From Thermococcus sp. (GTDB lineage Archaea; Methanobacteriota_B; Thermococci; Thermococcales; Thermococcaceae): a DNA stretch of 57,905 nucleotides. The position numbers and the translations under genes are program-made. The stretch is taken from NCBI GenBank assembly GCA_027074805.1, contig JALTCK010000146.1, forward strand, positions 1-57,905. The letters run 5' to 3'. The notes under the pieces are model-generated. The model worked only from the letters and a program-made list of their open reading frames with translations. It made no database searches and was not told the DNA's origin. Shown piece after piece: positions 1 through 57,905 of this stretch; positions within the stretch are counted from its first letter, which is position 1; each line of letters begins with the position of its first letter.

Positions 1-219
1 GACGAGCTTCACACCGAAGCGCTCCGCGTCGTACCTCGGCGTCAGGGCCGCTATGATCTCGATGTCGCAGCCGTTGCACGAGCCGCTGTTCACGTGGAAG
101 ACCCAGGGTGATCTTCCTATGTACCTGCAGAGCTTCGATATCTCCCTCTCCAGTCTCTCGCGCTCCGAAGGGCTGGAACCACTCACATGAGTTTCGTGGG
201 CGTGAACTTTAATGGCCAT
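1..219 (-). CDS. mbhJ: Membrane-bound hydrogenase small subunit MbhJ (NuoB-like), truncated at window edge
   Basis: Minus-strand translation from ATG at 219: MAIKVHAHETHVSGSSPSERERLEREISKLCRYIGRSPWVFHVNSGSCNGCDIEIIAALTPRYDAERFGVKLV...; SGSCNGCDIE FeS motif and cluster context. Confidence 0.9.
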   Translation of the reverse strand, partial: MAIKVHAHETHVSGSSPSERERLEREISKLCRYIGRSPWVFHVNSGSCNGCDIEIIAALTPRYDAERFGVKLV

Positions 220-224
220 TCATC

Positions 225-581
225 TCACCCCCAAACTATCAGCGCCCCGACGATTATCGCGGTCGTGACGAGCAGGTAGCTGACGTAGTCGCTCAGCAGT
301 CCCGTGTGCTCCCTTCTGAAGGCTATGAACATCCTGTTGATGCCCCTGATGAGGCCCCACATGACGTGCCTTCCGGTTACGTAGCCCCTGAAGTGCTCGA
401 ACTGCGGGATAACCCTGTCCTGGTCCTCACCGCTGAGGAATATCTTCGTCCCGTCGCCGGTCCTCCGCGTCCCCGTGCTGGTCCTTTCGGCCCACTTGTA
501 GATGACGTACGAGATGAGCAGTCCTATGCCAAAGACGTAAACGAAGTAGAGTGCGTCCCAGTAGCCGAACATCTCATGCAC
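225..581 (-). CDS. mbhI: Membrane-bound hydrogenase subunit MbhI
   Basis: 118 aa membrane protein between MbhH-like and MbhJ-like genes, conserved order. Confidence 0.85.
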   Translation of the reverse strand: MHEMFGYWDALYFVYVFGIGLLISYVIYKWAERTSTGTRRTGDGTKIFLSGEDQDRVIPQFEHFRGYVTGRHVMWGLIRGINRMFIAFRREHTGLLSDYVSYLLVTTAIIVGALIVWG

Positions 582-2109
582 CCCCCAGCAGGGCCGTTAC
601 GTATGCCCCCGCGTTCTCCAGGGTCTTCGCGGCCGGAATCATCACCTTCTCGCTGATGACCCACGGGAAGAGCCCCATGACGATTATCGCCAGCACCAGG
701 ATGAGCATGGGCACAAGCATCGCCTTTCCTGGCTCCGTGGCGTTCATGACCCTCTCGCTCGGCCTTCCAAAGAATGTGAAGAGCACCCTGATGTATGCTG
801 CCGTACAGAAGGCGGTGCCTATGATAGCTATGGCGGCGAGGAACGGGTTGAAGAGCGCCGAGCTCTCGTAGATCAGCCACTTGCTCGCGAAGCCGTTGAG
901 CGGCGGGAGGCCTATTATCGCGGCCGCCCCGACGAGGAAGGCGAAGCTTGTCACGGGCATCTTCCTCGCTATCCCGCTCAGCTCGTTGAGGTTCTTGGTT
1001 CCGAGCTGGTGGATGACGGCTCCGGCAACGAGGAAGAGCAGGGCCTTCATTATGGCGTGGTTGACGGTGTGGTATATCGCCCCAGCAAGGGCCACGTTCC
1101 CAACGTCGCTTCCGTAGGCTGCGAGACCTATCCCTATCCCCAGCAGGATGTAGCCTATCTGCCCGACGCTGGAGAAGGCGAAGAGCCTCTTCATGTCTGT
1201 CTGGATTATCGCCATAGCGTTTCCGACTATCAGGGTGGCGCAGGCGAAGAGGATGATTATCCAGCCCACGGTTTTCGTGCTGACTCCCATTCCGAAGACG
1301 CTGAAGGCCAGCCTCGCGAGGGCGTAGGTTCCGCCTATCTTGATGACGAGACCGGAGAGCATGGCGCTTATCGAACTCGGTGCCGCCGGGTGTGCATCCG
1401 CCAGCCACATGTGGACCGGGACGGCGCCGCTCTTGAAGAGAAGCCCGCCGGCGAGGAGTCCGAGGGCGACCTTGGCAGTAAAAGTCGGGTTCTCGGCTAT
1501 CATCTTGGCCAAGTAGGCCATCGTGAGCGTCCCGTACTGGCCGTAGAGAAGCACTATCCCGAGGAGGATGAAGCTGCTCGCGAGCGAGCCGGTGAACATG
1601 TACTTTATGCCAGCCTCTATGCCCTCCCACGTGTCGTTCCTGAAGGCGACGAGGGCGTAGCTGGCTATGCTCATTATCTCCAGGAAGACGTAGAAGTTGA
1701 AGAGGTCGCCGGTTATGGCTATGCCGAGCATTCCGACCTCGAGGACGAGGACGAGGGTGTAGTACTTCTCAAGGCCGGTGTCGTGCTTCATGTACTCGCT
1801 GGAGTAGAGCACGGCCACGAAGGCGATGAACGTCACCATGAGGGCGAAGAGAGCGCCCAGCAGGTCAACCTCCCAGACTATCCTTATCGGGAAGCCTACA
1901 CCCTGGCCGAGCGGACTCTTCGCTCCGAGGGTGTAGACCAGTATCTCGCCGCTCTTCCAGACGGTGTAGAACAGCTCCGCCGCTACACCGAGGGTGAGCG
2001 CGGTGATGAATATCGCCCAGGGCTCCCTGGCCTTCCTTCCGGCGAGGCCCACTATCGGGGTGGCGAAGGCACCGAAGAGCGGGATTATGATGAGGTACGG
2101 GAGCATCAT
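574..2109 (-). CDS. mbhH: Membrane-bound hydrogenase subunit MbhH (MrpD/NuoN-type antiporter-like)
   Basis: 511 aa multi-TM protein with proton-antiporter family motifs (GALFALMVTFIAFVAVLYSSEYM, FKSGAVPVHMWLADAHPAAPSSISAMLSG). Confidence 0.92.
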   Translation of the reverse strand: MMLPYLIIIPLFGAFATPIVGLAGRKAREPWAIFITALTLGVAAELFYTVWKSGEILVYTLGAKSPLGQGVGFPIRIVWEVDLLGALFALMVTFIAFVAVLYSSEYMKHDTGLEKYYTLVLVLEVGMLGIAITGDLFNFYVFLEIMSIASYALVAFRNDTWEGIEAGIKYMFTGSLASSFILLGIVLLYGQYGTLTMAYLAKMIAENPTFTAKVALGLLAGGLLFKSGAVPVHMWLADAHPAAPSSISAMLSGLVIKIGGTYALARLAFSVFGMGVSTKTVGWIIILFACATLIVGNAMAIIQTDMKRLFAFSSVGQIGYILLGIGIGLAAYGSDVGNVALAGAIYHTVNHAIMKALLFLVAGAVIHQLGTKNLNELSGIARKMPVTSFAFLVGAAAIIGLPPLNGFASKWLIYESSALFNPFLAAIAIIGTAFCTAAYIRVLFTFFGRPSERVMNATEPGKAMLVPMLILVLAIIVMGLFPWVISEKVMIPAAKTLENAGAYVTALLGGA

Positions 2110-2474
2110 CCTCTCAACCTCCTGAGCTTGTTAACGTCGAGGCTTCCGTAGTGCCTGTAGGCGTTTATCGTGAGGGCCATCGCGAGGGAGAGTACGCAGA
2201 CTCCGATGACTATGCTAGTCAGGGTGAGTGCTTGGGGTAGCGGCGCCACCATTGCGCTCTTCACCGTCTCGTACCCTGTGTAAATTGGCGCCGTCGGTAT
2301 CTGGCCGGCCTCTATGCGGTATCCGAAGCTTATGAGGAGCAGGTGTATGCCCGAGTCGATGATGTCGAGTGCGAGGACGAGCTTGATGAGGTTCCTCTTG
2401 TAGAGCAGGGCGTAGATTCCCATTGTCATGAGCAGGAACGCCGTGATGAACTGGAACGGTATCACTCTTTCCAC
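2106..2474 (-). CDS. mbhG: Membrane-bound hydrogenase subunit MbhG (MrpC/NuoK-like)
   Basis: 122 aa; MrpC-like LVLALDIIDSGIHLLLI segment; 4-nt overlap with mbhH. Confidence 0.9.
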   Translation of the reverse strand: MERVIPFQFITAFLLMTMGIYALLYKRNLIKLVLALDIIDSGIHLLLISFGYRIEAGQIPTAPIYTGYETVKSAMVAPLPQALTLTSIVIGVCVLSLAMALTINAYRHYGSLDVNKLRRLRG

Positions 2475-2914
2475 CTCCCGTATGCCGCTATGGCCACCAT
2501 CGCGCTGACCAACCCCGCGAAGACCTTCAGTCCCACGGCGAGGTTCATGACCGGCAGGTAGCCGGCGGAGAGAAGGGTCCCCGGCTGGCCGTTGAAGAAG
2601 GGCCCGCTGTGCCAGAGTGTGTTGTAGAAGAACGCCACTCCCATGCCCAGCATGGCAATGCCGAGGAATGCCAGCCCACCGAGCCCTTCCAGAGCTGAAT
2701 AGAGGTGGTGGTCGTAGCGCCTCTTCATCTCACCGAAGCCGAAGGCGATGAGGAAGAGTATTCCAGCTCCCGCTATCGTCGCGCCCCCCTGGAATCCGCC
2801 TCCCGGCGTAAGGTGACCGTGCGAGACGATGTAGGCGCCGAATATTCCGATGAGCGGTATCGTTGCTCTCGCGGTCGTCTTGACTATGAGTCCCATGTCA
2901 CTCCCCATCCTCAT
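2462..2914 (-). CDS. mbhF: Membrane-bound hydrogenase subunit MbhF (MrpB-like)
   Basis: 150 aa; MrpB motif HGHLTPGGGFQGGATIAGAGIL. Confidence 0.9.
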   Translation of the reverse strand: MRMGSDMGLIVKTTARATIPLIGIFGAYIVSHGHLTPGGGFQGGATIAGAGILFLIAFGFGEMKRRYDHHLYSALEGLGGLAFLGIAMLGMGVAFFYNTLWHSGPFFNGQPGTLLSAGYLPVMNLAVGLKVFAGLVSAMVAIAAYGRWKE

Positions 2915-3200
2915 CCCTCCTCCAGGGCCTCAGGAGTGCAACCGCTCCTGCTATGGCCGTGAAGAGAACGGTCGCCTCTCCAAGGGTATCGTATCCACGG
3001 TAGTCGAACACTATGTCGGTGACTATGTTGGTTCCGCCGACCTCGCCAACGCCGTGGTCGATGTAGTACTGGTCGGTGTAGCGGTACTTCATCCACTCAC
3101 TCCCGCCGAGGCCGAACTTTATCCCCGTTGAGGGGCTCGCGACAACGAGGAGTACCCCGAGCAGGAAGAGCAGTGCGAGAGCTCCGAACGTCTTCTTCAT
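2898..3200 (-). CDS. mbhE: Membrane-bound hydrogenase subunit MbhE
   Basis: 100 aa membrane protein, conserved order (VFDYRGYDTLGEATVLFTAIAGAVALL). Confidence 0.88.
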   Translation of the reverse strand: MKKTFGALALLFLLGVLLVVASPSTGIKFGLGGSEWMKYRYTDQYYIDHGVGEVGGTNIVTDIVFDYRGYDTLGEATVLFTAIAGAVALLRPWRRDEDGE

Positions 3201-3463
3201 GGTCCCTCACGCTCCCATCTCTCAGTTTTCGCTATCCCGTAAACCACTACCGCGGTAACGACGCCGGCCCCAACGGCGGCCTCGGCTATCGCGACATCGG
3301 GTGCGTGGAGCATGTAGAACTCCAGGCTGAGGAGCAGGCTCATGGCAGCGGAAGCTATCGCCGCGCTGAGCAGGTCGCGCATGCTTATAGTGATGTACGC
3401 CGCTATGAGCACGCCGAGCAGTATGCCGAACTGTATCGCCATGTCCATCGAGAGGGCGTTCAT
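3197..3463 (-). CDS. mbhD: Membrane-bound hydrogenase subunit MbhD
   Basis: 88 aa membrane protein (APDVAIAEAAVGAGVVTAVVVYGI), conserved order. Confidence 0.88.
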   Translation of the reverse strand: MNALSMDMAIQFGILLGVLIAAYITISMRDLLSAAIASAAMSLLLSLEFYMLHAPDVAIAEAAVGAGVVTAVVVYGIAKTERWEREGP

Positions 3464-3831
3464 TCCGCACCACCCCTGAGCTTCTCCTCGTATGCATCAA
3501 CGACGGCCTTTGCCGGTTTGTAGCCGCTGATGTAGGCAGCTTTGGCTATCGCATGCGCCCCGGTCGGGTTGGTGAGCAGGAGCGCTATTAGTGCGACGAG
3601 GCTGTGCAGCGCCATCTGGAGGTACTTGGGGTCGCCGGTGATGTGGAGCTGGTAGGCGGCGTGGACGACAACCGCGAGGACCGCGAATATCGTCCCGAAG
3701 GTGGTGCACTTGGTCGCCCCGTGGAGCCTCGTGTAGACGTCGGGGAACCTGTGGAGCGAGAAGCTGCCCAGCAGGTTGAAGACCATGTTTACCGCCAGGA
3801 AAGCGTAGATGAGGTACGTGACCGCGTTCAT
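3460..3831 (-). CDS. mbhC: Membrane-bound hydrogenase subunit MbhC (MrpG-like)
   Basis: 123 aa; MrpG-like (LGSFSLHRFPDVYTRLHGATKCTTFGTIF). Confidence 0.9.
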   Translation of the reverse strand: MNAVTYLIYAFLAVNMVFNLLGSFSLHRFPDVYTRLHGATKCTTFGTIFAVLAVVVHAAYQLHITGDPKYLQMALHSLVALIALLLTNPTGAHAIAKAAYISGYKPAKAVVDAYEEKLRGGAE

Positions 3832-4112
3832 TCCAGTCCCCCCTGGAGGTACTTCGCTATGGCCAGGGTCCCGACGTAGCTCAGAAGCGCGTAAACGATG
3901 GCGATATCGATGTATATCGTCCTGTCGTACGCAGCACCGAGAAGAACCATCCCCGCAACGATGAGTGTGTTGAGCGTGTCGACTCCTACGACCCTGTCGG
4001 GCACGCTCGGGCCGAAGAACACTCTGAGAAGCGCCATGAACGCCCCTATCATGACCACAGCGGTAGCATAGAAGAACTCAGGCGCGATCATCTTCCCAGC
4101 CTCCTCGCCCAC
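3828..4112 (-). CDS. mbhB: Membrane-bound hydrogenase subunit MbhB (MrpF-like)
   Basis: 94 aa; MrpF-like (FGPSVPDRVVGVDTLNTLIVAGMVLLG). Confidence 0.9.
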   Translation of the reverse strand: MGEEAGKMIAPEFFYATAVVMIGAFMALLRVFFGPSVPDRVVGVDTLNTLIVAGMVLLGAAYDRTIYIDIAIVYALLSYVGTLAIAKYLQGGLE

Positions 4113-4588
4113 TTCTCAAAGGGCCCCGCTATGACCTCTGAGCTCTTTGGCTCCTTCTCCGTCACGTTTATCCAGTGGACGTAGAGGGCCTTCTCCTCCG
4201 GGCATGCGTCTACCGTGAGCGTTCCGGGGGTGAGGGTTATCGAGTTGCTCAGTATGGTGTACTGGGCGTCGTTCTCAAGATCCACCGGGACGCGGACTAT
4301 TCCGGGCTTTATCCTGCCCGTTATGACGCGGTAGGCAACGTCGAGGTTGGCCTTGACCATGCCCCAGAAGAGGGGACCAATAGAGTAAACCGCAAACCCT
4401 ACCCACTTCACGGGGTTGAGGAACCTTACAGCATTATCGCCTATGATGTCCTTAGTGGTGAAGGCGACTATTGCAGAAAAGATGACACCGGCGACGAGCT
4501 CCTGGCCGCTCCAGAGTAATCCCTTACTGCCCGCGGTTAGTACTAACCATAACATGTATGACCAAATGAATGCAGTGACGAATCTCAT
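4088..4588 (-). CDS. mbhA: Membrane-bound hydrogenase subunit MbhA (MrpE-like)
   Basis: MrpE-like protein; start reassigned from the ORF-track start at 4732 to ATG at 4588 (MRFVTAFIWSYML), preceded by purine-rich RBS (GGAGGGAAG). Confidence 0.88.
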   Translation of the reverse strand: MRFVTAFIWSYMLWLVLTAGSKGLLWSGQELVAGVIFSAIVAFTTKDIIGDNAVRFLNPVKWVGFAVYSIGPLFWGMVKANLDVAYRVITGRIKPGIVRVPVDLENDAQYTILSNSITLTPGTLTVDACPEEKALYVHWINVTEKEPKSSEVIAGPFEKWARRLGR

Positions 4589-4609
4589 TGTTCTTCCCTC
4601 CGCTGGCAT

Positions 4610-4618
4610 GTTATAAAC
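4610..4618. promoter_or_regulatory. SurR-type half palindrome GTTn3AAC (GTTATAAAC)
   Basis: Direct match to GTTNNNAAC in the mbh 5' region. Confidence 0.45.
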
Positions 4619-4726
4619 ACCACAAGTCTGTATTTCGTCAGATTTCAATGAAGATTTCGTTATTTGCTTTAAAAGGATTTTTTGAAGCTTAGAATTGAAA
4701 ACAAAGGTCAGGAACAGTTTATTCTT

Positions 4727-4743
4727 AACCAAAGGTTAACAAC
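4727..4743. promoter_or_regulatory. Extended SurR-type site (minus strand: GTTGTTAACCTTTGGTT = GTTn3AACn5GTT)
   Basis: AAC CAAAG GTT AAC AAC in the mbhA/hydB divergent intergenic region; matches the SurR consensus reported for Pyrococcus furiosus (from memory). Confidence 0.7.
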
Positions 4744-4916
4744 CACGATGGGGGACGATTATCTTCTTTCATGTTATAACATGTTCAATAGGGCCTATTC
4801 AACCTTTAGTTTACAATATCGGGGTTTAAAAATGCTTTTTTATCCGCCGAACAAGCAATCATTGAGGGGAACAAAAATGAGCAGACGTATATTCATGTTC
4901 ATTGGAGGTGATTGGG

Positions 4917-6020
4917 TTGAGATACGTTAAACTGCCCCGGGAGAACACTCACATCTTCCTCGAAAGACTCAAGGAGTGGGGTAAGCTCTACGCCCCGGTG
5001 AAGATTTCAGAGAAGTTCTATGACTTCAGAGAGGTTGAAGATGTCGGGAAGGTTGAGTTTCACTACAACAGGACGATAATGCCGCCCAAGAAGTTCTTCT
5101 TTAAGCCGAGGGAGAAGCTTTTCGAGTTTGACTTAAGCAAGCAGGAATATCGGGAAACCATTAGGGGCGTTGAACCCTTCGTGCTCTTCGGCGTCCACGC
5201 CTGCGATATTTTTGGACTCAAGATACTGGATACTGTCTACCTCGACGAGTTCCCAGACAAGTACTACAAGGTTCGCCGGGAAAAGGGAATCATAATAGGA
5301 ATCAGTTGTATGCCCGACGAGTACTGCTTCTGCAACCTCCGGGAGACGGACTTTGCTGATGACGGCTTTGACCTCTTCTTCCACGAGCTCCCAGACGGCT
5401 GGCTCGTTCGCGTTGGTTCGCCCAAGGGCCACAGGATAGTGGATAAGAGCATAAAGCTCTTTGAGGAGGTGACCACCGAAGACATCTGCGCCTTCAGAGA
5501 GTTCGAGAAAAAGAGGAGTGAGGCCTTCAGCTACCATGAGGATTGGGGGGACCTGCGCTACCTGCTTGAACTCGAAATGGAGCACCCCATGTGGGAAGAG
5601 GAGAGTGAAAAATGCCTCGCCTGCGGAATCTGCAACACTACCTGTCCTACTTGTCGCTGCTATGAGGTCCAGGACATAGTAAATCTTGATGGAAGAACAG
5701 GTTTCCGGGAGAGGCGCTGGGACTCCTGTCAGTTCAGGAGCCACGGTCTAGTTGCAGGAGGCCACAACTTCAGACCCACCAAGAAGGACCGCTTCATGAA
5801 CCGTTACCTCTGCAAGAACTCTTACAACGAAAAACTGGGTCTGAGCTTCTGTGTTGGTTGCGGAAGGTGCACTTACTTCTGCCCCGCAGGCATAAGATTT
5901 GTCCGCAACTTGCGCACCATACTCGGTCTTGAGGAGCGGTCTTGTCCGTCAAAGATAGTGGAGGAGATTCCAAAGAAGGGCTTTGCTTACGCGGAAAACA
6001 TTAGGGGGGAGGATGTATGA
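4917..6020 (+). CDS. hydB: Sulfhydrogenase beta subunit (FeS protein, anaerobic sulfite reductase A-like)
   Basis: CxxCxxxCP FeS motifs ([28 protein letters not shown]). Start proposed at TTG 4917 ([11 protein letters not shown]) because ATG 4902 lies on top of the RBS GGAGGTG (4904-4910). Confidence 0.93.
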
Positions 6021-6901
6021 GCGAGGTTGTTCCGAGGGAGATTATGATGCCGGGGGAGAATCCCTACGCGCTGCATAAGGTCAAGGTTCTCAAAGTTTAC
6101 AAGCTCACCGAGACGGAAAAACTCTTCCTCTTCAGGTTTGAGGATCCTGAACTTGCAGAAAAGTGGACCTTCCGGCCAGGGCAGTTTGTTCAGCTTACAA
6201 TTCCCGGGGTTGGTGAGGTGCCGATAAGCATATGTTCATCGGCGATGAGAAAGGGATTCTTTGAGCTGTGCATTAGAAAGGCTGGAAGGGTAACCACAGT
6301 CGTTCACAGGCTCCAACCCGGGGATACAGCCCTCGTCCGCGGCCCCTATGGCAATGGCTTTCCAGTTGATGAGTGGGAGGGGATGGATTTACTCCTCATT
6401 GCTGCCGGTCTCGGGACGGCTCCGCTCAGGAGCGTCTTCCTCTACGCTATGGACAACCGTTGGAAGTATGGAAATATTACCTTCATCAACACGGCACGCT
6501 ATGGAAAGGACCTGCTCTTCTACAAGGAGCTTGAGGCCATGAAAGATCTGGCGGAGGCGGAGAACGTCAGAATAATCCAGAGTGTAACCAGAGATCCTGA
6601 CTGGCCGGGGAGGCACGGGAGGCCTCAGAAGTTCATAGTTGAGGCCAACACCAACCCAAAGAAGACTGCTGTTGCTATCTGTGGTCCACCAAGGATGTAC
6701 AAGTCGGTCTTCGAGTCCCTCATCAACTACGGCTACCGGCCGGAGAACATCTACGTGACGCTCGAGAGGAAGATGAAGTGTGGGATAGGAAAATGTGGCC
6801 ACTGCGTTGCTGGGACGAGTACAAGCTGGAAGTACATCTGCAAGGACGGACCCGTCTTTGGTTACTTCGATATTGTATCAACGCCCGGCCTGCTGGACTG
6901 A
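6017..6901 (+). CDS. hydG: Sulfhydrogenase gamma subunit (FAD/NAD(P)-binding, FeS)
   Basis: FAD-binding [11 protein letters not shown]-binding [10 protein letters not shown]-terminal [2Fe-2S] motif CGIGKCGHC; overlaps hydB. Confidence 0.93.
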
Positions 6902-6911
6902 GGTGGTGACA

Positions 6912-7703
6912 ATGGAGGAGAAAATTAAGATTGGGTTCTACGCTCTCACCTCATGCTACGGCTGTCAACTTCAGCTGGCCATGATGGACGAACTACTGCA
7001 GTTGATTTCCAACGCTGAAATAGTCTGCTGGTATATGCTTGATGGGAAGAGTCTCGAGGACGAGCCAGTTGATATAGCCTTCATTGAGGGGAGTGTTTCA
7101 ACAGAGGAGGAAGTCGAGCTCGTTAAGAAGATCCGGGAGAATGCAAAGATAGTGGTTGCCGTTGGTTCATGTGCCGTTCAGGGTGGTGTCCAGAGCTGGG
7201 AACAGGACAAGAATCTTGAGGATCTCTGGAAGACCGTCTACGGCGACGGTAAAGTGAAGTTCCAACCCAAGATGGCAGAGCCGGTCTCTAAGTACATCAA
7301 GGTGGACTACAACATTTACGGCTGTCCTCCTGAGAAGAGGGATTTTCTATATGCTCTAGGGACTTTCCTCGTGGGTTCTTGGCCGGAGGATATAGACTAT
7401 CCTGTCTGCCTTGAGTGTCGCCTTAACGGCAATCCCTGTGTGCTCCTTGAGAGGGGCGAGCCGTGTCTCGGTCCAATAACGAGGGCAGGCTGTGATGCGA
7501 GATGTCCTGCCTATGGAATAGCATGCATTGGTTGCCGCGGTGCCATCGACTACGACGTTGCCTGGTTTGATTCCCTTGCAAGAGTCTTTAGGGAGAAAGG
7601 CCTTACAAGGGAGGAAATCCTGGAGAGGATGAGGATTTTCAACGCTCACAATCCAAAGCTCGAGGAGATGGTTGAGAAAATCTTTGGAGGGGAGAGCCAA
7701 TGA
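6912..7703 (+). CDS. hydD: Sulfhydrogenase delta subunit (NiFe hydrogenase small subunit)
   Basis: Start at ATG 6912 ([29 protein letters not shown]); CYGCQ motif and further Cys clusters. Confidence 0.93.
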
Positions 7704-8986
7704 AGAACGTTTATCTGCCAATCACAGTTGATCATATAGCCCGGGTAGAGGGGAAGGGTGGTGTTGAGATAGTTCTCGGTGAGGATGGCGTTAAAGAGGT
7801 CAAGCTTAACATTATAGAAGGGCCGAGGTTTTTTGAGGCTATAACCCTCGGAAAGAAGCTTGATGAAGCTTTAGCGGTATATCCAAGGATATGTTCCTTC
7901 TGCTCCGCCGCCCATAAGTTAACAGCCGTGGAAGCGGCAGAGAAGGCGGTAGGATTCATCCCGCGAGAAGAAATTCAAGCTTTGAGGGAGGTTCTCTACA
8001 TTGGGGACATGATAGAGAGCCACGCCCTGCACCTCTACCTCCTCGTCCTTCCAGACTACCTCGGCTACTCAGGGCCCCTCCACATGGTTGAGGAATACAA
8101 GAAGGAGGTAGGCATAGCGTTGGAGCTTAAAAACCTGGGAAGTTGGATGATGGATGAATTAGGAAGCAGAGCAATACACCAGGAGAACGTCGTTCTTGGA
8201 GGCTTTGGAAAACTTCCTAATAGGGGCGTTCTTGAAAGGATGAAAGAGAGGCTTGGGGAGGCCCTTTCGAAGGCTGAGTATACATTTGATCTCTTCGTAA
8301 GGCTGGAGCAGTACGAGGAAGTGGAAGGCCCGATAACACACCTAGCGGTCAAGCCGAGAGAGGATGTTTATGGAATTTACGGAGACTACATAAAGGCCAC
8401 CGATGGAAGCGAGTTCCCGAGCGAGGAATATAAGAAATACATAAAGGAGTTTGTGGTTGAACACAGCTTCGCTAAGCACTCCCATTATCATGGAAGGCCA
8501 TTCATGGTCGGGGCGATTTCGAGGGTTGTCAACAACGCTTCACTACTTTATGGTAGGGCTAAAGAGCTTTACGAGAGGCATAAAGAACTCCTCAGGCCGA
8601 CAAACCCATTCGCCAACAACATGGCTCAAGCACTTGAGCTGGTATACTTCATCGAGCGGGGAATGGACCTTATAGACGAGGCCCTCGCGAAGTGGCCCTT
8701 CAAAGCTAGAGACGAGGTGGTGATAAAGGACGGCTTCGGCGTTTCCACCACGGAGGCACCGCGCGGGTTACTGGTTTACGCCCTCGAGGTCAAGGACGGG
8801 AGAGTCGCTTACGCTGACATCATAACACCCACGGCCTTCAACTTGGCAATGATGGAAGAACATGTGAGGATGATGGCAGAGAGGCACTATAACGATGACC
8901 CCGAGAGGCTGAAGCTCCTCGCCGAGATGGTAGTTCGTGCCTACGACCCGTGTATCTCCTGTTCTGTCCACGTGGCAAGACTTTAA
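7700..8986 (+). CDS. hydA: Sulfhydrogenase alpha subunit (NiFe hydrogenase large subunit)
   Basis: NiFe-site motifs [10 protein letters not shown] (N-term) and DPCISCSVH (C-term). Confidence 0.95.
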
Positions 8987-9029
8987 TCCCTCAAATTTTT
9001 TTATATCCCGCAGGTTCCAGTAAGGAGCT

Positions 9030-9197
9030 GTGGCGGAATTGGAGGGGTTCGTTGATGTTGTCATCCATATGAGGATCCCAAGAAGTACGCCGACGACATA
9101 CGAAAAGACGTTGAAGCCAAGTCGTGATAAATTATACACAGGGGGAACTCTTTGAAACCTTCAATAAGCTAAAGGGGGTAAAAACCGATAAGAGCTG
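9030..9197 (+). pseudogene. Decayed VapB-like antitoxin remnant
   Basis: GTG start then MAELEGFVDVVIHM / EDPKKYADDIRKDVEAK / VVINYTQGELFETFNKLKGVKTDKS spread over shifted frames; upstream of PIN remnant. Confidence 0.5.
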
Positions 9198-9220
9198 ACA
9201 GGAGCTGAAAGAGTAGTATC

Positions 9221-9580
9221 ATGAAGGATACCCGTTGGCAATTCGGTCTTAGTTGAGTATTTTTAAGGACAACGAGCGGGCGGTGGAGTTGCTGGAGTCC
9301 CTTTGAAAGTGTTGATGTGAGGTTTAGTACGATTGTTTACATTCTCCCTGGTACTATCTTGGAGGCTCTCCAGGACAATGAAGGGGAATCCAGAGAAACT
9401 TTCTCTAGAACTCGGGAGGTCTTTAAGGCTCTCAAGGACTTTGGATTCATCTCTGTAGAGTAGAGCACCGTTTTTAAGGTAATGATATCCATCCGGGAAT
9501 ATGCCATGTTACCCAGCGATGTCCTTATTCTCACAACCCTCGACGATGATTCAAGGCTACAGCGGAGGAAAAAGGCGTTC
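9221..9580 (+). pseudogene. Decayed VapC-like PIN-domain toxin remnant
   Basis: Frame-shifted pieces NSVLVEYF-KDNERAVELLES-(F)ESVDVRFSTIVYI...REVFKALKDFGFISVE resemble a PIN-domain N-terminal half; no intact ORF. Confidence 0.55.
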
Positions 9581-9681
9581 CGCTAATAATGAGGTGGCTG
9601 TGAGCTTTTATTTCTGCGGGCAGAGGTTGCTGCCCTATAAGCCCGCGCCATGTTTACGTGGGGAGTTTGATCTTCGTTCTT

Positions 9682-10422
9682 CTATCGTCCGTCCATGACA
9701 TCCACGTCTATGGGAATCGTTGTCAGCGTCACGTTCTCCTTTCCGTCAGTTAGGAGCATTGGTATTACCGAGAGGGTTACTTTAACCCCGCTCTCTTGTT
9801 TTTCCATGATCTGGACCCTGTAGGTGTGGTTTCCCAGGGGTTCGATCGTGAGATCGTTGGAGCCCCATTTTCCATTGAGCTCTCCGAGTATCATCGTGTA
9901 GGTTTTCCCGAATATCCTAAGTTTTTCGGCGGAATATCCTGTGGTTATGAGGGTGTATTCGTTCGATCCGAGCCTTTTCACTTCGTAGTTCACATGGAAG
10001 GATCTTATGGTGTGGAAGGCATGGATGTTTGCAAGCACTTTGAAGTCTATTATTTTGCCCTCCGGGCAGTGGCAGGAGTAGATCCTCCCTTCGCCGTCAG
10101 TTTCAGGGTGTAGTAGGAAAACGTTCCCATCAATCTCCTGAGCCCCTATGAGCCACGAATCGTTTTTCATTTTCACGAAGAGGAGCGGGACCCTTTCGGA
10201 GATATCAATGCTCGTGTTGTTCCACGCTAGGAAGTACGTTCTGTGAACTTCAAGTAGGATGGGGTAGACAGACCCTATGGACTGGTTGAGCTCTCCTTGT
10301 GCGACTACGGCCTTGAATTCAACTGGAGGTTTAGTGGTGTCAATTTTTTCTCCAATGCAACCGGCTGCAGTAACTATGAGGAACACAATCAAGAGGGCCT
10401 TTAACTTCATGGGACTCCCCAA
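9682..10422 (-). CDS. Predicted lipoprotein of unknown function
   Basis: Signal sequence with lipobox (KALLIVFLIVTAAGCIGE); 246 aa; Met5 is an alternative start. Confidence 0.75.
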   Translation of the reverse strand: MGSPMKLKALLIVFLIVTAAGCIGEKIDTTKPPVEFKAVVAQGELNQSIGSVYPILLEVHRTYFLAWNNTSIDISERVPLLFVKMKNDSWLIGAQEIDGNVFLLHPETDGEGRIYSCHCPEGKIIDFKVLANIHAFHTIRSFHVNYEVKRLGSNEYTLITTGYSAEKLRIFGKTYTMILGELNGKWGSNDLTIEPLGNHTYRVQIMEKQESGVKVTLSVIPMLLTDGKENVTLTTIPIDVDVMDGR

Positions 10423-10574
10423 CGTTGTTTATTCATTCGGGTTTTAAAATTTACTCTCGCTTTAGGTGAAAGTAGTGGCATGCAAAGCTTTATATATCCT
10501 CCACCTTACCTTCCTTTGGGACTCTTCTGAGAACCTTCGGGAGAGCCCTGAAAGTTGAAAAGTTGGTGTTAGAT

Positions 10575-10787
10575 ATGTATGGAGATGGATTTGGTGGTGG
10601 CTACGAAGCCCCAGTTAAGGTTGGAGAAAGGTACAGGGTTAGGATCGAGAGCCTTGGAAAGGGTGGCGATGGCATCGCCAAGATAAAGGGCTTCGTTATC
10701 TTCGTCCCGAACACTCAGGTCGGGGACGAGGTGGAGATTGTTATAAACTCAGTCAAGAGGAAGTTCGCTTTCGCGGAAGTCATCTGA
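10575..10787 (+). CDS. TRAM-domain protein (small RNA-binding type)
   Basis: 70 aa TRAM domain ([54 protein letters not shown]); TATA-like CTTTATATAT upstream. Confidence 0.9.
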
Positions 10788-10983
10788 TTTCCCTTTCTTC
10801 TATCTTAATCTGGTCGGTCTTCTAAGGTTCAACACGTACACTTAAGCCTTTCGTCTCGGGATTGATCGCATTCAATTTTACTGTTCAAAATGGAATATTA
10901 AGTCAGAATATAAATCGTGGAAAACCTTATAAATAGCAATGTTCTTAATCATTACGAAGAACCTATATAGGAGAGCCCCCACA

Positions 10984-11808
10984 ATGTGGAGGGAACTCCT
11001 GGGTTTGATGTTGGGATTGCTGATCTTAGGTTCTATGGTGGAAGTGGTCAGTGCCGCTAAGCCAGAGACGAAGGCGAATGACTCTGATCCATACTATCGA
11101 TACGGCCATTTTGTAGGCAAGATCGGTGTTGCTTCTACATACATACCAAGATTGGTAGTGATCAATCAAGATGACTCAGCTACAGTTCAGCAAGTCTTTT
11201 TCCTCAGGGTGAAACTTGGGAATGGGTGGAGAAGTGGGTGGAATCATTATTACTATCCTGTAAGCAGTGGTCACTGGATCTCTGTGAGGGTCATTAAACC
11301 CTCCTCTGACACTTATGTGGGTGTAGTGTCAGGGAGAAATGGTATTTTTGTCGTTGATGCAGGGCATGGACATTCAGACTTAGAGGATACATACATAGAG
11401 TTCTTCAAAAAGGCTGTGGATGAATTGGCTGAACTCTTGGGACTACCGAGCTTTGCGGATCTTGTATCGAGTCTGGGCAGGAGTGATAAAAACAGTTACA
11501 CTATTCAGACCTCAGGAGACATCGCTTACAATGTTGGTAGAATAACTATTAAGTTCTACGGGGACTCCAGATTCAGAGGCACCGATTATGGTATGGGGGT
11601 GACATGGATTATAATGAATCCCCAGAAGGGCGATTATAAATTTGAGGTAAGTGGTGGTGCGACGTTGTACGTTGCAGGATACTCTCACAACAGCATTCCG
11701 AGTTTCCCCGAAGTAAAAAGTGTTGGCCCCACATCGGTTCTTGGGAAAACAACAAGAACCGCTCGTATAACTGTGAAGACAAGGGTATACTATGCCAACG
11801 GGGGGTAA
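10984..11808 (+). CDS. Secreted protein of unknown function
   Basis: Signal peptide MWRELLGLMLGLLILGSMVEVVSA; start moved to ATG 10984 because TATA box CTTATAAAT (about 10924-10932) is too close to ATG 10939. Confidence 0.7.
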   Translation: MWRELLGLMLGLLILGSMVEVVSAAKPETKANDSDPYYRYGHFVGKIGVASTYIPRLVVINQDDSATVQQVFFLRVKLGNGWRSGWNHYYYPVSSGHWISVRVIKPSSDTYVGVVSGRNGIFVVDAGHGHSDLEDTYIEFFKKAVDELAELLGLPSFADLVSSLGRSDKNSYTIQTSGDIAYNVGRITIKFYGDSRFRGTDYGMGVTWIIMNPQKGDYKFEVSGGATLYVAGYSHNSIPSFPEVKSVGPTSVLGKTTRTARITVKTRVYYANGG

Positions 11809-11810
11809 CC

Positions 11811-13094
11811 ATGAAAACAAAAGCTATTTTCCTTCTTTTTCTGGTGGTTTTCGGGTTCTTAGTCTACCCAAAGTACGTTCAACACAAGAGGGCGATAAGG
11901 GAGGCAGGTCTCAACGAGGCCATTAACTTGGTTCAAACGGATCTTAAGACGTTTAGACTGGACTACAATTCCACTCATCAGGCCTATCTGAATCAAAAGG
12001 TGAATGACGAAGACGTTGAACGTGCTATTGGGAGAGTTCTGGAGCTCAGGGAGATGCTTCTCGAGCTAAATGTCTCGGATGACAAAATAAGAGACATTGA
12101 TGTCTGCCTTAACGAGACCCATTCGTATCAACGCGGGGGTCAGTTTTACGCTGCCCTCACAGAGGGCAGAAGGTGTGCTATACTTGCAGCTGACTACTTG
12201 GGCTCAACCCTTGCACTCGAAAACCGCACGGAGTTCATTAAGTATGTTCATGGGCAGTTCCGGAGCGTGGAAGCTTTACAGAACAAAACGGCTGAAATGT
12301 GGAGACAGACACTGGGAGGAGGGATTACCTTTAAGGACTATCTCATAACCGGCTTTGTGGTGGAGGACAACATAATCGAAGCGGAAATCTCTCTGAATCA
12401 GTCTCGTGACTTCCTGGAAAAGCTTGATAAGATACCAAACCCAACAACGTCTCAGGAGATTGAAAATGTGAGCATACTCGGAAGCTGGGTGATGGGTTAT
12501 CTGGAATTCGCCAGGAGCTTTTTGATGGACTCAACGGTGCTTATCAACCATGTAACCCCCGGTACCTTCCGTTCAAAGGGACGAGGGGACAACGTGCGCG
12601 CGCTCGTGGATAATCTCTTGAGGATCGATGTTTCGTGCGAATTCGAGGAGGTAATGCTCAGGATGGCGTGTAGCTGGAAGGAGTATCATAAAAAGCGGGG
12701 TCTCCTTGGATTCAAGAACGGCTACTATTCAGCGGCCACTTACCACCTGCTGTACGCAATTTCAATAAACGAGCATCTCGATGAATTTGAGGCCCTCAAT
12801 TCGACTTTTGCTGCCCTGAAAACTCCAGCAGAGAGAGTTAGGATAGGCCTTCGTCTAAGGCATGATGCTCTGGACTCCATCAACGATTGTTCCCAGGATC
12901 CTTTAACATCCCTCTACATCCAAGACGCAGTGGGATGGTACTTCAAGCATGGGGATGAGGCTCTGAAGATGATGGTTAGACTACGCACAGACGATCCTAC
13001 GACTCAGCCCCTCTACAACTACGAGATGGCAAAAATCATAGCCAAAAAGATGTGTCCCTACGTTTTGAGGTTATATCTGACACGTAAGGGATGA
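11811..13094 (+). CDS. Hypothetical membrane-anchored extracytoplasmic helical protein
   Basis: 427 aa ORF with N-terminal TM (AIFLLFLVVFGFLVYP), adjacent to previous gene. Confidence 0.7.
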   Translation: MKTKAIFLLFLVVFGFLVYPKYVQHKRAIREAGLNEAINLVQTDLKTFRLDYNSTHQAYLNQKVNDEDVERAIGRVLELREMLLELNVSDDKIRDIDVCLNETHSYQRGGQFYAALTEGRRCAILAADYLGSTLALENRTEFIKYVHGQFRSVEALQNKTAEMWRQTLGGGITFKDYLITGFVVEDNIIEAEISLNQSRDFLEKLDKIPNPTTSQEIENVSILGSWVMGYLEFARSFLMDSTVLINHVTPGTFRSKGRGDNVRALVDNLLRIDVSCEFEEVMLRMACSWKEYHKKRGLLGFKNGYYSAATYHLLYAISINEHLDEFEALNSTFAALKTPAERVRIGLRLRHDALDSINDCSQDPLTSLYIQDAVGWYFKHGDEALKMMVRLRTDDPTTQPLYNYEMAKIIAKKMCPYVLRLYLTRKG

Positions 13095-13134
13095 ATTTCT
13101 TAGTATTTTGTCCCAAACTTTTGGTGGTGCTCCT

Positions 13135-13355
13135 ATGGACGAAGAGTCCATGATGATCGGGGTTGCAGTCGTGTTCTGGTTCTTCTCTCACCCATCATGC
13201 TCTACTGGACGGTGGCCTTCTTCGACACTATCTGAGTTGATCAGTACCTTCCGAATATTGCTTTCATGGCCCTCTCTTCACTCGTCCCGGTCCTAATCGT
13301 CTGTTCCATTTCCTTCCTCGTTATGCAGCACTTCAACAGGCCCAATGCTGGATAA
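13135..13355 (+). pseudogene. Frameshifted small membrane protein
   Basis: MDEESMMIGVAVVFWFF then shifted frame PIMLYWTVAFFDTI*VDQYLPNIAFMALSSLVPVLIVCSISFLVMQHFNRPNAG*; one frameshift plus one in-frame TGA. Confidence 0.55.
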
Positions 13356-13536
13356 AGGAAAAACTAACATTCGTGGCCGTTTTCTCTTCGCGGCTCTCTT
13401 TATGCTCCTGAGTATGATGGGCTTTGTTTAATTTTTGTGTTCATACGTTGGGATTAGAGTTATTGGATGATTTTTCCTACACCTTACGAAATCTTTAAAT
13501 ACAGTTTAATACGTTATCATATTTTGTGGTTCCCAA

Positions 13537-14016
13537 ATGAACCGTCGTGTTAAGTATGTATTATTGGGGATTGTTTTTTTTGTAGTTCTAAGTAGTAGTT
13601 TAGCCCTAGCTACTACTGAAAGCATGACAAAGATGCCAGTTCCAGCAAAGGACAAATTCATGACACCCCTTTCCACATCCACCACCGTTATATGGAAAGC
13701 CAGTGCCACTATATACATCAAGGGAATTTTCAGAAAGACTGTTTACTTCTCTGCCTATTCTGAATCCCGGACAAAAGACCGTCATCCCTTCAACATTGAT
13801 CGCATTGGTCTCGAGAGTAATGTAAAGGCCTATTACGACCTGGAATGGCACGTTGTTCACAGAGGTAGGCATGATGATTGGAACGACTGGCACGTGAGTG
13901 ATCTCTGGAGTGAAAGGGCCCATTACGAGAGATACCTTGCAACGACCCACTACTGGTTTGAAGACGCAAGGTTTCAAAACTGGTATCCCACCTTAACTGT
14001 CAGCGTATCGAGGTGA
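13537..14016 (+). CDS. Secreted protein of unknown function
   Basis: Signal peptide YVLLGIVFFVVLSSSLALA; TATA-like CTTTAAATA near 13495. Confidence 0.7.
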   Translation: MNRRVKYVLLGIVFFVVLSSSLALATTESMTKMPVPAKDKFMTPLSTSTTVIWKASATIYIKGIFRKTVYFSAYSESRTKDRHPFNIDRIGLESNVKAYYDLEWHVVHRGRHDDWNDWHVSDLWSERAHYERYLATTHYWFEDARFQNWYPTLTVSVSR

Positions 14017-15065
14017 AGTTGTCAATGAGACGTAATCTCCTTATTGTCATTATTTTTTTGATTGGGGTATTGCTGATTGGTTTCCTCGCTTATAACGTGC
14101 ATCATACGGAAACTGAGAGTCCCCAAGAGAGAATTTCTGAGGCAACTTCTTCCGACATGTTCTCATCCCAGTCTTCCTCCTCAAATGAAATTCCCGCTGG
14201 GGGCAATTATTCCTTGGAGGAACTTATGAAGTCCAGACCGGACTACTTTGGCTTTGGTCTCTACTCCAAGCCGAATTATCCAGATGGGATTTTCAAAAAA
14301 GCAGTTCACAAAATCAACGGCTCATTCTCAGGATATATCCTTCTTGCGAATGCAAAAGGTAACGACTACATTGTTTTTATCCTCCTTGACTATCAGGAGG
14401 TTCCCTTTTACCTCAACGGAACGCTCAACCTCACTCACCATATAGTTCTTGAGGACATGGAGTATAGGTTCTTTAGGTTCGAGATTCCAAACATCTCAGA
14501 AGGATGGCACGACGTTTTCGTCGGGGGTTTTCCAAACCCGTACTCGGCCGAGGAGCAGGATCCTCACATTCTCAATGGTTTCAGACTTCAGCTCATCTCT
14601 GGAAAACCAACACTGGAGCTCCCTTCTTTTGAGCGTCCGTTAGTGTGCACAAGAAATAATACTGAGTTAGATGCATACCTTCTCCTGACAAAAAAGGCCT
14701 GTGACAATACTGTTTGGTACAAAGCTTCTATGAATCCTTTGAATGAGGATTCAGCATTCTCCTACTTCGCTGTGGTGGGCAACACGCAAGATAACCTTCA
14801 AACCTTTGCCCTTGTTCAGCTCTTGGATTACAGGCAGGTTCCCATTGGAAACAGAACCGTCTGCTTTGGCTACCTTTACAGGAATGAAGTGGTTTCAATC
14901 CCCCTGACCATAAAGATGCCCAAAAATGGCACGCATCGGCTGGTTCTTCTTTACTTTGCTTACCCATATGAACCCCTTGAGTATCCACCTGGGGTTAAGA
15001 ACATAAATCTCCGCTTTATCAACGAGCAGAGCAACGTCCTGTTTGTTCACGTAGGTGGCCCTTAG
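14013..15065 (+). CDS. Membrane-anchored extracytoplasmic protein of unknown function
   Basis: N-terminal TM (MRRNLLIVIIFLIGVLLIGFLAYN; ATG at 14025 is a plausible start), overlaps previous ORF. Confidence 0.7.
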   Translation: MKLSMRRNLLIVIIFLIGVLLIGFLAYNVHHTETESPQERISEATSSDMFSSQSSSSNEIPAGGNYSLEELMKSRPDYFGFGLYSKPNYPDGIFKKAVHKINGSFSGYILLANAKGNDYIVFILLDYQEVPFYLNGTLNLTHHIVLEDMEYRFFRFEIPNISEGWHDVFVGGFPNPYSAEEQDPHILNGFRLQLISGKPTLELPSFERPLVCTRNNTELDAYLLLTKKACDNTVWYKASMNPLNEDSAFSYFAVVGNTQDNLQTFALVQLLDYRQVPIGNRTVCFGYLYRNEVVSIPLTIKMPKNGTHRLVLLYFAYPYEPLEYPPGVKNINLRFINEQSNVLFVHVGGP

Positions 15066-15114
15066 TTTTCTAATTTTCTAAACTTTTTTAAACTCCACTC
15101 CTTAGCCCGCTCCG

Positions 15115-16392
15115 ATGGTAAGGGTTCACGTCGAGAGCTATGGCTGCACGAGGAACAGGGCCGACGGCGAGATAATGGAGGCCATCCTGGTTAGATCGGG
15201 TTATGAGCTCGCAGAAACGCCTGAAAGCGCGGACTACGTCGTCGTGAACACCTGCGCGGTCAAGGACCCGACGGAGAAGCACATGCGCGAGAGGATAAAG
15301 GAGCTCATCGACTCCGGAAAGAGGGTCATAGTCACCGGCTGTCTGACCCACGTCAACCCCTCCGCTATAGACCCTCGTGTCTCTGGAATCCTGGGAGTTA
15401 AGAGTATAGACAGGATTGCTGAAGCAATTGACGTTGCCGAGCGCGGGAGGAAGCTTATAAGCGTCGAGGGCTGGCGTGAGAGGAGCATCGACAAGCTTGA
15501 ACTCCCGAGACTCTGGAAGAGTGGCGTCGCCTTTGTAGTTCCGATAAGCGAGGGCTGTCTCAACGCCTGCACCTACTGTGCCACACGCTTCGCGAGGGGC
15601 GTTCTCAAGAGCTACAGGCCGGAACTCGTCGTCAGGTGGGTTAAGGAGGCACTGGCGAGGGGTTATAGGGAGATACAGCTCTCCAGCGAGGACACCGGTT
15701 GCTACGGCTTCGACATCGGCACGAACCTTGCCAAGCTCCTCGACGAGATAACAGCCATAGAGGGCGACTTCCGCGTTAGGGTCGGCATGATGAACCCCAA
15801 CCACGCGATAAAAATCCTCGATGAGCTGATCGAGGCCTACGGGAGCGGAAAAGTTTACAAGTTCCTTCACCTGCCGGTTCAGAGCGGCGACAATGAGATT
15901 CTGCGGAGAATGGGTAGGAACTACACCGTTGAGGAGTTTGAGGAGATCGTTCGGGAGTTCCGGCGGAAGGTTCCGGGCTTGAACCTAAACACTGATATAA
16001 TAGTGGGCTTTCCTGGCGAGACAGATGAGGCCTTCGAGAACACCCTCGGACTCGTCAAGCGCGTGAGGCCTGACAAGATAAACGTCTCCCGCTACTCGCC
16101 TCGGCCCGGTACGATAGCCGCCAAGTGGAAGCAGCTCCCCGGCTGGAAGGTAAAGGAGCGCTCAAGGCTTCTCCACAGGCTTAGACTTCAGATAGCTTAT
16201 GAAATAAATCGCTCCTACGTTGGAAAGACCCTCGAGGTTCTCGTTCATGGTGCGGGCAAGAAGGGTGGTACCGAGGGTAGAACCTTCAACTACAAGGAGA
16301 TTATACTCGACGCTGGAGAACCAGGAGAATTTACGAGCGTTTTGGTGGAATGGGTGGGATCAATGTACCTTAAAGGAGTAATAAAGGCATGA
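15115..16392 (+). CDS. MiaB-like radical SAM tRNA methylthiotransferase (archaeal CDKAL1/MtaB type)
   Basis: Radical SAM CNACTYC motif, N-terminal YGCTRNRADGEIM and C-terminal TRAM-like region. Confidence 0.9.
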   Translation: MVRVHVESYGCTRNRADGEIMEAILVRSGYELAETPESADYVVVNTCAVKDPTEKHMRERIKELIDSGKRVIVTGCLTHVNPSAIDPRVSGILGVKSIDRIAEAIDVAERGRKLISVEGWRERSIDKLELPRLWKSGVAFVVPISEGCLNACTYCATRFARGVLKSYRPELVVRWVKEALARGYREIQLSSEDTGCYGFDIGTNLAKLLDEITAIEGDFRVRVGMMNPNHAIKILDELIEAYGSGKVYKFLHLPVQSGDNEILRRMGRNYTVEEFEEIVREFRRKVPGLNLNTDIIVGFPGETDEAFENTLGLVKRVRPDKINVSRYSPRPGTIAAKWKQLPGWKVKERSRLLHRLRLQIAYEINRSYVGKTLEVLVHGAGKKGGTEGRTFNYKEIILDAGEPGEFTSVLVEWVGSMYLKGVIKA

Positions 16393-16554
16393 GGAAGTTT
16401 TACATTGTTCGGTGTTGTGGTTTTAACATTCCACTCGGATATTCGAAGTTGAACCCCCTCACGTTTGCGGAGGATTGTCATAAATCTGCGGGGCAAAACT
16501 TTTATATTGATTTGCCTCAAAAATTCCAAGGTACCCTATTGGAGGTGAAACCTC

Positions 16555-16947
16555 ATGAGAAATTCAACTAAGAGAAAAATCATACCGGTAGCGTTTGCGC
16601 TTGTACTGTCTTTGATTGGATCAGCGTTGGCTGTGCCAGTGATTCAAGTCAACGTTCAGCAGTTGGGTGCGGGCTCCAATGTGATTACGAGTGATGTCCA
16701 GCAAGCCAACATTACATGGATTCTCAGCACGACCAACCCCGATTACATTCAAGGGGTTACCTTCACACTGAATACCACAGTCTCAGGTACGATTTATGTG
16801 AAGCTTTATGACAGTTCAGGCGCTTTGATACAATATAACAAAACCGTGATTACAAACACTAATACTGGCACGGTTACGTTCAACCCCAACGTGGACATAG
16901 CCAGAGTTGCTAGAGTTTATGTTATATATGAGGGTCCAGCTCCGTGA
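16555..16947 (+). CDS. Small secreted beta-rich protein (TasA/archaeal pilin-like candidate)
   Basis: Signal peptide (KRKIIPVAFALVLSLIGSALA), 130 aa Thr/Asn/Val-rich mature part; strong RBS GGAGGTGAAA and TATA-like CTTTTATATTG upstream. Confidence 0.75.
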   Translation: MRNSTKRKIIPVAFALVLSLIGSALAVPVIQVNVQQLGAGSNVITSDVQQANITWILSTTNPDYIQGVTFTLNTTVSGTIYVKLYDSSGALIQYNKTVITNTNTGTVTFNPNVDIARVARVYVIYEGPAP

Positions 16948-17165
16948 CAGGGATTGATACTATTCGGTGATTTCTTTTTCTTCCAAGTTTTGCCAAGTTG
17001 ATTCATCACAATCTGGAACTTCTCCCAAGCAACATCTCAACGGAAGGTGGATCCATACCGTCATCCTTTTATTTATGGCTGCTAAGGATTACATAGTTTG
17101 CCACGCTGGCTACTCAATAGGAACCTCGGATGGAGGTCGGGTGTAACTTTAATTAGGTGAGGTGA

Positions 17166-17735
17166 ATGGGAAAGCGTCGTTCCAGTATCCTCTCAGTAGT
17201 TTCATACGTTTTCTTTGCATTCGTAGCTCTAATCGTGGTTCTCCACTTCATCTTTGGCTTCCAGTATGTTGTAATCCTGACCAACTCTATGGAGCCCCAC
17301 ATTAATCCCAATGACTTGGTTGTAACGAGACCAGTTAATCCTGATCAACTTCATGTGGGGGACGTCATCTTATACAGAATAACGCTGGCCAACACCACTT
17401 ACAGGATAACCCATCGGATAGTTGCTATAAAAACCGATCCTTGGGGAAGGTATTACTTCATCACCAAGGGCGACAATCGGAAGTATGCAGACCCCTGGCG
17501 AGTTTACCCCGATCAGGTCATTGGAAAGGTCGTCCTGGTGGTCCCGAAGGTTGGACTCATCTGGCCTTACATTCCTCTGGTAAGCCTTGCTCTTTTTCTT
17601 CTCTTTATAGCGATGCTGGCCTACGACCTCGCCCTCCTTCTCTTGGAAGGGCCCCTTATAAGACCGAAATCAGGAAAAACTGACCTACTTGTGCTGAGGA
17701 GAAAGAAAATAAAGGTCTACCACTACAAGCGTTAG
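17166..17735 (+). CDS. Type I signal peptidase (Ser/His archaeal/SipW-like)
   Basis: NSMEPHINPNDLVV and RITHRIV catalytic boxes, GDNRKYAD box, TM segments at both ends. Confidence 0.88.
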   Translation: MGKRRSSILSVVSYVFFAFVALIVVLHFIFGFQYVVILTNSMEPHINPNDLVVTRPVNPDQLHVGDVILYRITLANTTYRITHRIVAIKTDPWGRYYFITKGDNRKYADPWRVYPDQVIGKVVLVVPKVGLIWPYIPLVSLALFLLFIAMLAYDLALLLLEGPLIRPKSGKTDLLVLRRKKIKVYHYKR

Positions 17736-18088
17736 GCCCATTCATCATCGGGAATGGCTTCTTTCTTGGCAGGAATTATGCAGAGGAATTCGAGCGTTTC
17801 CCCGGTGGCTTTGTAGCCGTGGGGCTCGTTGGGGGGAACGTATAGAAAAGTTCCAGGTTTCACATGTACATCCTCTTCTCCGTTGGTTATTATTCCCTCA
17901 CCTTTCAGAACGAATATCTCGTGTTCCCAGTCATGGTTGTGAATTGGTATCTCTGCCCCCTTCTTGAGAACAAAGTAGCGCATCGCGTAGTTCTTTGCAC
18001 CGAGCTTCGGGGAAACGAGCCAGCGGATGGTTACTCCATCAAAACCAGTTTCCTTCTCGGGAACTTCGGTATAGTGTTTGGCTATCAT
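17732..18088 (-). CDS. Cupin-domain protein
   Basis: HNHDWEHEIFVLKGEG and PPNEPHGYKA cupin motifs. Confidence 0.88.
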   Translation of the reverse strand: MIAKHYTEVPEKETGFDGVTIRWLVSPKLGAKNYAMRYFVLKKGAEIPIHNHDWEHEIFVLKGEGIITNGEEDVHVKPGTFLYVPPNEPHGYKATGETLEFLCIIPAKKEAIPDDEWA

Positions 18089-18170
18089 GAAATCACCATA
18101 ACGACTTCACCGGTTCACTATTTAAAGGTAAGTTCTTTAAGGCATGTTCCTATTTCATTCGGTGGATGGT

Positions 18171-19811
18171 ATGCGAAGTAGTATTGGGTTGATATTGATT
18201 CTGCTGGTTGGACTTTCGGTCCTCGCCAGCGGCTGCATAAGCAGTAGCTCATCGACCTCTACAACGTCCTCGACTTCGGCGACGTCAACGGTGCCTGAAA
18301 CGGGAATTGACTTTGGAAAATACCCCCCAGGAGGCGTCATAGGACACTGGAACGAGATATTTGGAAAGACGTTCTACGTCAGCCCAGGTTACGAGGGGAT
18401 GGTTAAGGCCTACTTCCCGGATGCTGTGATAAAGCCTGCCTCAGAGTACGATGGCTCAGGTATTGCCGTCCTCTCTCCTGGAGAGGGGCGTCCAAAGCTC
18501 AGAGGTAAGCCAGTCCACATAACGAAGCTTGACTATTTCGGCTACGTCGCCTATCGCTACGGGCTGGATTTTCCGGGCCCGTGGGAGGGGGTTATAGCGG
18601 CTCTCAATTCTGACAAGGGTGGAACCCTCATAATCACTGGAACGAGCAGGGCAGGAGTTGGCGCGGCACTGAACTTCCTCAGGGGCGTTGAGGAAGGCAA
18701 GTTGACCGTTGACAGGAACGCGCTCGTGAGGAAAAGTGACTTTGAGGGCCTTGTTGTGAAGGAGATAGGCGACGTCAACATGAACGGAGTTCCGGATAAG
18801 GGTGAGCTCGTAAAACTGTACCAGCTCTCCTTTGAGGAGCCCTTCCAGTACTACTGGCGCGTCATAGGCGGGGAGAACGTTACCGTCAGCGGGGGGTTCA
18901 TAAAGCTCGTCAACGGCACGACGGTCTACATAAGGGCACTCGGCTTCAACGTCACCGTTAATGTAAGGAACCCTGTCGGCCTGAATCTCACCTACGTTGT
19001 CGAGAACGTGAATCCAGATTTCCTGAACCTACCGGAGGGCGCGCGGGTTAATGGGACAGAAGTCATCGTGAATACGTCTGGCTCTTTCTCACTCACTCCG
19101 AAGCCAGTCCAGGACTATTACGTGCTTGCCTTCGGTGACCACAGGCCCCCGAGTGGGGATGAAGTTCCGGGGGTCTTCCTGAAGATAATCTCCGATGTTA
19201 ACAACGAAACCGGTGCCTTCATAATAGATGGCGGCGACCTAGTTTATTCCGGAACTATATGGCAGTGGGACAACCTCATGAAGGTCTGGAAGTGGAACAA
19301 ACCGATATTCATTGCTCCCGGGAACCACGAGTACCAGGGGGAGGGTATAAGTGTCTACCACTATCTCTTCGGGCCAACAGAGTATGCCTTTAGCTTGGGA
19401 GGCTACAGGTACATCTTTGACAACGATGTTATGGGTGACTATGTCCTGAGTGAGAAGCAACTTCAGTGGATAAAGGAGCAGATGGAGATAGCTAGGAAGC
19501 GCGGAGAGAGGCCGGTGGTGGTCATGCACGCTCCACCCTACGATCCGAGACCTGGAGGAGACGATCATGCCATGGATGCTGAGAGCGCCAAAAAACTCCT
19601 TGAGCTGATGAAAACCTACGGGGCCTTCGGAATTTTCAGCCACATACACATATACTGGGACGGAACCTACGACGGAGTGCACTTCATAATCACCGGTGGC
19701 GGTGGTGCTCCTTTGTATGCACCTGAAAACGAGGGTGGCTTCTACCACTACGTTGTCCTCGATATGAAGGCGGGAGGAGACATCGGCGTAAAGGTCATTA
19801 AGGTCTCCTGA
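18171..19811 (+). CDS. Surface-anchored metallophosphoesterase (lipoprotein)
   Basis: Lipobox LASGC followed by Ser/Thr linker; metallophosphoesterase motifs AFGDHRPP, DGGDLVYSG, PGNHEYQG, FSHIHIYW. Confidence 0.88.
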   Translation: MRSSIGLILILLVGLSVLASGCISSSSSTSTTSSTSATSTVPETGIDFGKYPPGGVIGHWNEIFGKTFYVSPGYEGMVKAYFPDAVIKPASEYDGSGIAVLSPGEGRPKLRGKPVHITKLDYFGYVAYRYGLDFPGPWEGVIAALNSDKGGTLIITGTSRAGVGAALNFLRGVEEGKLTVDRNALVRKSDFEGLVVKEIGDVNMNGVPDKGELVKLYQLSFEEPFQYYWRVIGGENVTVSGGFIKLVNGTTVYIRALGFNVTVNVRNPVGLNLTYVVENVNPDFLNLPEGARVNGTEVIVNTSGSFSLTPKPVQDYYVLAFGDHRPPSGDEVPGVFLKIISDVNNETGAFIIDGGDLVYSGTIWQWDNLMKVWKWNKPIFIAPGNHEYQGEGISVYHYLFGPTEYAFSLGGYRYIFDNDVMGDYVLSEKQLQWIKEQMEIARKRGERPVVVMHAPPYDPRPGGDDHAMDAESAKKLLELMKTYGAFGIFSHIHIYWDGTYDGVHFIITGGGGAPLYAPENEGGFYHYVVLDMKAGGDIGVKVIKVS

Positions 19812-19907
19812 TTTTATATTTATTCTATTTGCCCCTATATAGGGATCCCTAGATGACTATATTCTACTGCGACAAGATATTTATAGGATTCCCTGTACTC
19901 CCTACCG

Positions 19908-21128
19908 GTGGTACCTGTGGATGCATGGCTGGTAGTCACCGTGATACTGGGGTTCTCCATGGCGTGGGCAATAGGTGCCAACGATGCTGCCAATTCGATG
20001 AGCACCGCCGTCGGTGCCAAGGCAATAACACCAAGACAGGCGGTTCTTATAGCGGGCATCCTTGAGTTCACGGGTGCGTATTTCTTTGGAAAGAGTGTCA
20101 CTGAGACGATAAGGAAGGGAATCCTCGATCCTACAAGGATAACCGACCCCAATGTCCTTGTATACGGTTCAATAGCCGCGCTTCTTGCAGCCACCATCTG
20201 GCTCCTCATAGCCACTAAGTTTGGACTTCCAGTTTCAACGACCCATTCGATAATAGGGGGCATAGTCGGCTACGGAATCGTTTACGCTGGTCTCTCAGTA
20301 GTCAATTGGGGTAAAATGACGCAGGTTGTCTTAAGCTGGATTCTCTCTCCGATAATTGGGGCTATAATGGCATATCTTGTTTTCAAGGCCCTAACCAAGA
20401 GCATATTTGAGAAAGAGGATCCAGTTAGAAGCGCCCGTCTCTGGTCGCCCTTTTGGATTGGGTTGGCATTCGTCGTTATAGGAACGATGTTCTACATCAA
20501 GGTGCTCCACGGTAAAGAGCTTAAGATGGGGATTCTGATGTACGGGATTCCACTCGGAATCATTGTCTTTGCGATAACCTACGTCCTCATCAAACTCCGT
20601 TTCCCGAGCAGTGATCCGTTTATAGGTGTTGAGGCAATATTCAAGAAAGTTCAGGTGATAACATCCGGCTACGTTGCCCTTGCCCACGGGGCCAATGACG
20701 TGGCCAATGCCATCGGTCCTGTTGCGGCCGTTTACGCTGTTGCTACGATGGGCCTCCCGGGAATGAAGGTGCCGGTCCCTCACTGGATACTAGCCCTTGG
20801 AGGCCTTGGAATAGCCGTTGGTGTGGCTACATATGGTTATCGTGTCATGGAGACCGTTGGCAAGAAGATAACGGAGCTGACGAACACGAGGGGTTTTACA
20901 ATTGATTTCTCTGCAGCAACGGTTGTCCTCGCGGCGAGCTGGCTTGGACTGCCCATTTCGACGACTCACACGGTGGTGGGCGCAGTTATAGGAATCGGGC
21001 TCGCAAGGGGAGTAAAGGCAATAAACACGGATATCGTTAGGGACATAGTAATCTCATGGTTCGTTACCGTTCCGGTCGCAGGTCTGATAAGCGCGGCCAT
21101 ATTCAAGGTCTTGATGTTGGTGGGGTGA
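19908..21128 (+). CDS. PiT-family inorganic phosphate transporter
   Basis: Duplicated PiT signatures GANDAANSMSTAVG and GANDVANAIGPVAA; GLPVSTTHSI / GLPISTTHTVVGA. GTG start at 19908 (or 19917). Confidence 0.93.
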   Translation: MVPVDAWLVVTVILGFSMAWAIGANDAANSMSTAVGAKAITPRQAVLIAGILEFTGAYFFGKSVTETIRKGILDPTRITDPNVLVYGSIAALLAATIWLLIATKFGLPVSTTHSIIGGIVGYGIVYAGLSVVNWGKMTQVVLSWILSPIIGAIMAYLVFKALTKSIFEKEDPVRSARLWSPFWIGLAFVVIGTMFYIKVLHGKELKMGILMYGIPLGIIVFAITYVLIKLRFPSSDPFIGVEAIFKKVQVITSGYVALAHGANDVANAIGPVAAVYAVATMGLPGMKVPVPHWILALGGLGIAVGVATYGYRVMETVGKKITELTNTRGFTIDFSAATVVLAASWLGLPISTTHTVVGAVIGIGLARGVKAINTDIVRDIVISWFVTVPVAGLISAAIFKVLMLVG

Positions 21129-21132
21129 TACA

Positions 21133-21807
21133 ATGCAGGTGTGGACGAAGCTGTTCGCAAAGAGTCCTTTTAAGCCACTGATAAAGCACGCCGAAGTGGT
21201 TCTCGAGACGGTTGAGACTCTTGAGAAAGCCCTTCAAGCATGGTATGATGGACACTACGGTGAGATGGGGAAGATGGCTGTCGAGGTCGATCGCCTTGAG
21301 GACGTTGCAGACAGGATAAAAGAGGAAATCCGGGACTCCCTCAGCTCGAAGCTCATGATGGCAGTCGCAAGGGAGGATGTGCTTATATACCTACACATGC
21401 AGGACAAGGTGGCCGATGCCGCCGAAGACACGGCAAAATGGCTCTTGATAAAGAGGCCGGGAGAGATCCTCCCCGAGATAAAGGATCTGATACTGGAGAT
21501 GGGAAGGGAGAGCATAAAGGCCGCGAAGCTCGTTTACGAGGCCATAGTTCAGATGGACCGCGTCATTGAGAGCGGCTTTTCCGAGGGAGAGATAGAGAGG
21601 GAGTACGGAATAATACGGGAGATAGAGGCGGTCGAGAACAAGATAGACGGCCTCGACACGAAGCTGATGCAGCTCGTCTTCGAGAACGCGGATAAAATGA
21701 ACTGGGCGGAGGGTTTCTACATCCTCAACATAGCGCGAACGCTCAGCAACATCTCGGACAAGGCGAAAGATGCAGCCGAGAGGATAAGGCTCATGATGAA
21801 CAAGTGA
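21133..21807 (+). CDS. DUF47/PhoU-like phosphate transport accessory protein
   Basis: Helical PhoU-like sequence immediately downstream of PiT gene. Confidence 0.88.
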   Translation: MQVWTKLFAKSPFKPLIKHAEVVLETVETLEKALQAWYDGHYGEMGKMAVEVDRLEDVADRIKEEIRDSLSSKLMMAVAREDVLIYLHMQDKVADAAEDTAKWLLIKRPGEILPEIKDLILEMGRESIKAAKLVYEAIVQMDRVIESGFSEGEIEREYGIIREIEAVENKIDGLDTKLMQLVFENADKMNWAEGFYILNIARTLSNISDKAKDAAERIRLMMNK

Positions 21808-21862
21808 GCCTATTTATCCTTTTATTATCCCTGGAAGAATAGCAAGAGGAAGAACGAGAGGT

Positions 21863-22090
21863 TCAGATGGCTATCATCGTCGATGTCATCTGTATCTCTG
21901 ACATCTTCCTTATCTTCTCCGTGATGAACTGGTCGAGGTCCTTGAGCGTGTCGGTCTCGACCTTCACAACGAGGTCGTACTCTCCATAGACAACGTAAGC
22001 CTCCTTAACCTCAGGCATGGCGAGAAGCTTCTCCATGACTTCCCTTTCCTTTCCAGCGGCCGTAACCATCAAAATAAAAGCCGTCACCAT
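21863..22090 (-). CDS. Stand-alone Lrp/AsnC ligand-binding (RAM) domain protein
   Basis: 75 aa from ATG 22090: MVTAFILMVTAAGKEREVMEKLLAMPEVKEAYVVYGEYDLVVKVETDTLKDLDQFITEKIRKM. Confidence 0.88.
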   Translation of the reverse strand: MVTAFILMVTAAGKEREVMEKLLAMPEVKEAYVVYGEYDLVVKVETDTLKDLDQFITEKIRKMSEIQMTSTMIAI

Positions 22091-22142
22091 GGCTATCACC
22101 AAAAGTATTTTATCGGCCCAGTATTTAAGCTTATCGAGGCAT

Positions 22143-22790
22143 ATGTTCGACCACTTGATAAGCAAAGCTCAACTGGAGCGCTTTTATTCCCACATGGAAA
22201 GCTTGGGCGTTGGTGAAATTAGGCAATATGCCAAGGGAACCACCGGTTTGGTATTCAGGGGGAGAATGGGTGAAAAAGAAGTCATGATAAAACTCCAGAG
22301 GCCGGATTCTCCGAGGCAGAATTTTGCCCGGGAAGCGAAGGTAATCCGCGCCCTTGAGCCCTTCAACGTAACTCCCCCCTTAGTCACCTACGGGAAGTTT
22401 GAGGGCCTTCATTTTCTGATACGTGAATTCGCGCCGGGAAAAATGCTGCTCCACGCCACTCTGGAAAAGCGCCACCTCTTTGAGATAGTCGAGAAGACGG
22501 CCCTTCTCGACCGAGTTGGTCTTGACCATGGACAGATACAGGGGGGTAAGCACATAATAATCGGAGAGCGTGTTTATTTGATCGACTTTGAGAAAGCTGG
22601 CTGGAGGAAGCCGAGGAACTTGACATCCGCGATGGCAATGCTATTTCTTAACGGCAACTACATTTCCCGTAGGTTGGGGGAGAAGTTCGGAATTGAGGAC
22701 GCTTTTCTCTCCAAGCTGGGAAGTGAGCTCAGAGAATACAAAAGGACGGGGAGAATATCAGGTGTTCTGAGCCTTCTTTCTCGCCTTTAA
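22143..22790 (+). CDS. Small protein-kinase-like (RIO/Bud32-like) protein
   Basis: Start at ATG 22143; GTTGLVFRGRMGEKEVMIKLQR (P-loop/VAIK-like), GLDHGQIQGGKHIII, YLIDFEKAG (DFG-like). Confidence 0.8.
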   Translation: MFDHLISKAQLERFYSHMESLGVGEIRQYAKGTTGLVFRGRMGEKEVMIKLQRPDSPRQNFAREAKVIRALEPFNVTPPLVTYGKFEGLHFLIREFAPGKMLLHATLEKRHLFEIVEKTALLDRVGLDHGQIQGGKHIIIGERVYLIDFEKAGWRKPRNLTSAMAMLFLNGNYISRRLGEKFGIEDAFLSKLGSELREYKRTGRISGVLSLLSRL

Positions 22791-23084
22791 CCTGTCCGCA
22801 TATATGGCCAGAAGAGGGATGACGATGGCCATCGCTATGAGTCCCATCCTGGGGTCCCAGAGGTAGTTAAAGGCTAGTATAACCACTATAGCAATCCCGA
22901 TCATGACGAAGAGATCCCTATCGTATAGTCTTGACTTCGCGAGTACGTTCTGCTCCCTAGCGGTGTACGCTAGATACAGTGGTATCCCAATCGCAGCTAT
23001 GCCTATTCCGGCGTAGCTTTTCGTGAGAAACGAAAACACGATCCCGGCGATGAGGATTCCACCTATTCCCCAGCTCTCCTTCAC
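22758..23084 (-). CDS. Hypothetical membrane protein
   Basis: 108 aa with four hydrophobic segments. Confidence 0.7.
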   Translation of the reverse strand: MKESWGIGGILIAGIVFSFLTKSYAGIGIAAIGIPLYLAYTAREQNVLAKSRLYDRDLFVMIGIAIVVILAFNYLWDPRMGLIAMAIVIPLLAIYADRLKARKKAQNT

Positions 23085-23149
23085 TCTCTCACCTCCGGGG
23101 GTTAGACTTAAATACTTTTAAAGCTCTCTCATATTGAGGTGATACCGTT

Positions 23150-25030
23150 ATGAGCAATATCGAATGGAACGAAAAGACCTTTTCTCGTTTCGCGTATTTA
23201 AACGATCCGAGGATTGAGGGCTCCAAGGTAGCCTACACCCTGACCAAGGTCAACACGAAGGACAACAGGTATGAGATTACGGTGGTTGTCGAGGACCTCG
23301 AAACCGGCTCAAGGCGCTTTGTGGAAAACGCTTCGATGCCCAGACTTTCTTCCAACGGAAAAAAGCTTGCCTTCACGAGGCTGGACGAGGAGAAGAAGGA
23401 AACCGAGGTCTGGATCGCCGAGCTCGAGACAATGAGTGCCAAAAAGGTCCTCTCGGCGAAGAACATCCGCTCGCTTCAATGGAACTCTGATTCAAGGCAC
23501 CTTTTGGTCATTGGCTTCAAGAGACGGGACGATGAAGACTTTGTCTTTGACGATGATGTTCCCTTCTGGTTCGACAGTATGGGCTTTCTCGATGGAGAAA
23601 AGACGACCTTCTGGGTTCTTGACACTGAAAGTGAGGAAATCATAGAGGAGTTCGAGAAGCCCCGCTTCAGCTCTGGACTATGGCACGGGGATTCCATAGT
23701 CGTCAACGTTCCCCATAAGAATGGCTCAAAGCCGGCCCTCTTCAAGTTCTGGGACATCTACCTCTGGAAGGACGGGGATGAGGAAAGGCTCTTTGAAAGA
23801 GTCTCCCTCGAGGCGATAGATTCTGATGGAGAGAGACTGCTCCTCCGTGGAAAGAAGGAGAAGCGCTTTATCAGCGAGCACGAGTGGCTCTACCTCTGGG
23901 ACGGGGAGATTAAGCCGGTCTACGAGGGGCCGTTAGACGTCTACTCGGCCAAGCTCGACAACGGGAAGGTCTACTTCCTAACTCCTGATGCAGGCAGAGT
24001 GAACCTCTGGTTATGGGATGGGAAGTCTGAACCTGTGGTGGTCGGCGACCACTGGATCTACGGTCTCGACGTGAGCAATGGAAAGGCCCTGCTCCTCATA
24101 ATGACGGCCACGAGGATAGGTGAGCTCTACCTCTACGACGGCGAGCTGAGGCAGCTCACCGATTACAACGGTCCGATATTCGAGAGGCTCAAGACCTTCG
24201 AGCCGAGGCACTTCAGGTTCAGGAGCATTGACCTCGAGATAGACGGCTGGTACCTGAAGCCCGAGCTGGAGGAAGGGGAGAAGGCGCCGGTGATAGTCTT
24301 CGTCCACGGCGGGCCGAAGGGGATGTACGGACACCGCTTTGTCTACGAAATGCAGCTGATGGCGAGCAAGGGCTACTACGTTGTCTTCGTGAACCCGCGC
24401 GGCAGCAACGGCTACGACGAGGACTTCGCCCTCAGGGTTCTTGAGAGGACCGGCCTGGAGGACTTCCAGGACATACTAAACGGCATCGAGGAGTTCTTTA
24501 AGCTCGAGCCACAGGCAGATAAGGAGCGCGTCGGAATAACTGGTATAAGCTACGGCGGCTACATGACGAACTGGGCACTAACCCAGAGCACCATCTTCAA
24601 GGCCGGCATCAGCGAAAACGGTATAAGCTACTGGCTGACAAGTTATGTGTTCTCCGACATCGGCCTCTGGTATGACGTTGAGGTTATTGGACCGAACCCG
24701 CTGGAGAACGAGAACTACAGAAAGCTCAGCCCTCTCTTCTATGCGGAAAACGTGAAAGCTCCACTCTTGCTGATCCACAGTCTCGAGGACTACCGCTGTC
24801 CCCTTGATCAGAGCCTGATGTTCTACAACGTCCTGAAGGATCTCGGGAAAGAAGTGTACATAGCCGTCTTCAAGCGTGGGCCGCACGGCCACAGCATCCG
24901 CGGAAGCCCGAAGCACCGCTCAAAGCGCTACAGGCTCTTCGTCGAGTTCTTCGAGAGGAAGCTGAAGAGGTACGAGGAAGGCTTCGAGGTGGAGAAGATT
25001 CTGAAGGGAGAGGGAAAGGAGGATAATTAG
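23150..25030 (+). CDS. S9 family (acylaminoacyl/prolyl oligopeptidase-type) serine peptidase
   Basis: C-terminal alpha/beta hydrolase with GISYGGYMT nucleophile, FVHGGPKG, HSLEDYRC and HGHS motifs; N-terminal propeller region. Confidence 0.92.
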   Translation: MSNIEWNEKTFSRFAYLNDPRIEGSKVAYTLTKVNTKDNRYEITVVVEDLETGSRRFVENASMPRLSSNGKKLAFTRLDEEKKETEVWIAELETMSAKKVLSAKNIRSLQWNSDSRHLLVIGFKRRDDEDFVFDDDVPFWFDSMGFLDGEKTTFWVLDTESEEIIEEFEKPRFSSGLWHGDSIVVNVPHKNGSKPALFKFWDIYLWKDGDEERLFERVSLEAIDSDGERLLLRGKKEKRFISEHEWLYLWDGEIKPVYEGPLDVYSAKLDNGKVYFLTPDAGRVNLWLWDGKSEPVVVGDHWIYGLDVSNGKALLLIMTATRIGELYLYDGELRQLTDYNGPIFERLKTFEPRHFRFRSIDLEIDGWYLKPELEEGEKAPVIVFVHGGPKGMYGHRFVYEMQLMASKGYYVVFVNPRGSNGYDEDFALRVLERTGLEDFQDILNGIEEFFKLEPQADKERVGITGISYGGYMTNWALTQSTIFKAGISENGISYWLTSYVFSDIGLWYDVEVIGPNPLENENYRKLSPLFYAENVKAPLLLIHSLEDYRCPLDQSLMFYNVLKDLGKEVYIAVFKRGPHGHSIRGSPKHRSKRYRLFVEFFERKLKRYEEGFEVEKILKGEGKEDN

Positions 25031-25881
25031 TCTCTCCCCTTTCTTTCTGGTTTCCTGGCCACAACACCGAGCGCTTCCTTGACGCGCTTAATTCCAGCGA
25101 AGCCCGCCCCTCTCAGGCGCTCCATAACTCCTTTCTGGAGGTCTTTTCTGCGATATTTACTCCCGGGGTTGCCAACATAGTGAAAGAGCCTCCCCCCTGC
25201 CCTCAGAACTCTATAAAGCTCGCGATAAAATTCTTCTGAATAGAGTTGACCTGCCAAAGAAAAGCGCGGTGGGTCGTGGATAATCACATCGAAGCTCTCT
25301 TTTCTAAAGCGCCTCACAACTTCGAATGAATCCCCCTGAATGACTTGGATCCTTCCCCCCGTAAAAAGCTCCCTGCTCCAGGGGTTTATACGTGCGAGTT
25401 CAATAACATTAGGGTCTTTCTCGATTGTTATCACATAGGCGCCCCGTTTTGAGGCCTCTATTGCAGTGTAACCGAGCCCCATGCAGGTGTCGAGAACCGT
25501 TTCTCCCTCCCTCGGCCTCACGGCGTTTACTTTGTTTCTCGTGTCTTGGAGTGGATTCACCTCCTTGGTTCTATGCATCCTGATGCCGTTTATCTCTATC
25601 GTCGGCGGAATTGTTGGAACGAGCTTGTAGAAGTGTTTCCCAGCTATGGCGGCTTTGTAAACTCCTCCCCTCACAAAATATACGCTGTCTTCATCTTTGG
25701 CTATTCTCTCGATGACACCCTTCGAAACCCTTGTGCCGTCTGGGAAGACGAACTCGTCCCCCTCCCGCTTTATCTCCCAGGTTCTGCTAGTTCTCCTTAG
25801 ATCTAGGTTTAGCCGGGCACTATCATTTGAAAAAAGTAGCAATTTGGCTTCCCTTGATGTTAATATATGCAGGAATTCCAT
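25027..25881 (-). CDS. SAM-dependent methyltransferase-like protein
   Basis: VLDTCMGLGYTAIEASKRGAYVITIEKD and VIIHDPPRFS motifs. Confidence 0.85.
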   Translation of the reverse strand: MEFLHILTSREAKLLLFSNDSARLNLDLRRTSRTWEIKREGDEFVFPDGTRVSKGVIERIAKDEDSVYFVRGGVYKAAIAGKHFYKLVPTIPPTIEINGIRMHRTKEVNPLQDTRNKVNAVRPREGETVLDTCMGLGYTAIEASKRGAYVITIEKDPNVIELARINPWSRELFTGGRIQVIQGDSFEVVRRFRKESFDVIIHDPPRFSLAGQLYSEEFYRELYRVLRAGGRLFHYVGNPGSKYRRKDLQKGVMERLRGAGFAGIKRVKEALGVVARKPERKGRD

Positions 25882-25905
25882 GGTATCACCTGCAAAACTA
25901 GCGGC

Positions 25906-26511
25906 TTAGGGCTTCAGTGTTTCCATGTCCTCGATTAGCGGGGACTTTATTATCTTTATCCTGCCCTCGTCCGCCAGTATAACTCTCGTGGCCACGTCCC
26001 GCATTATGCCGATGAACTCACCCTCTGCCACATCTCTGTTAATGAAGTATATGACAATGAGGCTGGGATCACCGAGCTTTGTGGAAGCACATTCGGCAAG
26101 ATCAAGGGCAACCCTTTTTAAATCGCTGTGTATTATGGGAACACGCTCAGTGCCCAGAGCCACTACCACCCTTCTGCCGGGGAATTTTGATTCAACCATA
26201 CTTCCCATTTTCTCTATAAAGACTCGGGGATCGGTGTAGATATCGTAATGTCCAAGGACGTTGCCCCACTTTATCTTTCCGCCGAGCTTGATGACCTTTA
26301 CCTCTGAAAAGTCTCTATTCCACATTCCGGCGAGGTCGAGAATCTTCTTGAAGGTCATTCCTATGTCAGCAACGTCTATCACCAGTGTCTTTTCAATGCC
26401 GAAGGTCTTCAGGATGTCCTTGAAAATTAGTGGGGCCTGGCTTCTGGCCGTGTATTCAACAAGGACAGCTTCTCCAGGTTTTATCTTCTTAAAGTACTCT
26501 GGAAGTTTCAC
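25906..26511 (-). CDS. DUF257 family protein (KaiC-like), paralog 1
   Basis: KKIKPGEAVLVEYTARSQAP... ; related in layout to 26508..27104. Confidence 0.8.
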   Translation of the reverse strand: MKLPEYFKKIKPGEAVLVEYTARSQAPLIFKDILKTFGIEKTLVIDVADIGMTFKKILDLAGMWNRDFSEVKVIKLGGKIKWGNVLGHYDIYTDPRVFIEKMGSMVESKFPGRRVVVALGTERVPIIHSDLKRVALDLAECASTKLGDPSLIVIYFINRDVAEGEFIGIMRDVATRVILADEGRIKIIKSPLIEDMETLKP

Positions 26512-27104
26512 TGTATCACCTCCGGTACCTTCACGATTTTCACGTCCTCGTCTATCTCTATAACGTGGCTTTTATCGGCTTCCATACTCTTGAGGGCCCT
26601 TGGGTTCACAGCATCCCTGTTGATGAAGAGGAAAGTGAGCTTGTTTTCTGGAGCCACAAGCGGCCTCTCTATCGTTTCAAAATAGCGTTCGAGGGTTCTG
26701 GGATCGTGCTGGAATGGGTAGATGAATTTCTCCACTCCCAGGACAAAGATTACTTTAGTTTTGTCCTTGTGGGCCATGAAAAAGGGTTTAACGATCTTGG
26801 AGTACCTTGCTGCATGGTATGAGAACTCCTCCTTTGAACTGACCTCGCCTATGATGTTGCCTAACCTTATTCGGCCGTCCTCTTTAACTACTGTAATCTT
26901 CTCCAGGGGCAGGTGAAGGCCGACCAGCTTTAGGTGTTCGTTGAAGATATGGAGGGTGTCCATTATATCGACAACGAGAATCGGAAGGCTTCTCTCCAGG
27001 TAGTACTCCAAGGCCCTGTAGAAGAACATCTCTGGGTGTCCTAGGGGGTTGTACTCCACCAGTACGCTCTCTCCACCTCCAAACTTTTCTAGTATCTTCC
27101 TCAC
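26508..27104 (-). CDS. DUF257 family protein (KaiC-like), paralog 2
   Basis: EKFGGGESVLVEYNPLGHPEMFF...LPILVVDIMDTLHIF; overlaps paralog 1. Confidence 0.8.
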   Translation of the reverse strand: MRKILEKFGGGESVLVEYNPLGHPEMFFYRALEYYLERSLPILVVDIMDTLHIFNEHLKLVGLHLPLEKITVVKEDGRIRLGNIIGEVSSKEEFSYHAARYSKIVKPFFMAHKDKTKVIFVLGVEKFIYPFQHDPRTLERYFETIERPLVAPENKLTFLFINRDAVNPRALKSMEADKSHVIEIDEDVKIVKVPEVIQ

Positions 27105-27108
27105 GCTA

Positions 27109-28044
27109 TCACCCCACTACCCGTTTAAAAACGCGGGCGAAGTTTTCGAAGAGGATTCCTCTTAGCTCTCTCTCACTGAACCTCTCTCTAAGGAGCTCAA
27201 TTAGAGCGGGTATCCCGGACTCGTCTTTGAGTCCTTCAACGCTCCTGCCGCTCCATCCTGGAAGATAATAAACGAAGTCGAAACCGAGCCCCACGTGGTT
27301 GTATCCTACCAGGTCAACCATGTATGTGATATGCCCCACGTATCTCTCGAGGGTGGGTCTCTCCCTGTCCACAAAGCTAGGTATTGCAACTGCCCCAATT
27401 ACACCGTCTCTCTCAGCGACTGCCTTGAGCTGTTCGTCTGTCAGGTTCCTCCTGTTGTCGCAGAGTGCCTTTGCGTTCGAATGAGAGGCTATGACTGGGA
27501 AGGACGTTACCTCCAGTGCATCCCAGAACCCAGACTCGTTTATATGGCTCAGGTCTATCACTATACCAAGCTCTTCTGCCTTTCCGATGACTTCAATCCC
27601 GAAGTTCGTGAGTCTGCCATTAGTTCTCTCAAAAACGCCATCGCCTATGGCATTTCGGAGGCTCCAAGTAAGTGTTAGGACTCTGAGCCCCAACCTGTAG
27701 AACACTTCCAGGAGTTCCAGGCTTTCTCCAATGGGCTCGCCCCCCTCCAGCCCGATCCACAGCGCAACCCTGCCGCTCTTTACGGCTTTCTCCATCTCCT
27801 TGCTCCTCCGGACTATCTCATAGTTCAGGCTCTCCTCGACGTCCTTCAGGAGGAGGTTCAGGGTCTCCAGCCCGTAGGTAGTTGCGTGAGTTCTTTTGTC
27901 GGGAGGGGTCCATATGGAGGTTACCCTCGCTGTTATGAAGCCCCTAAAGAACCTGTTAAAATTCCTGTCTAAAACATTCCTTTCACCCTTTCTTCTCTCT
28001 TCGAAAACGTAGGTTGGCAAGTCAGAATGGGCATCGAATATCAT
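27109..28044 (-). CDS. Membrane dipeptidase (peptidase M19 family)
   Basis: FDAHSDLP, IGLEGG, DLSHINESGFWD, PVIASHSNAKALCDNRRNLTDEQLKA, HVGLGFDF motifs. Confidence 0.92.
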   Translation of the reverse strand: MIFDAHSDLPTYVFEERRKGERNVLDRNFNRFFRGFITARVTSIWTPPDKRTHATTYGLETLNLLLKDVEESLNYEIVRRSKEMEKAVKSGRVALWIGLEGGEPIGESLELLEVFYRLGLRVLTLTWSLRNAIGDGVFERTNGRLTNFGIEVIGKAEELGIVIDLSHINESGFWDALEVTSFPVIASHSNAKALCDNRRNLTDEQLKAVAERDGVIGAVAIPSFVDRERPTLERYVGHITYMVDLVGYNHVGLGFDFVYYLPGWSGRSVEGLKDESGIPALIELLRERFSERELRGILFENFARVFKRVVG

Positions 28045-28045
28045 G

Positions 28046-29131
28046 TCAATCCCCTGCCTCCTCTTCGAGGGTTATTAACTCCTCAAGAGTTTGAACCTTT
28101 ATCTCTGGATCGGGAATTATATTGGCAATCTCTCTCGCCTCCTGGAGTCTTCTCATCTTGGCGAGCTCGAGCGCTATGGATCGTATGGCCTCACTCTTCT
28201 TCTGGCGGTTCTCTATTCTCTTGGCAAACTCCAAGGCCTTTTCAAGCTCTCCAAGGTCGGTCAGCAACTTCGCTATCTTTTGAACGTTGGATTCGGTGAA
28301 CCTCGGGTTTCCACACTTCTGGAATGCCCTTTCAACAACGTCCACGTATTCAGGATTGTTGACCATTTTCATCCAGAGGGCTACTTCGAGGGTTCCTATC
28401 AGTCGAGGAGTGCCTTCGTACATCTTTTCCATGAGTGCTAGGGCGTAGTAGTGCCGTCCTTCGAGAAGGGCTTTCCTGATAGGAGGCAGTCCGACATCGT
28501 AAACTGTTTGGGCTAGTCTGAGCTTCTTCTCTACAATAGCCGCCCGTTGGTTGACGTGAAGCTTGTCAAAGATGTCAAAGGCCATTTGATAAAATTTCAT
28601 AGCGTTCTGGGACGGAAGCACGTCCCCGGCCTTTTCCATGAGATCTCCGAGGTGCAGAATCCCGTCTACCTTCACCCTATAATTTACTCCTGCGTTTATT
28701 ATGCTGTCAAAAGCAGTGTCGAAGATGTCCAGAGCCTCTTCTGAATAACCTGCAACTGCCAGCTCGTAAGCCACGCTAGCTAGGACCTCTCCCCTCTCTA
28801 TCTCGTTCTTTATTTTCTTGGACTCCTTCAGAGCTTTTTCAAAGAAATTAGCAGCGTCATTGCTGTACCCTGCAACGGCGAGCGTTGAGGCGATCATTGC
28901 GTACCCGAGGGCCTTGTTTTCAGCCCCTTTGAGCTTTTTGGTTATGTACTTCATGTCTTCGATAAGGTCAGGAACCCACTCGATTGGTCCATTGTGCTCC
29001 ACTATGTGAGTAGCGATATCCCTAAGGGCATCGAGTTGATCCAAGGAGTCCCCTAACTCAAGAATCTTTTCGAGGGCTTCCTCATAATAGCCCCGTTCTA
29101 TGAGGGAACGGACATCTTCAATGGTTGTCAT
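28046..29131 (-). CDS. TPR-like helical repeat protein
   Basis: 361 aa with repeated ALxxA/AGYSNDAANFFEKAL/AGYSEEALDIFDTA units. Confidence 0.8.
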   Translation of the reverse strand: MTTIEDVRSLIERGYYEEALEKILELGDSLDQLDALRDIATHIVEHNGPIEWVPDLIEDMKYITKKLKGAENKALGYAMIASTLAVAGYSNDAANFFEKALKESKKIKNEIERGEVLASVAYELAVAGYSEEALDIFDTAFDSIINAGVNYRVKVDGILHLGDLMEKAGDVLPSQNAMKFYQMAFDIFDKLHVNQRAAIVEKKLRLAQTVYDVGLPPIRKALLEGRHYYALALMEKMYEGTPRLIGTLEVALWMKMVNNPEYVDVVERAFQKCGNPRFTESNVQKIAKLLTDLGELEKALEFAKRIENRQKKSEAIRSIALELAKMRRLQEAREIANIIPDPEIKVQTLEELITLEEEAGD

Positions 29132-29192
29132 AACTGTACGTTTTTCTTTCCAAATCCTTATAAACGTTCCTCGGGACTTCTAGTGAGGTACC

Positions 29193-29753
29193 ATGCTCAC
29201 GATGGCCCTTTATAACACGTACGACGTGAAAAAAGTTCACGAGGCTCACCTTCGGGCGATAGCCAGGGCAGCTCCGGTAGCTCACGCATACGGCTTTCAC
29301 CTTGCTCTCATTGGTTTTCCACTTGAGGGGAAGCCACTCGATGTTGCCCGGAAGATAAGTACCCACACTACCATAGGGGAGGACGGAAGATATCTGCTGG
29401 AGCTTGCAGAAAAGAATCGCTTTCATATCATTGATTTTCCTAGGAGGGGCTTTCCACCTCAGTTTGGCACACCAGTGGCAACTACAAGGAAGCCGGATGA
29501 GTCGAGGGAGATAAGCCCCATTGAGCTCGCGGAAAGGGCTTTTTGTGGTGAGAGTTTTCTCTTATTGATAGGTCTTGGAAGGCACGGACTCCCGAAGGAA
29601 ATCTTTAAGTTGGCACGTTATCATATGGACATAACGGGAAGGAGGGTTAGTCTTGAAACATGCACCGCGATCGGTGCCATACCCGCTAAAATAGCCACTC
29701 TAATGGAGGCGTTGAAATGGAGGAAGGATGGAGGAAAGATGCTGCGTGGGTAA
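29193..29753 (+). CDS. DUF531 family protein
   Basis: 186 aa; MLTMALYNTYDVKKVHEAHLRAIARAAPVAHAYGFHLALIGFP, LLIGLGRHGLPKEIF. Confidence 0.8.
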   Translation: MLTMALYNTYDVKKVHEAHLRAIARAAPVAHAYGFHLALIGFPLEGKPLDVARKISTHTTIGEDGRYLLELAEKNRFHIIDFPRRGFPPQFGTPVATTRKPDESREISPIELAERAFCGESFLLLIGLGRHGLPKEIFKLARYHMDITGRRVSLETCTAIGAIPAKIATLMEALKWRKDGGKMLRG

Positions 29754-30193
29754 TCGTTGCTCTACTCGTTGTCCTCGGGATCCAGTACGGCCTTAAGCTG
29801 GCTCTTCACACGGACACTCCACTCGTCATAGTTGTTAGTGGTTCGATGGAGCCCGTCTTTTACCGCGGTGACGTTGTACTTCTGGAGGGGGTAAACGAGA
29901 ATAACATTGGGAACGTCCACGTTAACGATGTGATCGTCTATAAGCGTCCCGGCTATGAGTACCCGATAATTCACCGCGTTAGGGAGATACGCACGGTAGA
30001 GATTGGTGGTAAGACTGAGAAATGTTTTCTAACTTGGGGTGACAACAATTGGGCGCCTGATCCGCCCTACCCAACACCCTATGGTGAAGTGCCGTGTGTG
30101 CCGGCTTATGCCGTGGAGGACAAGGCATTGCTGGTCTTCCCGAAGATAGGACTCATTCCCCTTGATATAAGAGAGGCCCTGGGCAGGGGATGA
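29717..30193 (+). CDS. Type I signal peptidase (Sec11-like)
   Basis: VVSGSMEPVFYRGDVVLL, PIIHRVREI, TWGDNNWAPD motifs; overlaps DUF531 gene. Confidence 0.9.
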   Translation: MEEGWRKDAAWVIVALLVVLGIQYGLKLALHTDTPLVIVVSGSMEPVFYRGDVVLLEGVNENNIGNVHVNDVIVYKRPGYEYPIIHRVREIRTVEIGGKTEKCFLTWGDNNWAPDPPYPTPYGEVPCVPAYAVEDKALLVFPKIGLIPLDIREALGRG

Positions 30194-30490
30194 TGTTAGG
30201 GTAGGTGACTGAAGCGTGATGAACTAATCGGCCCCTGACCATTAGCCCTTTGTTCGATCAAAGGTTGCAGCTCCTTTCTCTCTTCTTTTGAGTGTTGGTT
30301 TCTAGTGCTCCTGGCGATCTTGATTCCTGAGTCTCTTGAAACTGATTTCCTTGGGGGTTGGCACCTGAGTAGGTGTCCCAGGGCGTTCAAAAGAAACCTC
30401 TTCGAAATATATGGCTATGATGATCCACACGAGTTTCAACAGTGGTCCCAAAAAATGAGAAAAGAGTTTTCTCAAGCCTTTTCCAAGGCT

Positions 30491-30916
30491 CTACTTCAGC
30501 TTCTCGAGGATTATTGCCGGGCAGACCTTGGTGACACCCTCTATCTTCCCGATTTTGTTGGAGATGATGTCGGATAGATCCTCACCGTCTTTAGCCCAGA
30601 CTTCGGTCATTATCATGTGGTCGCCGCTAGTGAGGTAGACGTTCCTCACAAAGTCAAATTCCTTCAGCTTCGCCGCCACCTCGAATATCTTCTCGGGCAT
30701 CGTGTCAACTCCTGTCAGGCTGACCAGGTTGTAACCAAGCCTAGAGGGGTCTATCACTATGGTGTACTGCTTTATGACTCCGGCCTCTTCAAGGGCCTTA
30801 ACACGCTTCCTAACGGCAGTCTCGCTTATACCAAGGACCTTTGCGATCTCGGTGAAAGGAGTGCGAGCGTCCTTGGTGAGCATTTCAATTATAACCCTAT
30901 CCCTTTCGTCGAGCAT
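30491..30916 (-). CDS. Lrp/AsnC family transcriptional regulator
   Basis: N-terminal HTH ([35 protein letters not shown]) and RAM domain. Confidence 0.93.
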
Positions 30917-30984
30917 ATTCCTCCACCTCAGTTAACTCTATGCAAACCACCTATATTAACCTTTCGAACTCTTTAGTTCATAAT

Positions 30985-32238
30985 TTAAACCTTGAGCTTC
31001 AGCTTGATTATGCCTTCCACGTGGGGTGTTTGGGGAAACATGTCGAGACCCAGGGCCTCTTCAACCCGGTATTTTTCAAGTAATTCCTTTAAATTCTTCC
31101 CCAGAGTGGAGGGATTGCACGATACATATACAACCGTCTCCGGTTGCTCTTTTAAAATTTTTCTGATAAGTTTGGGGTGTAAACCTGCCCTGGGAGGGTC
31201 TAGAACCAACGTCTCGTAGTCCTTCAGGCTTTCCACGTCTCTATCCTCGCCAATGTAGAAGGTTGCATCCACTCCATTGAGTTCGGCGGTCTTCCTTGCC
31301 ATTTCAACGGCAAAGGGATTGACTTCGATGCCTTCAACTGAAAAGCCCCTCTTGGCGAGGTATACCCCGAAGGTCCCAACTCCAGAGTACATATCAAGAA
31401 CCCTCTCCCCCTCCACGAGTTCGGCCACCTTTTTCACGAGGTTGACTGCCCCGTAGCTGTTCGTCTGGAAAAAGCTGTTGGGGTGGATAAAATAGACCAC
31501 GTCGTCGAGCCTCTCTCGGATGAACTCCGACTTCCAGAAGCGCTCCACATCGCCGTAGGAGACGTCGCTTTTCGTCCTGTTGACGCTCCAGTATATTGAG
31601 GTAGCGTACTCGAAGTAGTTCGGGAACTCCTCGGGTAAGCGCCCCCCGGACGTTACCAGGTTCACCATCAGCTCACCCGTGAACTTGCCCTCCCTGATGA
31701 CAATGTACCTCAGAAAACCCGAGTTCTCGCGTATGCTATAGAGGCTTAGCGCGTGATCCTCTATGAACTCCCTCAGCGAGCGCAGAACCTTACCGCTGGC
31801 CTCGCCGAAAACGGGACACCAGTCTATGTCCACCGCCTCCCACCACGTCCCCTTCCTCCTGAAGCCTATCCCGTGCGTGGATATCACGACGTCTATCCTG
31901 TTCCTGTGCCCGTAGATTCGTGGGGAGGGCAGAACATCAACGTCCAGGCCAATACTCTCGGAAAGCCGCTTGGCCTTGAGTTCCAGCTGTTCTTCGTAGG
32001 GAAGATGCTGGAGTGCACAGCCACCGCACCTTTCGAAATACGGACACTTTGGGGGAACCCTCATGGGGGACTCCTCGATGATATTGAAATCCGTTGCGAT
32101 GAGCTTCCTCTTTTTCTTCCTCCACTTCCTCACTTCGACCCTGTCTCCCGGGGCGGTGAAGGGGACGTGAAACTCCCTCTTTCCGATTATCACGACGCCC
32201 ATGCCTTCAAAATCCAGTCTCTCAACGATTCCCTGCAT
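30985..32238 (-). CDS. RumA/TrmA-family uracil-5-methyltransferase (23S rRNA or tRNA)
   Basis: N-terminal 4Fe-4S Cys set (CPYFERCGGCALQH), VLDMYSGVGTFG, VLDPPRAGLHP, VYVSCNPSTLGK. Confidence 0.9.
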   Translation of the reverse strand: MQGIVERLDFEGMGVVIIGKREFHVPFTAPGDRVEVRKWRKKKRKLIATDFNIIEESPMRVPPKCPYFERCGGCALQHLPYEEQLELKAKRLSESIGLDVDVLPSPRIYGHRNRIDVVISTHGIGFRRKGTWWEAVDIDWCPVFGEASGKVLRSLREFIEDHALSLYSIRENSGFLRYIVIREGKFTGELMVNLVTSGGRLPEEFPNYFEYATSIYWSVNRTKSDVSYGDVERFWKSEFIRERLDDVVYFIHPNSFFQTNSYGAVNLVKKVAELVEGERVLDMYSGVGTFGVYLAKRGFSVEGIEVNPFAVEMARKTAELNGVDATFYIGEDRDVESLKDYETLVLDPPRAGLHPKLIRKILKEQPETVVYVSCNPSTLGKNLKELLEKYRVEEALGLDMFPQTPHVEGIIKLKLKV

Positions 32239-32370
32239 ATCTCACCCTTTGCCCCCGCTTATAAAACGTTTTCGAGGCCGAAAGATGTTTGAGTGTCCTG
32301 GGAGAGGAGACAAAGGTGTCCACAGAAGGTTTATTTAGTTCCTCGACGTAAGTAGTTATGGTGCCGCTGG

Positions 32371-32586
32371 ATGTTCGGCAGGCGTAAAGATGTGGTTTAC
32401 CGAACCCTCGCCACGAAGAAAAGGGCGGTTGCCCTCCACAAACTGAGCGCTGAACTTGAGACACCTGCATCAACCCTGTTGAAGACCGTTAAAGAGCTTG
32501 AATCTGATGGCCTTGTAGAGGTCTACTATGGAAAGGAAAAGGCTTCAATCATGGTTCGTGCAAAAACCATAGAGGACTACATCTAG
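32371..32586 (+). CDS. Small winged-HTH DNA-binding protein
   Basis: 71 aa; KKRAVALHKLSAELETPASTLLKTVKELESDGLVEVYYGKEKAS. Confidence 0.75.
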   Translation: MFGRRKDVVYRTLATKKRAVALHKLSAELETPASTLLKTVKELESDGLVEVYYGKEKASIMVRAKTIEDYI

Positions 32587-32629
32587 CTAGCCCTCTTCTA
32601 ATCATTTATTAGGAACTGGAGATGAAAAA

Positions 32630-33460
32630 ATGGTGTCCATAGTTATTACTGGGAGGGGCGGTGCCGGAAAGACCACCATGACGAGCAATCTGGGGGCTTA
32701 CTTTTCCAAGAAGGGCTACCGCACGCTTCTCGTGGATGGCGATTTATACCTACCTAAGCTCGCCTTTCACTTTGGAATAGACAATCCTGCATACAATATC
32801 CACACTCTCCTGAAGAATCCGGAGATGAGGGTGATTGATGCTATATATCACGAACCAAGGACCGGTGTGGACATCCTGCCGGGCAGCTCAAAGCTCTACG
32901 ATGTCATCGACATCGATAACAAGAGGCTGAGGGATATAGTGAGGGAAATCCAGACCAAGTACCAGCTGACGATAATAGATTCGCCCGTTGGAATACCTTT
33001 CGACACAATCTCGACGTTCAGATTGGCTCACTATCAGCTGATAGTAATTGAGGTAGAGCGCGGTCCGGTCCATTCCGTCCACAGAATGGTGGAGAACGAA
33101 GTGATCAAGCTCAAACGCCTCGGAGAGGCCTACGGTCTTCAGGTTGGCGTTATAATAAACAAGGTCAGGGAGTCTTCAGACAAGCTCCAGGACATCGTTG
33201 ATTTTCTTGAGTACAGCGTCGATGTTCCAGTCGTTGGTACAATTCCCTTCGACTACAGGGTTCCGGAGGCAACTAACAACGGAATTCCTGTAGTGGCTTA
33301 CAACCCAAATGCACGCGCCTCAAAGGCTATAAAAGAGGCCGGGGGGATACTCGGGGAGTGGGCACTGGGAGAAAAGAGGAAGGGCTTCATTGAAGGGCTC
33401 TACTCTGCGATCCTTTCCCTACTACACGACCGCAGAGTTCCTGCTGGCAAAAAGCTCTGA
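32630..33460 (+). CDS. MinD/ParA-like P-loop ATPase
   Basis: Deviant Walker [48 protein letters not shown]. Confidence 0.9.
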
Positions 33461-33982
33461 GACTTTAACCAAAGGAAGGAACGTATACTTCCCGCCTATT
33501 TCTTCTTCAGCACCCTCTTCCCTATCCACCACAACCATTATGGCCGCTATTCTGGCCCCTTCACGCTCGAGAACTTCAGCGGCCCTCAAGACGCTCCCTC
33601 CTGTTGTCGTCACGTCCTCAACGAGGAGCACTCTCTCGCCGGGATTCACATCGCCTTCAATTTGACTTCCAGTACCGTGCCCTTTAGGTTTCTTTCGGAC
33701 TATAACGAGCGGTTTTCCAGTTTCAAGGGCTAAAGCAGTTGCTATGGGAACCGCCCCAAGTTCAGGGCCTGCAACTCTATCAAATTCTATTCCTCCCTTT
33801 TTGACTTTCTCTGCCATGAGTCTCGCTATGAGTTTGAGGGTTCTTGGGTTCGTGATGAGCTTCTTCACGTTGATGTAGTAGTCGCTCTCCTTTCCGGATG
33901 TCAGGATAAAATGGCCGAAGAGGATTGCCTTCTCTGAGAAAAACGCCTCAATGAGTTCCTCCTTCATTCCCATCTTAACCAC
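33422..33982 (-). CDS. pyrE: Orotate phosphoribosyltransferase
   Basis: [14 protein letters not shown] and PRTase motif [21 protein letters not shown]. Confidence 0.93.
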
Positions 33983-34037
33983 CTCAATGTTAACCCGTCT
34001 TAGCTCCGCACGGTGATTAAACAGAGGTTTTAAAAAC

Positions 34038-34784
34038 TTGAGGGGAAATTGGTTCGGTGGGAGAATGCTGACACCAGAAAGGGTCCTCGAGTACTACTTC
34101 GCGATCGTGATTGTTGTTGGCGGACTCTCAACGCTCCTGGGGATAAAGTATACACTGCAGATGTGGAGGTCATTTCCTGAGAGCAAATGGATTGGGAGGA
34201 GCTTTGGCATGGGATTATTTGTCCTCGTTTTGGCCTCCTTCATCGAGGCTCCCTTTCTGTTTCTTCCCTTCAGAGTTCCACTCGCAGTAGCTGCCGGCGT
34301 GAGCGAGGAAACACTCAAGCTCCTGCCCCTGAAAATTTTCAGATGGGCGGAGAAATGGGAAAAATGGAAGCTTGTTGTGGGAACTGCATTCTTTCTAGGT
34401 CTCATAGAAGCGATGGGGTACATAGCGGGGATAATCCTCCTGGGTCAGCCTCTCTATCTGGTGGGCGTCAGGATCGTTCTCGTGGGAATGCACACTGTAT
34501 GGGCCGTGGTCACGGTCGGCTTTCTGCTGACCGAGAAAGGTCTTTCAAGGTTCAAGGGGCTCGCCTTCTCAATTATTGCACACACTCTCTACGACATCCC
34601 CCCACTGGCCATTGCAGACGGCGTTTCCGGGGATGCCATGCTTGCTTTAAGCGCCCTCTCAGCGACCTTCATGCTCCTGACACCAATAATGGCCAAGAGG
34701 TCGACCGAAAGGACAGCGGAGCTGATCCCAGTTAAGGAAGAGATGGAAGAAGAAAGCCCTGAGGGATTCACTTCTTCGCCTTGA
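34038..34784 (+). CDS. PrsW-like membrane protein (putative intramembrane metalloprotease)
   Basis: Multi-TM with EExxK ([15 protein letters not shown]), [11 protein letters not shown], and His in TMs ([15 protein letters not shown]). Confidence 0.75.
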
Positions 34785-36447
34785 ACCTCTCCTGGAGCTT
34801 GTATAGCTCCGCCACGCGCTCTATAGTGTCCGCTTCCTCGGGGCTCTTATCTTCTCTCAAAGCCACATAGCGCGGGAAGCGAAGCGCGAAGCCGCTCTTG
34901 TACTTCGGGCTCTTCTGTATCTCCTGGTAGGTGACCTCTATTACGAACCTCGGCTCGATCTCAACGAACTTGCCCTCCTGCTTCACTATGTAGGGCTTGA
35001 GCATCTTGGTGAACTCGGCCAAATCCTCGTCCGTGAAGCCGCTTCCAACCTTGCCCACCGGAACGAACTCGCCGCTGTGGGGGTCGAAGGCCGCAACCAG
35101 GTAGGATCCGAGGAGATGTGCGCGCCTTCCCTCGCCCCACTCAGCCCCTATTATGACCAGATCGAGGTTCTCCATCGTTGGCTTGACTTTCAGCCATTTT
35201 TTGCCCCTGTTACCGGGCTCGTAAGCCGAGTCAAGGCGCTTCGCCATCACACCTTCGTGCCCTAACTCCAGGGCCCTCTCGTAAAATGCCTGGGCTTCAT
35301 CGGCGTTCTTTGTGACCAGCTGGACTGCGAGCTTTATCTTCTCACTCTCCTCTACGCTCTCTTCCAGTTTTTCCCTCCTCTCGGTGAAGGGCGTGTCTAT
35401 CAGGGCTTCCCCGTCAACATAGAGGATGTCGAAAAGGTTAAGCTCAAGGGGAATCTTCTCTATCATCTCCTCGATGTTGTACTTCCTCCTGAAGCGCCTT
35501 AGGACGAACTGGAAAGGTCTAGGTCTTCCACCCTCTCCGACTGCAACCAGCTCGCCCTCCGCTATGACCTTTTCGGGTTTGAAGGAAGCCCTGATTGCCT
35601 CTACTATCTCCGGAATGGCCCTCGTAACATTTTCGAGCCTTCTTGAATAGACCACCACGTTGTCGCCATCCTTGTGAACCTGAACGCGAGCACCGTCGTA
35701 CTTTATCTCGAATGCTGCCTCACCCCCCATCTCCAAAAGCGCCTCCTTAATGTTGGCTGCGTTTTGAGCCAGCATCGGCCTTATCGGCTTGCCTATATGT
35801 ACGTTCACCTTCGAGAGGCCCCCGTTGCCCTCGAGCTTTGCGGTTTTAGCCACGTAGCCGAAGTCGCTGGTCAGCATGTACGCCCTCTCAACGAGCTCAG
35901 GTTTGACCTTAAAGGCCTCGGCTATAGCATCCCGTAGAATTCCCTCCGCGACGCCGGTTCTCATGGTTCCGAGAACGGTCCTCGCTATGTACTTACCTTC
36001 CTCTGGCTGAGCATCCATGAAGAGGTTTGCCAAGTACTTCATCTTCCTGTCCTGGCTGCCTTCTCCACTAGCCTCGGCTATCTTGACGAATGTGTTGTAA
36101 ACCCGTTTTATCGTTAACGGCTGGCTGAAAAAGCTCTTTTGCTTCTTCTTTTTCAGCGCCAGGGCAACGCTTTCGCCGAGATCACCAGTATCTCTGACCG
36201 AATCCTCTATCTCCCTCTCACTCACCCCGGTGGCCATGGAGACCGACTTTATGAGGAGCTTTTCACCGACACCGAGTTCCCTCTCATCCCAGTCGGGGAA
36301 GACCTTCCCAAGAATTAGGTAAGGAATAATGTCGAGGAGGTCGTCGGGAGTTTTTTTGAGAAATTCAGCGACAAACTTGGTCTTCAGGGTCTTGAGAGTG
36401 GTCTTCTCGAGTCTTCTGTACAGCTCGGCCAGTTCCGAGTACTTCAT
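34768..36447 (-). CDS. lig: ATP-dependent DNA ligase
   Basis: Adenylation motif [48 protein letters not shown]; start [14 protein letters not shown]. Confidence 0.95.
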
Positions 36448-36701
36448 ATCCACCACCGCATAAAATACGGTGAGGTGAATAAAAGCATAATGGGGAAATG
36501 TCTAGATATTCCATGAATCACTATGTGTGATAGTAAGGAAAATTGAAAGAAAGATGGAGTGGCAGAGGAAGAGCTTTCTCCGGCATATCTGCTCTTTGAG
36601 CACTAAAAATATCGAGAAAACATAAGCAGGGCTCACTGTTCAATATTCACGCCGTTAGGTTTTCTGATCAAGGGCCTATCTTCTGAGAACATGCGGGTAC
36701 G

Positions 36702-36893
36702 GTTTCGATGTTCGGAAGGTACTACGTGAAAGAAGGTATGTAGAGGAGTGCTACGGGAAGGCCCTTACCAAGGCCTTTCAGATGAGGAGCAAGGCTGACT
36801 ACAACGTGATGCACCTCCCCGAGCGGGAGGAAGCTGAGGAAGCGCTTGAAATCGCGGAGAATTTCCTTGAAAGGGCAGGGGCTGGTGGAAGAA
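36702..36893 (+). pseudogene. HEPN-domain protein remnant (N-terminus missing, frameshifted)
   Basis: VSMFGRYYVKEGM then shifted frame VEECYGKALTKAFQMRSKADYNVMHLPEREEAEEALEIAENFLERAGA. Confidence 0.6.
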
Positions 36894-36904
36894 TGGTGGT
36901 GGGG

Positions 36905-37192
36905 AAGGCTTGAGGAAATTCCTTGAGTACCTCAAGAGGAATTTGGAGGGAGGATTGTGAAGTTTGCCTCTTTGGTTCCTACGTTAGGGGTGACTACACT
37001 GATGAAAGCGACGTTGATGTTCTGATAATCGGAGATTTGTCCCTCGATGGCATCCTTGATGAGGTGTTCAGCATTCTAATGAAACACGGCGTCCTCTTCA
37101 ACATAATAATGGAAAAACCTGAAGAGTTTAAGCGCTGGAAGGGACTCCCTTCCATAGAACCGTCTTATCAGAGGGAATCCGGGTCTACTAAC
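36905..37192 (+). pseudogene. MNT-type minimal nucleotidyltransferase remnant
   Basis: CLFGSYVRGDYTDESDVDVLIIGD (GSYxRGD..SDVDV) but N-terminal LRKFLEYLKRNLE and C-terminal LPFHRTVLSEGIRVY* lie in other frames. Confidence 0.65.
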
Positions 37193-38090
37193 CCACCCAC
37201 CTCCCGACCTTGGGCCTCTCGTCATAGATTTCCGCAACGTCATAGGGGAGGTTGAGGTCGGCCAAAAGGGTTTTGGCGTTTTCGAGTTCCTTATCTCCGA
37301 CTAGGGCGAAGAGGCCTTTGCCAAGCATTATCATCGAACTCGGGAGTTTCAGGACTTTGTCAAGCTCTAGTGCGAGTTCGAGGAGCTCATCATCCAACAA
37401 TCCAGTTTTCTCTGCAAACTCCCTCGCGAGAACCATCATGCGCTCGGCTTTGGGCTCCTCGAGGAGTTTTTCAAGAGCTTTTCTCCCTTCACTTTCTATT
37501 GTCCTGACAACATCCCCATCAAGAATCTCCTTTGTGGAAAGGCTCCCGAGGGGCACGACGAGGACTTTGTAGTCATCAAAGAAGAGGTTGTCGGTAACAC
37601 CTATTCCGGGGCCGCCTGCCTTAATTCGGAGCTCTATCCCCCCGGCGAGCTGGGCTATAACGTCGCCGAGACCACCCCTGTGAATTACCTCCGCCTCGTG
37701 CGCAATCTGGGCTGCTTTAAGCCACGTTCCTCCGAAGGCGTAGCTCAAGGCCAAGGCAGTCCCCAGAGCACCGCCGGCGCTGTTGCCGAAGCCGTAGCCG
37801 TTGGGGAAGTCGAAGTACTGCCACACCTCGACCTCGCCGATGAAGTCTGCTGGAACCAGCTTTTCTGCAACCCAGTGACTTATGACCGCGTTCTTCCTCT
37901 CTACGAGCTCGCCGTTGAAGGCTATGTGAATGTGCCTCTCAAGCGTCTCGGTTTCTATGCTTGCAAAGACGTTGGTACCTTTGTCAAGGTTTACCCCTGC
38001 ACCAAGGGATCCATCTTTTAGAGGATCATCGTGAAATACCGGAACAAAGAAGGCCGTTATGTGGGCTGGAACGAAGGCTCTGATCAGCAT
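37188..38090 (-). CDS. Pantoate kinase-like GHMP kinase (archaeal CoA biosynthesis)
   Basis: PNGYGFGNSAGGALGTALALSYAF GHMP motif; MLIRAFVPAHITAFFVP N-terminus typical of archaeal PoK. Confidence 0.85.
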   Translation of the reverse strand: MLIRAFVPAHITAFFVPVFHDDPLKDGSLGAGVNLDKGTNVFASIETETLERHIHIAFNGELVERKNAVISHWVAEKLVPADFIGEVEVWQYFDFPNGYGFGNSAGGALGTALALSYAFGGTWLKAAQIAHEAEVIHRGGLGDVIAQLAGGIELRIKAGGPGIGVTDNLFFDDYKVLVVPLGSLSTKEILDGDVVRTIESEGRKALEKLLEEPKAERMMVLAREFAEKTGLLDDELLELALELDKVLKLPSSMIMLGKGLFALVGDKELENAKTLLADLNLPYDVAEIYDERPKVGRWVG

Positions 38091-38148
38091 GACACCACCG
38101 AAAAAAAGTTGGAGAGGGAGTTTTTAAAATTGGTGAAGAAGGAAAGGT

Positions 38149-39753
38149 TCACTCCTTGACGACATAAATTGGCACCTTTCCGTGTGGAATGCCGTACTTC
38201 TTGCCATACCACTCGGTGAGGACGTACCAGGCCCCAACGAGGAGTACAAAGCCTAGCGGGAGGAGTATCACCCAGTTGTGGATCCCTATGCCGAAGAGCA
38301 GGTAGAGGATTATGCCGACACCCGAGGCGGTCATTGCATAGGGCACCTGCGTGTTGACGTGGTCTATGTGGTCGGAACCGCTGAACATCGAACTCATAAT
38401 CGTTGTATCGCTTATCGGGGAGCAGTGGTCTCCAAAGATGCCCCCGGCGAAGACGGCACCAATACTTGCGAAGACCTCTGGGCCGACGTAGCCGGTGACG
38501 CCGTAGGCGAGCGGTATGGCTATTGGTAGCATGATGCTGAAGGTTCCCCAGCTTGTTCCTGTAGTGAAGGATATGAACATCGCGATGAGGAACACTATAA
38601 GAGGCACCCAGCTTCCGCTTACACCGGCACCTTTGGCGAGGTCGACGATGTAGGGTGCGGTTCCGACTGCATCTGTCGCGCTCTTGATGCTCCACGCCAG
38701 GAGCAGGATGGTGTTGGCTATGACCATCTGCTTCATGCCCCGGATTATCGCGTCCTCTGCCTCTTCTATGGTCATCTTCTTCATCGCTAGGACAAGGAAG
38801 AACGCAACTACGACCATTGCAAAGCTTCCCCACAGGAGGGCTAAAGCCGAATCAGAGTTTCCAAGAACCTCCATCAGACCGCCCTTAGCGTAGGCCGCGC
38901 TACCTCCACCGGTGTACCACATTCCATAGAGCGTAACGAAGATAAGTGTCAGTATTGGCCACACGAAGATGTGAACGCTGCCCTCCTCTTTTGGCATTCC
39001 GAGGTCGATCTCCGTCGTCATGAGCGGCTTTGCTCCGTCGCGGAGAACCTTTCCGGTTGTCCTTGCGCGGTATTCAGCGTGAAGCATCGGGCCATAGTGC
39101 CTGTGGAAATACGCCACGAGAAAGACGAGGATTATCGCCAGAATCGAATAAAACCTGTAGGGAACGCTGTGCATCCAGGCGACGTAGGCGCCATAGTCAA
39201 CGTTGAGGTTCTTGAAGGCATCACCGATGAGACCGACCTCATAACCTATCCAGGTCGAGACAATGGCCAGGCCCGCGACAGGGGCGGCGGTTGAGTCATC
39301 GATGTAGGCGAGCATTTCGCGGGAGACCTTAGTCCTGTCAGTGATGGGCCTCATTGTGTTTCCAACTATGATGGTGTTGGTGTAGTCGTCGAAGAATATC
39401 AGCACGCCGAGGAGCCAGCCCATCACAGCAGCGCCCCTGCTGGACCGTACTTTGTTGGCCAGTGAACGGCCTATCGCAAACGCACCGCCGGATTTATAGA
39501 TCAGCCCCACACCGGCTCCTATCAGGAAGTCAAAGAGCAGAATCTTGACGTTCCAGTCGTCGGTGGCGTTGCTCACTATCCAGTCGAGGGTCTGAGTAGT
39601 TCCACTTATGGGGTTCCATCCCGAAACCATAACTCCACCAATCCAGACACCGGCGAACAGCGCCAGTATAACCCTCTTAGTCCATATCGCTAAAATAATA
39701 GCCACGAGAGGTGGCAACAGGGAGAGTATCCCAAAGTCTGACACGATTTTCAC
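38149..39753 (-). CDS. NhaC-family Na+/H+ antiporter
   Basis: 534 aa multi-TM; FFDDYTNTIIVGNTMRPITD, SFTTGTSWGTFSIMLPIAIPLA, FGDHCSPISDTTIMSSM. Confidence 0.92.
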   Translation of the reverse strand: MKIVSDFGILSLLPPLVAIILAIWTKRVILALFAGVWIGGVMVSGWNPISGTTQTLDWIVSNATDDWNVKILLFDFLIGAGVGLIYKSGGAFAIGRSLANKVRSSRGAAVMGWLLGVLIFFDDYTNTIIVGNTMRPITDRTKVSREMLAYIDDSTAAPVAGLAIVSTWIGYEVGLIGDAFKNLNVDYGAYVAWMHSVPYRFYSILAIILVFLVAYFHRHYGPMLHAEYRARTTGKVLRDGAKPLMTTEIDLGMPKEEGSVHIFVWPILTLIFVTLYGMWYTGGGSAAYAKGGLMEVLGNSDSALALLWGSFAMVVVAFFLVLAMKKMTIEEAEDAIIRGMKQMVIANTILLLAWSIKSATDAVGTAPYIVDLAKGAGVSGSWVPLIVFLIAMFISFTTGTSWGTFSIMLPIAIPLAYGVTGYVGPEVFASIGAVFAGGIFGDHCSPISDTTIMSSMFSGSDHIDHVNTQVPYAMTASGVGIILYLLFGIGIHNWVILLPLGFVLLVGAWYVLTEWYGKKYGIPHGKVPIYVVKE

Positions 39754-40034
39754 CTCCGGAGTTTACCCGAAACATTTTTGGAATCAAATATAAATCTTTT
39801 GTATTTTTTTCTGTCTTATTGACAAACTCTTGAAGTTAAAGCCTTAGAGTCCACCAAGTTTTCGTGCCTCCTCGTTGCCATTACTGTGCATATAGGACTA
39901 TTCAGGTATAATTTAGAACATTGAACCAATAAAAACCTTTCCCAAAAAAGCTTCAGGAACAGGGCTTTTACGAGGAGATAAAGGGGGAGAAAAGAGAAAC
40001 TATGTAGAAGAGTAATTGGAAAATGAAAGGACGT

Positions 40035-40631
40035 TCATAGATTGTACTTGAGAATTTCTTTCAAACGGTGGAAATCGGATCTGAGTTCTTCCTTCAGGGG
40101 AGGTTTATAAAGGGCAGCAGCGGGGTGGTACATGGGCATTATGATGATCCTGCCGAAGAGAGTCCTTGCCTCAAAGACCTTGCCGTGGATTCGGCTTATC
40201 GGCTCGGGTGAGAATCCGAACTTTTTCATGATGTAGTTCATTGAGTGCCTTCCAAGGGGGACGATGACCTTCGGTCGGATTATATCTATCTGCATGTCTA
40301 GATATGGGGAGCAGGCCTTAATTTCATCCTCCGTTGGATCCCTGTTCTCGGGAGGCCGGCATTTCACGATATTGGTTATGTATACGTCTTCTCTGCTGAG
40401 ACCGATCTCACCCAAGAGCTCGTCCAACAGCTTTCCGGCCCTGCCAACGAAAGGTAGTCCTTTCTGGTCTTCCCAGTAGCCAGGCGCCTCGCCCACGAAC
40501 ATTATCTCCGCGTCGTAGCTTCCGGATCCGGGGACTGCATTCCTCCGGAGGCTTCCAAGGGGACACTTTCTACAGGTTCTGATTTTCTCCTCGAGCTTTT
40601 TCATCTTTCTTTCCGTTTCCATTGGCATCAC
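40035..40631 (-). CDS. Family 4 uracil-DNA glycosylase
   Basis: CRKCPLGSLRRNAVPGSG, FVGEAPGYWEDQKGLPFVGRAGKLLDELL, NIVKCRPPENRDPTEDEIKAC, MYHPAA. Confidence 0.95.
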   Translation of the reverse strand: MMPMETERKMKKLEEKIRTCRKCPLGSLRRNAVPGSGSYDAEIMFVGEAPGYWEDQKGLPFVGRAGKLLDELLGEIGLSREDVYITNIVKCRPPENRDPTEDEIKACSPYLDMQIDIIRPKVIVPLGRHSMNYIMKKFGFSPEPISRIHGKVFEARTLFGRIIIMPMYHPAAALYKPPLKEELRSDFHRLKEILKYNL

Positions 40632-40981
40632 GTAAGGGTCTTTTGAGTAAGAAATGCCTTCAGGAACTCAACCCACGCGGTGTAGTAGCCCTTTTCGTAA
40701 TCATCTCTGAAATCGTGCTCCAGGATGATCTTCTGGAAGTGATTTAAAAGCTCCTCAGCTCTCCTTCTGTCCCCTTCCCTCAGGAGCTGGACGATTAGGG
40801 CGTCCGGGTCATTTTCTTTGATCGCACTCATGAACCCGTTGATCGCCTTGCTGTATCCCTTCCCCCACTCGTCCCTTCCCGCCATCTTCTGGAGCTTCTC
40901 TAAGTGAGCTTTGGCCCTCATGAAGTCTCTTTTGAGAAGCGCTCTGAGGAACATTTCCATTCTCATCTCTCTTGCAGGCAT
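40628..40981 (-). CDS. Hypothetical helical protein
   Basis: 117 aa, overlaps UDG gene by 4 nt. Confidence 0.7.
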   Translation of the reverse strand: MPAREMRMEMFLRALLKRDFMRAKAHLEKLQKMAGRDEWGKGYSKAINGFMSAIKENDPDALIVQLLREGDRRRAEELLNHFQKIILEHDFRDDYEKGYYTAWVEFLKAFLTQKTLT

Positions 40982-41057
40982 TCAACCACCCACCAAAAGT
41001 TGAAGGAGAGGCTTTTTAACGATTAGCCCTACCCAATACCCAATTGTGGGTCATGGG

Positions 41058-41077
41058 TATGAAGGAAAACCTTCATA
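41058..41077. promoter_or_regulatory. Perfect inverted repeat TATGAAGG-AAAA-CCTTCATA upstream of the tes-like gene
   Basis: 8-bp arms, 4-nt spacer, directly upstream of TATA-like CTTTTATACC (about 41089-41098). Confidence 0.6.
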
Positions 41078-41152
41078 TTTACGCAAAAGCTTTTATACCT
41101 GAAAATTGGAGATAGGGTCAGATGAGAAGATAGATGAATTGGGGTGACATTT

Positions 41153-42928
41153 ATGGCTGAGGTTGTTGGTGAAGTACCAAGCGGCGAAAAGGAGTTCGCG
41201 GAGTCCACAAAAAGAGTCAGAGACATTATTGAGTTTCCAGAGATAAGTGATGAGGAGTTTGAGGAGATGCTCAAGGGCGCCAGCCGTGCCTACGGTGGCC
41301 CGCTTCCCCACAGGACGTATTCTCTCTGTCCCGAAACTAGAAGGATTGTACCGGCCCTTGTATGGGAGAAGAATGGTAGGGTGTGGATAACAAAGCGCTG
41401 TCCTGAGGGCATGATCACTGATGTTTATTATGAGAGTGTTGAGCAGTACTACCGCTTTCAGAAGTGGAAGTATGACTTCAATCTCATGACCTACAATGTT
41501 GAGAACAGCGGCGCCAACTGTCCTCTTGACTGTGGTCTCTGTGCAAGGCACCGCTCCCACACAAACCTTCTCAACATCGTCCTGACCAACCGTTGCAACC
41601 TGAGTTGCTGGTACTGTTTCTTCTATGCCAAGGAAGGCCAGCCGATATACGAGCCAACTCTCGAGCAGATAAGGATGATGCTCAGGAACGCGAAGAAGCA
41701 GCAGCCTGTGGGAGCTAACGCTGTCCAGCTCACCGGTGGTGAACCTACCCTAAGGAACGACCTCCTCGAGATAGTACGGATAGCCAAGGAAGAAGGCTAC
41801 GACCACGTTCAGCTCAACACGGACGGTATAAAGCTAGCCTTTGAGCCAGAGCTAATTAAAAAGCTCCGCGATGCCGGTGTCAACACCCTCTACATGAGCT
41901 ACGATGGAATGACACCCCAAACAAACTGGAAGAACCACTGGGAAATTCCGCTGATCTTCGAGAACGTGAGAAATGCTGGCGGGCCCGGAATAGTCCTCGT
42001 GCCGACGACGATAAGGAATGTAAACGATCACGAGCTCGGTGCAATAATCAACTTCGGCCTCAACCACCTCGACATAGTAAGAGGTGTTAACTTCCAGCCG
42101 ATTTCGCTCGTGGGAAGGGTTCCAAGAAAGGAGCGCCAGAGGTTTAGGATAACGATCGCCGGGGCAATAAAGCGCATCGAGGATCAGACCAACGGAGTAA
42201 TAGCGATGGAGGATTGGTATCCAATACCCATAGCGGGTCATATAGCGAGGTTCTTTGAGGCCTTCACTGGCTCACGCTACTATATGACGAGCCACTACTG
42301 CTGTGGGGCAGCAACCTACGTCTTCCTGGATAGGGAGAACAAGCGTGTCGTTCCCATAAACAGATTCCTGGACGTCGAGGGCTTCGTCGAGTATCTCGAA
42401 ACCAAGGCGGAAGAGATAGAGAAATGGAAGAAGCTTGGAAAACTCGCCAAGCTCAAGCTCGGTGCGGAGATATTCATGAAATTCCGCTCCTTTTACGACG
42501 ATAAATATGCGCCAAAGGGACTGGGAGTCCTCGATCTCATTAAGAACGCCTTTATGCACGGAAATTACGATGCCCTCGGCCAGTTCCACACCAACGCACT
42601 CTTTCTTGGCATGATGCACTTTATGGATGAGTACAACTACGACGTTGAGAGAGTTGAGCGCTGCGTTATCCACTACGCCATGCCCGATGGGAGAGTGGTA
42701 CCCTTCTGTACCTTCAATGTGATTCCAGAGCTCTACAGGGACAAGGTCCAGAACCAGTTCAGCTACAGCTGGGAGGAGTGGAAAAAACTCCACCCGGACT
42801 GGGAGTACAAGAAGGACAAGTACGTCAGAACCAAGGAGTTCGTCGAGAAGATGAAGAACAGCGAGCTCTACAGAAAGACCTACATCGACATAGAGGACTA
42901 CTTCGGTGTTAAGGAGGTGGGAGAATGA
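41153..42928 (+). CDS. Radical SAM tetraether lipid synthase (Tes/MJ0619-like)
   Basis: Radical SAM TNRCNLSCWYC, extra N-terminal Cys cluster CPLDCGLCARHRSHTN, SHYCCGAATYVF; start at ATG 41153 after GGGGTGA. Confidence 0.88.
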   Translation: MAEVVGEVPSGEKEFAESTKRVRDIIEFPEISDEEFEEMLKGASRAYGGPLPHRTYSLCPETRRIVPALVWEKNGRVWITKRCPEGMITDVYYESVEQYYRFQKWKYDFNLMTYNVENSGANCPLDCGLCARHRSHTNLLNIVLTNRCNLSCWYCFFYAKEGQPIYEPTLEQIRMMLRNAKKQQPVGANAVQLTGGEPTLRNDLLEIVRIAKEEGYDHVQLNTDGIKLAFEPELIKKLRDAGVNTLYMSYDGMTPQTNWKNHWEIPLIFENVRNAGGPGIVLVPTTIRNVNDHELGAIINFGLNHLDIVRGVNFQPISLVGRVPRKERQRFRITIAGAIKRIEDQTNGVIAMEDWYPIPIAGHIARFFEAFTGSRYYMTSHYCCGAATYVFLDRENKRVVPINRFLDVEGFVEYLETKAEEIEKWKKLGKLAKLKLGAEIFMKFRSFYDDKYAPKGLGVLDLIKNAFMHGNYDALGQFHTNALFLGMMHFMDEYNYDVERVERCVIHYAMPDGRVVPFCTFNVIPELYRDKVQNQFSYSWEEWKKLHPDWEYKKDKYVRTKEFVEKMKNSELYRKTYIDIEDYFGVKEVGE

Positions 42929-43230
42929 GCGTAATCATGGATAAGAAGCTCACCCGCCTCGAATTCAAGTTCGGTAATATAAACTGGGAGAAGGCGACTA
43001 TAAAGCAGTATGAACTCGAGAAGGATGAGAGAATCTGGAGAATATTCATCAACGGCTATGCCAAGAACGGCTTTGTGGTCTTCGACGAGGATGTTCTCTC
43101 GAGGGAGGAACTACTGAAGGCCCTTGGGGAGTTAGAGCCGGAGATAAAAGGGGAGAAGAAACTCACGGTGGCAGAGCTCATAGAGTCAAGCTACTCCTGG
43201 AACAACGTCCTTGGTAAGGGCGGCTCTTAA
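42925..43230 (+). CDS. Small protein of unknown function co-encoded with the tes-like gene
   Basis: 101 aa ORF overlapping the tes-like stop codon by 4 nt. Confidence 0.75.
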   Translation: MSVIMDKKLTRLEFKFGNINWEKATIKQYELEKDERIWRIFINGYAKNGFVVFDEDVLSREELLKALGELEPEIKGEKKLTVAELIESSYSWNNVLGKGGS

Positions 43231-44663
43231 CGGAGTTCTATCCTAACTTTTCCTCCGACCACCTTTTCAAGCTTAAAACTAACTATTCCCGAGAAAGACG
43301 ACAGGTCCAGCATGTTCTTCCCACGCTTCAGAGTGAAAACTTCTTTCTCTGCAGGAAGACTGGGTAGGGAGATGTCGTATTCGTAAACCGTCAGTTTTGT
43401 GTCCCTGTTTACATAGAAAACTGCCCTTGGATCCTTGTACCCATCGAGAGGAAATCCGCCGAAGAGGCCATCTCCCTTAAGCTTTATGGAGTCCAGGGGC
43501 AGTGAGAAGGCCACGGATGGCGGTGGGCCCCATATGGTCTTTTCATCTATCAGCATGATGTCCCTTACTCCTGTATCAAAGGGAGTGGCGGAGGTCTCTC
43601 CAGTGTTAGGGGAGTTGTTGGCACCGAGCAGCAAATTACCCCCGATCTTTTCAATGCTAGTTACCCTCGCACCAAGTGCACCCACTATCCTGACTACGGG
43701 GGGGGCTATATAAACCAGTACTGTGGGACCGGCGACGAGATGGGTGAACTCACCCCACCTTCTCCCCCCAAAGGAGACATCGTGATAGGAGTTGTAGGCG
43801 GTGAGAATCCCGCCCCCAACGTTCAGAGAGTTAACCCTAAAGGGTGCATAGAACGTTGGGAAATCAAAGAGACGGTAAAAAACGGGCTCTTCCCGGAGGA
43901 AAGGGCTTCCCACAAAGACCCCGCCCCTCACGAAAGCAAAAAACCTGTTGTGGGAGGTGGCCATTGAACCGAGCTCCGGCCTAACCACGTTGCCCCCATC
44001 CACGCTCGGGCCGGGTTTTATAAACTCCCATTCTCCACTCTCGAGGGATAGAGCCCCAAACTTCTTCACACCCCACGAAAAGTTGCTTCCAATGCCGAAA
44101 AGGGCCATGTCGTGTAGTATTGTGCCTTTGGGAGAAGGTTCGTCCAGAAGCCCCGTAGCCTCCCCCTTTCTCCTGTCAAGGGAATAAACGCCCAAGTGTT
44201 CATGTCCGTCCTCTCGGGCCAGTAGAAGTCTGTCGTTTAGAGGGTCGTAGAGTATATCCCCTATTTCGCCCGCCCAGCGCGTCTCAGAATGAATCGAATC
44301 CTTCCAGAGAAGTTTCATAGTGTCTTCCTTAACGTCATAAACGTGAACGTGAGAGTACTTATCCACAAAACTCACACGGCCCCGGTTATATCTTGCAGGC
44401 GCATGGACCCATCCACCGAAGTACAGGAATTCATCCACGGTCTCAACTGCGTTGTAAGTGTCACCACCACTCCTTGGAGGGGGGCCCAGCATGCCAAAAT
44501 TGTACATTCTCTCCTCTTCCTCTTTAACATCGAGGAAATGGGCCTCTGCCTCAAAAGCGAGAGTGTAGTACAGAACTCCTTCATGATATTTAAGCCCAAA
44601 GACCCCACCGCTACCCCATTCGGGAGAATACCTGCCGGGAAAGCTCCAGTTACGGAGGAACAT
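43227..44663 (-). CDS. DUF2139-like protein, paralog 1
   Basis: 478 aa; shares RNWSFPGRYSPEWGSGGVFGLKYHEGVLYYTLAFEAEAHF, GGDTYNAVETVDEFLYFGGWVHAP and LDLSSFSGIVSF with 53753..55291. Confidence 0.82.
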   Translation of the reverse strand: MFLRNWSFPGRYSPEWGSGGVFGLKYHEGVLYYTLAFEAEAHFLDVKEEEERMYNFGMLGPPPRSGGDTYNAVETVDEFLYFGGWVHAPARYNRGRVSFVDKYSHVHVYDVKEDTMKLLWKDSIHSETRWAGEIGDILYDPLNDRLLLAREDGHEHLGVYSLDRRKGEATGLLDEPSPKGTILHDMALFGIGSNFSWGVKKFGALSLESGEWEFIKPGPSVDGGNVVRPELGSMATSHNRFFAFVRGGVFVGSPFLREEPVFYRLFDFPTFYAPFRVNSLNVGGGILTAYNSYHDVSFGGRRWGEFTHLVAGPTVLVYIAPPVVRIVGALGARVTSIEKIGGNLLLGANNSPNTGETSATPFDTGVRDIMLIDEKTIWGPPPSVAFSLPLDSIKLKGDGLFGGFPLDGYKDPRAVFYVNRDTKLTVYEYDISLPSLPAEKEVFTLKRGKNMLDLSSFSGIVSFKLEKVVGGKVRIELR

Positions 44664-44664
44664 C

Positions 44665-45612
44665 TCAATGGCCTCCTTTAAGTTCTTTAAACTCAGTTGA
44701 TTTCATCAACTCTCTGAGGAAGGGAACGCTCCATGCACCTCTCCTAGTTACTGAGATTGCGGCTACTGTGTTTGCGAACTTCCCGATTCTCCTCAGCAGT
44801 TCACCATCCAATTCCTCAAATCTTTCCATGGCTCCGGAATGATGAAGACCGGCCAAAAAAGCCGCCATGAAAGCATCTCCCGCCCCGGTAGTATCAACCG
44901 CATTAACCTTGGGGGCGGGAACTTCGACTCGACTCCCCCCGGAGATTATAACAGCTCCCCTTGAACCGAGTGTGACCACAAGAACCGAAGGTTCAAAGGT
45001 TTCCACCTCAACACCTTTTTTGCGGAGGTAGGTATACTCCTCCCACCCCATTTTGACGATTGTGGCCAACTTCAGGCCCCCTTCTATGTCCTCAAGCATT
45101 TTCTCCTCCCTTCCCCTCCAGAGATCGAGTCTTATGTTAACGTCGTAACTAAGAGGAACCTTCCCCTGCAGGCTCTTCAGGGTTTTGAAAACCGTGCTTC
45201 TTGAGGGTTCGCGTGCGAACATGACCGTTCCGAAGTGAACCAGTTCGGACTCCAAAAGAATGTTTAAGGGTATATCCTCCTCCCGCAGGTTAAAATACGC
45301 AACTCCGTCATACAGAATAAACTCAGGCTTTGTGCCTATGAGCTGTACAAACACTACACCCGTGTGAAATTTCCCATCCCTTCCAATCATCGGCTTAACG
45401 CCTTCTCTTTCGAGGGAACTTATTAAAAAATCCCCGAATGGGTCATCTCCAACCTTGCTCACGAGCCCGCTCTCAACGCCTAACCTGGAGAGGCCCACTG
45501 CAACGTTTGCGGGGGCTCCTCCAGGATGTCTCTCAAACTTCGGCACCATGGCCAGTGGTTTGTCCTCAAGCGCTATCATGTCGATTAAAACCTCTCCAAG
45601 ACACATCATCAT
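44665..45612 (-). CDS. PfkB-family sugar kinase
   Basis: GGAPANVAVGLSRLG and DTTGAGDAFMAAFLAG PfkB signatures. Confidence 0.92.
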   Translation of the reverse strand: MMMCLGEVLIDMIALEDKPLAMVPKFERHPGGAPANVAVGLSRLGVESGLVSKVGDDPFGDFLISSLEREGVKPMIGRDGKFHTGVVFVQLIGTKPEFILYDGVAYFNLREEDIPLNILLESELVHFGTVMFAREPSRSTVFKTLKSLQGKVPLSYDVNIRLDLWRGREEKMLEDIEGGLKLATIVKMGWEEYTYLRKKGVEVETFEPSVLVVTLGSRGAVIISGGSRVEVPAPKVNAVDTTGAGDAFMAAFLAGLHHSGAMERFEELDGELLRRIGKFANTVAAISVTRRGAWSVPFLRELMKSTEFKELKGGH

Positions 45613-46805
45613 TTTACATCACCCACCATCTCCCGAAACTGGAAGTACAGCATCTTCAAGTTTTCTTTGGGATTACGGTAGTATTGCCCTGGAATTTCAA
45701 GTCTCACATCGATGTTATCAACAAACTCTAGTTCCTCTTTAATCTTTTTCATTAATTCGGCTGCCGGTTTGGGGCTCCCATCCCCCCTGAAAAGACCAAA
45801 GAATCTCTCATGGATGGCTCTGTCAAAGGGGGGTCTCCCCCAGAGGCTTTTGTGATAATCGGAGAAGTTCCAGTATACTGCTCCCAGGCTACCCACGGCG
45901 GCTGTGAGCCTTAGAGTTTTCTCCAGCCAGGAGGCCGCCTCTTCTTCGTTTATTAAATAATGGAGCATGATTGTCTTTCCCGTCGCAGAGGGTATTCTCC
46001 TAGTCTTCCCTGGAGTGGTCGGCATTCCGAACTCCTCCATGAGGACGTCCTTCCCACCCAGCTCTCGCGTTAGCAGAGATGTGAAGGGGATAAAATATGG
46101 GTCCAGAGGATCGGTGAAGTCCGTGTAAACCGAATAGGCATGCATGCACAGGTAGTCATTCCACCTTGCAACGTCCGGCACGTGAAAGTTTTTGTCCCCC
46201 TCTATATCCTCTTGGTGTATCCCGAAAGTAACCGGTTTCTTTGAAACGGATTTCAGGGTTTTGTAGACAAATGCAAGCCATTCAGATGCAACGGCTGGAC
46301 TTCGGGGGATAAAGACGTTGTCAAGTTCATTTGAGATATCCCAGCTGTGAATTGCAGGATGTGAAGAGAATTCCCTTCCAACAGTCTGTAAGAGCAACTC
46401 CTCGGCTTCGAGTGCCTTGGGATCCTCATATATGTTTACGGCTCCCACATCCACAACCCTACCATCCGAAAATGTCAGGAACCTCTCATGAGGCCTTTTT
46501 GAGAGGAGCCATTTTGGAAGCCAGTTTAATCCGCTCATGTGCCCGATAAAGAACGTTGGAATGACCAGAAGGTTCAGCTCACGGGCTAAGTCCAGTACCG
46601 TACCCAGGTTAGAGAGGGCTGCATCGTTTATGACATCCGGGTAGGGCTGAAAGTCCTCCCAGAGGAGGAAAATCCTGATGAGTCTAAGTCCAAGATCTCT
46701 TATTTGTGTGAACTCCTCCAGAACTTCTTCCTCACTGAAGTCCCTCCACCAGAACATGGCCTTCCTTCTCGGCCAGTAGTTGACACCCAAGGTGAATCCC
46801 AACAT
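45609..46805 (-). CDS. Clan GH-A glycoside hydrolase (GH5/mannanase-like), cytosolic
   Basis: WDISNELDN (acid/base NE) and VLMEEFGMPT (nucleophile E); no signal peptide; start MLGFTLGVNYWPRRKAMFWW. Confidence 0.85.
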   Translation of the reverse strand: MLGFTLGVNYWPRRKAMFWWRDFSEEEVLEEFTQIRDLGLRLIRIFLLWEDFQPYPDVINDAALSNLGTVLDLARELNLLVIPTFFIGHMSGLNWLPKWLLSKRPHERFLTFSDGRVVDVGAVNIYEDPKALEAEELLLQTVGREFSSHPAIHSWDISNELDNVFIPRSPAVASEWLAFVYKTLKSVSKKPVTFGIHQEDIEGDKNFHVPDVARWNDYLCMHAYSVYTDFTDPLDPYFIPFTSLLTRELGGKDVLMEEFGMPTTPGKTRRIPSATGKTIMLHYLINEEEAASWLEKTLRLTAAVGSLGAVYWNFSDYHKSLWGRPPFDRAIHERFFGLFRGDGSPKPAAELMKKIKEELEFVDNIDVRLEIPGQYYRNPKENLKMLYFQFREMVGDVK

Positions 46806-46832
46806 CCATCCCTCCAAAAATATTTGAAGGGC

Positions 46833-47666
46833 TCAGCCCTTGATTCCTCCCGCGACACCCCTCATGTAATACTTCTGGAGCAGCACGTAGACGAGTATCG
46901 GGACTACTATCGAGAGGGTTCCTGCGGCTGTTAGCTGTCCCCAGTTGGGGTTGTAGCGGCTTATGAAGGTTGTAACCCCCGCTGAGACCGGCCATTTATC
47001 AGGGCGGAGCAGTGTTAGTGCAAAGAACAGGTCCTGCCAGACGAAGATGAACTGGACGACGGCCACGCTTATAACCGCGGGGAGGGCTATGGGGAGTATT
47101 ATCCTGAAGTATATCCCTACGTCGCTCAGACCGTCTATCTTTGCAGCTTCCTCGTAATCCTTTGGAATAGCCTTAAAGAAGTTCCGCAGGAAGAAGATTG
47201 TCCAAGGAAGTGCAAACGTTGAGTGAACAAGGATTATACCGTAGTACTGGTTGTACATGTGCAGGTCCCTGAAGAGCTTGAGGAGAGGGACTATAACCGC
47301 CTGCTGTGGTACAACCTGAATTGCAACGAGCGTCAGGAAGAGGAGCGTCTTTATGGGAAAGCTGAAAGAAGTGAATCCGTAGGCAGCCATGCCCGCTATG
47401 AGGATTGGCAGGATGGTTGCGAAGGTCGCTATGAGGAGAGAGTTGAGGATATACCTCCAGAAACCCGCATCCCAGACCTGCCTGTAATTTATGAGCGTGA
47501 AGTGGGCGTTGTGAAGGTTCCACCACCCGTTGACTATCTCCGCAAAGGGTCTTACTGAGGTCATGACAAGGGCCAGGAGTGGAATGAAGAGTACCACCCC
47601 TATTATCCACGCCACTAGGTTTATCGAAATCTTGTACTTGGTGCTAACTTTAACCACTCTCAACAC
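46833..47666 (-). CDS. Sugar ABC transporter permease (MalG-like)
   Basis: EAAKIDGLSDVGIYFRIILPIALP EAA loop; six TM. Confidence 0.93.
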   Translation of the reverse strand: MLRVVKVSTKYKISINLVAWIIGVVLFIPLLALVMTSVRPFAEIVNGWWNLHNAHFTLINYRQVWDAGFWRYILNSLLIATFATILPILIAGMAAYGFTSFSFPIKTLLFLTLVAIQVVPQQAVIVPLLKLFRDLHMYNQYYGIILVHSTFALPWTIFFLRNFFKAIPKDYEEAAKIDGLSDVGIYFRIILPIALPAVISVAVVQFIFVWQDLFFALTLLRPDKWPVSAGVTTFISRYNPNWGQLTAAGTLSIVVPILVYVLLQKYYMRGVAGGIKG

Positions 47667-48546
47667 CCCTTTCGCCTATCATCTTTTTCAGCATTCCTAG
47701 GGAGAACACGAACACCGAAACGGTTAGCAGGGTTGCTATGGCCGCTGCATATCCCCACCGGAAGTTGTAGAATATCTCATAGTAGACCATGTACGCAAGC
47801 ACGAACAGGTACATTGGAACCGACTCTCCGCCGGAGAGGACGTAGATTAGATCGAAGACCTTGAGGATGTAGATGGCGCTCATGGTAACAACAACTATCA
47901 GGGCAGGCTTTAGGAGGGGCAGGAGGATGTATCTGAACCTCTGCCAGGCATTCGCACCGTCAATCCATGCTGCCTCGAGCACTTCAGTATCAAGCCCCTC
48001 CAACCCTGCTAGAAAAACCGTAGTTGCAAACCCCTGCCACGCCCACAGGGAGCCTATTATTACGAAGTATATTGCCGTGGAGGGGTCCTGTATCCAGGCC
48101 CTCGGGGGAACGCCGAATATTTCAAGGATCCTGTTCACGATTCCCGCGTGCGGGTCCAGGAGAAGCATCCAGACTATACCGACCACCGTCATGGGCATTA
48201 CCATACCGAGCATTACAAGACCGCGGAGAACGTTCCTTCCGAACACCGCCTTGTTGTGGAGCAGGACGGCGAAACCAAGGCCGATGAGAGTAACCAAGGG
48301 TAGGAATACCACGAATATGAACAGGTTGTTCTTAATCGATGTCCAGAAGAGAGGGTCGTGAATCATTTCCTTGTAGTTTGCAATCCCCGCGAACTTGGGG
48401 GCGGTCATTCCATCCCAGTGGGTGAAGCCGAGATAGAACGTGTTGAACAGAGGATAGATTATGAAAATTAAAAGAAGAATGAAGGCGGGCATCATCAGAA
48501 TAAAGAAATCCTTCGTCAGCCATCTTCTTCCGCCCATCCCCAACAC
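47650..48546 (-). CDS. Sugar ABC transporter permease (MalF-like)
   Basis: EAAWIDGANAWQRFRYILLPLLKP EAA loop. Confidence 0.93.
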   Translation of the reverse strand: MLGMGGRRWLTKDFFILMMPAFILLLIFIIYPLFNTFYLGFTHWDGMTAPKFAGIANYKEMIHDPLFWTSIKNNLFIFVVFLPLVTLIGLGFAVLLHNKAVFGRNVLRGLVMLGMVMPMTVVGIVWMLLLDPHAGIVNRILEIFGVPPRAWIQDPSTAIYFVIIGSLWAWQGFATTVFLAGLEGLDTEVLEAAWIDGANAWQRFRYILLPLLKPALIVVVTMSAIYILKVFDLIYVLSGGESVPMYLFVLAYMVYYEIFYNFRWGYAAAIATLLTVSVFVFSLGMLKKMIGERGVESG

Positions 48547-48547
48547 C

Positions 48548-49885
48548 TCATGACTTGTAGTACTGCTCCGCGTATTGTTCGAGCTGTTCAGCTATCTGTT
48601 TGTAGTTGTCCGGGTTGGCCCAGAACTCGAAGAGCTTGTTCCAGATTATGGGCTGGAATCCTGGCGGTGCGTTGTCGTCAAGATCCGGCACAATGCCGTA
48701 CTCCTTCATCCACTCAACGACCTTGGCGTCCGTTGGGTCATAAGCACTAAGGGGAACCTTAAGGTTCGGGGCGAGGTAGCCCTTCTTCTTTACCATGATC
48801 TCCTGGTACTGAGGTCCTGCTAGCCACTTTGCCAGCTCCATAGCCGCCTCTTTGTGGGGAGCGTTCTTCGGAATGACGACCCAGTCTCCACCGGCGACGA
48901 TGGCGAACTTGGCGCTCTGGTTTATGACCGGGAACGGTATTAGTCCAAAGTCAGTTCCGGGTTTGACTCCTTCCTTCTCAAGCATGAGGACAATCCAGTT
49001 CCCCATGAAGTACATGGCTACCTGGCCGTTGGCGAGCCTCGGGACCTGCGCCTCCCACTTCTCCCCTATAGCAGTCTGGGGATTGCCGTAGCAGCCCTCC
49101 TTTATGAGGTCGCGGAGTATCTTGAAAGCCTCAAGAACGCGCGGGTCTGTCCATTTGACCTTGTGAAGCATGAGGTCGTTGTGGAGCTGGGGCCCACCAA
49201 CCCTAATAAGAACCGCTTCAAAGATGTCGGAAAGTGGCCACTTGTCGGCGGCACCACTAGCCATGGGTTGTATCCCGTTTTCCTTGAAAATTTTACAATC
49301 CTGTTTGAGCTGGTCTAGGGTCTTTGGTGGCTCCAAGTTGTACTTCTCAAAGTCGTGGACGTTGTACCATATTCCTGGCTTGGCCCAGGCTTTAATTGGA
49401 ACTGCATAGTATGTGTTTCCAACGGTGACCATGTTGAGGAGATCCTTTTGAATCTCTCCGTTGTATGCGTCAACAACGCTATTCATGGGTTCAAGCTGTC
49501 CTTTTTGGCCAAGTTCCTTTATAAGGGCCGGCCACGGTAGAATTGCGATATCAAAGGATGGCGAGCCTGTTGCAAGTTCTGTGAGAACGGAATCTCTAAG
49601 TTTTGACTGCACAACATACTTTATCTTGACGTTCGGGTGCTCCTGTTCGTACACCTTGAGAGCGCTCTCAAAGTTCTGGCCTTCAACTCCACCCCACTGT
49701 CCGTAAATAACTACTTCAACAGGCTTCTGGGATGTGGTGGTTGTCTGACTGGTCGTGGTTGCCTGTCCGGAGCTGGATGTGCTTGTCTGGGTTGTGGAGG
49801 TTCCTCCTCCCGAAATGCACCCCGCCGCAACAACGGCGAGTACAAGAACAAAAACCATGGCAATGCTCAGGGGTTTCTTTCCCAT
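48548..49885 (-). CDS. Sugar ABC transporter substrate-binding lipoprotein
   Basis: Lipobox VVAAGCISGGG plus Thr/Ser linker; solute-binding fold (VEVVIYGQWGGVEGQNFESALKVYEQEHPNVKIKYV). Start at MGKKPLSIAMV. Confidence 0.92.
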   Translation of the reverse strand: MGKKPLSIAMVFVLVLAVVAAGCISGGGTSTTQTSTSSSGQATTTSQTTTTSQKPVEVVIYGQWGGVEGQNFESALKVYEQEHPNVKIKYVVQSKLRDSVLTELATGSPSFDIAILPWPALIKELGQKGQLEPMNSVVDAYNGEIQKDLLNMVTVGNTYYAVPIKAWAKPGIWYNVHDFEKYNLEPPKTLDQLKQDCKIFKENGIQPMASGAADKWPLSDIFEAVLIRVGGPQLHNDLMLHKVKWTDPRVLEAFKILRDLIKEGCYGNPQTAIGEKWEAQVPRLANGQVAMYFMGNWIVLMLEKEGVKPGTDFGLIPFPVINQSAKFAIVAGGDWVVIPKNAPHKEAAMELAKWLAGPQYQEIMVKKKGYLAPNLKVPLSAYDPTDAKVVEWMKEYGIVPDLDDNAPPGFQPIIWNKLFEFWANPDNYKQIAEQLEQYAEQYYKS

Positions 49886-49914
49886 ACGCACACACCTCAA
49901 GTTGTATTCACAGT

Positions 49915-49933
49915 TGATTTACTTTAAGTATAT
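49915..49933. promoter_or_regulatory. Imperfect second copy of the palindrome (TTTACT-TTA-AGTA core, 49918-49930)
   Basis: Core matches the perfect palindrome at 50044-50062; adjacent to TATATATA box of the substrate-binding protein promoter. Confidence 0.5.
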
Positions 49934-50043
49934 ATATAGTTTTTGGATTCCGTCAAAAGTCGAGGATTAATAGCCATGAAAAAACTTCAATATCCAATTA
50001 TGGACTGAAAAAAAGGAAATTTTTATATATACTGTGAGCATAT

Positions 50044-50062
50044 TGTTTACTAAAAGTAAACA
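50044..50062. promoter_or_regulatory. Perfect palindrome TGTTTACT-AAA-AGTAAACA, candidate operator
   Basis: 8-bp arms, 3-nt spacer, just downstream of TTTTTATATATA box and upstream of TrmB-family gene. Confidence 0.7.
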
Positions 50063-50127
50063 CATAGTGAAGGAGTGTGGGCAATGTATTTAGGAAGGAG
50101 AACCAACCAATTAGAGGGTGTGTGTCA

Positions 50128-51147
50128 ATGGAGCCAAGTGATAAAATTATGAACGCCATGACGGGACTCGGGTTCACGAAGTACGAGGTTCTCACATACT
50201 GGACTCTCCTTGTAAACGGTCCAAGCACTGCCAGGAAAATATCTGAGGAAAGTGGAATACCCTACAACAGGGTTTACGATACTGTGACCTCCCTCAAGGC
50301 ACGTGGTTTCGTTACCGAAGTGGAGGGAAGCCCACGTGTTTACGCAGCGTTCTCGCCATCGATAGCATTTATGAGGTTGAAGAGCGACATAGACGACCTC
50401 AGAAAGTTGTTTGAAGAGGAACTCTCAAAATCCAAGCGCAAAGGGCAGGAAAAACCAGCTATCTGGAGAACGACGGATATAAACGAGGCCATCGAGATGG
50501 TACGGGAGTCCATAGAGAGCAGTGAATACGAGATAATACTCGTGGCACCCGAGAAATTTCTAGAGGAAATTAAGGGGGACCTAGAAAATGCCCTTAAGAG
50601 GGGGGTTACTCTGTCAATATACACCGGTGGAGAAGCCTCGTTAAATGGGATTAGGGGAAAGGGAAACCTGTTCATAAGGAGGTTTCACAGGCTGAACCAT
50701 TTCATAGGGATGTTCGATGGAAAGGAGGTTATTGACATACAGAACATAGGGCTGAGGCCGAGAAATCCTCCGAGCTTTAAAGCAACGTATCCTGAGATTA
50801 TTTTTGCTCAGTATGCATTTGTTCGAGAGGCTTTTCAAGAATCAGAGCTTCTAATTGAAGACGTCAACAAAAAGCACGACGTCAGGTTTTTCACGACCTT
50901 CCATGCCGTTGACTTGATACGGAGGTATCTGCCACGCCAAAAGATATACGCGGAAATAGTGGGACGGAACTTATCAACTGGAGAGACTGAGACTCTGGCA
51001 GGTCAGGTGGTGGGTTATAGCGTCGTCCTGGAGGAGGGAATAGACAATTTTGATCTCAAAATCGATGGAAGTGTTGTGAAGGTTGGAGGAATGTTCGCCG
51101 TGTTGGAAGAGTATGAGAGCACGAAAATACGTCTCATACTTGAGTGA
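50128..51147 (+). CDS. TrmB-family sugar-sensing transcriptional regulator
   Basis: N-terminal TrmB wHTH (GFTKYEVLTYWTLLVNGPSTARKISEESGIPYNRVYDTVTSLKARGFV); start at ATG 50128. Confidence 0.9.
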   Translation: MEPSDKIMNAMTGLGFTKYEVLTYWTLLVNGPSTARKISEESGIPYNRVYDTVTSLKARGFVTEVEGSPRVYAAFSPSIAFMRLKSDIDDLRKLFEEELSKSKRKGQEKPAIWRTTDINEAIEMVRESIESSEYEIILVAPEKFLEEIKGDLENALKRGVTLSIYTGGEASLNGIRGKGNLFIRRFHRLNHFIGMFDGKEVIDIQNIGLRPRNPPSFKATYPEIIFAQYAFVREAFQESELLIEDVNKKHDVRFFTTFHAVDLIRRYLPRQKIYAEIVGRNLSTGETETLAGQVVGYSVVLEEGIDNFDLKIDGSVVKVGGMFAVLEEYESTKIRLILE

Positions 51148-51154
51148 GGTGTTG

Positions 51155-52264
51155 ATGATGGCCGGTGTCCGTCTCGTTGGAGTTTGGAAGGAGTTTGAGG
51201 GAGTAGTTGCCGTAAGGGATATGAACCTCGAAGTGAGAGATGGGGAGTTCATGATACTCCTCGGTCCGAGCGGGTGCGGGAAGACCACCACGCTCAGAAT
51301 GATAGCGGGTCTTGAGGAACCCACTAGGGGAAAGGTCTACATAGGGGAAGATCTCGTCGCCGATTCTGAAAAAGGCGTCTTTGTTCCGCCAAAGGACAGG
51401 GACATAGCAATGGTTTTCCAAAGTTATGCCCTTTATCCCCACATGACGGTCTACGATAACATGGCATTCCCCCTAAAGCTCAGGAAAGTCCCCAAAAAGG
51501 AGATAGATCAGCGTGTTAGGGAGGTGGCCGAACTACTCGGGCTTATGGAACTCCTCAGGAGAAAGCCCCGGGAGCTGAGCGGGGGTCAGAGACAGCGAGT
51601 GGCCCTTGGAAGGGCTATTATAAGAAAACCAAAGGTGTTCTTGATGGACGAGCCGCTCAGCAATCTCGATGCAAAACTCAGGGTAAAGATGAGGGCGGAG
51701 CTCAAAAAGCTCCAGAGGCATCTGGGGGTCACCACGATATACGTTACCCACGATCAGGTTGAAGCCATGACTATGGGTGACAGAATAGCCGTCATAAACG
51801 GAGGAATCCTTCAGCAGGTTGGTACGCCAGAAGAAGTTTACAACAGGCCATCAAACACTTTTGTTGCCGGATTCATTGGTACACCACCAATGAACTTCCT
51901 TGAGGGGACCCTTCTTGACGACGGTAGAGTGGACTTTGGAGACTTCCATCTAAGACTGACCGCAGGACAGCTGGAACTTGCCAGTGGCTACACGGGAAAA
52001 ACATTAACCCTCGGAATAAGGCCGGAGGACATATACGATGTGGACATCTCCCCCGTACACGATGAGGAGAACACGATAAGGGGCCGTGTGGACATTTTGG
52101 AAAACCTCGGAAACGAGAAAATCGTCCACGTGTCCCTGGGAGGATATTCCCTCACGGCCTCCCTTCCGCCGGAATCCCGGGTGGAGGAAGGTTCAGAGGT
52201 CGGGTTAGTGGTGAACATCAAGAGGGCCCACCTCTTCAATGAACACGGAGAAGCCCTGTTCTGA
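51155..52264 (+). CDS. Sugar ABC transporter ATP-binding protein (MalK/MsmK-like)
   Basis: Walker A GPSGCGKTT, LSGGQRQRVALGRA, Walker B VFLMDEPLSNLDA, C-terminal OB-like domain; start at ATG 51155. Confidence 0.94.
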   Translation: MMAGVRLVGVWKEFEGVVAVRDMNLEVRDGEFMILLGPSGCGKTTTLRMIAGLEEPTRGKVYIGEDLVADSEKGVFVPPKDRDIAMVFQSYALYPHMTVYDNMAFPLKLRKVPKKEIDQRVREVAELLGLMELLRRKPRELSGGQRQRVALGRAIIRKPKVFLMDEPLSNLDAKLRVKMRAELKKLQRHLGVTTIYVTHDQVEAMTMGDRIAVINGGILQQVGTPEEVYNRPSNTFVAGFIGTPPMNFLEGTLLDDGRVDFGDFHLRLTAGQLELASGYTGKTLTLGIRPEDIYDVDISPVHDEENTIRGRVDILENLGNEKIVHVSLGGYSLTASLPPESRVEEGSEVGLVVNIKRAHLFNEHGEALF

Positions 52265-52273
52265 GGTGAAAAC

Positions 52274-53734
52274 ATGCTGGCCGTTATCACTTTCACAGAT
52301 CCCCGACCAACATCTCTTTCATCAGAACGGGAGAGCGCAATGAAAGAAAAGCACGAGACTCTCGTGTCATTCCTGAGAAACAGCGGCTTTGACGTGATCG
52401 ATCTGAATTCGGAGCTCGGGAAATACTCTTCCCTCAAGGACGGCAGAAACTTTGGGATAGACTCAAAAGAGGAAAGCGTCAGGGCTGCAAGGATAGTTGC
52501 CTCGAAGGATGTTGCGGGGGCCATTATTGGACTCTGGCACTGGACAGAGAGCAATCTCGTAACGGCCTTTGCAAGGGAATCAAAGGTTCCGCTGCTCCTC
52601 TACGCGGATGACGATCCTGCATGGGCAGGTTCCACTTGCATAACATCTGTGGGGGCCTCTCTATGGGAGAGCTCCATACACGAGCACACCCTCAGGCACT
52701 TTAGGCTAAAAGGGGACACCTCTTCTCTTCTGAGTTGGGCTAGGGCCGCTGAAGCCGTTAGAGAGCTTTCAACCCGCCCCCTCCTTATCTTCGGATCCCC
52801 CTACACGTTAGGAATGGAGCACCTTATGGACGACATCCCAGGACTCAAACGTATGGTGGAAGATTTTCTGATGGTTGATCAGTACCTTATTGTGAAAAAG
52901 GCCGGAGAAATCGATGAGAAGAGGGTGGATGAATTCTACGAATGGCTGCTATCAAAAACGGAGGTTAAATTTGATGGAAGGATGCTGACACCCGAGAGTC
53001 TAAAGCGCCAAATACGGCTTTACTTGGCATCAAAGGAGTTAACCGACAAAAACGTTGCCGGGGTATCAATAAAGTGTCAGCCCGAGTTGAGTGAGGTCTA
53101 TGGAACCACAGCCTGCTTGATCCCTGCGTTTTTCCCCTTCCCCGTTGATGCAGAGGGAGAAAAAGGGGTAATACCTGCAACCTGTGAGGGGGATATTAAG
53201 GGCACAATCAGCTCCTCAATCCTCTACTTCCTGAGTCACAAACCTCCTCTCTTCGGGGACATAAAGTACCTCGACGACGACGTGGTCATAATAGCAAACT
53301 GTGGGGCATCTTCTCTCTATTATGCTAGATTAAGCGAAGACCCCGAGGAGAACCTCAGGGGAACGACGCTCCAGGGGCAGTGCCAGGGAAAAAGCGGGGC
53401 CGCACTCACATACCGCACACCCCCAGCAACCTTCACATTCGCGAGATTAATACGGAGAAACGGGAAGCATTACCTCCTCTATTTTCTCGGAGAGGGAGTT
53501 GAAATCGACGAGAAAATAGAAGAAAAGCTACTATGGGGTAAGCAATGGCCCCACACGGCTATCAAGAACCCCCTGGATAAAGAAACCTTTCTGAACGTCA
53601 TGGGTGCGAATCATCTCTCGGCTGTTCCGGGGGACTACATCCGGGAACTCTGGTTCATTGCAAGGATGTGGGGGATTAGGGGAATAAATCTAAACAATCC
53701 CTCCGATGTTAGGAGGTTCATCGAGGAGTTGTAA
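52274..53734 (+). CDS. L-fucose/L-arabinose isomerase-like sugar isomerase
   Basis: Fold-typical C-terminal half: GVSIKCQPELSEVYGTTACLIPAFF, GVIPATCEGDIKGTISSSILYFLSHKPPLFGDI, IIANCGASS. Confidence 0.8.
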   Translation: MLAVITFTDPRPTSLSSERESAMKEKHETLVSFLRNSGFDVIDLNSELGKYSSLKDGRNFGIDSKEESVRAARIVASKDVAGAIIGLWHWTESNLVTAFARESKVPLLLYADDDPAWAGSTCITSVGASLWESSIHEHTLRHFRLKGDTSSLLSWARAAEAVRELSTRPLLIFGSPYTLGMEHLMDDIPGLKRMVEDFLMVDQYLIVKKAGEIDEKRVDEFYEWLLSKTEVKFDGRMLTPESLKRQIRLYLASKELTDKNVAGVSIKCQPELSEVYGTTACLIPAFFPFPVDAEGEKGVIPATCEGDIKGTISSSILYFLSHKPPLFGDIKYLDDDVVIIANCGASSLYYARLSEDPEENLRGTTLQGQCQGKSGAALTYRTPPATFTFARLIRRNGKHYLLYFLGEGVEIDEKIEEKLLWGKQWPHTAIKNPLDKETFLNVMGANHLSAVPGDYIRELWFIARMWGIRGINLNNPSDVRRFIEEL

Positions 53735-53752
53735 TGCCTAAAGGTCTGGGAG

Positions 53753-55228
53753 TTATCTCAGATCTATTTTCACCTTTCCTTTGAAGTCCTTCTTCCATAG
53801 CTCGAAGCTCACTATCCCACTGAAGGTACTCAGGTCAATCACATTCCTTCCCTTATTGAGTTCGAAGACTTCTGACTCCGCCTCGGTAGCTGGCAGTGAG
53901 AGGTCGTACTCGTAAACTGTAAGCCTGTTGTCCTCGGAGAGCTTCAGGATCAGCCTCGGCTCGCGGTAGCCGTCGAGAGGGATACCTCCAAAAGTCCCCG
54001 CGTTGAAGTCCCTGGCGGCACTCGGGAGGGCGAGAGGGAGTGAGAAGCTCACGGCGGGTGGTCTCTCCTGAAGAACATTCTCATCAAGGATTACAATGTC
54101 CCTGTTACCTGTGTCAAAGGGCGTCGCCTCGGTCGAACTCGTGTTGGGTGCGGTATTCGTCGCCACGAGTATCTTTCCATCCATCTTTGCAATGCTCGTC
54201 ACTCTAGCTCCAAAGGCCGCCACTATCCTCACCATTGGGGGAGTTATGTAAACCAGCACGCTCGGGCCGACGATGGTGTTTGTCGCCTTCCACGCGAGCC
54301 CCTCGTACTCAACGCTCGGCCTGTAGACGGCATCGTGGTGAGCATTGAAGGCCGTTAGGATTCCGCCACCGACGTTCACCGCGTTCACACGGTAGGGGGA
54401 GTAGAGGGTGTAGAAGTCGAAGAGGCGGTAGAATCGGAACCCCTCGTCCATTAGGGGGTTGCCGGCAAAGAGGCCGCCCCTGACGAAGGCAAAGACCCTG
54501 TTGTAGGCGCTCGCCAAGTCTCCGTAGTCAGGTTTTACATAGACCCCTCCGTCGACGCTCCCCCCGAGGGGAAAGCTCTCCATTTTACCCGTTATCATGT
54601 CAAGGGCCATCATTTCCTTTAGGCCTTCCCTGAAGTTCCTTCCAATTCCAAAGAAGGCCACGTCATGAACCACAGCCCCTTTAAGGGAGGGCTTATCTGA
54701 GAGCCTCTCTATCTTCCCGGTCCTCCTATCTAGGGAGTAGATTCCAAGGTTTGCGTGACCATCCTCGCGCGGGAGGAGGAGCCTGTCACCGTAGGGATCG
54801 TAGATTATGTCGCTTATCTCCCCGGCCCAATCGGTTTCATGGTGGAGGGATTCCTTCCAGAGGAGCCTGATGGAGTCGTTCTCAGTGTCATAAACGTGAA
54901 CGTGCGAGTACTTGTTGTTGAAGAGTATTCTCCTATCTTCTCTGTAAACGGCAGGGGCGTGAACCCAGCCGCCGAAGTAGAGGAACTCATCTACACTCTC
55001 AACTGCGTTGTAAGTGTCGCCCCCGCTCGTTGGGGCGTTGCCCACGAGGGTGAAGTCGTAGAGCTTTTCCTTCCCAGACTTAACGTCGGTGAAGTGGGCT
55101 TGGGCCTCAAATGCCAAAGTGTAGTATAGAACTCCGTTGTGGTATCTAAGGCCAAATATCCCGCCGCTTCCCCATTCCGGTCCATAGCGGGGCGGAAAAC
55201 TGTAGTTCCTGAGAAGCATCCCATTCAT
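53753..55228 (-). CDS. DUF2139-like protein, paralog 2
   Basis: Likely start MNGMLLRNYSFPPRYGPEWGSGGIFGLRYHNGVLYYTLAFEAQAHF; high similarity to 43227..44663. Confidence 0.82.
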   Translation of the reverse strand: MNGMLLRNYSFPPRYGPEWGSGGIFGLRYHNGVLYYTLAFEAQAHFTDVKSGKEKLYDFTLVGNAPTSGGDTYNAVESVDEFLYFGGWVHAPAVYREDRRILFNNKYSHVHVYDTENDSIRLLWKESLHHETDWAGEISDIIYDPYGDRLLLPREDGHANLGIYSLDRRTGKIERLSDKPSLKGAVVHDVAFFGIGRNFREGLKEMMALDMITGKMESFPLGGSVDGGVYVKPDYGDLASAYNRVFAFVRGGLFAGNPLMDEGFRFYRLFDFYTLYSPYRVNAVNVGGGILTAFNAHHDAVYRPSVEYEGLAWKATNTIVGPSVLVYITPPMVRIVAAFGARVTSIAKMDGKILVATNTAPNTSSTEATPFDTGNRDIVILDENVLQERPPAVSFSLPLALPSAARDFNAGTFGGIPLDGYREPRLILKLSEDNRLTVYEYDLSLPATEAESEVFELNKGRNVIDLSTFSGIVSFELWKKDFKGKVKIDLR

Positions 55229-55247
55229 TTTTGTCACCGTTTTAAAT

Positions 55248-55271
55248 TTCCCGCGGGAACCTTTTAAGGTT
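55248..55271. promoter_or_regulatory. Adjacent palindromes TTCCCGCGGGAA and AACCTT-TT-AAGGTT in divergent promoter
   Basis: Both visible directly in the ~60 bp between DUF2139 paralog 2 and lrgA. Confidence 0.4.
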
Positions 55272-55289
55272 AAAGGTGGAGTCAATATC

Positions 55290-55637
55290 ATGAAGCCCTA
55301 CCGCGGACTGGCTATAATCTTCGGCTTTTACGCACTTGGGGAGTTCACGAGCTTTGCCCTCAATCTAACGATTCCGGGAAGTGTGCTTGGAATGCTCTTC
55401 CTCCTCGCTGCCCTTCTCACGGGGCTCCTCCGGTTGGAATGGGTGGAGGATGAGGCAGAGCTCTTCATCAGGAACATGAGCGTCATGTTCATTCCTCCGG
55501 GTGTCGGGATAGTAAGCTACATCGGGCTGATAAAGAGTCAGATGGTGCCCATCTCGGTTGCCATTGTGCTCAGCTTTCTAATAACCCTTCTCATCACTGC
55601 AAAAACCGTCGAGTTTCTTAGGAGGAATGAGGGATGA
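55290..55637 (+). CDS. lrgA: LrgA/CidA-family (holin-like) membrane protein
   Basis: 115 aa; IPGSVLGMLFLLAALLTG, EDEAELFIRNMSVMFIPPGVGIVSY. Confidence 0.9.
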   Translation: MKPYRGLAIIFGFYALGEFTSFALNLTIPGSVLGMLFLLAALLTGLLRLEWVEDEAELFIRNMSVMFIPPGVGIVSYIGLIKSQMVPISVAIVLSFLITLLITAKTVEFLRRNEG

Positions 55638-56308
55638 ATGCCCTCGGAATAACCCTAACTCTTGTGGTCTTCTACTTGTTCTCTGAACTCCACGCTAGGA
55701 AGAGGGCCTTTTACACAAATCCGGTCCTCCTGTCCATAATAACGATAGCACTCATTCTCAAATGGTTTGGGATACCCTACGGAAGTTATATGGACAGCGC
55801 GGTTATCCTTAAGTTTCTTCTTGGGCCAGCGGTAGTTAGCCTTGCGGTTCCGGTTTACAGGGGGAGGGGAACGATAAAAGCCTACGCGAAGGAGATAGTG
55901 GTCGGCATAGTCGTTGGAGGAACGACAGCAATCCTCACAGCGTTCTACATGGCCAAAGCCCTTGGGGGGAGTGAGAGGGTTCTCTTAAGCATTGCTCCAA
56001 AGAGCGTCACGACCGCGATAGCGATAGGGATAAGTGGCAAAATAGGCGGAATACCTGCTCTAACGGCGGTTCTTGTTATAACAACGGGTTTACTCGGCAA
56101 CGCCTTCGCCCCGGAGCTCCTGAGCCTCTTCAAAGTGAAAGACAGAATAGCGCGGGGTCTTGCCACCGGTGTTTCCTCCCACGGACTTGGGACGGCGAGG
56201 ATAATACTCGAGGATGAACTGGCAGGAGCTGTTAGCGGGCTGGCTATGGCACTTAACGGCGTCTTCACGGCCTTAATCCTTCCCTACCTCATCGAGGTCC
56301 TCAAGTAG
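55634..56308 (+). CDS. lrgB: LrgB/CidB-family membrane protein
   Basis: FLLGPAVVSLAVPVY, SIAPKSVTTAIAIGISGKIGGIPALTAVLVI, GVSSHGLGTARI. Confidence 0.93.
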   Translation: MNALGITLTLVVFYLFSELHARKRAFYTNPVLLSIITIALILKWFGIPYGSYMDSAVILKFLLGPAVVSLAVPVYRGRGTIKAYAKEIVVGIVVGGTTAILTAFYMAKALGGSERVLLSIAPKSVTTAIAIGISGKIGGIPALTAVLVITTGLLGNAFAPELLSLFKVKDRIARGLATGVSSHGLGTARIILEDELAGAVSGLAMALNGVFTALILPYLIEVLK

Positions 56309-56719
56309 GCACTCGCTTATGCGGAGTCTCCCGGAGGTGTCAAGAAAGAGCGTGAAGTCCCTCCTCGCGAGCCTGTCCTCAACGGGAGCGTGTTCAACCA
56401 GAAAGGCTATGATCTCGGCTGTGCTGTAGGGGACCTTGACACCGTAAACGTCGGCCTTTTTAAAGAGCTTCTCAGGGATCTCGAATATGTCCTCACCAGT
56501 TCTGACGTTGACGCTTATCTTTGAGTTTATCTGCTCCCACAGTATCAGCGTGTTTCTGGCCTTCTCGATCTTTTCCATCGCCCTCCTCTCGAGAATGCTG
56601 ATGTTCGCCCTGCTCGTCCCCAGGAGTTCTGCTATCTCACTCTGTTTCATACCCTTTGCCCTGAGACGCAGTATCCTAATCTGCTGCTCTGTGAGGAAGC
56701 TCTTCACTTTAAACACCAA
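56273..56719 (-). CDS. Tfx-family DNA-binding protein
   Basis: SFLTEQQIRILRLRAKGMKQSEIAELLGTSRANISILERRAMEKIEKARNTL; non-ATG (TTG/GTG) start. Confidence 0.88.
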   Translation of the reverse strand: MVFKVKSFLTEQQIRILRLRAKGMKQSEIAELLGTSRANISILERRAMEKIEKARNTLILWEQINSKISVNVRTGEDIFEIPEKLFKKADVYGVKVPYSTAEIIAFLVEHAPVEDRLARRDFTLFLDTSGRLRISECLLEDLDEVGKD

Positions 56720-56875
56720 GGTTTAACATTGATGAGATGATTAAAAAGTTTTCCGCTAGTCCATCCATTCCCAGCACCCCGCAAGGGCCCGCTTGGAGCA
56801 TTGAAAGTCACTAAAACCATCCCAATCAAGGTAAGGGAAAACCCTGGATGAATTTGCTGACAGAAACGGTTCTGG

Positions 56876-56953
56876 TGGTCCCGCGGCCCGGATTTGAACC
56901 GGGGACCTGCGGATCTACAGTCCGCCGCCGCTCCCAGGCTAGGCTACCGCGGG
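56876..56953 (-). tRNA. tRNA-Tyr (GUA), intronless, CCA encoded
   Basis: Minus strand CCCGCGG acceptor stem, GCGGA-CTGTAGA-TCCGC anticodon arm, CCCGG-TTCAAAT-CCGGG T arm, CCGCGGG-A-CCA. Confidence 0.95.
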
Positions 56954-57018
56954 ACCTCGATGCATAGTGCCCCGGGTAGGTTTATAAATTTTTCTGCCCA
57001 AAGGCGCCCGGTGAGAGA

Positions 57019-57609
57019 ATGGAAAGGATAGACTACTCCTACGATCCGGTAACGCTCGCCATGCCCCTGGCGGAGATGATAACGCGCCTCATCATCGAAA
57101 GGGGAAGGCTCCCGGGTGCAGATGATGTAAGGAAACTCCTGAGAGAACTCGGCCTTGAGGAACTTTACGCTGGAAGAGGGCTGGCCCTTCACAGGAACCG
57201 CTACTTCGTAACCCTTCTCCTCCCCCGGGAGGTGCTCGTCGTCGACATCATTCCCTCGAGCGGAGAGCTGAGCGACTCGGTTGAGGTAATGGCCTACCAC
57301 GATAGGGAGCTGGGGGCATTTATCGTCGAGATACTCCCCGCGAACGACCTCGAGTACGAGGGCAACATCGGCCTCGAGCCCGCGATAATAGATGAGAAGA
57401 CGCTCAAGTTGAAGAGCAGTCCGGTCTTCGGGCATTTTGAGGAGGAAAAGGAGGGTCTCTACCTCGTAATCGAGGGGGAAGCCTACGAGCTCTGGAAGGA
57501 TAGCGGGAAGCTGAGTGTTTGTCCGATCTGCGGTGGGGAGCTCGCCTGGAAGGGGGAGAGGGCCTACTGTCAGGACTGCGGCTACGGCGTCAAGGTGGTG
57601 AGAGGATGA
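57019..57609 (+). CDS. Zinc-ribbon-containing protein of unknown function
   Basis: C-terminal CPICGGELAWKGERAYCQDCGYG. Confidence 0.78.
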   Translation: MERIDYSYDPVTLAMPLAEMITRLIIERGRLPGADDVRKLLRELGLEELYAGRGLALHRNRYFVTLLLPREVLVVDIIPSSGELSDSVEVMAYHDRELGAFIVEILPANDLEYEGNIGLEPAIIDEKTLKLKSSPVFGHFEEEKEGLYLVIEGEAYELWKDSGKLSVCPICGGELAWKGERAYCQDCGYGVKVVRG

Positions 57610-57905
57610 GCAGGGCGATAAAGACCCAGCTGGTGAGGTACTCCCGCCTAGCCCACGAGCGCGGCTTAACTGCTGCCTTCGGCGGGAACCTGAGCATCAG
57701 GCAGGGAAACCTGATCTTCATCAAGGCCACCGGAGCGGTCATGGACGACATGACGGCCGAGCAGGTGGCGGTCATAGACATGGACGGGCGGCAAATCTCC
57801 GCGATAAGGCCCTCCTCGGAGTCCAGGCTTCACCTCGAGGTCTACAGGAAGAGGCCGGACGTGAAAGCCATAGCCCACCTCCATCCGCCGTACTCGATAA
57901 AGGCC
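57606..57905 (+). CDS. Class II aldolase/adducin family protein (fuculose-phosphate aldolase-like), truncated at window edge
   Basis: GLTAAFGGNLSIRQGNLIFIKATGAVMDDM and AIAHLHPPYS metal-binding motif. Confidence 0.88.
   Translation, partial: MSRAIKTQLVRYSRLAHERGLTAAFGGNLSIRQGNLIFIKATGAVMDDMTAEQVAVIDMDGRQISAIRPSSESRLHLEVYRKRPDVKAIAHLHPPYSIKA

Follow-up and report, generated by a model that had tools for sequence, protein, structure and literature searches.

Predicted TrmB-type operators at both divergent promoters of a Thermococcus sugar island

The window analyzed here, a stretch of 57,905 nucleotides of Thermococcus sp. DNA, contains a sugar island whose two divergent promoters each carry a palindrome with the core TACT-N3-AGTA. 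Based upon sequence comparisons, both palindromes are very probably operators of the adjacent TrmB-type regulator, by which the two divergent operons would be placed under sugar-relieved, autoregulated repression. For T. litoralis and P. furiosus, a published review (PMC4158304) gives this same core as the sequence recognized by TrmB in the malE promoter of their trehalose/maltose operon (TM operon); the operator is located at the BRE/TATA of malE, and repression is relieved by sugar. Both island sites match this published operator and likewise fall on the BRE/TATA box or the start site of sugar operons, so the novelty that the original prediction implied for the motif was not upheld. The sites are in all likelihood functional and would form a well-conserved, unexceptional switch within a TrmB-family branch that has received less study.

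The two promoters and their palindromes

The 242-bp gap between the transporter ATG (49885) and the regulator ATG (50128) contains two divergent promoters, each composed of a TATA box and a TACT-N3-AGTA. On the regulator side, a perfect palindrome with 8-bp arms and a 3-bp spacer, TGTTTACT-AAA-AGTAAACA (= TGTTTACTAAAAGTAAACA), is located at exactly 50044-50062. This predicted TrmB-type operator (no strand assigned), with its core at 50048-50058, spans the position at which transcription of the regulator operon is predicted to start and begins 13 nt past the TTTTTATATATA TATA box (50020-50031, plus strand). The box was assigned using the archaeal promoter consensus and is preceded by a GGAAA BRE-like stretch, and TTTTTATAT at this position was conserved in relatives when the gaps were aligned. 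On the transporter side, TTTACTTTAAGTA (TTTACT-TTA-AGTA) is located at exactly 49918-49930, with a perfect core (TACT-TTA-AGTA, 49920-49930) and an asymmetry limited to the outer bases. This second predicted TrmB-type operator (again no strand assigned) abuts or overlaps the transporter operon's TATA box (TATATATA, 49930-49938, minus strand), which is conserved in relatives and follows a CAAAAA BRE-like stretch. The original prediction had reported both the coordinates and symmetry of the perfect palindrome and an imperfect copy beside the box of the opposite promoter, and both were borne out. It had also placed the perfect palindrome just downstream of its TATA box; the site is indeed downstream, but its position is more across the predicted transcription start than next to the box.

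Chance expectations were determined using first-order Markov sequences modeled on the 242-bp gap. A palindrome of the 8-3-8 type arose in 0.8% of these, and any palindrome with 8-bp arms and a spacer of 0-8 in 5.9%; because of the latter frequency, the perfect palindrome alone is weak evidence and was rejected as proof by itself. One TACTN3AGTA was present in 0.6% of the Markov sequences and two in 0 of 20,000. The core is also rare in the genome, with 18 sites in 1.67 Mb versus 65 for a reversed control pattern (counted by pattern search in an assembly that is 88.7% complete), and from this genomic frequency two cores within one 242-bp gap have a probability of ~3e-6. The case rests on the pair of cores and their conservation, not on the perfect palindrome alone.

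The motif had been described as distinct from the glycolytic TGM (TATCAC-N5-GTGATA). This description held, as a search of 49886-50127 with up to 3 mismatches returned no match, and a TGM at the island promoters was ruled out. Elsewhere in the window, a near-perfect TGM with one mismatch (AATCACTATGTGTGATA, 36516-36532) was observed ~60 nt upstream of a minus-strand gene (34768-36456) whose product resembles an ATP-dependent DNA ligase, where a glycolytic motif would hardly be expected.

Within the gap, an ORF of 22 codons (50085-50153) that has a plausible ribosome site overlaps the regulator gene start out of frame. It is probably a product of chance and was rejected as a functional feature given that its reading frame is broken in one relative (L035).

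Conservation of the core and a look-alike element

The genus was sampled with 61 genomes, 20 of which carry a total of 22 TrmB-type regulators. In all 20 TrmB-type loci with the promoter in view, the sugar operon's first promoter carried the core, a count that leaves out two loci (L042 and L099) whose contigs end before the promoter. Among the 20 are malE-F-G-treT-trmB operons, which serve as positive controls, as well as three loci whose regulator is more distant (36-39%). Five further loci from a separate collection (L135, L136, L141, L145, and L146) agreed. The core was found in 0 of 19 4-kb loci (L015-L033) around paralogues of 27-34% identity.

Six divergent gaps were aligned, with an average identity of 60%. 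The regulator-side core was invariant across this alignment (TACTAAAAGTA, 11/11), the transporter-side core had one mismatch in two of the six gaps, and the outer bases varied freely (TTTACT...AGTAAA, TATACT...AGTATA, and asymmetric mixtures). A core that stays fixed while its flanks vary points to protein recognition of DNA bases and argues against an RNA hairpin. The 50044-50062 palindrome might otherwise be read as such a hairpin within the leader of the regulator mRNA, since folding of its 19 nt as RNA is possible (-5.3 kcal/mol, z -4.3). However, the fold of the 84-nt leader is no more stable than those of shuffled versions, an 8-bp stem rich in A/U would probably not be stable at hyperthermophilic temperatures, and the same core is found against the TATA box of the transporter promoter, upstream of the expected start. 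With the complementarity of the arms lost in relatives (TGTTTACTAAAAGTATATA) and the core kept, the hairpin is scarcely credible and was rejected.

One genome (G020) has two copies of the island (L034 and L035), with regulators 99% and 83% identical to that of the window. Both copies have the same operators, and cross-regulation between the islands is therefore likely in that genome.

A genome scan with TTTACTnnnAGTAAA had been proposed as a check on the predicted operators. Such a scan is misleading, as two of the three TTTACTN3AGTAAA sites in the genome are not TrmB-island sites and belong to another conserved element, one found in the promoters of secreted-protein genes. In this element TTTACT-N3-AGTAAA is followed by AGGAAAAACTTATAAG within the fixed context AGTAAAAGGAAAAACTTATAAG, and the palindrome precedes the TATA box, as an activator site would. 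When searched as ACTNNNAGTAAAAGGAAAAACTTATAAG with ≤ 3 mismatches, the element occurred 89 times in 40 of the 61 genomes and the reversed control never; the copies in the source genome are at 454-484 of L056 (G000:C114) and 31-61 of L045 (G000:C21). The genes behind it encode very diverse secreted proteins sharing one signal peptide (xWKPLFAVLLGLLMVGVTAG), and by a crude test a signal peptide of the xWKPLFAVLLGLLMVG type is present at the start of 22 of the 32 genes just downstream. A literature search returned no published description of this promoter element.

Given that the element is also present in genomes that carry no TrmB-type gene (e.g., G018, G004, G030, and G002), scanning for the core alone does not delimit the TrmB regulon, and scans with the palindrome alone can be expected to catch an unrelated promoter family. 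The other 16 genomic TACTN3AGTA sites were rejected as regulon members, since nearly all are within genes; among them, one on C68 is located between co-directed genes, and those on C21 and C114 are the secreted-protein element. The occurrence of one core in two conserved elements also favors a reading in which another regulator, for example that of the look-alike element, binds the island sites and TrmB acts elsewhere. This is very improbable, as the look-alike has its own fixed context and precedes the TATA box; the island sites, by contrast, follow or abut the box and accompany TrmB-type genes in 20 of 20 loci. It is also very unlikely that the TACT-N3-AGTA code is common to the sugar repressor and the secreted-protein element; if it were, secretion of the element's proteins would also be tied to sugar availability in genomes with a TrmB-type protein.

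The regulator, its island and a proposed mechanism

The TrmB-type regulator (50128-51147, plus strand, 339 aa) contains a winged HTH (PF01978, 79.9 bits) and a sugar-binding domain (PF11495, 126.5 bits), and P. furiosus TrmB (3qph) aligns with it end to end (55% identity, E 1.9e-122). The recognition segment GIPYNRVYDT, including Y50/D51, is identical in the two proteins and reads GIPHTRVYDV in the ~30% identical paralogues beside trehalose/maltose operons. Judged by its sequence, the local protein groups with TrmB and not with Tgr/TrmBL1. Its score against the NCBIfam TrmB equivalog (538 bits) is below the 600 cut-off, and it was therefore assigned to a sister subgroup rather than to strict TrmB. 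The view that the palindromes are recognition sites of this local protein is well supported by the TrmB-type loci and the conserved core, with binding itself predicted.

Four of the TrmB sugar contacts S229, N305, G320, M321, V324, I325, and E326 are kept (G320, M321, V324, and E326). The three others are substituted, non-conservatively in S229A and N305D and mildly in I325L. N305D is common to the whole sister group (the window, L034-L039, and L092-L094), and S229A is seen only in the window regulator and those closely related to it (L034, L035, and L092). With S229A and N305D, the effector, and even the sign of the response, could therefore differ from TrmB.

The regulator is divergent from a leftward operon on the minus strand that begins with the solute-binding lipoprotein of a sugar ABC transporter (48548-49885, ATG at 49885). 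It is followed by two ABC permease genes (46833-48546; individually 47650-48546 and 46833-47666), a glycoside hydrolase (45609-46817) whose nearest solved relatives, by weak resemblance, are GH5-type mannosidases/mannanases, a PfkB-family sugar kinase (44665-45612) that is close to P. horikoshii PH1459 and also resembles fructokinases, and finally a DUF2139 protein (43227-44663). On the plus strand, the regulator is followed by a MalK/UgpC-type ABC ATPase (51155-52264) and a protein with an L-fucose isomerase C-terminal domain (52274-53734) as second and third genes of its operon. Relatives of the binding protein bind several sugars, manno-oligosaccharides among them, and the island sugar is perhaps a beta-mannoside, a guess consistent with the relatives of the hydrolase, binding protein, and kinase. 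DUF2139 proteins flank the island on either side (43227-44663 and 53753-55291). Literature searches returned no account of DUF2139, and nothing matching the island for TrmB and Thermococcus with mannosidase or regulon.

In the proposed mechanism, a dimer of the 50128-51147 product would bind TACT-N3-AGTA at each divergent promoter, sitting against the TATA box of the transporter operon and across the start site of its own. The bound dimer would exclude TBP/TFB or RNA polymerase, such that the transporter-hydrolase-kinase and regulator-ATPase-isomerase operons would be held off together, and through the site at its own promoter the regulator would limit its own synthesis. The sugar imported by the island would presumably act as inducer, binding the C-terminal domain and releasing the regulator. 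In relatives the regulator operon starts with treT; here treT is missing and trmB is the first gene, and autoregulation would therefore be direct.

A position downstream of or against the TATA box is the repressor position for TrmB/TrmBL1 (PMC4706686), and the placement of the operators for repression, as in the original prediction, is accordingly well supported by where the two sites fall. It is highly improbable that TrmB binds the island sites and mainly activates, or answers to a co-repressor sugar. TrmB-family proteins are capable of both, P. furiosus TrmB has glucose as a co-repressor, and the sugar-contact residues of the island regulator are altered, but neither island site is upstream of its BRE/TATA, the position tied to activation. 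Under the preferred reading of sugar-relieved repression, a published operator and a TrmB-type repressor are now assigned to a sugar island for which no literature description was found. DNA recognition would have stayed fixed while the sugar pocket and regulated genes changed, which makes the island a case in which a change of effector within TrmB can be tested.

Comparison with known systems

The TrmB of Halobacterium salinarum (VNG1451C), a global metabolic regulator, recognizes TACT-N7-8-GAGTA (PMC4158304); the TACT half-sites resemble those of the island, and the halobacterial spacer is longer. T. barophilus TrmBL4 (TERMP_00277) resembles the island regulator in that its gene belongs to the TrmB family and is divergent from an operon for a sugar ABC transporter. 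Its cluster carries maltose phosphorylase, and for the region upstream of its operon no TACT-N3-AGTA has been reported (PMC10667668). In a comparison based on gene neighborhood, identity of the regulator with TrmBL4 was not supported. TrmBL1/Tgr shares the protein family and domains, as well as position-dependent action at Thermococcales promoters. Unlike the targets of TrmBL1/Tgr, the island promoters have no TGM, and TrmBL1-like paralogues are ~30% identical to the regulator.

The closest parallels are with TrmB and the TM operon of T. litoralis and P. furiosus. Unlike the TM operon, the island is divergent with two operators, one of them at the regulator promoter, and in place of trehalose synthase (treT) it has hydrolase, kinase, isomerase, and DUF2139 genes. 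The sugar pocket differs from that of P. furiosus TrmB at the three substituted contacts. Shared between the systems are the TACT-N3-AGTA core, a regulator that combines a winged HTH with a sugar domain, an identical recognition segment, and a transporter operon with a site at its TATA box.
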